64,000 nt of DNA from Crambe crambe (taxonomy: Eukaryota > Porifera > Demospongiae > Poecilosclerida > Crambeidae), in NCBI GenBank assembly GCA_963924555.1, contig OZ004590.1, forward strand, positions 4,000,501 through 4,064,500, written 5' to 3'. The translations under genes were made by a program, and so were the position numbers. Position 1 is the first letter of the stretch; each line of letters begins with the position of its first letter. Of this stretch, positions 1 through 64,000 are shown piece by piece. The notes beneath the pieces are model-generated. The model saw only the letters and a list, made by a program, of their open reading frames with translations. It was not told the origin of the DNA and did not search any database.

Positions 1-3000
1 ATGGAGAAGAATGCTCCTGATGAAGCCGGTCAAAAACGCTTCATTGTGGTAGGGAAGAATGAGATCGAGTACAACCCATCATTCAGGTACATGTGTAATT
101 AAAGGGTACATGACATAAACTGCATAACTAGCCAATTCAGTATAGTGTTGTGATCTATAATCCATCACTGTAGGCATTTTAAAATGAATTTTTTTAACAT
201 TGAAGTATGTGTATGTGCTGGTTCTGATGAGTCCCAGTACAGTGGTTGTAGTATCTCAACAGGGGTTGACCTCTCTAGATTTGGAATGATAGTATTCATG
301 TTGAGGTTATGCTCTATCCAACAAACCCATTAGATTAATACCAATATGATTTTAGTTGTATAAATAGAGTATCTTGGAGCATATTACTTGGTGGTCCGGA
401 GGGCAGGTGGCCATCATCAAGTGTCTTAGAGTCTTCTCAATTGCTAAGACACTAAAAAACAAGAAAGCACAAAAAAAATAAAGAAACTTCTTGATTACAT
501 GCTGTACATCTGTCTTGTGATGAATCTTATGCCAAAAAAAGCAGAAATGTCTAAGAAAAGACCACAAAAAGCATAAAATGCTCCTGCTCGACATTTGACC
601 ACCTTTTTGATTATACTGGTCATATGTTTTAGCTTTTCTCTAGACTGAAGTACTAAAGAAAGGAGCTACGTAGGGTTGGAACACATAATAGAGAAGAGAT
701 TATTTAGTTATGCATTGGGTACATGTCTCATATTTTTAGAGAATCTGAAGTTGACTCTTTCTCAAGTCTACTTGCTAAGGGGATTTGACTTAATTAAGGG
801 GGGACAAATGGCATTTTGGGGGGGAGGGGGGAAAAGGAAAACTGATATGCCTATTTTTATGGAATACCTTGATCAACGGCACAGGTTACTATTGTCCTAC
901 ATGTATGTGCTGGTTCTGATGATGAGTCAAACTCTGTAGCTACGTAGGTGCCCAGTACAGTGGCTGTATTTCTCAATAGGGGTAGGTAATTACTATTTAA
1001 TATTATTCATTGGGTTGACCTTTAGACTTTAAAAGGGAAGTTAGCATGTTAAGGTTATGCTCTATTGGTGTACTCTAACAAACCCATTAGGTTTATTCCA
1101 TTATGATTTCAGTTGTATAAATAGAGTATCTTGGAGTACAGTGTTTGGTGGTCCGGAGGGCAGGTGGCACCACCAAGAGTCCAGGTGCACCGTAAAGCCA
1201 CCAAATAAAAACAAAGAAAATCAAGAAAGCACAAAAAAATAAAGAAAACTTCTTGATTACATGCTGTACATCTGTCTTGTGAGAATCTTATGCCAAAAAA
1301 AGCAGAAAAATCTTAAAAGTCCAACCAAAAAAAGCATAAAATGCTCCTGCTCGACATTTGACCACCTTTTTGATTATACTGGTCATACGTTTTCTCTAGA
1401 GTTGATGGGGACTGAATTATACTAAAGAAAGGAGCTAGGGTTGTTTGGTACATAATAGAGAAGAGATTATTTAGTTATGCATCTCGTATCTTTAGAGAAT
1501 CTGAAATTGACTCTTTCTCAAGTTCACTTGCTAAGGGCTGCATTTAGGATTTGACTTAATTAAGGGGATACATGGCATTTTCGGAGGGAGGGAGGAATTT
1601 GATATGCCTATTTTTATGGAATACTTTAATCAACAGCACAGCCTTGCATACCTCTGGTTTTAGCTTCTTTTGCAATAATAATTTTTATTATTTTTTTGTT
1701 CAATAGAATTAGTTCTATAAAAATTAGTTGTCGTTGTCATACATGTATGTACTGGTTCTGATGATGAGTCAAACTCTATAGCTAGGTGCCCAGTACAGTG
1801 GCTGTATTTCTCAATAGGGGTAGGGTTGACCTTTAGACTTTAAAAAGGAAGTTAGCATGTTGAGGTCAGTGTACTCCAACAAACCCATTAGGTTTATTCC
1901 AATATGATTTCAGTTGTATAAATAGAGTATCTTGGAGTACAGTGTTTGGTGGTCCGGAGGGCAGGTGGCCATCACCAAGAGTCCAGGTGCACCGTAAAGC
2001 CACCAAATAAAAACAAAGAAAATCAAGAAAGGCACAAAAAAATAAAGAAAATATCTTGATTACATGCTATACATTTATCTTGTGACAAATCTTATGCCAA
2101 AAAAAGCATAAAATGCTCCTGCTCAACATTTGACCACCTTTTTGATTATACTGGTCATATATTTTAAGAGTTGATGGGGGACTGAATTACTAAAGAAAGG
2201 AGCTAGGGTTGGGAGATTATATAATTATGCATTGGGTACATGTCTCATCTCAAGTCCACTTGCTAAGGGCTGACATATTGACTTAATTAAGGGGGGATAC
2301 ATGGCATTTTCGGGGGAGGGGGGAACTAACAATTTGATATGCCTATTATTATGGAATACCTTAATCAAACTAGGCAACAGCACAGGTTACTAAATCTCAG
2401 GGGGGAGGGCCTACAATAAATATTGTTTGTTTTTGTTATTGTTGTTATTTTTGTCATCAGGCTTTTCTTGATGAGCAGTAAGTCAGGTGCAAACCTGCCA
2501 TCTGATACGTGCACTAAAACCACAGTCATCAATTTTTCAGCTACCCTGGAGGGCTATCAAGACCAGCTTCTCTCCACAACTATAAACATGGTATGAGCAC
2601 GACTTATCTCTGCAACCAACAAAACCTGCCTAAGAAGATCATTCCTTAACGAGGCAACATATATTCCAACGGGCAGCACCCATTCCAGCTATTTGGAGAG
2701 ACCACCTCCCTCTAACGAGGCCACGTACTTATTCCTGGGTCCTTTAAGTCATCTTTCAAAGCTAATTAGTCAGTTTTGAGATGCCCTTGCAATTTGTCCT
2801 CCTCTTGTATAGTGTCTTGTGCTTTTAAGTTATAGATTCCACAATTGCTATGTATACTTTCTTGGTGTACTGAAAGATAAAAGTGAAAATATGTCCTTCA
2901 GACCTAGTACATCACATCCTGTAATGAGACCACCTAAGATCGACCTATTTTACCCACTTATACCTGGACCATTGCTAGCCACATGATTCTATGAACACTT

Positions 3001-6000
3001 TTATCTTATGCAGAAAGAGCCTCAACTGGAGTGTCAATACAAAGAGCTCTTGCTGGCCATCAGCACTGATAAGACCCATTTGGAAAGTGCCGAGCAGAAA
3101 TTGCTGGAATACTTGAGCACATCAACAGGTACAACATGTAGGTACACACAGACACAGCTTACGTATGTCACCCAGCTACCATGTAGCATAAAACTTTCAT
3201 GAGGTAAATTTTTTTGTGGATTGAGTGTGAATCCTGTATCAAAACCACAATGTCCACGAAATTTTATCATACTATACTGTCTGGAATTTTTTCATGGGAG
3301 AATTTGTGTTGTAAGGACTATATCCTTCCTTGATACAATCAATGCAGGTAATTTACTGGACAATGAGGAACTGATTGAAACCTTGAAGGAAGCAAAACGC
3401 ATGGCCAATGAAGTCAAAGAAAGGCTCAAAGTAGCTGTTAAAACCAGGGAAATCATTTCTGCTTCTAGACAGAAATATGAAAGGGTAAGTTGTGAGTTTG
3501 AATTCAAAGACTGAATGAGCTAGGAGTCAGTACTTATATTGTATGTTTCAACAAAATCATTCCAAACTTGTATCACATAGGTAAGTAAGATTATTTCAAA
3601 CACCAAATTTCTGATCCCCAGTAATGATCATGACTTACGTATGGGTAAAGTTTGCCAAAGCTGGTTCAGTATAATTTTAGTATTCGATCTACTTACAGGT
3701 GGCCAAGCGAGGATCAATATTATTTTTCTCCATAATGACACTGCGAAATCTGAATCCAGTGTATGTATTCTCTTCAGACTGGTTCATGGGAGTCTTCAAG
3801 AACTGCATCAATGCCATACAGCTACCAGAATCAACCCAGCTGGATTTCTTCGAGGCATATTTGAACAGAATTGTGAATCATCTCCTGAAAGTCCTTTACC
3901 AGAGGGTGTCGTTTGGTATTTTCAATAAACACTGTCTCCCATTTGCCTTCAAGTTATGTACTATGCTTCTGATACACCATGATGACAGTATTCGGAAGCC
4001 GACACGCATCACTAAACAGGAATGGATGGCTCTGATGAGGAGAGACACTTTAATAGGAGAAACCGAGCGATCTGGGAGTGTTCTTTCTCTATCAAGTGAC
4101 AAACCGTTTACCGTGGGTGGGAGGAGACGGCGAATTAGACCTCGTTCAATATCTCATGAAGTTTGGGAGAGTGCTATAGTGCTGGATCGCTCTGTGCAGT
4201 TCTTTGAGGGTTTGCTTAATCACATTGCAGATAATGAAGACATGTGGGTCTGTTTCTCTAACTCTGAGAATCCTTGGGACTTCAAGTTTGACCAAAGAAG
4301 GAAGAGTTCTTTAAGAGCAAAAGAGAAAAAAACAGATGATGAATTTGTGACCTCCAAGATCAGCAGGTTCCATCGTCTCTTATTGGTCTACACGTTCTGT
4401 CCACATAAATTTGCTGACACAGTGAAGTGGTTCATTGAGACTGAGATAGGTTTGAGGTATTATCAAAAGCATCCGAGTAACCTGGACACTATATATCATC
4501 ACATAACCACAGTCAACCCAGCCTTGATCATCATTGGATCGAGTGAGTGTAGTTACTATGGCTGTCACTAGATGGAAATCTGCATACACAATTGATTGCA
4601 CATTAATCAAAGGGGCAATCAGATCACAACTAATTATACTGCTTGAAGCAAGTGTTCCAGACAGCACCCAAGATGGAAAAATTGACCAGACAAGTGCGGA
4701 AATTGGCTGGAAATATCATGTGTCATTATACATAGCCTGAAAAGAACAAAGCTGTCAATTCGGATGTTTTAGGAACTAGGGTTAAAAGGACAAAAATATA
4801 AAGTAATTTCTTTCTTTATTTCAGGGGGTCACATGGAAGGGGTTTACACTGCTACATAAGTCCATATGATGATTTCCCTCCTATTAGATGTTGATCCTAC
4901 TGCCCAGTTGACACTGTTAGCTACAGAGAAGGATCGGACCCTCAACATCGTATCACTGGGACAAGGTCAAGAGGAAAGGGCCACCAATATTGTATGGGCA
5001 TCTGCTAGGGATGGACATTGGGTCTTCTTACAGAACTGCCACCTGGCCTTGTCCTGGATGCCACTACTGGAACAGTTCATCAAAGAGTGAGTCCCTCACT
5101 AATTAGCAAGGGGTATGCATTGCAATGAAGCATTGGCTGGTGGGGGGTTCCCTCTTGTTCCTCTATCTGTCTGATAGGGTTTCATGATGGGTTTTAAGTT
5201 GGGAGGGGGGGGGGGGGGGGGGGGGGGGGGAGGGGGGAGGAGAGGGATTTCCTCCTTTCCCCTCCCTCTGTATGAAACCCTAGCTGGTCTGTCTGTCCGT
5301 CTGTCTCTCTCTTTGAGGATTCCCCCTATTCTAACTACTTTTTTTTTTTAGTTCCTTAGCAGTTTCCTAATTTGGTAATGTGGAAACCTATGCATAATCC
5401 CATTGTACTCCTTATCGGGGCCACATCAAAACATGTTTGCATAATAAGTTGATTATTTTTCTTTAATGATTCCCTAAACTGGCTACAGTATATACCTGCA
5501 TAATTACACTCTATGAGAAAGTTTATGTGACACATTTTAGTTATTGAATAAAATATCTATAGTTTTGATAGGGTCTTTATTTCCATGTTTTGAGTGCAGC
5601 CTGATTGATACGCAACACACTTGTGCTCTGTTGACCATCTATTGATTCAACTAAACATCTAATTGATGATAATATTTTGTGTACAGCTTGCAACAAGCAC
5701 TGGATACCCATAAAGACTTCAGAATGTGGTTGAGTACAAAGTCCACTAACCTTCCTCCCACCTTGCTTCGATCAAGCGTCAAGGTTATTCTTTGTTACAG
5801 TTTATATGTCTAATCAAGTATTTTAAGATTGTAAAAAGAGAAATTCAGGATCTCCTTATTTGGATGGGACCAGGAATAATGAGGATGATTATTATTTCAA
5901 GCACACATGTTCAGTTTATGTTTCATAATGACATGCACATTGAAAATACTCTACGTATGTACTGTATACTTATAGGTTTGTCTTGAGTCACCAACCTCCA

Positions 6001-9000
6001 TCAAATCCAACATGCAACAGCTGATATCCCTCCAAGGAACTGCTGTCATCAGCCCAGATGACTTTGAGAGGAGAGAAATAGTGGAGTGGCAACAGCTGGT
6101 CTTCAAACTCTGCCTCTTCCACTCGGCAGCTAATGCGAGAAGGAGATATGATAGTGAAGGCTGGATGGTTCCATGTGTGTTTGGCCCCAATGATATCCAG
6201 GTGCATTGTGATTGTTCCATTGTGGGACTTTTATGCATAATAATTATATTGCCATGAAATTATGGGATGAAGATTTGTGGTTTTATTTCATAAAACAAGG
6301 TTCACACTTTGATATTTTGCAAAACCACAATTTGCTGCAATGACTAAGCAGAGCTCCAAATTTTGGCCAATAATCCGATGCTTTATACTAAAACACTCTA
6401 ATTTGGTTGGCTCTTTCCTTGAAATGGTAAGGAAATGACCAGATAAGCCTCTTACAACACAGCAAATGAACTCTCTCCAAGTGCTAAAAAAGTACTCATT
6501 ACCTCTATTTATGTACATAGGTGTCCATTCAACTTCTGCATAACATTTTGAAAGGAAGATATGATGAAGGTGGTGATGATTGTGGCCATGAGGGTGGTAT
6601 ACCGTGGGATGCAGTCCGGCAGTTGGTGGGAGACATATGCTACGGAGGAAAGCTGACTGATGCACAAGATATGCGTACTCTCAGAGCACTGCTCAACAAA
6701 TTCTGTTCTCCTGAAACGATTTCACAAGGATATGATGAAAAGGTACTTAGCAAGGATTATTAGCGTCCCAAGAATCTTGTGATTGCTTCCCTTGGGTTGG
6801 TAAAGGGGAATTAACCACATTTATTATTTATTTATTTATATTATGTAGTCAGAGTCAGTTACTCCGAATATACATTATAGTGATGTCTGCAAGATGCTGC
6901 ATAGCATACCAGAGACAGATAAACCTACTGTACTTGGATTGACCTCTATGCTTCAATCCACTATCCTCAAGAATGAGTCAAAATATTTACACTCGACTCT
7001 ACGTCAAATGGAGATGGTAGAAAAATTTACAAGGTAATGAGCAGACCATGTACATGCTACATAGGCAGTACGTGTACATAGCAGAACATACTGATCTTTG
7101 ATGTATTGCTTTGGTACATATGTACTGATCACATTTAAACTACCACCTTACCACATGAAGAATCAAGTTAGCCAACTAATACTCCTAGAGTCTCCAATAC
7201 CACTGGTGCCCTAGGCTACACTTCCATAGGGAATAAGACTTCATTTATAAGCATATTATATTTTTGTGGCTGAAAGGGATCCAAGATAGCATCATATAAT
7301 GTATTTACATTTGCAGTTCTGATGAAAGAGATCAGGATGAATATGTGCTTGAGAAGGCTCAGGAGATCCTGGACAAACTACCTTCCCCCATCACATCAGA
7401 GCATTGTAGCACTGCCATCACAAGCCACTCCATCAAACTGGAAGAGATGTCTCCCTACTGGATGCTGCTATCCAGTGAAGTGGTGGCACTCAATGAGTGC
7501 CTGTTCATGCTGGAAGCTGCCCTGAAGGGAGTGGTGCGTGGCATCAAGGAAGTCATGCCGGAAAGTATCTTCCAAGAGATCTATGTCAAGTTGGCCCAAG
7601 ACACTGTTCCCAATTCATGGAAGGTATTTACGTGCATCTCATACTTCTTCTATACAGTATGGGCTCCCTCTAATGCAACACTCTTTCTGTGTTCCATTAT
7701 GTGTTGTACATAACCCTATATAGTCAGGACACTTTTTCTGATCCCAGGTGTCCACACTGACTGGTTATCATGACCAACCACTATGATTATCTGACTGGGA
7801 CAATCTCTGGGCCTATAAGTGGTCACTAATTAAGGGTCAGGTCTCATTATACCCTGAGAGAGAGAACCCAATTAGAAATTTTTTTTCTAACTGCCCTCCC
7901 TCCCCCCTTCTTTGCTGCAGTTTGGAAGAGATGCACCTTCTTTACTCTCAGATTGGCTGAACTGGTTCTCGCAGCACTACCATTTCATTGAGAAGTGGGT
8001 ATCTATGAATGCTGCAGAATTATCGAAAGCCAACTTCAAGGCTCCACCAAAACTTCCAAAGAAAATGTGGCTCCCAGCATTCAATTACGTTAACGGTCAG
8101 TATAATCACAGTGAGACTCTTCAATGCAGACACCATCAATTGGGAGATGATAATCGGGACGAGTGAAGCGAGCCCCACACTAGGGAATCAATTAGCTGGA
8201 GAAACTTCTACTCTGTTTTTATGTACATACGTCCATTCTAGTACTGGAGTTTCCTTGGCCAGTAAACTGAGCATGCGTGCTCGCCCAATGCATGTTACAC
8301 TAGGTAATTAATTTTTGTGTGGTGCCAAAGTCTTTGCATTTCAGGGAGAGGTGTTTCACTGTATTCTGAGTGCTTTGTATTAATAATCATTATTATAATT
8401 TTTAGGTTTATTTGAAGCTATTAAGCAGAATCATTCACGAGTACAGAACATTCCAGTTGAGAATATTACCATTCGATTTGACAGTGCTTCTCACTATGGC
8501 AAGAAATCAATAGTAGGTTTCAGGCTACAAAGGAACTAAGTCACCTGCATTGTGCCTACTTTGACACCCACCTAGTAAAATACAGTGGTCTGGCAGCCCT
8601 TACTGGTTTCATGTGTGGTTTCATCTTCAATGGCCTCAATGCATTACTCACTTTACAGCTAGCTAGCCCCTATGTATATAGGTGCAGCCCCCCAGACTGG
8701 GTAGGTGCAGCCCCCCAGACTGGGTAGGTGCAGCCCCCCAGACTGGGTGGGCAGGGAGTTCTCGTACAGAGAAAGGGATCATTCAAATTTCAGTTGTACA
8801 TGGAAACCTGGCAATCTTTTTTTATCGGCTCAGTGTCAACATGTCACGGGCTCAAGGGTCTAATTTAATCTCCTTGTTTCTAGGCTCGTTTCTTGGCTAG
8901 GACAGAAACAAGGCCATAATTACATAAACCCAATGATCCATGAACTAAGCTCTCAATGTGTGGGTAGTATTTTATCCAATGAAGTAGAAAAGCTTTCAAA

Positions 9001-9364
9001 CTTTTGGGAGTATATGTACTTAGAGGGATTCTACACTATTTTAGCCCTAGCTATAAATTCACTTTACTTCCCACATATACAGGCCAATGGAGTTATGATA
9101 TCTGGTATGAGAGTTGGACTAGCAGAATGGGACCCTAACAAAGGATTGATTCGGACCACCAAAAAGCAGCAATACAACCCAATGCCTGACATAGTGTGCT
9201 ACCCAGTGGAGAACTGTTCAGAGGGGTCAACCACACCTGGTCACTGGTTCCCATGTCCACTCTATGCCTCATCAGAGAAAAAGAAGTTTCTCTGTTATAT
9301 AACTCTTAAAACATTTGAGCAACCCGATCACTTAAGCCTCATGGGTACAACACTTATCTTGTAA
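1..9364 (+). CDS. Dynein heavy chain, C-terminal part (divergent, DNHD1-like candidate); 5' end outside window
   Basis: Exons 1-86, 2461-2590, 3014-3128, 3348-3484, 3699-4542, 4888-5086, 5687-5783, 5976-6200, 6521-6742, 6849-7033, 7317-7623, 7921-8095, 8406-8512, 9083-9364 join in frame to 1036 aa and a stop. Seen: the AAA5-linker motif 'EIEYNPSFR' in the first exon, the following 'LEGYQDQLL' block, the 'GHWVFLQNCHLALSW' motif typical of dynein AAA6, and a C-terminal barrel ending like dyneins ('HWFPCPLY'). Known: dynein heavy chains are ATP-driven microtubule motors; the ATP-binding AAA1-4 modules lie upstream of this window. The protein is far from canonical axonemal dyneins: it has a basic, Ser/Arg-rich insertion ('GGRRRRIRPRS') in AAA5/6 and a shortened end. 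DNHD1 is my best guess for the class, from general resemblance only. The ATG at position 1 is internal to the protein, not a start. Confidence 0.9.
200..2400 (+). repeat. Three tandem diverged copies of a 0.7-0.85 kb unit in dynein intron
   Basis: Three blocks beginning near 213, 903 and 1748 share the same order of landmarks: 'GTGCTGGTTCTGATGA', a 'CCAGTACAGTGG' stretch, 'AATAGAGTATCTTGGAG', 'GGTGGTCCGGAGGGCAGGTG', a run of AAAGCATAAAATGCTCCTGC, then a G-rich tract near 'GGCATTTT'. Copies differ by indels and substitutions. No coding sequence is supported; the longer reading frames here are fortuitous. The intron itself runs 87-2460. Confidence 0.85.
3183..3287. repeat. Short inverted-repeat (MITE-like) element in dynein intron
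   Basis: The ends are imperfect inverted repeats: the left end carries TTTCATGAGGTAAATTTTTTTGTGGA and the right end its diverged complement closing with TATACTGTC. The sequence matches the terminal repeats of the better preserved element at 54926-55073. It lies between exons 3014-3128 and 3348-3484. Confidence 0.5.
5205..5230 (+). repeat. Poly-G tract (26 G), in dynein intron
   Basis: An uninterrupted run of 26 G followed by further G-rich sequence, in the intron 5087-5686 on the sense strand. Its true length is uncertain, as homopolymers of this size are often misread. Confidence 0.9.
8681..8749 (+). repeat. 23-bp tandem repeat, three copies
   Basis: Three near-perfect 23-bp units starting at 8681, 8704 and 8727, each with GCAGCCCCCCAGACTGG. 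It lies in the last dynein intron (8513-9082). Confidence 0.9.
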
Positions 9365-9400
9365 CTGACAATATTCTATGTTTACATACAAAATCTTACA

Positions 9401-9410
9401 GCGCATGCGC
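9401..9410. promoter_or_regulatory. NRF-1-type palindromic site upstream of the PTB gene
   Basis: GCGCATGCGC is the palindromic core recognised by NRF-1-type factors in animals. It sits 199 bp before the next gene's ATG and 37 bp after the dynein stop. The same 10-mer occurs at 57711-57720 in another promoter. Confidence 0.5.
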
Positions 9411-9608
9411 ATTTATATACCGGTAATGCCGCCTGCGCATGTGTATTGTAATTGTCAACGTTGTGGTAAAAAAGGAAACGAGGCCAGAATATAAAGCGAT
9501 TTACTGGTACTAGAATTAGTTTGCATTCGACGATTTATCTCAGTTGCTTGCATGTACCTATAAACTGCGACAAGTGTTTTACGATTTTCGACTTCAAGAT
9601 TTCTTGCT

Positions 9609-9989
9609 ATGGCCGCTGCTGTAATGACGATGGACTTACCATCCGCGACCCCACCACTGATGGCTGCCACAGTTGTCTCATCTAGAACTCACTACCTCCC
9701 CGATAAAGTCTACAAGGTCAAAAATGTGGACGACAAAGGCAGAATCATTCACATCGGCTTTCTAGAAATCACAGAAACTCACATCATATTTCAATACGAG
9801 CATTATCCGTCAGAGGCCATCAAGTGGCCGCTAACTTGCATCAGGAAGTACGGCAGTAACGATAAAGGGAATTTGTTCATTATAGAAGCAGGCAGAAAAG
9901 CACCTCATGGTGAGGGGATGTATGCTTTCAGGACAAAGAATGCTGATGAAATAAGAAAGAGATTGGACCATTATGCAAGGAAACTATAG
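9609..9989 (+). CDS. PTB/IRS-domain-only adaptor protein (FRS2/Dok-like)
   Basis: Single exon, 126 aa. After about 28 Ala/Ser/Thr-rich residues, residues 30-125 read as one IRS-type phosphotyrosine-binding domain: 'YKVKNVDD', 'GFLEITETHIIF', 'IKWPLTCIRKYG', 'NLFIIEAGR' and 'GMYAFRTKNADEIRKRL' follow the strand order of FRS2 and Dok PTB domains, including the Arg of 'EAGRK' near the ligand pocket. Known: such domains bind NPxY or phosphotyrosine tails of receptors. Unlike FRS2 there is no N-terminal Met-Gly myristoylation signal and no C-terminal tail with Grb2/Shp2 sites: translation stops right after the final helix. It could act as a decoy or a minimal adaptor. The first in-frame ATG was chosen; a second at residue 7 is possible. 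Confidence 0.85.
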   Translation: MAAAVMTMDLPSATPPLMAATVVSSRTHYLPDKVYKVKNVDDKGRIIHIGFLEITETHIIFQYEHYPSEAIKWPLTCIRKYGSNDKGNLFIIEAGRKAPHGEGMYAFRTKNADEIRKRLDHYARKL

Positions 9990-11319
9990 TAGCCAGCTAG
10001 CTATACTCATAATAATAATATTGCATCAAAACATTTGTTCTCTCTGTATCCCCCACCATCCCTTTCATGAAATAATATTCTGCAACTAAAGTAAAGTACA
10101 GAATCCAGACTGGGGTAGTGCCATTTGCAAGGTGGCATTTTAATTACTTTATGGGCTTTTAGTTGGTATGCAGCCTTAGTAATGTGGAGACACTGAAGCC
10201 TCAGGGCCGGGGAACCATGTACACCTCAACATGTGTCATGATGTGTGCTAGCACCAATGGCTCATCTTGTACAGAAACATGAATAATAAAATAGCTTTTA
10301 GCTAGCTAGAATGAGCTACCTGAGCTTACTCAAGTAGTGTATTTGACTATTATGATAGCTAGGCTAATAGATGTAGCAAAAAATAGGTAGATAAATAAGT
10401 TATAAGATGGGGATGCATTATGGGTGTTCTTTTCAAGCCTCATAAAAATATATTTCTGGTACAAGTGTGAAACTCCAGTTCACACCTTCTACATGTACGT
10501 GTGTGTAATGAACAGGTGTTAGTTGGGTGCAAAATACACTCTCAATAGTATTGATTACCTGAAAAACCTGTACAACTAAACTGTTAGGGAAGTTTAGGAT
10601 GTACTAATAGATTACCAACATTACACTTCCTGCATAGCTAATAAAATCATGCGATGATCTAGCTATTAAAGGCCCATTTTATTCCATGACATGCTTTGAA
10701 AGCTGTTGTATAATGGTTGGACTACAGCATAGGCGATGGAACCATACTTCAAAAGCTAGCCTATGCCCCCATGGATTTGTGGGGTAATCTATGATTAATT
10801 TTTCAGTACCTACCCTCCCGATGGTATACACAAAAAGTTCATGCCCCAGAGTCTAAAAATTTAATTCTTTACTTGGCAATAATGTCTAGCAGTTGTGTGC
10901 AAATAGTATGGATAAAATTAATGTTTGTTGCTCCAGGTGGCTGAACATCTTTTTCTTTTCCCCCTTCCTTCCTGGCAGCCTGTCAGTGTGGGTTTTAACA
11001 CAAAAAGATGCAAATTCAGCACACAAAAAGACTAACAAGAAATGCTGTGACAGCACAAAATGGGGAGAGTGCTGATTAAATTTGTGGTCAATTTCCAGAA
11101 TGGGAAAACTGTAAAAGTGCATACATCTACCACAGAGGTGATCCAGACTGCAGGTTGTGGTCAGATCAGATGGTGATGATAATAATAGGTGGCACTCCAT
11201 TGGTAATCACTCTGTTGTGTATCAGAAGCTCACTGAGGATGTACAGAAACTCTACGAATACTTTAGCAAACTCTTCTCCCATTACAGCCATTAAAGCTGA
11301 TTCGCGTGGCTATTAAGAG

Positions 11320-11545
11320 TTGAGTCAGAGTAGACAGAATCTATACAACTCTCAAGCGAGTCCTGTTACGATCAGTAAAGAGAGATGATTATGTAAGATA
11401 ACCTCAGAGTGGACAGAAACTATACAACTATCAAGCAAAAAATTTAATGTTTCTCCTGTTACAATCAGCTAGTAAAGAGAGATGATTGTGTTAGGGACCT
11501 CAGAGTAGAACAACTGTCAAGCAAAACATTTCTCCTACCATTAAA
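11320..11545 (+). repeat. Short tandem duplication, about three diverged units
   Basis: Three blocks share 'CAGAGT...ACAACT.TCAAGC' and 'GTAAAGAGAGATGATT', with spacing between about 85 and 115 bp. Copies are diverged by small indels. No coding potential. Confidence 0.65.
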
Positions 11546-12099
11546 TAATAAACTGGAGCCTACAAAAGTGGACAGATACAATATTACATTATATTCCAAT
11601 TACAAGACAGTTTGGCATATCCCAGGATAGGAAATCAAGGAGTTAAACAACTTAACAACCATATCCATGCAGTATAATATTATAGCAGGATGGCAAAGCA
11701 AGGAGTTAAATAATTGTCTATCCATATCCCATGTCTACCTTTGTAGCTATTCAACCCTATTCAGGTAGCTAGCTAGCTACATGAGTTATTATATCTGATC
11801 ACATAATGAATGTGCATGGTTACTGGTGTGGCCAGGCCAGGTGACACAAGGACAGCTTCAGTCACTTTGTGGTAACTCCGTTGTGGTAAAACGAGGTTCA
11901 CATTCAGGTTGTCTTGTTTTCAATACACAAACCAGCTGAGCAGAATCCCCCATATTATATATAATTGCTTGAAGACCACTGACTCCAGAAACAGACACTA
12001 CATCACTTCCTTGAGGAAAATATCAAGGAAATGATAATATATTAGCTAGAGGGTTAGCCATTGGATTTTTCCTCTAAATACTGAGGGCTGCTCGAACTG

Positions 12100-12215
12100 T
12101 ATGTATGTATGTTGTATGTATGTATGTATTGTGTGTTCACTGACGCTGGATGGTACTATTGACAAGTATTTGTGGAACTCCCCATGTATGTATGTATGTA
12201 TGTATGTATGTATGT
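12100..12215 (+). repeat. GTAT microsatellite (two tracts)
   Basis: Two runs of (GTAT)n, around 12101-12129 and 12183-12215, separated by unique sequence. Useful only as a polymorphic marker. Confidence 0.9.
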
Positions 12216-15200
12216 ACATGCCTTGGCTTCACTAGTGAGTATGTAGCTAACTGATCTCTGAGCTATTTTTTTTTTCCGTCGATTTTTTGTTTTATTATTC
12301 TTAAACTTATACACTAATGCCACAGTGATGGGAGACAGAGAAATGCTGTCTTAATGATGATTCATGTTACACTTCAGAGAGACAGCAGTTGAGGAATGAG
12401 GAGTTATAGCATTTTTGCTCTTCAGGAGTCCTACAGTGCTGGCTGTGTAGATACGATACGTACAATCATTATTATACATGACTGTAGTGGACGGGGACCT
12501 CTGCTAAGGATGTCCTCTATTGAGAACTGATAGCAATGGAAACAGATTTGCACTACTTACTTTGTCTCTTTATTTGCATGCTACATAGTGCAAATCACCA
12601 CACCTCTCATTACCTGTGATTGTTAACTATAGCTACGTATTATTGCACAGTGGTAAGAACATTATTGCAAGCACAGTGACTAATATTACAAAATATTAGC
12701 TGTAATTGTTATTGCCAGCATAATGATACAAGGAGCTATGGCCCATTTGCTCCAATCACCTTTAGGTCGTACTTTGACCTTGAATTAATTATTATTAACA
12801 TTACAATCTTCAGAAGTCACTGACGGTCTATTACAACTAATTATGTACTCATAATTAATATGCGGGCAGATATTTATATACTCCAGCATATGAATAGCTC
12901 AGGTGTGGACTAATGAAAAGATAGTCACGAAGTTTTATAATCAACTGAGATTGTACCACTAATGTCGTTAGTTTCATGGGTTAGGCTGTTTGGTGGGCTC
13001 ATTAGTGATAGTATGGATATGGCACATGTGTAAGACTAACAGAATTTATCTTGCCACCAGCTTATGAGATCATGATGGTGGTATATGACAATGCAATATA
13101 CATGCATAAGGCCACCAGTTAGCAGAGCTGGAGCTACCATCTGGTGGGGTCTGGGGAAAACCCTCCAGTTATTATTGATTTAATTTCAATCGGGTATGAT
13201 CTAGCTAGGCAATTACTAACTTATAAATTGCATACACACACAAAACAAAACAAAAAAAAATTCTGAATGGCAGTATGGCCATGGCTGTACCAGCCGTAGC
13301 AGTGCCTCCAGCCATGTAAGTTAGAGTTCATGCATGGGCAGATGATGGTTAAATTAACGTGTGGTGGCTGAATGTATTATAGATATGTTATGGGCACACA
13401 CAGACAATACAGAGTGAACTGCAGAGTATCTCATAGACAATATGTACATAATACACACTATGTCTCAGACAATACTAGCTAAAGCATACAAGTATAGAAA
13501 TTCACTGATTCACTTGATTTTCCTTAAATGCACCATGTACACAATTATCATAGCAATAAAGGTCATAACGATGTACCATTGCAACCATCTTCTAATCAAC
13601 TATGGCCAAGATTAACACAACTCCCATCAGCCAAATACTTCATGGGCTACAGAGATCCTAGCTACAGTGGACCTTGCCAAAAATTAGGATTTTACTTAAA
13701 AGCACATTTTCTTTCCCACCATGAGTGCCTATGATCACATATACACACATTAATCACCACTAGCTATATTTTTCTCTTATAAGTAGATTTTCTATCATCA
13801 TTTCATCACATATGCACACATTCATGACCAATTCTCTTTGATGTACACATATACTGCAATCCCACACTGATAGTTTACCAGCTAACCCAAACAGAAAACT
13901 ACAGAACCACAAGTGGACGTGACTTTAATATTGTGCCCACAAAGTTCAGAGCCCATACCACCACAGCAAATGAACACAGTCTTTTGAAGGTGGTTCACCA
14001 AAAAGGGAGTTTATTGGTTACACCATTAACCATTAACCCATAGACAGGAGGTGGGAAGAGTGTATTGGGTTGGGTCTCATGAATTGCTGAATAGTTGCAA
14101 GGACTTATATAGCAAATATACGTATACAACTAAAAAGAGTGGGAGGTTGATGTGTAGTTTTTTATCCCCTTAAGGAATTCAACCCCTTGGGCTATACTGA
14201 TGGTTGCACATTATTATTATACTCATAATAGCTAATGCCATTGTAATAACTATTATTCATGACAGCTTTTAAAAAATTAATGGCTAAGATTGTTAGCTAT
14301 CTGGCCTGGGCGAGTTGGACTCAGACTGTTATAGCTATATTCCCCCAATGGAGTTGTGGAGTCACAATAGCTTGCTAGTTACTTGGCTCTCTGCCATTTC
14401 GATGGACACAGCGTCACCAGCCTAATAGAATTAATAGCAAGCTGTTTGGTGTGGCTGATTATATTAGCCACACCATTATTAGGTCAATAAGCAGACTGTT
14501 ATGCTTAAAATTATAATCCCTCAGGTTCAACCAGTGACCTCTGAAATGACAGGCCAAAAAAAAAAAAAAAAAAGGAAGGAGATCTAATCACAGTTTATGT
14601 TGATACATCAACAGACAGCAAAGCCACTTGTTCACTGAGCCAAAAGGACAGGAAGTTTGTCAGGAAGACAGGGAGGTTGAAGTTGTGGTCTCACTTAGAG
14701 GGTTGCAGGTGAACTTCAAAGAAAAATTGAACCGTCAATAGTTGCAAGCAATGAAGTCAGACAACATGTATGTGTACATGCACGAGTAGGAGTTGAGAGC
14801 TAGAGGGACTAGCTAACAAGCTTTGGTACATGGTGCATGTGCATGATGTTGTGATGTCGTGGTTTCTGTTGACCCAGATTTCCAGAGAAAGAGGGACTTC
14901 TGATGGCCGAGTATAGGTCTACAGAAGCATCACCATCCTTTTGTCTGCATCCATCTCACATGCAGCCTTTTATAGTCATTCTTCATCTGTCATCAGTACA
15001 GCAATAACTTTCATATTCTAACTAGACCTGACAGTTCTCAGTAGACATAAGCCTGATTTAAGGGTGCATGGCGGAACACTGAAAGTAGTGAATGATGTTA
15101 CTACACCATAAATTTCCAATATAATATACATACTATAAATTGGATTATAGGAAATTCTTGTTGTGTCTGTGATGGGCCTATTATTTTGCTCACAACTAGC

Positions 15201-15331
15201 TACTATGAGGTGAAGGGAACATTTAGCTTTCGCTTTGCAGCCAATCCAGAATTTGTATAACTGGCTGGATAAATAGAGAAGTATAATGTAACTTAGTGTG
15301 CTCCCTTAATTAACTTCCTTATTGTTGCATA

Positions 15332-15530
15332 GTTGCCAACCTTCCAAAATCAAAAGGAGGGACATAGCTAATCCATGATAAAGTGGGATTTTTTTAAAAA
15401 AATTGGGGAAAATAGCCAAATTCAGTGCACTATTTTATGTCTTATTAATAGAAATGCTGACATTTTCAGGGGGACAGGCTCTACAAAAGAGGGACTGTCC
15501 CTCCAAAATAGGGATGGTTGACAACTATGA
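15332..15530. repeat. MITE-like element with about 30-bp terminal inverted repeats
   Basis: The left end ATAGTTGCCAACC...AGGAGGGACA is mirrored at the right by GTCCCTCC...GGTTGACAACTAT, with arms of roughly 30-35 bp and a few mismatches. The roughly 200-bp size and absence of coding capacity suit a non-autonomous DNA transposon. The 61-codon frame across it is not a gene. Confidence 0.65.
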
Positions 15531-16035
15531 AAATGGATCAGTAGAGAATACAGTTTCTCACAACAAGCTGCTTGTACATCATGATTGAGGCTTTTGCCAA
15601 ACAGCACTATATAAGAGAGCAGAAGATCTGGAATTCAAGCAGTCTGAATTAGATGACTAGCTAGAGTTGTTTTTTTTTGTTGTTGTTTTTTGTTGTTGTT
15701 TTTCTGCAAGATTACATGAGCACTGCTGCATCATTTCAGTGTCCCATCATGTGCAGCTGAGCAGTCATGGGATTTTGAGCACTGCATGCAGCTACCAGGG
15801 TTGAGGTAGATGGTGTGTGGTCAGACACCCAGGCAGGTAAACAGGTCTTTTTAGCTCACACTACTGAGTAATGTGTACTAAGTACTACTGCTTATCAAAC
15901 CACGGTGTTTACCAAATATGATGGTAAACAACTTATTGACTAATATTCAGCTATAGTAACTACGTAGCTATACTCAACTAATAGTGTCTGTAGGCTACAG
16001 TTTGCTTTTGAGTCTTCTTGATTTCATGTGGCTGT

Positions 16036-16069
<34 letters not shown>
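16036..16069 (+). repeat. Poly-G tract (34 G)
   Basis: Uninterrupted run of 34 G in gene-free sequence. The length may be an assembly or basecalling estimate. Confidence 0.9.
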
Positions 16070-16071
<2 letters not shown>

Positions 16072-16194
16072 CACTTGAGGCTCATGTATCACTACCCCCA
16101 TACAAGACTAGTCTCCTGGTGACCTTTTCATTAGTCTCCAGGTGACCTTTTCACTTAAGCATTTCTTTGGCTGCCCAAGCATTAGTTCACAGCT

Positions 16195-16330
16195 TCACTT
16201 GATCCCTTGATCATTTAATTCGTCATTATCTGCTCTAACTTTCACATTTAAAACACCAGCAGAGGACTAGTATGAGCTGGTTTTTGAAATTTGAAATTTG
16301 ATAAAGAGTGAATGATCAATTTGATAAAGA
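16195..16330 (-). repeat. Dispersed repeat, copy A (reverse orientation to 47745-47870)
   Basis: The reverse complement reads CAAATTTCAAA...AAAACCAGCTCAT, then CTCTGCTGGTGTTTTAAAT, then AATGATCAAGGGATCAA, which are the same landmarks in the same order as at 47745-47870 on the + strand. An interspersed repeat of unknown type, about 130 bp in each copy. Confidence 0.7.
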
Positions 16331-17780
16331 ATTGAGAGAGTGAATGATCAAGGTACATAATTATAGACTTAGGTATTACAAAGCCTGTTTGCTAGCTAAC
16401 TAGATATCAAGGTTGACTGTGGCAGCTAAATTAATGTCTGGAAAATGAAATCCATGAAAATTTTGATCTTCTTGAGTCTGTGATTGGGATGAACTGATAG
16501 CTACACTCTGCAACTAATGTCTGGATAGCTATGACTTTTGTGGAAAAAAGTCAATCTTGAGTCTAATTCTGATTGGGATTCCAGATAGAGAGAACTGACA
16601 CACTCTATGTCTGGAGATAATTCAATCCTGTGGCAAGGCAACCAATGAAATTTTTCAACCCATGCCACCTGCTGGTTAACCAAGTCTCTCCCCACAGACC
16701 TAATTATAGTCTGTGTGGTATTACACTCAATGTGGGCACATGCACCATGAATCCAATTAGCTAGGTACCTAAGAGTGAGTAAGGCATGATAAAATTTCCC
16801 AACTCATGGTAGTAGCTATCTTTAGTTAAGTAGCTACATTGCTCCACTACATTGCTCCAACAGTGACCCTAAATGAACATATGGCTAGCTAGCCCTGACT
16901 GATTTTTTTTTCCAGGATGTGTGAATGAGGATACCCTCTGGCTATAGCTGTGCCTCTGTAGCTATAGTCCTTACAAAAATTTGATTGCCCCCAAACGATT
17001 GCATCAAGGAAGTTAGCTAATAAGTCAGCCATTCCTTAAGCAAGATTTTCTTCTCATTTTCTCTAGCTATTAGCTATGGTTACACTCGTGAGAGGTGAAG
17101 TAGCTACTGATTTCTACCTGATAGCTATGCACATGACACTAGACTAGCTAGCTAGTAACATCAAGTGGCTAGAGGCACAAGATGGTAGCATCCACACACC
17201 ACATTGGTATCACCCACTTCATTAGTTCTTAGAAATCACAAAAAGAATTATCACGTAGTTTCATTGTCAAATTAGTGTGAATCCTTCAGATTACACCACT
17301 GATCTATTCCTACAGCTTCTGTGTAGTGGTCAATGGTTACATTATGGAGATGAGCAACTATTCCTGTAGCTTCAGTGGTAGAGTAGTGGTCTATGACTAC
17401 ACAGTGAATAGACTCAAGCCTCCATTGACATATTATGACTTCATGCCCTAAATCACTCCTCGCACAATGGGATTGTATGGACCTCAAACTCAACCACAAA
17501 CCCACTAATTGTAATGCAGCCTCATAGCAACACATGTGGCCTCACAATTATAGCTACGTACATGTGACTGTTCCAAGTAGAAATCAAATATTAGATGCAT
17601 TTATTTTGGTCACTCTTCACTGGCCATGGTCTGGAAATTTGGTGTAGATATATAGAACATGTGTATGACCGAGGTTTGAAATAGCTAAGTATGAGTAAGC
17701 TACTAAAAAAAAAACAATAGATTTCTACAACTGTCACATTATGCATTCACTCATTATTACACTTCGTAGCTTCTCCTATC

Positions 17781-17812
17781 ACCATAGATAAAGTACAGAC
17801 TTTATCTATGGT
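17781..17812. repeat. Perfect inverted repeat, 14-bp arms, 4-nt loop
   Basis: ACCATAGATAAAGT at 17781-17794 pairs with its exact complement at 17799-17812. The paralogous positions near 24020 and 30718 keep only the left half, so the right half arose or was kept only in this copy. Confidence 0.85.
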
Positions 17813-17864
17813 ATATCACCAAATTAAAGCTTGTTCATACAGCTTGTGCTATAAAGATGCCGTG

Positions 17865-17938
17865 GTTGTGGTTGTTGTTGTTGTAGTTGTTGTTGTTGTC
17901 GTCGTCGTCGTTGTTGTTGTTGTTGTCGTTGTTGTTGT
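17865..17938 (+). repeat. TTG/TCG trinucleotide repeat
   Basis: A (TTG)n tract interrupted by a short (TCG)n stretch. Simple repeat with no coding support. Confidence 0.9.
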
Positions 17939-18574
17939 GTTTAAACGTGTGTGTATGTCATAGTTACTCTTTTCTGTATCGAAGTATTATCAAAGTTGAT
18001 GAATGAACAGAAAAATTGTCCAAATTAGTAGACTATAGGTCATCTTGTATTGGAGCCACTGGGGTGGGGTGGGGTGAAATCTGCTGGCAGATTACCCACG
18101 AAACTTCATGACAGTAAACACTGCTTGACATGCATATAAATATTAGGCTTGGCTGATCATGACAAACGGAAGTAGAACTTTGGCATCGGAGGTGCTGCAG
18201 TTGTCACCCTATACAAGAAACACACCTCACCACCTTATGTTCCAGCAGCCTATTTCCATTGTCCATAAAATAAAAATAATATAATAATAATCAAATAGGA
18301 ATTAAGTGTGGGTAAGGGATGTCAATGCAGAATATCAAGTATGGGTAAGGGTGGAATTCAAGTGTGGGTAAGGGATGTCAAGTATGGGTGTCAAGGGATA
18401 TTCAACTATGCAGATATCAACAAACACTTTGTCCACCTTCGCCTTCTTGACATAAACCCAGAGCTTCATACATAAACAGCTGCTGAATCAGCATTGAAGT
18501 ATGATGCAGTTGAAGCAGTGGCTGCTATTTATTGCTATGGAGACCCTACAAGTGGTGAATCTTTCTCAATAGTA

Positions 18575-19365
18575 GCTAGCATATATTCCTAGCTACAATC
18601 ATCCTCAAGTAGCTAATGAACAATTAAGGGACAAAGAAAAGGTACCTACCTATTGATAGCTACCTTATTAGCTATTAATCAAATTTTTTGCAGGTTAAAA
18701 TGAGTTCATGCAGAAGTTATCTTGTATATGGCCAGAATTATTGGTAGGAATTTTGGAATTCAATTGCCCTGAATCATAAATAAAAGCAAAGCTTGGTGGA
18801 TTGGAGGATTCAATAAGCGGTGCAGGGCTAGGGCTGCAGGTTAAGAGCACACTTGATTTTATCTAAATGTTTCATACAAGCTGTAGCTAGCTAGCTCATT
18901 CTTTGACAGGAAAGAATAATTGAAGGGGGGAAGATGGCTCCCTCCCCTTCTTCTGCACCATCTCTTGCTTTACCAAGATTTTTACAGTTGGAGTCCTCAA
19001 TTATCAGATGCCATTCTCCGCCAAATTTCCAGCCATATGATTGTAATGTAACCCATTAATTTTGTGTATTATTGTAGCTGTCTGTTTGAACTTCAAGTCT
19101 GAATTTAATGCTCATTTTGAAATTGATAAAATGGGGAAATTGGCTAGGAAACATATCTTTCAGTCAGTGCTGTGATAACATAGCTAATATCTTGTAGCTA
19201 TCTCTAGGCCACTGTATTGAGTGTGATGGACACAACGGTATGGAAGAAAGGTTAAAAGGCATAGCTAGCAACACTGAATAATGTGCATGAAATAAGTTGT
19301 ATAGCTACATGCATGTGTATAGACAGACACACACACAGAGACAAACAAATAGACAGATGGAGAGA
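18575..19365. other. Intergenic, no gene seen
   Basis: AT-rich sequence with TAGC-type repeats. Parts near 18900-19100 resemble sequence around 30050-30290 in reverse orientation, consistent with membership of the duplicated region. No reading frame is supported. Confidence 0.5.
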
Positions 19366-19369
19366 CTGA

Positions 19370-19935
19370 TCACTCATTCAATCCTTGGTTGGCTGTGTGA
19401 GCATAATTTTGAAGATAAATGGCTATTAGACTTGAAGAGACATCTCCTGAGAGGGGTGTGGTCTTTGGAACAGTTGACAGAGAAGTGGGACGGTAAGCCA
19501 TATACTGTTTATTAGATGGATAGCCTGTCCAAAAGTGTGCAGCAACAGAAAAGTTAAGTAAAAGAAAGCATACAGACACACTGTCAAGATCACAAACACA
19601 TCAATCTTCTTGGTATTTTTGAAATTCTGACGTTTTGACTGCCATCCACACACTGTTGGAAGTAGAAGAATCACAAGGTAAGTTAGATTTACAGGAAAGT
19701 ACCATGTGGTAACATAACCTAATAAGGCTCATCTGCTGAAGAACTGATGATCGTCACCTTATTGAAGTTTTGTATGCTAAGAACTTGACGATTGATAAAG
19801 AAACAATGATAGAAGAGAGTACACTGATATATACAGCTAATGTCTCATTGGAACACAATTTTTTTGAAGGCATTGACAATGAATTCTGACCGGCTTCACG
19901 AGAATAGTTGCAAATATGAGAGTATTGCCATTAGA
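19370..19935 (-). pseudogene. Inverted 3' fragment of the class C GPCR gene
   Basis: The reverse complement matches the last part of the receptor genes (about residue 545 to the stop, plus the following TCTG-rich sequence). Recognisable pieces are the TM6 region ('KIDVFVILTVCLYAFFYLTF' read on the - strand near 19560-19620), the C-terminal 'PKTT' stretch and the end near 'SKLCS'. Stops, deletions and frame changes break it, and no 5' part precedes it. It lies about 0.7 kb upstream of the intact receptor and in the opposite direction, so the duplication history included an inversion. Confidence 0.85.
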
Positions 19936-19939
19936 TTTG

Positions 19940-20655
19940 CGCGAGCAGACAGGGTGCTAGAGTTCACTAACCTAGTACATGCATGGTTGTGGTTAGTCTT
20001 TCTGAATACAGTGTTCACACACACTAGCTTGCAGGAAGATACAAGAGCTAGTGTGTTTGTTATTGTGAATCACACTAATATTGAATTTGGTATGCATTAG
20101 AACCTCCAAGAAAAGGATAACCTCTCTATAAAAGACAAAGTGGCTGATCCTTTACTCGGAGGTTCTTATAGGCAACTGGATGCTCACTAATGTGATCCTC
20201 CTAATAGCTCATACGTTTATATCTTCAAGAGTGTTCCAGAGCAGTGTAGCACTTCTGGAAAATTGCTTCTGCATGGGCATCCACAAATAGAACTTTTTTG
20301 TCCAGACATGAGTGAAGCTATGTACATTTCTAGCTATAAAATATGAGAACAATTTTTTGGTGACAGAATAAGGAATGTTTGTACTAATTTAAGCATGCTG
20401 TTTTTCCTGAGATGTACATAGCTAATGTATTGATAATACATGCTTTAGATTGCTTCCTCCGTGTGCATCATTTGAAAAGGAAGATCATAGCTACATGCAG
20501 GCTACAGCTAGCATGTACAGGTAGTGACTCTATGACTAGTCTACATCCTGACTAGATCTTAGCATCATGCAGCCACACTAATTTCACAGGCAAATAAATA
20601 TGATGTACCCAAGTGAAGTATCAATGCAAGTTGTATAGTTAGCTAAGCCTGGAGA
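19940..20655. other. Upstream region of the first receptor gene
   Basis: No gene seen. A segment near 20520-20600 (including CATCATGCAGCCACA) recurs upstream of the other receptor copies (about 25370, 25975, 27230) and in the thiolase intron near 34310-34360. It therefore marks the left part of the duplicated unit and may include the receptor promoter. Confidence 0.5.
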
Positions 20656-20661
20656 AGGAAG

Positions 20662-22902
20662 ATGAATTTGAAGCTCATGTTAGTGATGATTTTATGCTGC
20701 AAATACTCTTCACAAGAAACCAAAACTCTTCAGATATTAGACATACTTCCGGGCAGTACAGATGTCTTACTAGGTCAGAGAAGGATACAAGATGCAAAAA
20801 GAGGAGTTGAACTAGCTATTCAGCATGTCAACCAACACTTTGAAATGTTTGGAGGTCACAACTTGACAGTGTTGCACATCGATTCTGGAAAATGCAAAGA
20901 ACTCCAAAGTTCAGAAACTGTTGTTGAAGTCTATAGAAGCATATTTGGTGATCAAGGATCCTGTACTGTTGCAATGATGGGACTTTTCTGCCCTTTTATT
21001 GCAAATGATGTTGCTCATGTGTTCAGTCATCCCCAATTCAGTTATGTTCAACTTGTATCAGCCTTTTCTTCAAAACTACGCAGCAAATTGTACAAAAATC
21101 TGTTTTTTTCTACTCCATCTTCATTTTTGTATGACCAGGCTATAATTGGATTGATGGATCATTTGAATTGGACTCGCTTAACTGTTGTCTATGACAACCA
21201 ATTCATAGCAGATCTTAACTTCATAGCAAACTCCAGTACAGTGGATGGAATCAATGATAATTCATCATCACTATTTATGCAAAGATTGAGCCAAAAGAAT
21301 ATAACTTTTCACCAGATACAGAATGGTAGGCAAGGTTTATCACCAGAATATAGAGTCATATATTCCTTGACTACAACTCCAGAGAGTGCTGTCTTAATGT
21401 GTGAAGCTTTAAAGACCAACAGGATATGGCCAAAGTATGTGCATATTTTCAATGGCAAGTCCATTCAAGATTTCTTGATGTCTTATAATGTTACAAAGTG
21501 CAGTAGAGATGAAATGTTACAAGCAATTGAAGGTGTGATTTTGATGAATTTCGATCTCCAGACAGATGATAATGAAATCTTAGTCTCAGGAATGTCCATG
21601 AAAAAGTATCTATCTTCATATTATGCTCAAGAGCAAAATGATACTCTTAATGATTCCATCAAAATTAGGCCATCTGTCTATGCCCATGTACAGTACGATC
21701 AGGTCTGGGCACTAGCTCTTGCATTGAACACTTCCATGAAAGACTTACCAGCCCAAGAAGAGAGCTTCTGTTTGAACAATGGCTTAAGATCAGCTAATCT
21801 CACTGATACTATGCAAGATGCATTGATGCAAGTGCGGTTTCAGGGGGCTTCTGGCTTTGTGGACTACAGAGATGATCAGGACGAAGTCACAACTGTCCAA
21901 TACCTCCAAGTCAGGCAAAGGAAAGAAATACTATTTGCAAAGTATAAGGCATCCAAATTCAATTTGATTGATCATACTACATTATTTCCCAGTGATCATT
22001 TCAAAACAGTCTTAGTTTCACATATAGCACTGCATACGAGAATGATTTTCATAGTGCTGTACTCAATTCTATTCATCTTCATAACCTTTCAACTTATTCT
22101 TGTTCTTGTTTTCCGGAAGGAACCAGAAGTGAAAGCAACTAGCCCTTACTTGAGTTTATTCATCTTCATGGGATGCTATATGCAAACCATTGCTAATTTC
22201 CTACTACAAATTGACTCCAGTTCTATTCCCAGCATAGCACTCTGTCTACTAGCACAACTCTTCGTTACTAACAGCAATACTTTCATATTTGCAACTATTC
22301 TCGTGAAGCTGGTCAGAATTAATTACGTGTTCAATGCCTTCAAAAAAACAGGGAAGTTTTGCTCCAACATGGCATCAGCTGTATACATCAGTGTACTCTC
22401 TTCTATCAGTGTCTTTTTATCAATCATCCAAGTTCTTAGCATTAAAAACTTCAATAAGGTGACAATCACAATGTTCAGTTCTTCAGCAGATGAGCCTCAT
22501 TATTTGTTAAATAGGTTATGTGAGTTACCACAATGGTACTTTCCTGTAAATCTAACTTACCTTGTAATTCTTCTACTTCCAACAGTGTGGATGGCATTCA
22601 AAACCCGGCATATCAAACGTCAGAATTTCAAAAACACCAAGAAGATTAATGTGTTTGTGATCTTGACAATGTGTCTATACGCTTTCTTTTACCCAACTTT
22701 CCTGTTGCTGCGCACTTCTGGACAGGATATCCTTGCATATCTAATAAGCAATTTGGTCTTCCCACTGATCCCACTTCCCTGTCAAGTGTTGCTCTTTGTT
22801 CCAAAGACCACACCCCCTCTCAGGAGATGTCTCCTAAAGTCCAAGAAAATTAGCCATTTATCTTCAAAATTATGCTCACGCAGCAAACCAAGTATCAAAT
22901 GA
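20662..22902 (+). CDS. Class C (GABA-B-like) G-protein-coupled receptor, intronless, copy 1
   Basis: 746 aa in one exon. Residues 1-17 are a signal peptide. Residues about 20-440 are a Venus-flytrap ligand-binding domain (ANF-receptor fold): 'QILDILPGSTDVLLG' at its start, 'GVELAIQHVNQHF', 'VAMMGLFCPFIANDVAHVFS', and many N-glycosylation sequons. There is no cysteine-rich linker, which separates GABA-B-like from glutamate/taste receptors. Seven membrane segments follow at about 459-482, 493-515, 525-553, 572-594, 627-648, 662-684 and 690-715; 'ATSPYLSLFIFMGC' in TM2 and 'CLLAQLF' in TM3 fit family 3. The cytoplasmic tail is short and Lys/Ser-rich. Known: these receptors sense small ligands and signal through G proteins; the ligand is unknown here. 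The ATG follows AAGGAAG and is conserved in all copies. Confidence 0.93.
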   Translation: MNLKLMLVMILCCKYSSQETKTLQILDILPGSTDVLLGQRRIQDAKRGVELAIQHVNQHFEMFGGHNLTVLHIDSGKCKELQSSETVVEVYRSIFGDQGSCTVAMMGLFCPFIANDVAHVFSHPQFSYVQLVSAFSSKLRSKLYKNLFFSTPSSFLYDQAIIGLMDHLNWTRLTVVYDNQFIADLNFIANSSTVDGINDNSSSLFMQRLSQKNITFHQIQNGRQGLSPEYRVIYSLTTTPESAVLMCEALKTNRIWPKYVHIFNGKSIQDFLMSYNVTKCSRDEMLQAIEGVILMNFDLQTDDNEILVSGMSMKKYLSSYYAQEQNDTLNDSIKIRPSVYAHVQYDQVWALALALNTSMKDLPAQEESFCLNNGLRSANLTDTMQDALMQVRFQGASGFVDYRDDQDEVTTVQYLQVRQRKEILFAKYKASKFNLIDHTTLFPSDHFKTVLVSHIALHTRMIFIVLYSILFIFITFQLILVLVFRKEPEVKATSPYLSLFIFMGCYMQTIANFLLQIDSSSIPSIALCLLAQLFVTNSNTFIFATILVKLVRINYVFNAFKKTGKFCSNMASAVYISVLSSISVFLSIIQVLSIKNFNKVTITMFSSSADEPHYLLNRLCELPQWYFPVNLTYLVILLLPTVWMAFKTRHIKRQNFKNTKKINVFVILTMCLYAFFYPTFLLLRTSGQDILAYLISNLVFPLIPLPCQVLLFVPKTTPPLRRCLLKSKKISHLSSKLCSRSKPSIK

Positions 22903-22904
22903 GT

Positions 22905-24425
22905 GATCATCTGTCTATCTGTCTGTCTGACTGCCTGTCTGTCTGTCTGTCTATCACATACATGTAGCTATAATATTAGCTATGCACATTATTCAGTGTT
23001 GCTGTCTTTTAATTTAATCTTTTTTCCATATCTTTTGTGTCCATAACTCAATATCAATTGTGCCAGACTGTACTTTTTAGAGCCACGCAGCTCTTTTTAC
23101 GCGAAAGATTCACCAAGCGCACTATTAAAAATTTATTGTGGGTGGGGTTTTATGTTAGCTAATTTTAGCGACGGTTGGATCCAAACAGCCTCTTAAATCT
23201 CTGGAACCAATCGTCAGAATGTGCCCAATCTTTGCATGTGGCTTCCATCAGGTGACGTATCCAATTATAACAGTTAGTTTTTTTCCGCATCTGGTCCGGA
23301 ATTGTACTAATAAATAGAAAAGTAAATTTAATATTAGAAAAAACTCACTGTTGCGTTGTAGAGTACTGGGAAAGAAGACTGTAGAGCAAAAATCAGCCAT
23401 GTAAGTCAAGCGGCCACTGAGATCTAGTGATGCTTGATAGAATAATAAAATCGCTTGTAGCAGCTACAGTAATCATCTTTTTTTCCTTCATTTTTGGTGT
23501 GTATAGTAGTATTACAGTACTCTACAACTAGGCATTTGTTTCATTTTGCTATTCCAATTAGCTATCTCTGGAGTTATAATTCCCTAGCAACCACGTGTGG
23601 GCGAGGCAAAGCTTTTTGATTCAGGACAATTAAATTCCTGCCTGGCCAAGATAGCTAACTTCTGCATGCACTCGGAGACTGCTTTTGACCTGCAAGGACA
23701 AAAATATCAATAGGCTTGACCATCTTGTTCATTACTTGAGGACATTTAGATTGTACGATTATAGCTATAATTATGCTAGCTAGCTAGCTACTGTTTGGGG
23801 ATTCACCAGCCACTGCTGCACTGCACTGCAGCCACTGCTTCAAGTTCAAACCTGCATTCTTCAATGCAGCTAACTGACTAATGTATCGTAGCTTTCAAGC
23901 TGACATAACTGGTCCTAATCACTTCTTGCTCAATGGGATTGCATGGACCTCGAACTCAATCACTTGCAACACATGTACAGCCATACACTCATCCTAACAT
24001 TGTAGCTGCTCAAGTATCATGATAGATAAAGTACGGACTTTTTCAAGCATTACTAAGTGATCATTGTCTCCCTACCTGCCTGTGGCTATAAAGATGCAAC
24101 ATATGTGACAATTCAGTATTTCCTTGTATCATTATTCTATGTTCGCATTGTTTTTGTGACAAGTAGTCGTATAATTAGTGTGCACGCATACTCACAATCA
24201 GTTGCTTGTATAATTAAGAAAGTTGTACTTACAAAATTGTGCAAGTGACTCAAAGACCCTTACACATACGAAGGTTGTTGTTGTGTGTGTGTGTGTGTGT
24301 CCACATGTGTTACTCTTTTCTGTATCAAGGTATTGTTATCAAATATGATCATCCAAATTAAAAAAATAATTCTTTTTATGGACAATGGATAAAAATATGC
24401 TCCCTACGGATGCAGGCATTAGGTA
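22905..24425. other. Spacer of duplicated unit; TCTG microsatellite, no gene
   Basis: Starts with a (TCTG)n tract (22912-22955) that also follows the second receptor (29572-29605). About 23000-23600 looks unique to this copy; 23610-24420 matches 30310-30960 closely, including GCAAAGCTTTTTGATTCAGG and a GT microsatellite near 24280. No coding sequence is supported. Confidence 0.6.
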
Positions 24426-24429
24426 ATAA

Positions 24430-25180
24430 TTATTGTCACAGTTTAGCTCTTGCTGGAACAGAAGGTGGTGAGGTGTGTTTCCTGTATAGGGGTGACAACT
24501 GCAGCATCTCCGATTCCAAAGTTCTGTTGGAGAGCGAGTTTTGCACCTTCTACTTGCCGTTTGTCAGCCAAGCCTCATATAGCTATAACTGCACATGAGA
24601 TTTAGTTATATTGTAAGTAAGTATGCATTCTCCTATTATTGAATGATAGCAGTACATATTAGCTAGAAATCTTCTGTTATACTGTATAGCATGAAATTTC
24701 ATGGGGGTAAAATTTGTGGATCTTGTGTTTTTTCTTTTTAAATGGTTCACATTTCATATTTTACTAAAGCCCCCCACCCATGAAATATACCTGCCAGCAG
24801 ATCTCAGCACATTGCCCAAGCCCAGTGGCTCCAATGGGATGACCTACACAGTTAGTAGATTCGTACTGTTGGACTCTAGTCCTCCACTAGCATTCACCAC
24901 CCATCTCTTCCCAAGTCTGCAAACTTGTCCTCCTGCACGGAAATTAAGGTAAGGGACATTGATCTATCAAGTGTGGTACAATGCAGATACATCAAGTGTC
25001 GGTAAGGGATGTCAACTATGCAGGTGATATCAAGTGTGGGTAAGGGATATGAAATGTGGGTAAGCAATGATTATACACACACTGTAGCGACGTGCTCACC
25101 ATTTCTATTGTTGATCCACTCGGCAGAATCTATCAGTTGTCCACCTTCACCCCCTTGACAATCCCTACATAGCTATGCAC
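24430..25180 (-). pseudogene. Truncated copy of the last four exons of the SCPx-type thiolase
   Basis: Counterparts of thiolase exons 13, 12, 11 and 10 occur in order on the - strand (about 24440-24595, 24790-24842, 24865-24935, 25095-25160), each preceded or followed by sequence like the functional introns. Damage: an insertion at the start of the last exon, an extra C that shifts frame in the 'AVVTL' region, altered bases at splice sites, and exon 10 cut off part way. No upstream exons exist. It arose with the receptor duplication and is dead. Confidence 0.85.
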
Positions 25181-25480
25181 TACATTATCTGAAGCTACCT
25201 GACGCCATGTAGGATTGTTGGCTGTACATTTTTTTCATTTCACAGAAATGTTTTTCCCTTACTTGTATACAATAACAAACATGCTAGCTCTTGTATCTTC
25301 CTGCAATCTAGACACTACTGCGCATATTATATTCAGGAAGACCAATCACAGCTATGCATGTTACTATAGGTAGTGAACTCTATGACAACATCCTTACTAG
25401 AAAGGGAAATCAAAAATTGTACCAAAGTGAAGTATATTAACACAAATTGCAGTTCATTGTGTTAAGCCTGGAGAAAGAAG

Positions 25481-25870
25481 ATGGATTTGAAGCTCATGTT
25501 AGTGATGATTTTATGCTGCAGATACTCTTCACAAGAAACCAAAACTCTTCAGATATTAGACATACTTCCGGGCAGTACAGATGTCTTACTAGGTCAGAGA
25601 AGGATACAAGATGCAAAAAGAGGAGTTGAACTAGCTATTCACCATGTCAACCAACGCTTTGAAATGTTTGGAGGTCACAACTTGACAGTGTTGCACATCG
25701 ATTCTGGAAAATGCAAAGAACTCCAAAGTTCAGAAACTGTTGTTGAAGTCTATAGAAGCATATTTGGTGATCAAGGATCCTGTACTGTTGCAATGATGGG
25801 ACTTTTCTGCCCTTTTATTGCAAATGATGTACATATTTATATACTAAAGGCTGCATGCTCAAGTCAGTGA
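25481..25870 (+). pseudogene. Truncated third copy of the class C receptor
   Basis: The first 117 codons are almost identical to the intact receptors (signal peptide through 'GLFCPFIANDV'), then the sequence switches abruptly near 25829 to unrelated AT-rich sequence and stops after 12 further codons. It encodes only the first lobe of the ligand-binding domain and no membrane segment. A secreted 129-aa fragment is conceivable but I treat it as a pseudogene. Confidence 0.85.
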
Positions 25871-26084
25871 ATGTTAACACTAGTGTAAAAACAAGCTAGA
25901 TTGCAATGTAGCTGTCTTCCTGTGATAGCTACAGTCAGGAAGACAAGGCTACTGCTAGCATGACACATTGTACTGAATGGACACTATGACAACATCCAGC
26001 TTACTAGATCATAACATCAGCAGCACTAAGAAATACCCAAGTGAAGTATTAATACATACCTGTTGCAGTTCATTGTATCTGTAG

Positions 26085-26245
26085 AAGGAAGATGGATTTG
26101 ACGCTCATGTGATATTTTATGCTGCAGATATTCTTAATAATAGTTAGACAGCGAGACCGAGGGATCTAAGTTATTTAGACACCCGAAGGCTCGCACAGCA
26201 AACCAAAAATTGAATGAGTGATCATTTTCTGTCTGTCTGCCCAGC
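26085..26245 (+). pseudogene. Collapsed fourth receptor copy: only the 5' and 3' ends remain
   Basis: It starts with the receptor leader and first codons (AGAAGGAAGATGGATTTGA, with small deletions), then about 60 bp of unrelated sequence (26135-26195), then the last receptor codons and stop (CAGCAAACCAA...TGAATGAGTGATCAT) followed by the TCTG tract. About 2.1 kb of the gene is missing. The unrelated stretch at the junction looks like filler DNA from end joining. Confidence 0.8.
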
Positions 26246-26249
26246 TGTA

Positions 26250-27310
26250 TATAACTACATGCATATATACAACTTACTTCTCCATGATCATCATATTCAG
26301 TGTTGTTATTAATCTTTTTCCTGTACCTCTGTGTCTATGATATTATATGTGGGAGGAAATCATTTCCGTGAAATGATTGGGATGATCATTGCTTAAGAAA
26401 TGTGTGTGGGTCTGTGCACGTGCCAAGTGTGTTACTCTTTTCTGTATATATATATATCAAGGTATTCTGATGAATGAATACCACAGAAAAAATCATCCAA
26501 AGTAGTTCACGGACAATGGATAAACATAATTATTATTATGGGTAATAATAATTGTCATAGTTTAGCCCTGGTGGAACACAAGGTGGTTGGGGGTGAGACT
26601 GGAGTAAATAAATACCCAGTAAGATCTGATGCACTTGAGAGAAATAATTCAATTCTAGCAAAAAAAGCTGAAATCTAAGTCCTTCAGTGTGTTGTGTGAA
26701 CTCTATTATACAAGTTTAAGTGCCTAGCTAATAGCACTGGAATGGTGGAACAGGTCAGGCCAGTCAGGCAAGTCAGGCCCAGGCCTGACCAAAAAAACTA
26801 GGGATTAAGGGTTAACTAATGTGATTTTATCATTAATTTTAATAGTGCTCTAATCATAGCAAATCATATCTAGAGCTTCAGCTAAGCCTATACATTTCAA
26901 TCGCGGGCCTGACCAATTGAATCTTGCTTCCTACACCTCTGAATAGAGTGGATAGATGGACAGAATGCAGTGCAGTGGCTGTACGTACATATGACATACG
27001 TCTGCATGCATAGTAGCTTAGCACTTCAGCACTGTTCATTCACATTATTCTGCTAGCACAGCTTTCAGTGTTAGTAACTTAAGGCAGCAAAGTTAAGTCT
27101 TTGGGGAAAAATTTAATTCTACGTATTAGTATATGCACAAAAACAAACACGCTTGTATCTTCCTGCAAGCTAGACACTGTGTATATATATTATATCCAGG
27201 AAGACCAATCACAGCTATACATGTTACATCCTTACTAATCAAAATATGATGTATATTAACACCAATGCAAGTTGCAGTTCATATTGTATTATAGTTAGCT
27301 AAATCTGGAG
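26250..27310. other. Intergenic between receptor copies
   Basis: No gene. 26380-26580 is a diverged version of the GT-microsatellite and 'TTACTCTTTTCTGTAT' segment seen near 24300 and 30840. 27110-27300 resembles 25250-25470, the leader region of the truncated copy. Two diverged halves around 26745-26930 resemble 40860-41010 (a 'GGCCTGACCA' repeat). Confidence 0.55.
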
Positions 27311-27317
27311 AAGGAAG

Positions 27318-29558
27318 ATGGATTTGAAGCTCATGTTAGTGATGATTTTATGCTGCAGATACTCTTCACAAGAAATCAAAACTCTTCAGATATTAGACAT
27401 ACTTCCAAGCAGTACAGATGTCTTACTAGGTCAGAGAAGGATACAAGATGCAAAAAGAGGAGTTGAACTAGCTGTTCAGCATGTCAACCAACGCTTTGAA
27501 ATGTTTGGAGGTCACAACCTGACAGTGTTGCACATCGATTCTGGAAAATGCAAAGAACTCCAAAGTTCAGAAACTGTTGTTGAAGTCTATAGAAGCATAT
27601 TTGGCGATCAAGGATCCTGTACTGTTGCAATGATGGGACTTTTCTGCCCTTTTATTGCAAATGATGTTGCTCATGTGTTCAGTCATCCCCAATTCAGTTA
27701 TGTTCAACTTGTATCAGCCTTTTCTTCGAGACTACGCAACAAATCGTACAAAAATCTGTTTTTCTCTACTCCATCTTCATTTTTGTATGACCAGGCTATA
27801 ATTAGATTGATGGATCATTTAAATTGGACTCACTTAACTGTTGTCTATGATAACCAGTTCATAGGAGATCTCAACTTCATAGCAAACTCAAGTACAGTGA
27901 ATGGAATCAATGATTATTCATCATCACTATTTATGCAAAGATTGAGCCATAAGAATATAACTTTTCATCAGATACAGAATGGTAGGCAAGGTTTATCACC
28001 GGAACATAGAGTCATATATTCCTTGACTACAACTCCAGAGAGTGCTATCTTAATGTGTGAAGCTTTAAAGACCAACAGGATATGGCCAAAGTATGTGCAT
28101 ATTTTCAATGGCAAGTCCATTCAAGATTTCTTGATGTCTTATAATGTTACAAAGTGCAGTAGAGATGAAATGTTACAAGCAATGGAAGGTGTGATTTTGA
28201 TGAATTTTGATCTCCAGACAGATGATAATGAAATCTTAGTCTCGGGAATGTCCATGAAAAAGTATCTATCTTCATATTATACTCAAAAGCAAAATGATAC
28301 TCTTAATGATTCCATCGAAGCTAGGCCATCTATCTATGCTCATATACAGTATGATCAGGTATGGGCACTAGCACTTGCATTGAACACTTCCATGAAAGAT
28401 TTACCAGCCCAGGAAGAAAGATTCTGTTTGAACAATGGCTTAAGATCAGCTAATCTCACTGAGAATATGCAAGATGCATTGATGCAAGTGCGGTTTCAGG
28501 GGGCTTCTGGCTTTGTGGACTACAGAGATGATCAGGACAAAGTCACAACTGTCCAATACCTCCAAGTCAGGCAAAGGAAAGAAATACCATTTGCAAAGTA
28601 TAAGGCATCCAAATTCAATTTGATTGATAATACTACATTATTTCCCAGTGATCGTTTCAAAACAATCTTAGTTTCACATATAGCACTGCATACGAGAGTG
28701 ATTTTCATCGTGCTGTACTCGATTCTATTCATCTTCATAACTTTTCAACTTATACTTGTTCTTATTTTCCGGAAGGAACCAGAAGTGAAGGCAATTAGCC
28801 CTTACTTGAGTTTATTCATCTTCATGGGATGCTATATGCAAACCTTTGCTAATTTCCTACTACAAATTGACTCCAGTGCTATTCCCAGCATAGCACTCTG
28901 TCTACTAGCACAACTCTTCATTACTAACAGCAATACTTTCATATTTGCAACTATTCTCGTGAAGCTGGTCAGAATTAATTACGTGTTCAATGCCTTCAAA
29001 AAAACAGGGAAGTTTTGCTCCAACATGGCATTAGCTGTATACATCAGTGTACTCTCTTCTATCAGTGTCTTTTTATCAATCATCCAAGTTCTTAGCATTA
29101 AAAACTTCAATAAGGTGACAATCACAATGTTCAGTTCTTCAGCAGATGAGCCTCATTATTCATTAAATAGGTCATGTTTGTTACCACAATGGTACTTTCC
29201 TGTAAATCTAACTTACCTTGTGATTCTTCTACTTCCAACAGTGTGGATGGCATTCAAAACCCGGCATATCAAACGTCAGAATTTCAAAAACACCAAGAAG
29301 ATTAATGTGTTTGTGATCTTGACAGTGTGCCTGTACGCTTTCTTTTACCCAACTTTCCTGTTGCTGCACACTTCTGGACAGGATATCCTTGCATATCTAA
29401 TAAGCAGTTTGGTCTTCCCACTGATCCCACTTCTCTGTCAAGTGTTGCTCTTGGTTCCAAAGACCACACCCCCTCTCAGGAGATGTCTCCTTAAGTCCAA
29501 GAAAATTAGTCATTTATCTTCAAAATTATGCTCATGCAGCAAACCAAGTATCGAATGA
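27318..29558 (+). CDS. Class C (GABA-B-like) G-protein-coupled receptor, intronless, copy 2
   Basis: 746 aa, same length and layout as the copy at 20662-22902 and about 95% identical by eye, without indels. Signal peptide, Venus-flytrap domain, seven membrane segments and Lys/Ser-rich tail are all intact. Amino-acid changes are scattered over ectodomain and membrane parts (for example D to Y in 'NGINDYSSSL', 'LCELPQW' to 'SCLLPQW' in the loop before TM5). The open frame in both copies suggests both are under selection or the duplication is recent. It points toward the thiolase gene (convergent); the receptor plus thiolase 3' end is the unit that was duplicated. Confidence 0.93.
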   Translation: MDLKLMLVMILCCRYSSQEIKTLQILDILPSSTDVLLGQRRIQDAKRGVELAVQHVNQRFEMFGGHNLTVLHIDSGKCKELQSSETVVEVYRSIFGDQGSCTVAMMGLFCPFIANDVAHVFSHPQFSYVQLVSAFSSRLRNKSYKNLFFSTPSSFLYDQAIIRLMDHLNWTHLTVVYDNQFIGDLNFIANSSTVNGINDYSSSLFMQRLSHKNITFHQIQNGRQGLSPEHRVIYSLTTTPESAILMCEALKTNRIWPKYVHIFNGKSIQDFLMSYNVTKCSRDEMLQAMEGVILMNFDLQTDDNEILVSGMSMKKYLSSYYTQKQNDTLNDSIEARPSIYAHIQYDQVWALALALNTSMKDLPAQEERFCLNNGLRSANLTENMQDALMQVRFQGASGFVDYRDDQDKVTTVQYLQVRQRKEIPFAKYKASKFNLIDNTTLFPSDRFKTILVSHIALHTRVIFIVLYSILFIFITFQLILVLIFRKEPEVKAISPYLSLFIFMGCYMQTFANFLLQIDSSAIPSIALCLLAQLFITNSNTFIFATILVKLVRINYVFNAFKKTGKFCSNMALAVYISVLSSISVFLSIIQVLSIKNFNKVTITMFSSSADEPHYSLNRSCLLPQWYFPVNLTYLVILLLPTVWMAFKTRHIKRQNFKNTKKINVFVILTVCLYAFFYPTFLLLHTSGQDILAYLISSLVFPLIPLLCQVLLLVPKTTPPLRRCLLKSKKISHLSSKLCSCSKPSIE

Positions 29559-29559
29559 G

Positions 29560-29748
29560 TGATCATCTGTCTATCTCTCTGACTGCCTGCCTGTCTGTCT
29601 GTCTATGTACACATATATACATGTAGCTATATAACTTATTTCATGCACATTATTCAGTGTTGCTGTCTTTTAATTTCCATACCTTTGTGTCCATCACTCA
29701 ATACTGTTACAGCTATATAGCTCACCCGATCTCAAACAACAAACAAAC

Positions 29749-29832
<84 letters not shown>

Positions 29833-30970
29833 CTCATGTAGAAGGTTGCCAGTATATAGCTACTATGAATTTCAGAGTCTTACATGTCGTGTGCAGTCAT
29901 ATCCTGCAAGGCTGCCATCATGTGTCCAGAGAACAGTTATTGAAAACAGGTGCTTCTGTCAGTCCAAGGCCTAGAGATAAAAGACAGCACTGACTGAAAA
30001 TAAAACAGTCCAATACAGGATATATTTTCTAGCCAATTTTCCCATTTTTCTTATTATGCTGTTCAATTTCAAAATGAGCATTAAATTTTTAAACTTGAAG
30101 TTTTGTTGACTTCACGCAGATAGCTACAACACCGAATACTCCTTAATAATACACAAAATAATGGTGTTAACTACAAGATCTATAGCTAACCGTATGGCCA
30201 GAAAACTTGGCAGAGAATTTGAAATAGCTAACTACAGCTTGTATGAAATATTTAGACAAAATTAAGTGTGGTCTTAAGCTGCAGCCCCTGCACTTATCCA
30301 CAATATTAAATCTGCAAAGCTTTTTGATTCAGGGCAAATAAATTCCTGCCTAGCCAAGATAATTTCAGCATGAACTCACCATAGACTGCTTTTTGACCTG
30401 CAAGGACAAAAATATTAATAGGCTTGACCATCTTGTTCATTACTTGAGGGCATTTAGATTGTACTAGCTATAATTATGCTAGCTAGCTAGCTACTGTTTG
30501 GGGATTCACCAGCCACTGCTGCACTGCACTGCAGCCACTGCTTCAATTTCAAACCTGCATTCTTCAATGCAGCTAACTGACTAATGTATCATAGCTTCAA
30601 GCTGACATAGCTACACCCCTGCCTAATCACTCCTTGCTCAATGGGATTGCATGGACCTCGAACTCAATCACATAGCAACACATGTACATCCATACACTTG
30701 TAGTTCCTCAAGTATCACCATAGATAAAGTTCAGACTTTTTCAAGCATCACTAAAGTGATCATTGTCTGCCTGCCTGCCTGTGGCTATAAAGATGCAACA
30801 TGCAAGTTTGTGCAGTGTGTGTGTGTGTGTGTATGTCCACGTGTGTTACTCTTTTCTGTATCAAGGTATTGTTATCAAATATGATCATCCAAATTAAAAA
30901 TAATTCTTTTTACGGATAATGGATAAAAATATGCTACCTATGCATGTAGCCATTAGCTAGGTAATAATTA
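29560..30970. other. Spacer between receptor copy 2 and thiolase; (CAA)n microsatellite
   Basis: Contains the TCTG tract, a roughly 85-bp CAA repeat (29746-29832), a segment near 29870-29970 resembling 34618-34730 within the thiolase gene, and 30310-30960 matching 23610-24420. The Asn-rich reading frame across the CAA repeat is not a gene. Confidence 0.65.
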
Positions 30971-30973
30971 TTA

Positions 30974-33900
30974 TCACAGTTTAGCTCTTGCTGGAATAGA
31001 AGGTGGTGAGGTGTGTTTCTTGTATAGGGTGACAACTGCAGCACCTCCAATTCCAAAGTTCTGTTGGAGAGCGAGTTTTGCACCTTCTACTTGCCGTTTG
31101 TCAGCCAAGCCTCTTAACTGCACATGAGGTTTAGTTATACTATAAGTAAGTATGCATTCTCCTATTATTGAATGATAGCAGTACATATTAGCTAGAAATC
31201 TTCTGTTATACTGTATAGCATGAAATTTCATGGGGGTAAAATTTGTGGATCTTGTGTTTTTTTAATGGTTCACACTTCATATTTCACAAATATTTAAAGC
31301 CCCCCACCCATGAAGTATACCTGCCAGCAGATCTCAGCACATTGCCCAAGCCCTGTGGCTCCAATGGGATGACCTATAAGTAAATAATAACATCATGAAT
31401 TACTTTCATAGAGCAAAGTTATTCCTCATGTCAAGGTGATAGTTCCAACTAGCCAATATTTCAAAAATTTCATCATGTGTTGGACTATGTATTATGGAGA
31501 AGTGTCTGTCACAGTTAGTAGATTCGTACCCTTGGACTCTAGTCCTCCACTAGCATTCACTACCCATCTCTTCCCAAGTCTGCAAACTTGTCCTCCTGCA
31601 GGGAAATTAAAGTAAGGAATATTGATCTATCAAGTGTGGGTAACAATGCAGATATATCAAGTGTCGGTAAGGGATGTCAACTATGCAGGTGATATTAAGG
31701 GATATGAAATGTGGGTAAGCAATAATTATACACACACTGTAGTGACGTGCTCACCATTTCTATTGTTGATCCACTCGGCGGAGTCTATCAGTTGTCCACC
31801 TTCACCCTCTCGACACAAACCCAGAGCTTCATACATAAACAACTGAAAACAGTATTATGAAACATACATGTATGAAACTTATTCAGTTTGACTGGTGTGT
31901 CCATTCCTTACTTCATTTGGAGCGAAGCAATCGTGAACTTCTATGACATCGACGTCCCTGATGGTCACATGACCTTCCTGCAGGCACTTTTGAGCGGCTT
32001 TCCTGCTCATGGAATATCCACACAACCCCAGGAAGTTTTCTCCCACAGAGTCTGGAAGATCTGTGCACATGTGCTGTGACATGATCTCCACAGCTTGGTC
32101 CTGTCAGGAGTCAATCACACATTATCAGTACACTATTTTCATGAGTGGAGGAAGAGGGGGACATTTCTGGGTCATGGTATTCTGAGATTATACATGGTGG
32201 TGGTCTTGGGAAGATAACATAATGTTCTGGTGCATAATTATGTCCACATCGATTCATCCCTGAAATGAGGACACCATGTTTCTCAGGACATTCCTCTCTG
32301 GTAAAAGTCTTCACTCCCATTGTCTCCTTCCCTTCCTTCCCCTCCTCCTTTCTTCCCTTCTCCCCCGATCCTCCCTTCTCCCCCTCCTTCCTCCTTCCTC
32401 CTCCCCCTCCTTCCCCTCCTCCCTTCTCCCTCTCCTTCCCCCTCCCCCCCAATCCTCCCTTCTCCCCCTCCTTCCTCCTTCCTCCTCCCCCTCCTTCCCC
32501 TCCTCCCTTCTCCCTCTCCTTCCCCCTCCCCCCCAATCCTCCCTTCTCCCCCCTTCCCCCCTCCCCCCATACGTACCTGGAGGTTATGCTTGTACATGAA
32601 GCGCTCACTGCAGACAATAGCAGCTGCCCCACCGTCTCCTGTTGGTGCCGACATGGCAATGGTGATTGGGTCACAGATGGTCCGCTTGGAGAGTATATCT
32701 TTGACACTTGCAGCTTTCTAGATACGTACCAGATGGATGAAAAATGAAAAACTGCAAGTGGTTCATACATTTTACAGTGTGTCAGTTTGTCTGACCAAAC
32801 CCAACTTTGATCTTCTTTGCAGCCATATGTCTGACTCAAGTTGGAATTGTCAGGCCAAAGAGAAAAAATGGTCGGAAAATGGCCAGTGACTAGCAGTAAT
32901 ATTGTTGCACACTGCAAAACCCTATGATGCAAACCCTCTATATGATGCAAAACCCTCTATATGATGCAAACCCTCTATATGATGCAAACCCTCTATATGA
33001 TGCAAAACCCTCTGTATGATGCAAAACCTTCTGTATCCTCTATATGATGCAAAACCTTCTATATGATGCAAACCCTCTGTATGATGCAAAACCCTCTATA
33101 TGATGCAAAACCTTCTATATGATGCAAACCCTCTGTATGATGCAAAACCCTCTGTATGATGCAAAACCTTCTATATGATGGAAACCCTCTAAACCCTAAA
33201 CCCTCTATAAAAACAATGGCTTTAAAAATGTCTGCTACTGTTTGTCTATGCAACGATTCCAGTACAGTCTAACCAGACCACCACCTTTCCACTATTGTCC
33301 TATACCACCCTAATATGAGTCCACCTTTCCACTATTGTCCTATACCACCCTAATATGAGTCCACCTTTCCACTATTGTTCTATACCACCCTAATATGAGT
33401 CCACCTTTCCACTATTGTCCTATACCACCCTAATATGAGTCCACCTTTCCACTATTGTTCTATACCACCCTAATATGAGTCCACCTTTCCACTATTGTCC
33501 TATAATAATGTATTCCAGCTATGTTTATGTATTTCAACCTCCCTAAAGAAATCACCTCCCTGAGAGAGAGTAAGCAGTATTTAACTTTAGTAGAATCAGC
33601 CCTCAAATTCAAACACTTCATGAAGTGGCATGATGTCATTTTTTACCTGAATGGCAGCCCGTGGGTTCTGGGCTCCCTGTGTTCTATTTTTGCTGGCAAT
33701 CTTTGCAAAGTGCTCTTTCTTGGTCCCATACTTCTCACAATGCTCCTTCGCAGCACAGGCAAACATCTAAAACAAATAATTTCACTTTATCAATGAATTT
33801 TGAACATATATACTAGGCAGGTCTCCCAACTAATTTGAAAAGTGCTTATCCAGATATGCAGAATTAGCTAAATGGGACTAAATTACTGATATCTTAAACA

Positions 33901-35617
33901 TAATACCACATGAAGGGTTGAGGTGAAATTACTTTACCCCAACAATGATGGTTAAGTTAGCTAGCTCATTATCCAATCACTATATCAGATATGACAGCAA
34001 GTTGAATGTTTAGCTAGGCTAGCATACCCTAACAACATCGGATGTGACAGCATTGACATAGGGGTTGAGTGGACCAGTTTCTGCACCTAAGCTCTTCAAG
34101 CCATCCACATGAGCCTTGATAGGGGACATCCTGTCAGGGAAGTTTTCTTTTAATCCAGAGTCCATTTTCTCAAAACCTGTAAGTAATAGAACAATTTTGA
34201 ACTGTGAACCTGTGAAGAGTGGCAAGTATATCACTGAGGGTTAGCATTTTAGGTGCTTTTCATTCATATATTTGCACAGCATTTAGGTGTTAGTAACTTT
34301 AAGGCGGCTGACTCCATGACAACATCCTAACTACATCATGCAGCCACAGAATTTCTCAGGAAAATCTGTGATGTATGTCATAAACTAGGGGGCGGACTTG
34401 AAACTGAAGGATCCTTGCCCAAGTAACTTATAAGCTAGCTGATAGGCTGGCTCCTTCTTAATTTTGTGCTTCAGACTTAGTAGCCTCGTACCCAGCTATA
34501 CAAGATAGCAGAGACAGAGTTATGTAAGTGGTGGTTAGTCATGACCTGAGAGTCAGCTCACTTGCTCCGCTCACTCGCTGCAATTATGTAGAAGGTCAGA
34601 GTCTTACCAACAGCCATTGTGCAGTCATATCCTGCCCGGATGAGCAAGGCTGCCATCATGAGTCCAGTGGATCCCGAAGAACAGTTATTGTTCACATTGA
34701 AAACAGGTACTCCTGTCAGTCCAAGGCCTAAAGTTACACAGATGTATGTTATCACAGCACTGACTGGAAACAAAGTATCATCACAGTTCTTTATAGGACA
34801 TTTCTGGCCAACTCTCCCATTGTATCAGGTCAATGACATGAAGTTTGGAATGAAAATTACTCTCTAATCAACATTACACTCAATTCACACAGATAGCTAA
34901 TACACAGAATACGAGACAGTGTAGGAAGAAGGGGAGCCATTTCCTCCTCTTCAAGTTCCTTTTCTGTCTAAGAATGAGCCAGCTAGCCCATGTACTTATC
35001 CGCCAATATTAAATCCACCAAGAGCAATTCACCAAATTTAGTTCCCGCTAACAATTCTGGCCATAATGGTACATGAACTCACCATAGACTGCTTTTTGAC
35101 CTGCAAGGACAGAATTTGAAGAACTTTGATCACATGATAAGTTATCGATAGGGAGGTAGCTAGTATACATTGACTATCTTGTGCTCATTACTTGGATAAC
35201 TGCTATTTACGTAGCTAGCTACTATTGGAGAAAGATTCACCACTTGTAGGGTCTCCATAACAATAACTAGCAGCCACTGCTTCAACTGCATCATAGTTCA
35301 AACCTGCATCCTTCAATGCTGACTCAGCAGCTAACTGACCCATTTCTTTAAAAAAAATTAATATATACAACTTAAATCATAGTTTTCAGTTTTAAGCCAA
35401 CATACCTGGATAGTCCCACTCTTTTCCATGAGGTCTTTCAAATCTAAAACCCAGAGCACAGTGACAGTTGTCAAATGTATGTCTTCTCTAGCTCTCCTAA
35501 ATGTGTGGCTTCCTTGTCTAGCTAGCTAATATCTTACTTGGTCATTCCAACTCCAACCACAAAAACCCTCTGTTTAAGGGCCGGCCTAGAAGAGCCATAA
35601 GAGCCGAATTCCGCCAT
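30974..35617 (-). CDS. SCPx-type peroxisomal thiolase without SCP2 domain
   Basis: Thirteen exons: 35617-35538, 35443-35406, 35345-35241, 35100-35083, 34727-34608, 34176-34028, 33766-33647, 32717-32577, 32100-31912, 31842-31755, 31595-31530, 31373-31321, 31117-30974; 436 aa, all phases match. Start '[15 protein letters not shown]' is the SCPx thiolase N-terminus. The nucleophile Cys is in '[10 protein letters not shown]', the catalytic His in 'EVHDCF' and '[10 protein letters not shown]', and the end '[15 protein letters not shown]' closes the thiolase fold. Known: SCPx thiolases cleave 3-ketoacyl-CoAs of branched or sterol side chains in peroxisomes. In vertebrates an SCP2 lipid-binding domain follows; here the protein stops at 'ARAKL', a peroxisomal targeting signal (PTS1) of the AKL type. 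Exon 4 is 18 nt. Introns hold several tandem arrays. Confidence 0.93.
32300..32570 (+). repeat. Pyrimidine-only C/T tract with about 75-bp internal repeat
   Basis: Almost pure C/T on the + strand (G/A on the transcribed sense strand), with a block containing CTTCTCCCCCTCCTTCCTCC repeated about 76 bp apart. It lies in the thiolase intron between exons 8 and 9 and ends only a few bases from the exon 8 donor at 32576. Long reading frames here (Pro/Ser-rich or Gly/Glu-rich) are artefacts of the repeat. Confidence 0.9.
32912..33205 (+). repeat. Minisatellite, units of about 15-18 bp
   Basis: About 17 units of CTCTATATGATGCAAAACC and shorter or variant forms (CTGTATGATGCAAAA). Located in thiolase intron 7. 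Confidence 0.9.
33281..33504 (+). repeat. 40-bp minisatellite, 5.6 copies
   Basis: Exact 40-bp periodicity at 33281, 33321, 33361, 33401, 33441 and 33481 (partial); each unit starts CCACCTTTCCACTATTG and ends CCCTAATATGAGT. The only change is one C/T, which marks copies 3 and 5. Same intron as the preceding array. Confidence 0.95.
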
Positions 35618-35713
35618 AGCTAGCTAGCTGGGTCAATAAGTGGGCGTGGCTACTCAGCTCACACGTACACGCCCTAAAGTCTTGAGTATAGAATTACTCA
35701 ATCATAGGTAACT
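35618..35713. promoter_or_regulatory. 96-bp bidirectional promoter (thiolase / carotenoid oxygenase)
   Basis: Only 96 bp separate the two start codons, which point away from each other. No TATA box is clear. The interval includes GTGGGCGTGGC, resembling a GC-box/KLF site, and a TAGC repeat next to the thiolase ATG. Both 5' UTRs must be very short or overlap. Confidence 0.6.
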
Positions 35714-38700
35714 ATGAGCTCTCCCGCAGCAAGCGTAGGAAGCATAGAAGGAAGCCTCTCAGATGTGAGGAGACCTTTGGACTTGACGCAAGTGGCGAGA
35801 GGATGGCATAGCGCTAACAGAGAGTACTCTTACTGGGTCCCCGAGGTTGATGTCGAAGGCAAGATCCCCACGCAACTCAGGGGCACTCTGTTCAGGAACG
35901 GCCCAGGCCTGCTGGAAGTCTATGGAAAGAAGCTCATACATCGTAGGTCTTGCTAGATCTACAACTAGCTGTTTCAGCTAGCCCAGAGGATCTACTAGCA
36001 GTTTGATATAATAGCTAATTAGGCTCAAGCATCTCATATTAGCTATTTTAGCTTGGGTCACTCTGTAATAGCTATGTGCAGCTTGCAGCCTTTCCATTCC
36101 TTCTCAGCACCCTCTCCTTTAATGCTGCAGCTAGAGTACCGGTAGGAAGTTACATGGTTACATATAAAATACAGTACTCCTAAATGGGTATAGCTAGTCT
36201 GTTCTGGCACTCTAGACACTCTGCTCCTTTCCAGGCCCCCCCTCCACCCGGGCAATTTCTGAATGAAACCCTGATATTATAATTTGATTAGTTAGCTAGG
36301 GAGCTTTGTCACACACCTCTCACTATTAATGTTTGCTTTTAATAAAACAATGGCAGTGAAGTAGACCAAAATTTATCATATCTTTAGCAATCGACGGCGA
36401 TGGAATGATAGTAGCCCTAACTTTTCAAGATGGACGTGTTCACCTCCGTACCAAATTTGTGGCTACAAGAGAGAGAGTCGAAGAACAGCAGAAGCAGAAG
36501 TTTTTGTACCGAGGGCAGATGGGGACGCATCCTAACTCCCCCCTGAAGGACACTGCCATCTTGCTCAAGAACCTGCTAACCCTCAGATGGCCTAAGCTTC
36601 ATTACCGTAACCCTTCCAACACCAACGTCTTCTATTGGGGAGGCAAGGTAGGTGTGTCAGCAGTCAAACACATGCCAAAGGGGGTGTAGCAGGATAACTA
36701 ACAGTAATGATTATAGGCGTTGAGGTGTCTAGATTTGGTGGATTGGGAACGGAACAGTTGAATGGAACAGTAGAATAAAATACTGGATAGCTAAGCATAG
36801 GCATATACCTACGTAATATTTGGTAGTGGAGTGCAGCAAAGTGAGCCCTACACTAGAGGGTTGAATGAGAGGGTGTCCATTCTTTGCAATACGGTGACGT
36901 CATTGCCTAACTGAGCATGTTGCACTCGCCCCTGAGGATGCTGAGCCAGTCACCAGGTTCCTGCAAGTGAACCGAGAATATTCACTTGGTATCATTTGCA
37001 CTGCCTTCAGGTGGTGTTTCTGGCTTAATTAACAACCCAAAGAAACTCCATATTTGGTGGCAGGAGTTTACTTTAGGGCACATTCCATTCCACTGATTCT
37101 AATCCACTGACCCAAGTGTTGAGTCTGAACTCTTGACATGAACCTAAATGGCTAATATGATTATCCCATTCATGAAACAGTGCTAGCTATTATAACATTA
37201 TGATGTCACTAAGGAAAACCTGTGCAAATGCATGGTGTGTTAAGTTACTCTTGTTCAAATTGTCCAGGTGATATCAGTGTATGAGACAGGTCTGCCATAC
37301 TCCCTTGATCCACACACTCTGGAGACCCTGGGAATGGAGACTTTCAATGGTGACTTGATGCTAAAGGCTTTTGCTGCCCACTTCAGGCTGGATATGAAGC
37401 AAGAAGTGAGTCATTCATTAGCAACAGAGAGCTCGTAATTACCAAAGTACAGGAGGAGATATTTCACAATTTACCCTGATAGCTAAAATTCTATACGTAG
37501 GTTACCGTTTGCATTTTCCTTGGCTTTATACGTAATACATGTTTCGACCTTCCTTTCCACAGCGTTTGGTATGCATTGGTTTAAAGCCAGGCTCTGGTTC
37601 ATTGAAACCATCCCTTGCCATCTACGAATTTGACAAGCAATGGAACCTCCTCCAGCACCAAATGCACCACATTGACGGCCTGAATTACGCCCACGATTTC
37701 CTTCTACTCAAGGATTACTACGTCTTCCACATGACTCCGTTTATACCCATGTCTCTGAAAGCTGCCATCATGGTGTATGCTGGATGGTCCTCTCCTGGTC
37801 AAGAGATGGCTTACAGCTCCAGTCTGCCTTCTCGCTTTATTGTCATTCCACGACACGCTGGTGCAAAGTACAAAGACATAAGAATGTTCGATACAGAGCC
37901 CTTCCATGTACGTATGTCGTATGTTAGGACACTTTTGCACTTCATAAAATTTCTATCCTAAGCTTTTAATGCTACATTGAATGAAGGGGTTCATTGTTAT
38001 TGTAACAGAGGAACCTCCAAATAATGGGACCCAGCCTTTTGTCCTTTAGTAAAGAGGCTGTCCTCTTTTTGAGGCTTTTTTGTTTAAAAATATATACATG
38101 CTTTTAGAGCATCCTTTATTTATCCTCTTTTAGAGCATCCTTTATTGAGAGGTTTATCCTCTTTTAGAGCATCCTTTATTGAGAGGTTTATCCTCTCTTA
38201 GAGCATCCTTTATTGAGAGGTTTATCCTCTTTTAGAGCATCCTTTATTGAGAGGTTTATCCTCTCTTAGAGCATCCTTTATTGAGAGGTTTATCCTCTTT
38301 TAGAGCATCCTTTATTGAGAGGTTTATCCTCTCTTAGAGCATCCTTTATTAAGAGGTTTATCCTCTTTTAGAGCGTCATTTAGAGCATCATCTATTGGCT
38401 ATTTAATTAATTAGAGTATGTGACATGTTACTATAATCTGATGTTTTGCTTTTTCAGATTTATCATTTTGGTAATGCTGAGATGAAGGGAGATGACGTGA
38501 TTGTATTCAATGCCGTTTGTTTGGGTCCAAAGTTCAACATGACATTCGAGAAGGAGATATGGCTCTCAAATGCATCAGTTGCCCCTGGAAACGTGTACCA
38601 ATTCGCGATCAACTTTGTAACTGGAAAGTGTGAACGTTCGAAGGAACCAGAAGACCCAGCTAGTGTGGAGTTCCCAACCGTCCATCCTTATAGACATGGC

Positions 38701-39376
38701 TTCCCAAATTCTCGCTACTCCTACTTGATGGCCAGCGACCGCAAGGGGTATAATCTCCCTTACAGAGATGTTGTAAAGGTAAACAAATCATATCATGGGC
38801 AAGCTCTTTACCACTTCATTTAACAGATTCTATAGTTAAAAACAACAACAGACAAACAAACAAACAAACAACAACAATAACAACCTTTTCTCAATAAAAT
38901 AACAACAGGATATCCAGTCAATTCCCCTATTGTCATGATCAATTTCGCCTCTGTCTGGTCAAATTCTATTAGGGCTATCAATGTAATTAATACCTGGTAC
39001 TCTAAGTCTGTTGTATTGTTATGAACACCAGTGACATTCATGCCATCTCTTACACATTTAATAGTATGATACCAAGCACGAGAAGCGGCAGGTGTGGTAC
39101 TCCCATGGTTGCGTTGGAGAGCCAGTGTTCGTCCCCCGTCTGGGATGGGAAAGCTGGAGGGAGGGTAAAGAGGATGATGGCTTCGTCTTGGTCATGCTGT
39201 ATGTCCCCGAGACGCACTGCACTGAGTTTGTGATACTGGACGCCATGAAAGTGGAGGACGGTCCCATTGCTAGGATCAAGCTCAAGCACCACATACCTTA
39301 TGGCTTCCATGGGACCTTCACCCCAGAAGTCTTCATCGATTGCAACCATGTCACTAGACAGAACTCAAAGCTATGA
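35714..39376 (+). CDS. Carotenoid oxygenase (RPE65/BCO/CCD superfamily)
   Basis: Exons 35714-35942, 36388-36647, 37268-37405, 37563-37907, 38458-38778, 39065-39376; 534 aa, the usual family length. Seen: 'LRGTLFRNGPG' near residue 60, 'HPIDGDGM' at about 76, then the four iron-binding histidines in family context: 'FAAHFRLD', 'NYAHDFLLL', 'IYHFGNAEM' and 'PYGFHGTF' near the C-terminus. Known: these non-haem Fe(II) enzymes cleave a double bond in carotenoids, apocarotenoids or stilbenes, in animals making retinal among other products; RPE65 instead isomerises. I cannot tell the substrate; the loop after the second His looks closer to cyanobacterial and plant-type apocarotenoid oxygenases than to RPE65. 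No signal peptide is apparent. Divergent from the thiolase, convergent with the Rab gene. Confidence 0.9.
38085..38385 (+). repeat. 34-bp minisatellite with alternating variants
   Basis: About eight units of TTTATCCTCTTTTAGAGCAT plus CCTTTATTGAGAGG. Units alternate between CTCTTTTAGAGC and CTCTCTTAGAGC, giving a 68-bp higher-order period. Each unit contains the small palindrome GAGAGGTTTATCCTCTC. It is in the intron 37908-38457 of the carotenoid oxygenase gene. Confidence 0.9.
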
Positions 39377-39977
39377 ATATACTTGCACACATTGTCATAA
39401 GATGGATTTTATCTGTAGCAATATTTGTATCCTGTGTTTAGCATCACATTTATGATGATCGAAGTACTGCATATTTTTGTTGAACATGTATTATTATACA
39501 GAAAATCTAATTCTTTCCTCTTTCTCCATTACTAGTCTGGGATTGAAATATTAGTGTGGAGATAGAACACAATACGATTTTTGTTGAATGCAGTAACTGT
39601 TCCAAATAATTCATCTTTCTCCTAGTCTGGGAACGTAATAATAGCACATGATAGCAGTTATCAGAAATGTGGTCCAAGCAGAGAAACGTGACATTTTAAT
39701 TAATTAGGATTGAACTATTATTGCTGACCTGTAAATGAATAACCATATGTAAGTATGAATATATATTGCATCACACATTCGTCTTTTTAAAAAATTAGCA
39801 TCATTATAGCTATGATATAAAAGTGCAACTGGTGAGAAATAAGATGACAAACCCAAACGATTGAAAAAATATAAAATAATTAGTGAAGAAGTGACATATA
39901 CTGCCAGGATTTAATAGCTACACACACATAGAGTACACACACAATTAGCTAGAGAGAGAGCAGAGAGAAAAGACTCA
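39377..39977. other. Convergent 3' interval, no gene seen
   Basis: AT-rich sequence between the carotenoid oxygenase stop and the Rab stop, presumably the two 3' UTRs. No reading frame or repeat array is supported. Confidence 0.6.
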
Positions 39978-42900
39978 CTATAGACAACATGAACGTTGAG
40001 GAGGTGGGTCGTTTGGGGGAATATTCCCCACCAGTCCTCTCATGCCTACTACTTTAGAATAACTACTGGTATTATAAGTGCCATTGGTGTGGTTTTCTGT
40101 GGTATAGTTTGGTGTCAGTCCAGGGCCACCGTCAGTGTCTGCAGTCCCACCAAGATCCACAACATCCACTGGGAGGTCTGGTTCACGACTTGACAACTCC
40201 AGGATTTTCTTTACCAGTGTTTCCATGGCTTCATCTATGAGGAGATAATCCCACAATGTATTACAACTTCAGCGAGAGCCAGAGGCAGTCTCCTCCCTCT
40301 TAGTGAAGCTCCATTTTGTATAGTGATGGAACCTTTCTCTCCATTAATAAGCTCCCACACCAGTGACCCCCAATTATATTATCTCTATGTATTCACCTCA
40401 AAAAGGTTGTGTTGTGCTCTCTCCAGCTAGCTAGCTAGCTACTTACTTACTTATATTTGTGCCTTCCTTTGCTGAAGTAGGATACCTGTGAGATACGACA
40501 TTGCAGTTAGGTATACGTAAATTTGCATTCACTCGACACCTTTATAATTCACTACTAGCTACATACATATAGCTTTCTCAGTTTTCAGATTTCAAAACTA
40601 GTGGATGATCAGTTGTTCTAGGTGAAATTTAGAGAATTGAGAAAGTTAGAGCTAATCAAGTGAATGCAAATAGAGATCAGTAAAATGTACACAGACTATA
40701 ACCTATAGCATAATATGTATGTATGTATGTACCATGCTATTATGTTGTGCTTTGAGCAGAATTCATCCACTTTTGTTGAGTCTATTTGATGATTCTCTGC
40801 ATCACACTGTAAAGGAAAAGAAGAAGAGAAAGAAGAAAGAAAGAAAAAAGGCAAACATAGGCCTAGGCCTGACCACTATTTTGGGGAAAACAGGTTAATT
40901 ATTGTCAAATAAATCAATAACAAAATAAACTGTTCTATGATGCAAATTGTAGAGCTTCAGTGGTCTGGAGGATTACTATTCAATTTCGGGCCTGACCAAT
41001 TGAATCACCTCTGGAAAATGCTGTCACTCTGTCACTGTTAATGATCATAGAGAGTGCATGTGGCTTACCTTATTAGCCAATACAAGGATGGGAACAGGGT
41101 CTCCATTCTCCAGCACAACTTTCTGATTTACATCCTCTAGCCACTATAATCACATCACAATAGTGAGTTAACGATTGTGGTTTGGTAGGTATGTTGAAAA
41201 AAAGAATCATTCTACGTAGCAGTGTCATGCTTCCACAATTGGCCCAATAGAGGGAAAACAGACCATAACACTTAATTGGGCAGATTTCACAACTAGCCAA
41301 CTATATATACAATTAACTACTCACCTTCAATACAGAATCGAATGTTACTTGTCTGCAGTAAAGAAAATAGTTATAAAGGTCATGTGACTCTGAAAATAGT
41401 TATAAAGGTCATGTGACTCTGATTCATGTTTGTGATAAGGATAGATAGCCACTAGTTAGTGTATATAAACATTCTTTTAGGGACATAACACCCAACAACA
41501 ACAACATAACTACCAGACAGACAGACCACTTTATTCTCAGGTCAGCTCTTAATGTTCTATTGTAGCTAATTAACAATTATTATGAGCTGTGCTGTTTGAC
41601 AGTAAAATCTTGCTAGGGCACACTTCTCCTTGAATGGCTTGTGTGACAACTACACAACTTGCCTTGTCAAGTCGAAGACTATAATGGCTCCAATCCTGTT
41701 GGAAAGCAAGACAAGTTCAATAAGTACATACTTGATGTGCAGTGTACAATGGTGTATACACATTAGCTAATAGCATAACAGTTTACAATAATTGGTGCCT
41801 GTATTTCGATAGAGGTAATATGAATTCATTCATTCTAAAGAAACTGTAAAATTTACTGTATTAGCTATAATGTGAATTTTCAGTACGTGTACTTCCTAAT
41901 CATAAACCTCAAGAGTTCAATATAATTGTATTGAGCAGTGGAAAATTTAATTTCTATAATAAATTTAATACTCCTCTTACGCATATTTGTAGTACACTCT
42001 GGTCATGTGTCCAAATCTCTCGTGGCCTGCAATGTCCCTAGTAAATGAGTACAAGAACGGACAAATATAGCAGCATTAATAATTATATCAAGTGTGAAAA
42101 TCTTGCATTGGAGACGTATTATGTGGCTTGGACCTTACCACAATGATATGAAATCATTGAACTTTCGCATGCATGTATGTTTTACTTGGCCCTCCTTATG
42201 CATGGAGGATTCTTGAAGCCAGAAAAATCATATTTATTTACTACCTCAAGAGAGTATGGGGATGTATCAATGCCAATGATCATACTGATGATGGTCCTGG
42301 AGTCCTAGAATTCTGTCAGAAGTTGAATATATTATTAAAAGGGCAAGTTAGATAGCCAGAGCTGTGTAGGCATGGATTATAGTTGCAGGTGTGGCAAAGG
42401 AGAACATTAAGTGTAGGTCTCACATGGGTAGTTATATATTCAAAGCAGGTGTGGCAAAGGAGAACATTGCAAGTTGCTATTTTTTCTCTTGTCTAGCCAG
42501 CCCAGATTAGCTACTGTGTAAGATTGTTATTAATTTTCTAACTCTAACCATAACTGTAGATTGATTTTGAGTCCAGGATTCCATGATAACGTCTTCAATG
42601 AGAAATCAACCCCAATCGTCAACTTATAGTTTGGAGAGAAGATTCCTATGGTTGATAAAAGAAAGATGTGTCTAGCTAGATAATGTGAATGATGGTGGTA
42701 TCTACTGTATTAGAACCTGCCTTCTGTATATCTTCTAATGATTGAGGTCTGCAGAGAGATCATGTATATTATGATTGAACATCTACAGTGGAGTTTTAAG
42801 ACTCACCTTTCCTGAAAGATATCAGGATTTATGAGTAGATGTACCCATTTGAATATGAAGAAAAGAACATGAATAGTAAGTATAGTAAATGGATCTATTG

Positions 42901-43084
42901 TTATCAACTCTTGTTTCCTAAGCTAGCTCTAAACACACTGTTACTCACCTACACCGAAATCTCCAATCACAAGGACCTTGTACAGGTGTTCATGCAACTT
43001 CTCGTCGGCCACTTCGTGTCTATACTCGTGCCCCGGAGGCGGGTCCAGCGATTCCGAATGTTTGGCTTCTGCTTGCTCCTCCAT
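39978..43084 (-). CDS. Rab32/Rab38-family small GTPase
   Basis: Eleven exons: 43084-42949, 42811-42807 (5 nt), 42748-42721, 42645-42549, 42037-41981, 41695-41663, 41352-41325, 41143-41069, 40806-40733, 40485-40451, 40234-39978; 274 aa, all phases match. Seen: P-loop 'GDFGVGKTS' (about 43-51), 'TIGVDFSLKTLSW' of switch I, 'LWDIAGHERFGHMTRVYYK' of switch II, 'LANKCD' (G4), 'TSAKEG' (G5), and a C-terminal 'RSCCL' for prenylation. 'WDIAG' rather than WDTAG is a signature of Rab32/38. Known: Rab32/38 direct traffic to lysosome-related organelles and act near mitochondria. Oddities: the catalytic Gln of switch II is His; the tail before the cysteines is longer than usual; two introns (after 42721 and after 41663) start with GC. 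Confidence 0.93.
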
Positions 43085-43252
43085 CACGGGCAAAAATTTA
43101 TGGTGCGTACCGAATCTGAGGAGGAGCGATCAAAAATGGAGCCCCGCCCGAAATGCTATTCTTGAGCCCCGCCCACGACCAAGTTTGTATGGGCGGGGCT
43201 CCACTCATGCATGCATGGCCTTTGACCTTTTTACTTTCTGAGGAAGAAAGGC
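43085..43252. promoter_or_regulatory. 168-bp bidirectional promoter with three GC boxes (Rab32 / methyltransferase)
   Basis: Start codons at 43084 (-) and 43253 (+) face apart. The interval has GCCCCGCCC at 43141 and 43167, and GGGCGGGGCT at 43191-43200; the last two form an inverted pair. These are typical Sp/KLF binding sites and fit a TATA-less housekeeping promoter. Confidence 0.65.
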
Positions 43253-44755
43253 ATGTCAATGATGTCGTTGGGAATTAACCGTGAAGGGGCAGCATACGTC
43301 ATTGCTGGGGCTCTTGGAGTGGCTGCTGCCGGTGTGGGAGTGTTCTTGATTCGCAGAAAGCATAAAGAGGCAAGGAATCTAAAATCCAAAGCAAATAATA
43401 TATATATGTAGGCCTATAAGGAACTTTGTGGATAAATCATTATCTTGTATGTTATAGACGGAGGGATCCAAGCTCTATGAGACAGAGAAACTGGTGAATG
43501 AGTATCTTGGCTTTCATTACTGCCCTCCAAAGGAGTACATGGCATATGACTTTGGACCAGAGGGTGCTCTGGATTTCCCTAAAAGGTGTACAGACCTGTG
43601 CCTCCGCTACAAAAATGTAAGTGGGTGCTTGGATGTAATCATTTATCAGTTTACATCAATCATCTTCATCAGAAGCACTTTCTCTGACCAAATGTATTCT
43701 CTCCTCCCAATACATCAACCATCTCCTTCAACAGTACCTTGAGTTACCACCTTGCTGTACCTCTAGCTAGCTAGCTAGCTCTGCACTTCCATCCTTAATA
43801 TGATGACCCTTTACCAAATGAACATCTTCTTTACTTTTTTTAGGCATGGGTGCTCAGTAGAGCTATAGACATTGGTTGTGCAGTGGGAAGGTCAACCTTT
43901 GAACTTGCCCGCGAGTTTGATGAGGTGATAGGTGTGGATTTCTCCCACGCCTTCGTTGCTAAGTGTCAAGAGATGAAAATCACAGGACAGGCAAAGTATT
44001 CCCTCACTGTGGAGGGTGACTTGGTAGAGAAAAAGATGGCTACAATTGACCCTGCAATAGTGAGTGTAAATTGAAAGCTGGGGTGGTATGAATATATTTG
44101 GACTCTACATGAGTTACTACAGACACTGAACAAATAATAATACACCAATGACTGGTATTATTAAATTAAGAGGGACCTGTACAAAATGACATTTCCCAAT
44201 ATTCAGTGTGTCATCTAATGTGCTCAGTCAGGTTAGCTGAGTACTTCTCCCATTGCACCTTCCACCCCTGTGAATACACACCTCATATTATGTGTACCAC
44301 TCTAGGACCGTTCCCGTGTGAGTTTCACAGTGGCAGATGCCTGCAACTTGCCCGACTTAGGAAAGTTTGGGTGTGTCTTTGCAGGAAACCTCATCTGCCG
44401 TCTCCCTGAACCAATGGGATTTTTCAACCGTCTCTCTGACATGATAGTGCCTGGGGGGATTCTGTTCATCACCTCTCCTTATACCTGGCTAAAGTCCTAC
44501 ACTGAAAAGGTATAGCCTCGTTCCCAGGCCTTCCTCTCCACCTCGCAAAATTAAACTTTGCGAGGTGGAGAGGAAGGCCTGGGAACGAGGCTAGAAAAGG
44601 TATATATAAGAACCTCTAATAAGGGCCCACCCACACTGAAAGAGGTCAACAAAGGACAATCTAAAGTATGATACTATACAGAATAACCTTCAATAGAGGA
44701 CAACAAACAAAAAGGCTGGGTCCCAAGTTGGCCTCGAACCCAGTCTCTCTTTTTT

Positions 44756-44796
<41 letters not shown>

Positions 44797-45124
44797 AAAA
44801 AGAAAAAAGAAAAAGAGGCTGGGTTTGAGGCTAGGTCCCAAATGTGTTAAGGTTCCACAGCTTATGGAGGAAGAGGATAAAGGAAAAAATTAATGCCATA
44901 TTTTAACAGCTTATTATTTTTTATTGTTATACACATCTTAGGAGAAGTGGCTTGGTGGGTACATGAAGGATGGTGAGGAAGTACGAGGCTTTTCTACCTT
45001 GAAACAAATTTTGGAACCAAATTTTGAGCTATTGGCCGATCAGGATTTCCCATTCCTGATCCGAGAGACTGTTCGCAAGCATCAGTGGACTGTGGCTCAT
45101 GTGACCATATGGAAGAGAAAGTAA
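43253..45124 (+). CDS. Membrane-anchored SAM methyltransferase of the OvoA C-terminal (4-mercaptohistidine N1-methyltransferase) type
   Basis: Exons 43253-43369, 43458-43616, 43844-44059, 44306-44509, 44942-45124; 292 aa. Residues about 13-34 form a hydrophobic anchor followed by 'RRKHKE'. Then 'LYETEKLVNEYLGFHY', the SAM-binding motif 'AIDIGCAVGRSTFELA' with acidic 'VIGVDFS' at strand 2, 'VADACNLPD', 'NLICRLPEP' and 'ITSPYTWL'. This set is characteristic of the methyltransferase module found at the end of the ovothiol enzyme OvoA and in stand-alone relatives. Here no sulfoxide-synthase module precedes it, so ovothiol synthesis is not shown; the substrate is unknown. Intron 1 needs a GC donor (GAG|GCAAGG) to keep frame. 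The first of three closely spaced in-frame ATGs was taken as start. Confidence 0.85.
44513..44593. repeat. Perfect foldback: 37-bp arms, 7-nt loop, at a splice donor
   Basis: 44513-44549 is exactly complementary to 44557-44593. The outer end reads TAGCCTCGTTCCCAGGCC. It begins three bases into the intron that follows exon 44306-44509, so transcription makes a large hairpin directly after the donor. Related outer-end sequence occurs at 59287 and a partial one near 55130-55145. Confidence 0.95.
44750..44794 (+). repeat. T16-G29 homopolymer block
   Basis: A run of T followed directly by 29 G, in the same methyltransferase intron. Homopolymer length is uncertain. Confidence 0.9.
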
Positions 45125-45258
45125 CTTGGTATGAGGTGCAGGACTGAATGAATTATTTTTTTGATAATGATACGCGCGCGCGTCAAGCGAAGGGTTTTCC
45201 CCTTACACACGTGGTTAACCACCTAATACTGTGGATTAATTAGAACTATTGCAGAGCA

Positions 45259-45868
45259 ATGGACAACTTGACAAAGGAACAGAGAGATCAACTGGAAATC
45301 ACGCAGGTAGACAGCTACATAAGCTGTGAATGGAGACGTTAGATTACGGTGATGTGTTTTCGTTGCAGTTTAAAGAGTTTATGATGACATATAACAATGT
45401 CACTGAGAACTGCTTCACCGAATGTGTCAACGACTTCACTTCGAGAAAAATCCTCAAGCAAGAAGTAAGGTTACTGTATGATCATGATGGTCAGTGGTTT
45501 AAATTCTCGGAAGCTAGCTAGCTAGCTATATAGAAAATTGGTCGACCCTTTACCATATTATGGTAAAGGCTCCTGCCCCCTAACTAAATCAGGGTACTTT
45601 TAGAGAAGTTTCAGCCCTGCCTTTTTACTAAGTACTGTCTTGGTATCTAAACAATGTTTCTCAACCCCCTCGTGGCAGCACATCTAAATGCTTTAATTTC
45701 ATAGCTGTGAAGTGTGGGAATTATTGTTCATCCTATCACTGTATTTTTCTCAAGGTGACATGTTGTGAACATTGTGTGGATAAGTACATCAAGATGAGTC
45801 AGAGAGTAACCATGCGTCTCCAAGAACACTTTGCAATCCAGCAAGATGCTGCTGCTTCTCGATCATGA
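45259..45868 (+). CDS. TIMM9: Mitochondrial import inner-membrane chaperone Tim9
   Basis: Exons 45259-45306, 45369-45464, 45755-45868; 85 aa, the family's usual size. The twin CX3C motifs are complete: 'CFTEC' and 'CCEHC' (second Cys pair outer C's), and flanking 'FKEFMMTYNNVTENC', 'VDKYIKMSQRVTMRLQEH' match Tim9 rather than Tim8, 10 or 13. Known: Tim9 and Tim10 form a hexameric chaperone in the intermembrane space that carries hydrophobic precursors to the inner membrane; the four cysteines form two disulfides via Mia40. No presequence is expected or seen. The gene starts 134 bp after the methyltransferase stop on the same strand, with a CG-dinucleotide run (ACGCGCGCGCGT) between. Confidence 0.95.
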
Positions 45869-46659
45869 GTCTTGACACTTAGCATCAGATCTTTCATCTT
45901 AATCATATAATAAGCATACATGGCATAATAATTATTGAGTTACAAGTGGAATCAGAGACACTCATCAAAACAGTATCAGTGATAATAAAGGGGTGGACGT
46001 AGTTTGTGTCACTGTGTGCACTATAATGCATCATGCATGCAGTATGAATTGTAATGTAAGCTGGGGCATCCTGGTACCTAGGCCTGTCTTTGGAGGGAAC
46101 ATTGACTACAAGGTTGTTCCCTGAGAGTCTGAGAGAGCACCACCACTGCTCTACAATGCTGATTCACAACAAAAAGTTATTACAGATGATGAAATTTTAT
46201 GACTACATACTTATATGCATATCTTATACCATAAAAAAATTTAAAAGTAATACAGTAAACCGCTGAACCACCAATTAAAAGAAGTATAAGGTCTAGGTAT
46301 TGGCTTTGAAGATGAATGTTTGAGAGTCAATGTTTTCACATGTTGCCAACTGCAGTTCACTGCCATCAGCATTCATACACTGATTACTAGCTCTGAAAAG
46401 AGAACAGTACAGGACAGAGTGAATTTAAAAAAATTTAATGTATATAGAAAAATCCCTGAAGGATCTAGGAGGACACCAGAAAAAAAGCAACATGGTTCTG
46501 GCCTTCTGGGCAGAATGATTGCAGTTACACTGGATAATTTCTGGCTTGTCTGGTCAACAAATTACTAGTGATTGTAAGTGGACACACCCACTGATGCGAA
46601 ATAATAAAAAATTCCAGGTTTTAACTATGAAACCTTACTGCCATGCATGTTGGTATTCC
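45869..46659. other. Convergent 3' interval, no gene seen
   Basis: Between the TIMM9 and GalNAc-transferase stops. An 82-codon + frame at 46320 shows no family motif. A further lectin-repeat exon of the neighbouring transferase could be here (its last codons overlap a donor-like AA|GTAAGG), but I could not find a convincing one. Confidence 0.5.
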
Positions 46660-49600
46660 TTACTTGTGTCTGAAGTGCTGTGAGGAGGTATCCCACTGCT
46701 GGCTCTCTGATTTGGGATTACAGGAACGCAGTACAAGCTGCGTCTCTTCACTGTAGTCTAGGCAGTAGTTCCCATGCTTAATCATGTCATTGTTTATGGA
46801 AAACATCTGGAGGGAGGGGAAGGCATTCATTATAATGTGCATTGGCATGCTGTTGCACGAGTGATTGCCTAACCTGGTTTCCGCCACCCCCATGACACCT
46901 GTAGAGTTTCACCGAGCCTCCATGTTGATTCCCCAGTGTGTCCAAGCACTTACGAGTGTTGGAATATCTTATCTCACCGTGAACACCTGCAGGGATCCTT
47001 CGTGTGGGAGGGGAGAAAGGATGGGAAAGCAGTACGTATGTCAATACTCTATTACAATACCAATGAAAAGCACTGAAGTGCTAACCCTCAGCACACACTG
47101 AAAATGCTTAGTTATAGCAAGTATCGATAATATTGAGCAGATAACTGATGAGCAGGAGGTATTAAAAGTATCATTCATTTCCAATCATTTATAAAGCAGT
47201 TGAGCTAACTAGCATGTTTCTACTACGTACAGAGTCCACATGCTTGGAGAACTCTGAGGTAGCTAATGGCAAGCAACACCGTCGTAGACTTGTCACTAAA
47301 GACACTCCAGCTAATTATTAATATTCATGCTGTTGCTCTACACCACTAAACAGATGCAGATCAGCTCACCTTGTAATCTCACACAGCCCAGGTAATGGTT
47401 GACAGTCTGGAGTGTGCATTATATGGAGTATAGGCCATATAGTATTACTATAATAGGAATGCACGCTTTTTTCAAAGACGGCACGGAATTGAAGGATTTC
47501 GCTTTTATTAAATCAATAACTTTTCAGCTGCTGTTTGAACTGTGGTAAGTGCGCTAGCTCCTAGATCAAGGCGTGACAGACAGACAGATGCAATGAGGGT
47601 TAGAATTATTAGTGTGTTCTTTGGTCCTTCATAACTACTATAACTTGTATCCCCTGAGGAAGGCCTGAGCACCAGGCTGAAACGTCGGATGCGAAAAGAT
47701 ATTTTTAAACTAATATCTAGAGAAGTTTTACATAACTTTCTCAATTCTTCCAAATTTCAAATCTCAAAAACCAGCTCATAGGGTGTGTGATCAGCTCTCT
47801 GCTGGTGTTTTAAATGGATAAAGTTTAAAGCAGATGTAATGAATGATCAAGGGATCAAATGACTATAATTTTGGTAAATCAATGTATTTCTGGCCCTTGT
47901 ACACCAACTGAAATTAACTACTTACTCTAATTCAGGGTAGACATTCTTCAAGTACCATTCGAAAGACTTGCACTTTAACTTTTCCCTGAGAGCCACTCTG
48001 CTAGATATGCTGCATACAACAATAACTATGTATAAAACCCAAACTGTGCACCAAATCGCTGCTCCATTAAAGCATGGTGAAAGGAAGGATGCTATACTAG
48101 GCATGGGGAAAGGTGCCTAGTACGGCAAACCGAATCAACTATCAGCTAGTGAATGGCATGCAAAATGTACACTTTGATTGATGGATCCACTCACTCTCCG
48201 TAAGATCTTCCTTTAGCTGAAGGTCTAGCATTATAATAGTACACTTTGTACTCATCCATCCACGCTTCTGCAGTACGCTGAGTATTCCTGCCAAAATCAA
48301 GCAACGTAAACTGTACACTTCTATAAGAGTTATCTTTACTCACTTGATGTAGGTCAGGGCATTTCCTTTGGGGAAGGAGTATGGATGTCTCTTTCGAAAC
48401 ACATGCCCCACACGAGAACAAGGGATGATCTCCATCGACCCCCCACACATCCACGTACGGAAAGAAATCTCTGTTATGTACAAATTCACAAGTGGGATTA
48501 AGTGGGCATCATTTAGGGTTTATATTACACAAAAACAACAATGATAACAACAATAACATAAATAATGGCCAGTGGATAAAAATTTCCAGCTAGCCTGCCT
48601 ACTTACAGTGTCATCTTTATTCTGTTCAGGCCATAAGTATAAACTGTGTGTAGCCAAGGACTTACCGAAGTTTTCTCCACCCCAAATGTCCATCTCTGCA
48701 TCGTATTTGCCTGTGTCAATAAATCTCTGTGCATTGATAGAAAACAGTCCTCCAGCAATCATAGGTGTCCTGCAGATAATGTGCAAAGAGCTATGATATG
48801 TAAAAGAACATTGAAAATCCGTGATGGTGGAATCTCTCAATGTGGCGGACCCTCATCCCATTACAATAACAGTGATACACACCATAAGAATAATAGAGAA
48901 TAAATTTTCGTGGACTGTGTTGTGTGCTTTCACACAAGGGAATTTATAATGGTTCATGCTTCTAATTTTTTTTTGCAAAAGAAAATTTTTTACCTTCATT
49001 GGATTCACCTCCGAAATAGGAAAACATACAGTATGTACCAAATAATCAGAACGCTGTCTGTCTGATTCCCAAAAGTGTCTGTAAATTGATGAGATTCTAA
49101 TTCTGCTCACTTTATAGGAGCCACGGGTGTCACTCTCAATGACCTTCTACGAGCATTTAACCCATCCCACTTGAAATGAAGTGACCAATCAAATCCTGCA
49201 AAAGTACACATACGCATAGTTCAATATCATGATCGATTGATTCCCCTCCTCAATAAATTAAACTTCACCCACCTCCAACTAAGTCTGAGGAAGCCCCTAT
49301 ATAATTGAAGTTATCCATGCTGATGACATCGATAATGGGACTAACCACCACAGTAGGATCCTGCCAAGTAAGAATTAAGCTGATAATGTAAGAATGATGA
49401 CACATGGTGTTTTCTATTGTTTGGTAAACAATCCTATTACCACCCTCCCATTTCAGTTTCAGAGGCTGTAATTCCCGATAAGCTATTGCTTGTATGTTTT
49501 TATACTTTGCACTAATGTATCTATACTTCTACACTATCTCAGTTTGCATGCCTTCAGAGAGATTAATTGGGACATGGTGGTCTGATTAGACAGATTTCAC

Positions 49601-52600
49601 TGTATCATGACTTGTAATGAGTGCATGATTGGATTGCATGATTGATTGGATGTGTTCTACATACAGTCATACAGTTAGGCACACGTACCTCCTTGACTCT
49701 TTGGAGGAGGGGCTGCAACCACCCTACGTTGCACTCACAATGACTGTCCAGAAAGGTCAGCACTTCTCCTGTGGCATAGTCCGCCCCCTTGACCCTTGAC
49801 CTCACCAATCCTGCATGAAACCTAAGATCAATAGCGTTTTGCTACCAGTACTTACATTGAGAATGTGTACAATAGAACTTCATATTTTAGGGGTCAGAGG
49901 GGTCAGGTGTCCAGGCCACTTCCCTGTCAGTACTGTGCAATATAGGGTTTACGAATATTACCAGTCTTTTTCTGGACATTTTATCTGATCAACATTTCTA
50001 TCATAACTGTACTAATCATGTCAGACAATGTTGTATGCCTTTGATGGGATACCTCTGTATTGGGGATGGTTCATGCAACTAGTGTAAAGTCTATGTAATG
50101 TAAGTTCTATCTTACCTTGTCTCTCATTGTTTCGTAGTGCAACCACTTTAGGCAGTTTCTGGAGCAGAATTCCATCATTAGCTGAAAGAAATCAACAATG
50201 AAAATGATATTAGCACTGTAAATTCATGTGGTGCTGGACGACAGACTAGAGACGTGTAATTTTGGGAACAGGATTCATAAGCACGTAATCAATAACTTAA
50301 TTAAATACTCTCTGCCTGTAGCTACATAACATAAGTGATCAGGGAGAGGGATATATATGGGGTAATGAGAAGTGTAATCTCCTAAGTAACCTGATCACCT
50401 ATTATAATGAGGTAACATGATATCATCTATCAGTAAGGAGAGGGCAAGAAATGAAAGGAGAAAAGAGAGATAAGTATGGCCAGAGGAAGACTTGCTTTGC
50501 TAATATATAGAGCTGCTTACGGTCATCGCTGTAGTCATCCACCAGTATTATCTCACGAATCAATTTAGGTGGACTTCTGTTCAGCACACTGAAGGCAAGA
50601 TAAAATAAAAAGAAAAACAGAGTAAGATAAACAACATCAAGTCATGGAATTGAGCACTGATTAAAGTTTATGAATCATGATAAGACATCCTCCCTGTAGT
50701 AATAATTATGCAACTGAAAATAAAAGAAAATTGACAAAGAATTGACAAAAATGTGTTACTTATTGTAGTATCATAAATCACTAACTGGCAAGTGAAGTAA
50801 GGCATGTATTTACAATTACTTCAAATTAATCCACTTGAGGACCAATAATTATGTGCACATGAAATACTGTATGGGTCTACATTTGAGCACTACTGGGTGG
50901 CCACAGCTTGGAGTGTTTGTCTGGAGGTGTAGTTGGAGGGGGAGGGAATTCAATTAAGGCTTATTAGATTAACTATAGTTAATTAACAGTGTCTGGAGGG
51001 ACATACCAGTAATACTTCAGCAAGGAAATGCAAATTAGGAAACAGTAATGGGTTTCAGTTTATTGCCACAGTCACACTGTTGCAGCTCCTTAAAAGTGTA
51101 GAGGAATAGTTTGCTTCATTCCTTTGGTTATAAGTCAATGTCTTTAAAGGTGGATTGAGGGTGTGCCACATTCATATGTGCAGTCCTTATGTAAACATGG
51201 TGCAAGTCTCACACTGTGTATGCATGCCTTATACAAGCAATGTGTTGGTGTTAATAACTACAGTGCTTTGTGACTTGACACTCCACGTCAATTTAATGAT
51301 TTTCCATTACGTGCCCTCCACCTTTGAAGGCATAACATGACTTCATGCCCTCCACCTTTAAAGCATAACATGACATGACGGATTTTATGATGTTAAACTG
51401 AAACACAGTGCTACCATTACTTAATCACCTTACTATAATTTAATGGATTACCTCACTATTGTGCGCAAGAGAGTTGAGCGTGCCTCGTTGTGGAAAGTGA
51501 TGATGACAGAGGTGGATGGCAGGTGACTGTCATACTGCTGAGAGTGGCATCTGCAGTACATATACATGAAAATGAAGGATTGGCTGGCTGCCAGACTATC
51601 ATAAAAATGCAATCTCAGATTTAATACATGCATGTGTGGGTGTGGCAATCATAATAATTAATAAGGTGGAAATAAGGAGTTCAGTCATGGATAATAATCT
51701 TCATGACTACAACTATAACAGAATCCATGTTTCACAATTATTATTAAAAGTAATATATACTTAGACCTCCAACAAAGTGTGTCCATACAAAAGCTTGTGT
51801 CCTAATAAATGTCTGCACCCACTCCATACGCCTACAACCTACTTGGTAGTGCATGGTTTTTAAGTGAACACAATTCAAGAGGGTGTGCTCACTATGTACA
51901 TACATACATACGTACAGTCCCAATATTATCCCCTTTGAAGACTTAATGATGTAGTGTCTTCATAATAAACTTCAGGGAATAACCCTATTCACAGTGATGC
52001 ATCTGCATACCAGTAAATCTCACTTGCATGAGGGATACTTTCGTGTGGCCCATTGCCATAACATCATAGCTAGGCTTCTGGTACAAAAATGGACTAAGTA
52101 CATATATCTCTACACCAAGACCAAAGCCACCAGTATTAGGAATCATGAGTAATGGTGAGCTACAGTACATATTAGTGGCCTAAATAAATGTGGCTGATAT
52201 AATAATTATTTGATGACACTAGATCTCGCACTGCTACATACATACATACATACATACTGTACGTACTGGTAGTTTCTTGTGTCAGGAACACTCCTGTCGC
52301 TGTGAAGCTTGTCACTCTCCTCCTGGTTGAAGGCATTCAACTTGTATGCGTCCTTGTTTTTGTGTGCCTTAGTGATATATTCAGTCTCGTTGAATCCAAT
52401 CAAATTGGGAGACTTCTTCAGATTTCTGTTGGCTTTATCCCAGTTCAGCAAGGATCTGTCATCATACCTTTTCTTGACACTATCTCCATCTATACCCACT
52501 GGCTCCTTGACTACAGCTGCATGCTTTTTTACATCATCTTGCATTCTATGATCATACTATAAGAAAATGAAGATAACAAGAGATCCGAGGAAAATTGGCC

Positions 52601-52977
52601 AAGAAAATGCAGACTGTTAATGCAAAGTCTACTATTCAAGTAGGTTGAAGTAATTTTATAATACCAGCAAGTTTATGAAATGCACTGTGCCCAGGGATAC
52701 ACAGGTGTGTGCAAATTGATAGCTATGCAAATTAAAAAAAAATTCATAGGTAGCCAGCCAGCTGTCCGAGTGCGGTGATAAGGCAAAGTTGGGCTGTTCT
52801 GCTATGCAAGAGCCGTTTCTAGCTAGAGCTACCTGTACATGCTATGGTTTAGACTAGCTACAACCTCACCACTTCTTCTTCGCTGCTGTACAGGAAGAAA
52901 GGAGAGAGACATATCAACGTGACCAGCACCCACACCAGCACCAACAGAGTCACCACGCAGCGGAGCCTTACTCGCAT
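46660..52977 (-). CDS. Polypeptide N-acetylgalactosaminyltransferase (GALNT family)
   Basis: Exons: 52977-52870, 52556-52267, 51550-51452, 50588-50521, 50181-50116, 49810-49689, 49360-49273, 49195-49111, 48769-48666, 48470-48344, 48287-48195, 48000-47926, 47406-47370, 46986-46874, 46806-46660; about 540 aa. N-terminus: short basic start and one membrane anchor (type II, Golgi). Catalytic GT-A part: 'NQEESDKL...VPDTR', '[16 protein letters not shown]', metal-binding DxH in 'FLDSHCECN', '[10 protein letters not shown]', '[19 protein letters not shown]'. A C-terminal ricin-type lectin follows ('RKCLDTLG', 'NYCLDY', 'QQW'). Known: starts mucin-type O-glycosylation by adding GalNAc to Ser/Thr. Uncertain: intron 47407-47925 leaves the phase off by one, so a tiny exon or another splice site is missing there; only two lectin repeats are visible instead of three. 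Confidence 0.92.
47645..47870 (+). repeat. Dispersed repeat, copy B, beside a 'CCTGAGGAAGGCCTGAGCAC' motif
   Basis: 47652-47690 carries CCTGAGGAAGGCCTGAGCAC followed by CAGGCTGAAACGTCGG, a form that looks like part of an interspersed element. 47745-47870 matches 16195-16330 in reverse orientation. Both are inside a GalNAc-transferase intron. Confidence 0.6.
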
Positions 52978-53202
52978 CTTATATATCTTCGAGATTTATT
53001 CCGACTCACAGCAACATTTAATAGGTTAGTTCATATGTACATGTACACAACGACAATTCCGAGATTCTGGTCAGTTTACTCAGTATTATTCCAAATATTG
53101 CACACCATCAACAGGCTGCAATGTGGAAATTAAATTTGGTATTCCAATATCAAAAATAAATACCTATTCACACAATTATATTAGCTATAACTGCTTATTA
53201 AG

Positions 53203-56200
53203 TCATGTTTTCTTGGGTATAGTTCTGGGATCAGTTAATGAACGTTCTTTCGTTATCGTTGATGGGTTTTTGGAAGGTCGTGACGTCATATTATCAGATT
53301 TAGTTCTTGGATGGGGAGCTGGAGAAGCATTAGAAGTCTTACTTGTTTTTCGAACGGGGGGTATTTTCCTGCTGGTTGAGATAGAAGAAGATTGTGCTGC
53401 CCTTTTGCTTGCTACTTCGCTGTATGTGCTTTTCTTAACTGCCGGAGATGCGGTCCCACTTCTGGAGAACGGTGATCCCCGTGTATCACTATTCTTCCGT
53501 AAAAGAGACCGTGCTGCTTTGGAGGATTCTTTTTCCCTCTGAAGATCTTTAATCTTTTCTAGGAGTTGCTGCTTCTCTGTGCTATGTGCTTCCTTCAAGG
53601 AAACATACTCCTGTTGAAGATTATCGTACTTCTCACCAAGTTGGCGTCTCTCTTCATCAAAGCTCTCAGAGAGTTGTTGCTTCTCCTCTTGATATCTGTG
53701 CTGAAGTTCTCCTATTGCCTGATTCTGTTCTTCCAACTTAGCAGCAATATCTTCATTATCGCGTTTTGCGCTGCGTTCAGATTGTGTGAGCATTTCATAC
53801 TCTTGCTTCAGAAATTGATACTGACCAAGAAGTGAGGTTTTAGACTCTCTCTGTTCCCTCAAGTCTACTTCAGTACGCTCCAATTCATTTTGCAGTCTTT
53901 CAATTCTATCATTCAGTTCTGAGATCATTTCTTGCATTTTCTGCTTTTCTTTCCCTTGCACCTTCAAACTTTCAAACACAGTTGATCTTTCCTTCTTGAT
54001 GGAAGCAATTAATGCATTCTTCTCACTGAGTTCTTGCTTGTAACCTTGTTGCTGAGTGGCTTGAGACTGCGCTTCATTGGTCTCCATACATGCCAGTCTC
54101 TCTGCAAAATTAATTACGTGAATATATTTTTTAAAATGGCAGGGAGGGGAGGAGAGGAGGATAGGGGAAGAGGGGGAGAGCGAAGAGAGGAGGAGGGAGG
54201 GAGACCTGCTATTCTTTCAGCGTTTACTTGCTGCCTCTCTCTTCCGCTCCCTCTGGTCCCTCCCTTTCTTCTCTCCTTGTACCACATGTCTAAACATAAC
54301 TATTACTTGACCATCTCTCTTACACACATGTACATAGATTTTGAACTTTCCACATTCATATATGACTACCAGTGGCCTTGGTTCACACCAAATGGTTCAG
54401 AATACTGTGCTATGTAACTTACCACTGGTCTCATAGTAGAGCTTTTTGTAGAATTCTGCAATGTTTGTCAGAAATCGATCTCTGGAACCATCACAGGTGT
54501 ACTTCCTTTGTAAAGTCTCTAGCTGTTGTAGGAAACTTCCCTGCTTAAATTTCTCTTCAATGATACCTTTAAAAATTGTACGAGAGAAATGGAGTCAGTG
54601 CACAGTATTTACTCAATGTGGAGACCAGAAGGAAATGTTCTGATTAGAGAGGTATCCTCATACAAGTCAACTACAGGTACACAGAGGAGTGTCCAGATTA
54701 GAATGTGTCCCCTCATAGGGATGAATTAAAAAATGTCTTGATTAGAGATCTTCAGGGAGTTGCACATTGAGGAGTTCCACTATTATGTACGTACAGTGCA
54801 CATACTCAGTTTACCCAAGGTCATCATGAAAAGAAGCTCTAATGTTAGGATGTGCATATGAGGGTGAAAGGTCACTTGCCCTAATTAAAACTTTCTGAAA
54901 CTGTCATTTTAAAGTTATAATTCTTTGTACCATATAGCGAAAAAAAATTGTGGGTCAAAATTTTCGTGGTTCTGCAAATATTGATGTGTGAACCATATTC
55001 TCGTGTATTATTTTTCAAAACCACGAAATCCATGAAAATTTTGACCCACAAAATTTTTTTCACTATACAGTATTTGAATTAGTATGACTGCATATACACG
55101 GCAGGAGGGGCACGTCTCCTTCCTACAGGAGCCTTGGAACGAGGCCATGGATATGATCGAATTTCTCCCCAAGCCTTGAACTATTGGATAGTTGTTTCAA
55201 ACCTGAACACTCACCTCTGGATTTGAAATTCAGCATCTCGCAACAGCAGCTGGAACAAGCGTCAATGAGTCTATCATAGGATGAGTTGAGATTGATATCG
55301 GCAAGGTGCTGCACACACATCACCACTTCCTCACAGAGGCTAGCAATGCCATCAAGCACTTCAGTCTCATGGTCAATCACCTGCAATGCGGAGTTGATCT
55401 CACTCGGGCTGAATCGAGAAACTGCAGTGGGTGAGTAAGAAGGCAGGCAAATATTATGACATACATAAAACTTAGCAGTATGGCCAAATATAACAGTGCT
55501 GACTGGCATAAGCACTGAATTTGCAACTCCTGGTTCTATGTCAGACCAACTGGAAAATGGTCGGCCAATACATAGGACACCCTCGATATAATTAAAGGAC
55601 AAGATGCTAGTGGTAAGAAGTTTCACCATGACTTACATTGGTGGAATAAAGCTGCTATGAGGTTTAGAGAAGACACTCTTGTTGATATGAGGTCTTTCTT
55701 ATTGACATTGACCATCATCACCCCATCCAGCTTCTTGGTGAAGTATAAAGAGATTTCCAAGAGTCGTCTGACATCAATACTTGATTCATTTCCTGGATAC
55801 AAAGGAAAATCCAGTCCATAATAATACCACATGCAGTACACATGCAAGCAACTGACAAATAATTCATCACAGAGCTACGTAAAAAAAAATTGTGTTCACT
55901 TTTACAACGCATGCATGTGCACGTCCAACCAGTTATTTATAGGTAACATAATGTGTGCCCCGAAAAACCTATATTTTAAGGGCCTCCTCCACTATAAATG
56001 CCCTGAGAGAGAAGGGCAAAGGCAGGGTAGTTTCTCAGCATTCAGATTGTCACCATTCTTCCTAGCATTACTGTTGATGATTTTAACTTACTCAAGTATG
56101 GTAGAAGTAAGTTTTCCCATCTATCTTGCCACAGCATATTGGCCTGAGGGTTGCTGAGTAAGCAAAAACACGCAACTGGACCACCTATATGTACACAATG

Positions 56201-57508
56201 AAGCACATTATGGTGTTCTTGTGAATTAGTAAAAAATAATATCAATGATTGCACATGGCAATGGAACGCAGAGAAATTATCCAAATAAGGCGGTTTTGTA
56301 TTAGGGGAGTGAGTCCACATAGGGGTTCTATTGTACTTTGTATAATTATAAATATCACTTTCTGTATGCTTCTAAACCACCTCTGGGCCACCAAAAGGTA
56401 GTCTCTTAATGGAGGTGGTCTCCTTACAGAGGTCGAAATCAATGGTACAAAAGCACTATTGGGACAAAGAGAGGTGGTCTCTAAATAGAGTGGTCTCTTG
56501 AAATGTTTCACTGTACATACCCTGTAGGAGTTGGAAAACTCCATGTATTGTGACTCCATGATAGACACCGTCACTTCGAGGTTCACCAGGATGCATTCCG
56601 ATCACCCGTAGATTGTTACACTCCGTTCCATACACGATAGGTGATCCCGGTGGCAAGCAATCAGTTGCATCCTCTTTCCTTACGGTGTACTCTATACTGA
56701 GAAACTTCTTCATCAGAGACACTTCATCCTCAAGGCTGCCTGTGGTACTCACATCCAATGCTTTTGGTGAAGACACATGAATAGGCACCAATTGGAAGTG
56801 CCCCAGTCTGTTACGGCAAAAGAGAGAAAAAGTTCCCGGAATTGTATTATTATTAGCTTTTTCTCCTGCATATTGCAGCTGCTTGCTAGCTTCCTGCTGA
56901 GCTTTCTTGGGTGACACTAAACTAGGAGTAATGACAAATATGTTTACTACTTCGAAAAATATTCTCCTGTTGATAGGAAGGCTTATCTCGACACAAGGTT
57001 TTGATATAAAGAGAGATTTGAATTCAGCTTTAAGAAAGAGTAAGGTGAAATTAAGGTTCAGATCGCATTTGATGTCGTTGTGCTGGTGAAGGGAGTGTTC
57101 ACCTGGTCCGATTAAGCTGTGCTTTCCACAGCAAGACACTGCTCCACTGACGAATGTATTGAGTGTGTGCCATTCAACTTCCTTCAGTCCCACTCCACTG
57201 GATAAACTCGTTATTCTCCAATATTCCAAAGAAGATTCCTCTATAGATTGGAGAACACTATGGCAGGTTAACATGACTAGATTTGATTGGAATTTGCCAG
57301 CTTTCCTAGCCCCTGGAAGGAGCTCTTCTAGCATGCCTAGGCTTGATCCATTGATCTTCAAAACAATACCTACTCCATCGAAGGCTGTGGGCTCTGCAGC
57401 GTTCTGGTCGGCATTATCGGGTGCTCCCTTTTGCTTCAACACGTAGCAGCAATTTCCAAGGGATCTCTTCTTCATTACAGATAACAGTCCTCCATAATCA
57501 GAATCCAT
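53203..57508 (-). CDS. Uncharacterised protein: degenerate trypsin-like N-terminus, helical middle, long coiled coil, basic tail
   Basis: Well-supported exons 57508-56521, 56153-56092, 55792-55637, 55421-55215, 54566-54423, 54101-53203; a 13-nt exon at 56371-56359 would repair the phase between the first two (candidate only). About 820 aa. Residues about 70-325 resemble a trypsin-like fold: 'LTCHSVLQ' where the catalytic His is expected, 'NLNFTLLFL' at the Asp strand, 'LPPGSPIVYG...VIGMHPGE' where GDSGSP and the closing strand would be; the triad positions do not look catalytic. Residues about 330-530 are all-helical, with a Cys cluster 'CSSCCCEM'. Residues about 535-720 are a Gln/Glu/Lys-rich coiled coil, then a Ser/Pro/Thr/Lys-rich tail. 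I do not recognise the family; a scaffold or sensor role is a guess. It starts 235 bp from a divergent sulfatase gene. Confidence 0.75.
54926..55073. repeat. MITE-like element with about 50-bp terminal inverted repeats
   Basis: The left end TAC.ATATAG.GAAAAAAA followed by TTGTGGGTCAAAATTTTC is repeated inverted at the right end, ending CACTATACAGTA. About 148 bp, no coding capacity, in an intron. Related ends occur at 3183-3287, about 24675-24760 and 31205-31290, so it is a family. Confidence 0.75.
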
Positions 57509-57743
57509 AATTAGCTCGAGCCGAGGACGACAATTTAGGTAAAGGACATCAATAATAGGTAAAGGACATCAATAATAGGTAAAGGATCTCGATCTCATTA
57601 TACATTATGAGTTTGGGCGAGCAGACCTTTCGACCTTTGGGGGGTGGGGCGCCCCACCCCCCAAAGGTCGAAAGGTCTGCTCGCCCAGACTATATTATGA
57701 GATCAATCGTGCGCATGCGCACTTTTCACGGAGATCAGATCAG
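57509..57743. promoter_or_regulatory. 235-bp bidirectional promoter with NRF-1-type site
   Basis: Lies between divergent start codons at 57508 (-) and 57744 (+). It contains three copies of TAGGTAAAGGA near 57535-57587, the palindrome listed separately, and TGCGCATGCGCA (57710-57721), an NRF-1-type site 22 bp before the sulfatase ATG. Confidence 0.6.
57614..57687. repeat. Perfect 74-bp palindrome (37-bp arms, no spacer)
   Basis: Base-by-base comparison from the centre (57650/57651) shows 37 complementary pairs without mismatch; the core is GGGGTGGGGCGCCCCACCCC. It is GC-rich in AT-rich surroundings and could extrude a cruciform. It sits in the middle of the bidirectional promoter. Confidence 0.97.
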
Positions 57744-60700
57744 ATGATCATGGAGTCCTATGGAACTATAATATTATTCCTCTCTGTAACACTTCTGGTG
57801 CAAGGAAGTACTGCAGATCAACCCAACATTGTGTTACTTTTTGCAGATGATGTAAGTTTATTAAAAGCTATTAACACAACACAAGCCTTCTTTGCTTAGC
57901 TTGGTTGGGGAGATCTGGCTATATATGGCCACCCCACATCCAGTACTCCCAACCTGGACAAGATGGCCTCTGAAGGGTTGATCTTCAAGGAATTTTACTC
58001 AGCCAGTCCAGTCTGCAGCCCCTCCAGAGCAGCCCTCCTCACTGGACGCTACCAAACTCGCAGTGGGATATATCCTGGGGTCCTTTTCCCACAAAGTACT
58101 AAAGGTATCAACTTAAAGTCAATATATGCAGCCTTGGGAAATATTGCCCACCTCGTGTACAATAAATGACTCTATCTAGCTAGGAAAAGGGACTGCTTGG
58201 AGCAGAATGCATCAGCTAAATCATTAATCCAATGATATAATGATATGATTAGTGGTTTGTATAATCATTATTATTATTATTATTAATGTAGCTTATAGGT
58301 TATACAGATGTAACAAATTTTAATGTTGCTATCGATATTTAAAAGTGGTAGATCTAGTGCATGTGCTATTGTTCAAATTAATTGGAACTATTATAAATCA
58401 AATGGGATTAGCAATGCACAATTAATTTCAGGCTTGCCTCTCAATGAGACCACCATAGCAAAGAACTTGAAGTCAGTTGGCTACAACACAGCAATGGTTG
58501 GCAAGTGGCATCTAGGAGTTGGAAAGAACTTTGAATATCTGCCCACCAAACATGGATTCGACAGCTACTTCGTGAGTACTCCAGAGAGAAACATATAAAG
58601 TAAGACAATGGTTGTAATGTTTTTTTACCATAATACTCAGGGAATACCTTATTCACACGATATGTGCCCATTTCATTCATGTTTTTATCCGGACGTACCA
58701 TGCTTTACCAAGGGCCAGTTAGGTAAGTATCATCATTGGACTATAATGCATGTATACTTTGTTCTAATCATAGAGGATGTTGGATGTCCTATATTCTCTA
58801 ATGATGTCATATTTCAGCAACCTGCAAATTTTCTTAACCTCACTAATGCCTACATCTCCAATGCTAAGGCAGCAATCACCAAGGCTGCAGGTTAGACAAT
58901 ATTAAGTTAGTACTAGCTCCCAAGGATCATTGATCTCAGATATACTACTTGAAATACAGTCCCATTTGCACATTTTGAATTTCCGAAAATTCCCCATTAG
59001 CTACACCTCAATCAATCATGCTAGCTAGCTATAAAGAAAAAATCTTGCCATTAACAAATTATTAATTTCTTTGCTAGATCAATCTTCTCCCTTCTTCCTT
59101 TACGTGGCATTCCAACACACCCATTTTCCACAGTTTGCTGGAAAGCAGTTGACAAACACCAGTGTCAGAGGTCCATTTGGAGATGCACTGGCTGAACTGG
59201 ACTGGGGGGTGGGGCAAATCATGGATGCTTTAAAGGAGGCCAATGTAGAAGAAAATACTTTTGTGTTCTTCACTTCTGATAATGGGTTAGCCTCGTTTCC
59301 AGGCCTCCCTCTCTCACTTGTAGTCTCTCACTTTACCTTTTTCTACGGCGAGAGACTACAAATGAGAGAGAAAGGCCGGCTAATAATTGGTGATATAATA
59401 CATGCATGCATTCCACCAATCAAATTGTGGCTTTCCAAAGAGACAATTTTAGTATACTACAATTCTGAAAAATAATGGAAACACATTGGACCCATCCTTT
59501 CATTCTTTGTAGGGAGGTTTTTGGAGGTCAGAGTGTATCTACAATTTTTCTTAGTTGAGAGGTTTGTCCTCTTTTGGAGTGTCCTTATATATCAGAGATT
59601 TCACTGTAATGGTATATAGCTATAATTATGTACGTTCACTTCCAAGCAGTTCAGTCAATAGCTTATTCTCAATGCAGGCCAGCATTGGCTCGTGAGGTCA
59701 GGGGAGGAAATGCTGGACTTCTCCGATGCGGCAAAGGGACCACGTGGGAAGGGGGACAGAGAGAACCAGCTATTGCATGGTGGCCAGGAAAAATCAAACC
59801 AGGAAAAACTCAAGAGGTGCGGAAAAGCTAGCTTTGATGTGATGTTTGAGTTAAGTAGTTATTATAGTTACCGTCATTCATCATTGGATCCACCAAGATT
59901 TATTACCTGCATGTGGCTAATACTTTCATAGCTTGCAGCAACTGTTGACATTTTCCCAACATTGATGAAATTGGCTGGAGCAGAGCTTCCTAATGTCACC
60001 CTGGATGGATTTGACATGTCACCAATACTCTTTGATGGCACTGCAGTAAGTCTATATAGCCAGCACAATCCTATCATAGACTCTGCATTTGCTTTAGAGT
60101 AAGCGAGATTTCTACATGTACTATCCCACTGATCCCACACAAGCCAATGGACTCTTTGCTGTGAGATGGAACCAGTACAAAGCTCACTTCCATTCTCATG
60201 GGTATAGTTCTTCATATACATAGCTGATTAATACAGCCATAGGTTTATGATACAGCATATTGAATAAGATAGCTACAAAGTCCCAGTTAATCTTGTGGGG
60301 AAATAACATTCCCCAAGTAAGATCTACTACATACTTGCTTAATTAGCTTCCTTGGCACCAGAACATGCTGAGACGTACGTATGCTAAATCCTGGGGGAGA
60401 ATCAATATAATATGCCCACCTGCATGCTTAAACTAGTTTACATGCAGCTGCTCATGGGCCATACATACGTATGCACACATTATTAATTACCAGTAGCTAC
60501 CGTATATTTAGCTACTTGATTCTAGGTCTCTCATATATGTTACCTGCAGTGGTGTATCTCCCACTACTTTTCCTGATGAAGTATGCAGATCTAACTTCTC
60601 ACTGAAACACTATGACCCTCCATTGCTGTATGACCTTCATCACGATCCTAGTGAAATCTACCACTTGGATACCAAACTTCCACAATACGCTCCCATACTG

Positions 60701-61110
60701 GAGAAGATCACTAAGGTCAGTTATTAAGTGTAATGATTATCATCACACGTCAGCAGGGTTCTACCCACATTGTTCAGTGGGTACCATTTTGGCCACCAAT
60801 CAACAATTTTGGCAGGAACACAATTCTGCACCTACTAAATAATGGGTGTGGACGAAAGAAATAAAATGTATCGCTAAAAAACTCTGGGTAGAATACTGTT
60901 AGCTAGTTGTACTTAGCTATCTATATTTAATTCCCCTCCCAGATGAAGTCAGACTTTGACAGTGCAATGATTTGGGGTGAAAGTCAAATGGAACCCAGAG
61001 ACCAAATGGCACAACCTTGTGCAAAGCCAGGCTGCTCTCCTTTCCCTTCCTGCTGCAAGACAGATGATCTGCGTCCTCTCAGATCTGATACAACTTGGGG
61101 TGTTCTATAA
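57744..61110 (+). CDS. Arylsulfatase A-like lysosomal sulfatase
   Basis: Exons 57744-57851, 57900-58104, 58432-58571, 58641-58722, 58774-58890, 59078-59285, 59678-59816, 59932-60045, 60098-60201, 60526-60715, 60943-61110; 524 aa (human ARSA is 507), all phases match. Signal peptide at residues 1-25. Metal-binding 'LFADDLGWGD', the formylglycine motif '[12 protein letters not shown]' whose Cys is oxidised to the catalytic aldehyde, 'GKWHLG', 'FQHTHFP', 'FTSDNG' and 'WEGGQREP' are all present. Cys-rich C-terminal stretch '[10 protein letters not shown]' also matches ARSA. Known: hydrolyses sulfate esters such as sulfatide in lysosomes; it needs SUMF1-type activation. Start: the first ATG; a second in-frame ATG two codons later is equally possible. 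Contrast: the intron after 59285 contains a foldback at its donor. Confidence 0.95.
59287..59383. repeat. Imperfect foldback starting at a splice donor
   Basis: The left arm starts TTAGCCTCGTTTCCAGGCC and the right arm ends GGCCGGCTAA. The inner 21 bp (CTCTCTCACTTGTAGTCTCTC against its complement) have one mismatch; the outer part carries a deletion in the right arm. The intron donor GT (59286-59287) overlaps the element's first base. Similar to 44513-44593. Confidence 0.85.
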
Positions 61111-61454
61111 TCATTTAGCTATAATAGCTACTAATATAGTAGCCATACATTGATAATATTGAAAGTGACATCAACTGGCGCTGGCAACACTTCCATGACA
61201 CTCAATTGTGTGTCAAGGTCGTCTATTCACTACGCAGCTAGTAATAATTAATCACCATAAAGCTAAATAAACAAACCAAAATAAACGAACAAACAGTTAA
61301 TAAAATTAATAACTGGCTTGAAGATTATACATCTATAATGGCTGCATAATTAAACAACAGCTGCACTTCAAAAGAAATCTGATAACAAGAAAAAAATGCT
61401 GGAACTATATATAATGGATATATGCTATTAGCTCAGCTGTAGTTGGCTAGCTAG
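61111..61454. other. Convergent 3' interval, no gene seen
   Basis: 344 bp between the sulfatase stop and the fibronectin-protein stop, AT-rich, presumably both 3' UTRs. Confidence 0.6.
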
Positions 61455-64000
61455 CTACAGTGCTTCTTCATCAGCTGATGGAGAAACTTCATGAGTTGGT
61501 TGTGCTTTTATGACATCCTCATAGGCCATACACGTTTTCATATGGATGTTATCAACAGCACTGACACACACACAAATAAACAACAACAACAACAATAACA
61601 ACAATAACAACAAAGAATCATCACACCAGCCAGGCCTTGTAGTTATTTTGCAAACTGTAGCTATACAACAGCTATAATAGTACCTTGTTGTGTTATGCTC
61701 CACATTGATACTTTTCCTGCATAATGTTATGAAGAATAACAGGATTATAAAAAGCATGCTTAAAATAATAATCGAATGCATGGTAATGATAATACAGCAC
61801 TATAATACTAGCCTTGAGCAATCATGTACGTAGGACTTACCACCATGATGTTTTGTAGGAATAGAATACTGCGGTGAGAATAGAACCCAGTACAACAGTC
61901 AAGAGGAAAGTCACTATAACACCTACAGATATGTCTCTTCCACATGTTTCAGCTATACAGTAGAAAAAAGGATTAATCACAAGAAATAAGAGTATAAAAA
62001 TGTATACCTGGTATTCTTGCTGATTCAGGAGTGACAACAGATCTAGTCCCCATTATTATCCTGCCCCCTTCCTGGGCTATAGCTGCCACTTGAAATGTGT
62101 ATGCCACATCACTCCTCAGATTACGAATCACTACAGAGTTCTGAGAGCTGGGAACAGTGATGGACTGTTCATCTTGCCTCTTCATGCTACCAATGGCAAT
62201 GCAGTAAATTGTATAGTTGGTTAGCTCTATGATGTTATTTCTGTCCCAAGACACTTGAACCGAAGTAGGACTTATTTCCTCCACCTGAACATTCGTTACG
62301 GCTGCAAGTAATTTATGTACATTGATGATCAAATATTAGCTATTTTCAGTGAGGCCATGACTCTACATGGCCCCCTCCTAATTTGGTTGAAAATAACACT
62401 GTCAAATGATAATCAACAAACAATTTTGATAAAATAGCGTAACTTATGTTGAATAAGTTGTAGCAACAAGCTAACATGATAAAAACACGAGTAGCTAAAA
62501 TGTTTGAATGAACTCTTTGCCCCACTCTAATTCTTCTTCTCATTTTGTATATCAAAATAATATACATGTGCATGCTTTATTAATAACGACAAAACCTATT
62601 TTATGTAGTATTATACGTACTCACTAGCTAGCTATTTAGCTATGTTAGCTACACATTGATTACTCACATGGTTCAAGTATTACCAAATTTAGAGTAGAAT
62701 CTTCTCCTGGACCTACACTTGTGTAGGCTCTGACTGAAACAGACACTCTAGTCCCTGGAGTCAGTCTTGTGATAGTGAAGTTAGTACTTAAGTTTGTATT
62801 CTTAGTGACAGGAACACTAACGTAATGACTGATTGTTACTGTGTAGGTGAACTCATAATGTAAAACGATTCCATTAGGACTCCGAGGGGAACTCCAAGTG
62901 ATGTCAATGGAGGTGAACTTGGTACTGTTACTGAGGTTACACACAGGACCGGGGACTAAACAACAACAATAACAATGATACTAAACAAGATTTTGACCTA
63001 CTATCTTCATCATTCTGAATAGTAACGAGATCAGAAAAAGGTCCAGTGCCATTGCTATTGATTCCAGCTACTTGGAAGGTGTAGTTAGTGAAAGGAGTGA
63101 GTCCACTGGCAGTGAATCTCCTTTCATTCATCATCAGCACACCAGGAATTACACTTCCTCCCAATGATGAGAATTCCACAGCGTAATTAGTGATCATCCC
63201 ATTACGTTCAATGCACTCAATCTCATTCCAGGACACATTGACACTTCTAGCAGTCACTGAGAGAAGAGTGATGCCCTGTGGAGGTCCAGTGGGGGCTGAA
63301 AAAGAAATTTCCTACTTGAATATTTGGCAGCTATAGCTACAAGCACCGAAGCTTGTTCATGGCTATAGCTAATAATTTTTTGTAAAATTTTACAAGTTGA
63401 TCAGTAGCCTAACAATGCTACATTATATGCAGATATATCAATCTAACTTGTTGAGAGTGTGGTAAACTCATGTGTAGATGTCCTAGGTGTACCAAATGCT
63501 CTGGCGGTGATTATGACAGTGTAGATGCTGAATTCATGGAGGTTGGTGAAACTCATCGAGGTAGTGGTGGTGGTCATTTGTCTGCTGTCTGTAATTGTTG
63601 GACATAATTGTCGGTTGCTGTCAGTCAGTCGCTGCAGAGAAATGGTGTAGTCATCTGCTGCTAGACTACCCTCAGGCTGGGACCAGGTAATGGTGACTGA
63701 TGTGACAGTTAGTGAGCTGACTATGACAGTTGGAATCAAAAAATCTGAATCATCATAACACTGTGAATACAATTTTCCATAAGATAATTATTATTACCTT
63801 TCACAGTAACATCCACTGGTCCCACTATCTCACTAGGATAGTGTTGAGAATTCGATCTCATACGAATACTGTGCACACCTGGCTGTGGTGAAAAGGTGTG
63901 CGAAGTTGCTGAAGAAGCAGCATCAAGACCAGCACTGAAATCTGTTGAATCAATTGTTATCCGGTACCCCATGCTAGGTGGAGGTGGTGGTGGAGTCCAG
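61455..64000 (-). CDS. Fibronectin type III repeat type I membrane protein; 5' end outside window
   Basis: Exons from the window edge: 64000-63798, 63744-63448, 63295-63002, 62955-62668, 62301-62008, 61952-61841, 61716-61684, 61560-61455. Four exons (63744-63448 to 62301-62008) each encode one fibronectin type III domain of about 96-98 aa ('VTITWSQPEG', 'VNVSWNEI', 'IDITWSSPRSPNG', 'VQVSWDRNN'; closing 'YTFQVAAI'-like strands) and all are phase 1-1. The most upstream piece has a Pro-rich start and looks like the end of another beta domain. A membrane segment ('VIVTFLLTVVLGSILTAVFY') follows, then a cytoplasmic tail of about 55 aa with 'AYEDV'. Known: such layouts serve in adhesion or receptors. 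No kinase or phosphatase follows, so the tail would signal through partners, if at all. Confidence 0.88.

Follow-up and report, generated by a model that had tools for sequence, protein, structure and literature searches.

Does a Rab GTPase gene of the sponge Crambe crambe complete its P-loop through an exon of only five nucleotides, and could the inclusion of that exon turn the GTPase on or off? The locus lies in a stretch of 64,000 nucleotides (contig OZ004590.1, positions 4,000,501 to 4,064,500 of the forward strand), referred to here as the window, with all positions counted from its first letter unless a contig is named. An exon this short is likely to be missed by gene finders even though a working protein depends on it, and an annotation lacking it would label this Rab broken or truncated. 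The analysis described below indicates that the five bases, GAAAG, are probably a real coding exon, predicted to be constitutively included, of a Crambe crambe gene that is most likely Rab32LO (Rab32B).

Gene Model and the Five-Nucleotide Exon

The Rab gene occupies 43084-39978 of the minus strand and was modelled with 11 coding exons of 136, 5, 28, 97, 57, 33, 28, 75, 74, 35 and 257 nt, which join into one open frame of 274 residues plus a stop codon. The product matches the Pfam Ras family (3.3e-42) and Rab-32 in the PDB (3e-64), with the P-loop aligned without a gap. It carries the G motifs of a Rab GTPase, namely GDFGVGKTS, for which GAAAG is needed, together with NKCD and TSAK.

Exon 1 (42949-43084, minus strand, as are all exons and introns of this gene) extends over 136 nt from the start codon to GDFGV-G and ends in phase 1 (GGT GTA G|). 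It is followed by intron 1 (42812-42948, 137 nt, GT-AG), the five-nucleotide exon 2 (42807-42811) and intron 2 (42749-42806, 58 nt, GT-AG), the shortest intron of the gene, which lies in phase 0 between Lys47 and Thr48. Exon 3 (42721-42748, 28 nt) starts in phase 0 (|ACC TCA, the beginning of TSII) and encodes TSIIRRYTE-G. Switch I (FSPNYKLTIGVDFSLK) is located in exon 4 (42549-42645), and switch II (DIAGHERFGHMTR), with its two histidines, in exon 5 (41981-42037). Exons 6 (41663-41695) and 7 (41325-41352) precede exon 8 (41069-41143), which ends in LANK and is followed by an NK|CD intron common to the Rab32/38 paralogue. The remaining coding sequence comprises exon 9 (40733-40806, CDAENHQ...IIA-W), exon 10 (40451-40485, YPTSAKEGTNI-N) and exon 11 (39978-40234), which supplies the C-terminal part and ends in RSCCL-stop.

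Two of the ten introns were modelled as GC-AG, one after exon 3 (42720-42646, AAG|gcaggt) and one after exon 6 (41662-41353, CAAG|gcaagt). The GC donor of the former is required for the frame despite the presence of a GT donor 4 nt downstream. The need for two such introns counts against the gene model favoured here.

Bases 42807-42811 read CTTTC on the plus strand and GAAAG on the minus strand, where they are flanked as tttcag|GAAAG|gtgagt. They contribute the last two bases of the P-loop glycine codon and the whole lysine codon: together with the final G of exon 1 they form GGA AAG, Gly-Lys, and the P-loop becomes GDFGVGKTS, the joined exons reading GDFGVGKTSIIRRY. The exon arises where two introns interrupt the P-loop codons at sites five bases from each other (GTAG|GAAAG|ACC once spliced), each of them after AG. 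It has the attributes of a microexon, with a length within 30 nt, AG and GT flanks and a compatible frame (5 nt, entered in phase 1 and left in phase 0). The first-pass annotation had given the coordinates, flanks and both phases of this exon without stating a strand, and these are borne out on the minus strand; its proposal that a 5-nt exon carries the P-loop lysine, restoring GKTS between exons 1 and 3, agrees with the model as well. A recursive (ratchet) splice site was also considered and rejected: exon 2 begins with GAAAG rather than GT, so its joint with exon 1 creates no GT donor.

Alternative Sources of the Lysine and the Role of Chance

The 200-nt gap between exons 1 and 3 was scanned for every single exon preceded by AG, followed by GT or GC and leaving the frame open to the end. 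Ten candidates were obtained, and GAAAG alone restores GKTS. Transcripts might in principle draw the P-loop lysine from another small exon, acceptor or donor, and open-frame joins of this kind do exist, for example through the exons TAACA and AGCTA or through an acceptor 53 nt before exon 3. No such route within the 200-nt gap yields GKTS, whether by a single added exon, a longer acceptor side, a longer donor side or a donor in the last 60 nt of exon 1; the sole other join found to contain Gly-Lys again uses GAAAG, paired with an exon 1 donor lying 6 nt further upstream, at the cost of two P-loop residues. The case that the first-pass annotation had set against its own proposal, a lysine drawn from a different small exon or acceptor, was thus not found in the gap with one added exon at a time, and we consider this route barely credible.

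A different concern is that the gene is decaying, with a mutated P-loop in which GAAAG is a chance resemblance. The full pattern YAG|GNAAR|GTRAGT does occur at background frequency in the genome, with 59 matches against 76 in a reversed control, and beside switch I one residue of the class signature is changed, FSLK standing where FALK is expected. The remaining exons nevertheless join into an open 274-residue Rab with G motifs, exons 1 and 3 lack precisely Gly-Lys, and the rate expected for the full pattern is about 4e-5 per 200-nt stretch of one strand (59 in 2 x 143.1 Mb). In addition, the assembly of this species, odCraCram1.1, is reported at QV 58.1 (PMC12166358). Decay accordingly appears highly improbable. 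Dinucleotide shuffles of the gap, with the outer splice signals left off, contained an in-frame AG|GNAAR|GY in 198 of 20,000 cases, and YAG|GNAAR|GTRAGT with its full splice signals in 0 of 20,000. A match to the pattern is in itself no evidence; the case for a true exon depends on a position that supplies exactly the residues missing from exons 1 and 3.

The genome searches covered 143,139,886 bases in 119 contigs, the published total being 143,197,480 in 124 scaffolds (PMC12166358). The 14-mer YAGGAAAGGTRAGT, which contains GAAAG exactly, has 15 matches in the genome and 8 in the reversed control, and 8 of the 15 fall within 474529-1036757 of contig C16. Two of these eight CAGGAAAGGTAAGT sites were inspected (L032 and L033) and are the ends of near-identical long open frames, which suggests that the C16 cluster is a gene family. 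Among the eight matches inspected out of the 14 outside the window, two (L036 and L038) lack a long open frame immediately before the match. In both, GAAAG stands between TAG and GTRAGT (L038 at about 1077-1081, C13:6057076-6057080; L036 at about position 1107, minus strand), and these strings could be further isolated 5-nt exons or chance occurrences.

Splice Signals and Proposed Splicing

Compared with the donor consensus MAG|GTRAGT, the donor that follows GAAAG (AAG|GTGAGT) agrees at 9 of 9 positions, a score matched among the ten introns only by intron 7. The acceptor is preceded by an AG-free zone of 81 nt, the longest of the ten introns (24-66 nt in the others); in the window, 37 of 8,565 intervals between successive AGs on both strands reach at least 80 nt. 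The pyrimidine content of the acceptor (13 of 20 positions) is middling for the gene, where it ranges from 11 to 19, and counts against the inclusion of GAAAG.

An exon of five bases is probably too short to be bound by both splice complexes at the same time. As the two splice sites would be too close for simultaneous use, one intron would have to be removed first and the other afterwards, most likely by intron definition across the short introns of 137 and 58 nt. Recognition of the exon would be left largely to the strong donor and the long AG-free zone before the acceptor, its own five bases contributing little, and inclusion would be required for making any GTPase. The gene provides a natural test case, in an animal, for the splicing of a 5-nt exon flanked by two short introns.

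Identity of the Gene and Its Neighbourhood

A phmmer ranking of the 274-residue protein placed Rab-32 (220 bits), Rab-38 (219) and Rab-7L1 (187) well ahead of the next match, Rab-10 (127). In switch II (DIAGHERFGHMTR), both variable positions of DIAGxERFGxMTR are occupied by histidine. Two switch-II histidines are described as exclusive to Rab32LO, earlier known as Rab32B (PMC4728774), and we infer that these class-specific histidines are the two x of the motif; a switch-II histidine in place of glutamine is given as a feature of the class (PMC4728774). The Crambe gene differs from the class in the stretch after switch I, which reads FSLK and retains three of the four residues of FALK, a signature common to Rab32, Rab38, Rab32LO and Rab7L1 in domains compared across deuterostomes (PMC4728774). 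Its likeness to the class extends over the two histidines, the DIAGxERFGxMTR motif, the Rab32/38-like sequence and the linkage to Tim9 described below (PMC4728774). From the best PDB match to Rab-32, the two switch-II histidines and this linkage, the gene is most likely Rab32LO, a name that is not settled because FSLK stands in place of FALK. By analogy with Q61 of Ras, a histidine replacing the switch-II glutamine is expected to slow GTP hydrolysis, and that of the predicted Rab32LO may do so.

Rab32LO has been placed in the last common ancestor of eukaryotes, with losses in urochordates and vertebrates, and its occurrence in the sponge Amphimedon is cited in the same source as already described (PMC4728774). 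The Crambe gene has its P-loop split over three exons; the comparison with the class concerns protein motifs and linkage.

The window contains one of the six zf-Tim10_DDP matches of the genome, which belongs to a plus-strand gene at 45259-45868 with three exons (45259-45306, 45369-45464 and 45755-45868). Its protein matches Tim9 (2bsk) at 8.9e-25, against 1.1e-7 for the best of the Tim10 proteins. Tim9 is a published neighbour of Rab32LO: their microsynteny has been reported in sea urchin and amphioxus (PMC4728774) and is not a formal requirement of the class. In Crambe the two genes are 2.2 kb apart (39978-45868 of the window in all), with a methyltransferase gene between them. The presence of the linkage in a sponge as well suggests that it may predate the bilaterians.

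The intervening gene (approximately 43455-45125, plus strand) matches TIGR04345, the OvoA C-terminal putative 4-mercaptohistidine N1-methyltransferase domain, at 5.3e-72. An apparent intron of this gene contains a perfect 37-nt inverted repeat with a 7-nt loop (44513-44593), and a long homopolymer run, of T and then G, is found at approximately 44750-44795.

Consequences of Skipping

The first-pass annotation had stated that skipping GAAAG loses the lysine and shifts the frame, and the conceptual join of exon 1 to exon 3 confirms both effects: it reads V-D-L-N-H-stop after GDFG and produces a stub of 49 residues, in which a Pfam match at E 0.001 is absent. Retention of intron 1 gives GVGE-stop and that of intron 2 GVGKVSLKTPL-stop, so that a stop is reached within two to nine codons past GDFGV whether the exon is skipped or one of the introns beside it is kept. 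Eight exon junctions lie beyond the stop codon of the skipped form, at distances of 14 to 413 nt, seven of which exceed 100 nt. As the length of 5 nt is not a multiple of three, the skipped form would be a stub prone to nonsense-mediated decay (NMD). Skipping would abolish the protein rather than give a GTPase in its off state. The further suggestion of a possible on/off switch of the GTPase through inclusion of GAAAG alone is not upheld by a product of this kind.

Skipping could still serve to set the amount of protein, with GAAAG kept in some cells and skipped in others so that splicing decides whether Rab32LO is made. The early stop and the junctions beyond it are compatible with such regulation, and of 411 internal microexons in Drosophila (up to 30 nt) 283 undergo alternative splicing (PMC8042270), which leaves room for a regulated reading of GAAAG. 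In contrast, its splice-site strength gives no sign of regulation, the donor being strong, and human coding microexons whose loss breaks the frame went unskipped when tested in cell lines: MPC1 and TNNI1 (4 nt), TMEM237 and KSR1 (5 nt), and MUSK (7 nt), five genes picked beforehand for lacking skipped variants in a database (PMC9929638). For the 4-nt exon of MPC1, a skipped transcript was undetected even under cycloheximide (PMC9929638). Regulated inclusion is on balance unlikely, and constitutive inclusion is the preferred reading. A stronger version, in which GAAAG is an old, selected feature of sponge Rab32LO, a frame-breaking exon set on the catalytic lysine, and its regulated skipping exerts all-or-none control over a Rab with histidine for glutamine in switch II, is quite improbable; if true, control of Rab32LO would lie in splicing and not in the GTP cycle.

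Comparison with Known Microexons

The GAAAG exon resembles those of MPC1, TNNI1, TMEM237, KSR1 and MUSK in being coding, in having a length that is no multiple of three and in breaking the frame when skipped. It differs from them in that inclusion of the human exons was established by RT-PCR sequencing, whereas GAAAG is known from DNA, and in the parts of that report consulted carriage of a P-loop lysine is mentioned for none of the five (PMC9929638). Certain other human microexons of 4 or 5 nt in the same list are alternative, lie in 5' UTRs or fall at the start codon (PMC9929638), which counts against a constitutive reading of GAAAG. In MPC1 minigenes, exon lengths of 4, 2 and 1 nt made no marked difference, and with the exon reduced to 0 nt both lariats still formed, provided that both splice sites were intact (PMC9929638).

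In plants, microexons of 1 and 5 nt (APC11, VPS55-1 and rice Os08t0562700) are likewise tiny and missed by annotation, and VPS55 offers a further parallel, with one paralogue containing the microexon and the other lacking it, as well as GTRAGT donors (PMC8831610). The plant microexons are supported by RNA, and those of APC11 and VPS55 are conserved across species (PMC8831610), whereas GAAAG comes from a single genome. Among the papers listed by term searches of one open-access library, none has a title that concerns a microexon in the P-loop of a Rab or in a Rab of a sponge. Tiny exons are a known type to which Crambe GAAAG adds an example, and the exon is very likely real.

Paralogues and Origin of the Two P-Loop Introns

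A second Crambe gene, L021 (C15:183387 onward), is an ordinary Rab32/38 (PDB Rab-32, 2.6e-88) with its P-loop in one exon. Of its five introns (six modelled exons, start excluded), only the one at NK|CD falls, as compared by eye, where the putative Rab32LO gene also has one of its ten introns. About 57 matches of a genome profile search run unbroken through the P-loop, as judged by eye among the matches listed, in a search to which exons this short are invisible. L029 is a DNAJC27-like gene for a small GTPase with an HPD J-domain segment behind it. Its P-loop intron (2118-2215) lies between Lys and Ser (K|S), at the same place and in the same phase 0 as intron 2, so this site accepts introns elsewhere in the genome.

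No second genome match to introns 1 and 2 was found in a search that skips very common words and could pass over a very abundant element. The two introns are unlike each other and have in common only an 8-nt inverted word. Intron gain from a repeated element or by tandem duplication was considered on these grounds and rejected, neither being visible at that level of search. The simplest reading, drawn from one paralogue, would be that both P-loop introns were gained independently in the Rab32LO line.

Several Rab32-like GTPase copies (L023-L026 and L028) lie within C5:8212000-8458000, with P-loops that read ASAVGKT, EPGVGKT, EPAVGKT and GLCGKT, an apparent local expansion. In the Rab32/38 paralogue L021, at approximately 2040-2250, an acceptor together with the first bases of the exon behind it (TTTAG|GTGTATTATAAAGAAGCAGTGGGGGCTTTTGTAGT) occurs twice in tandem.
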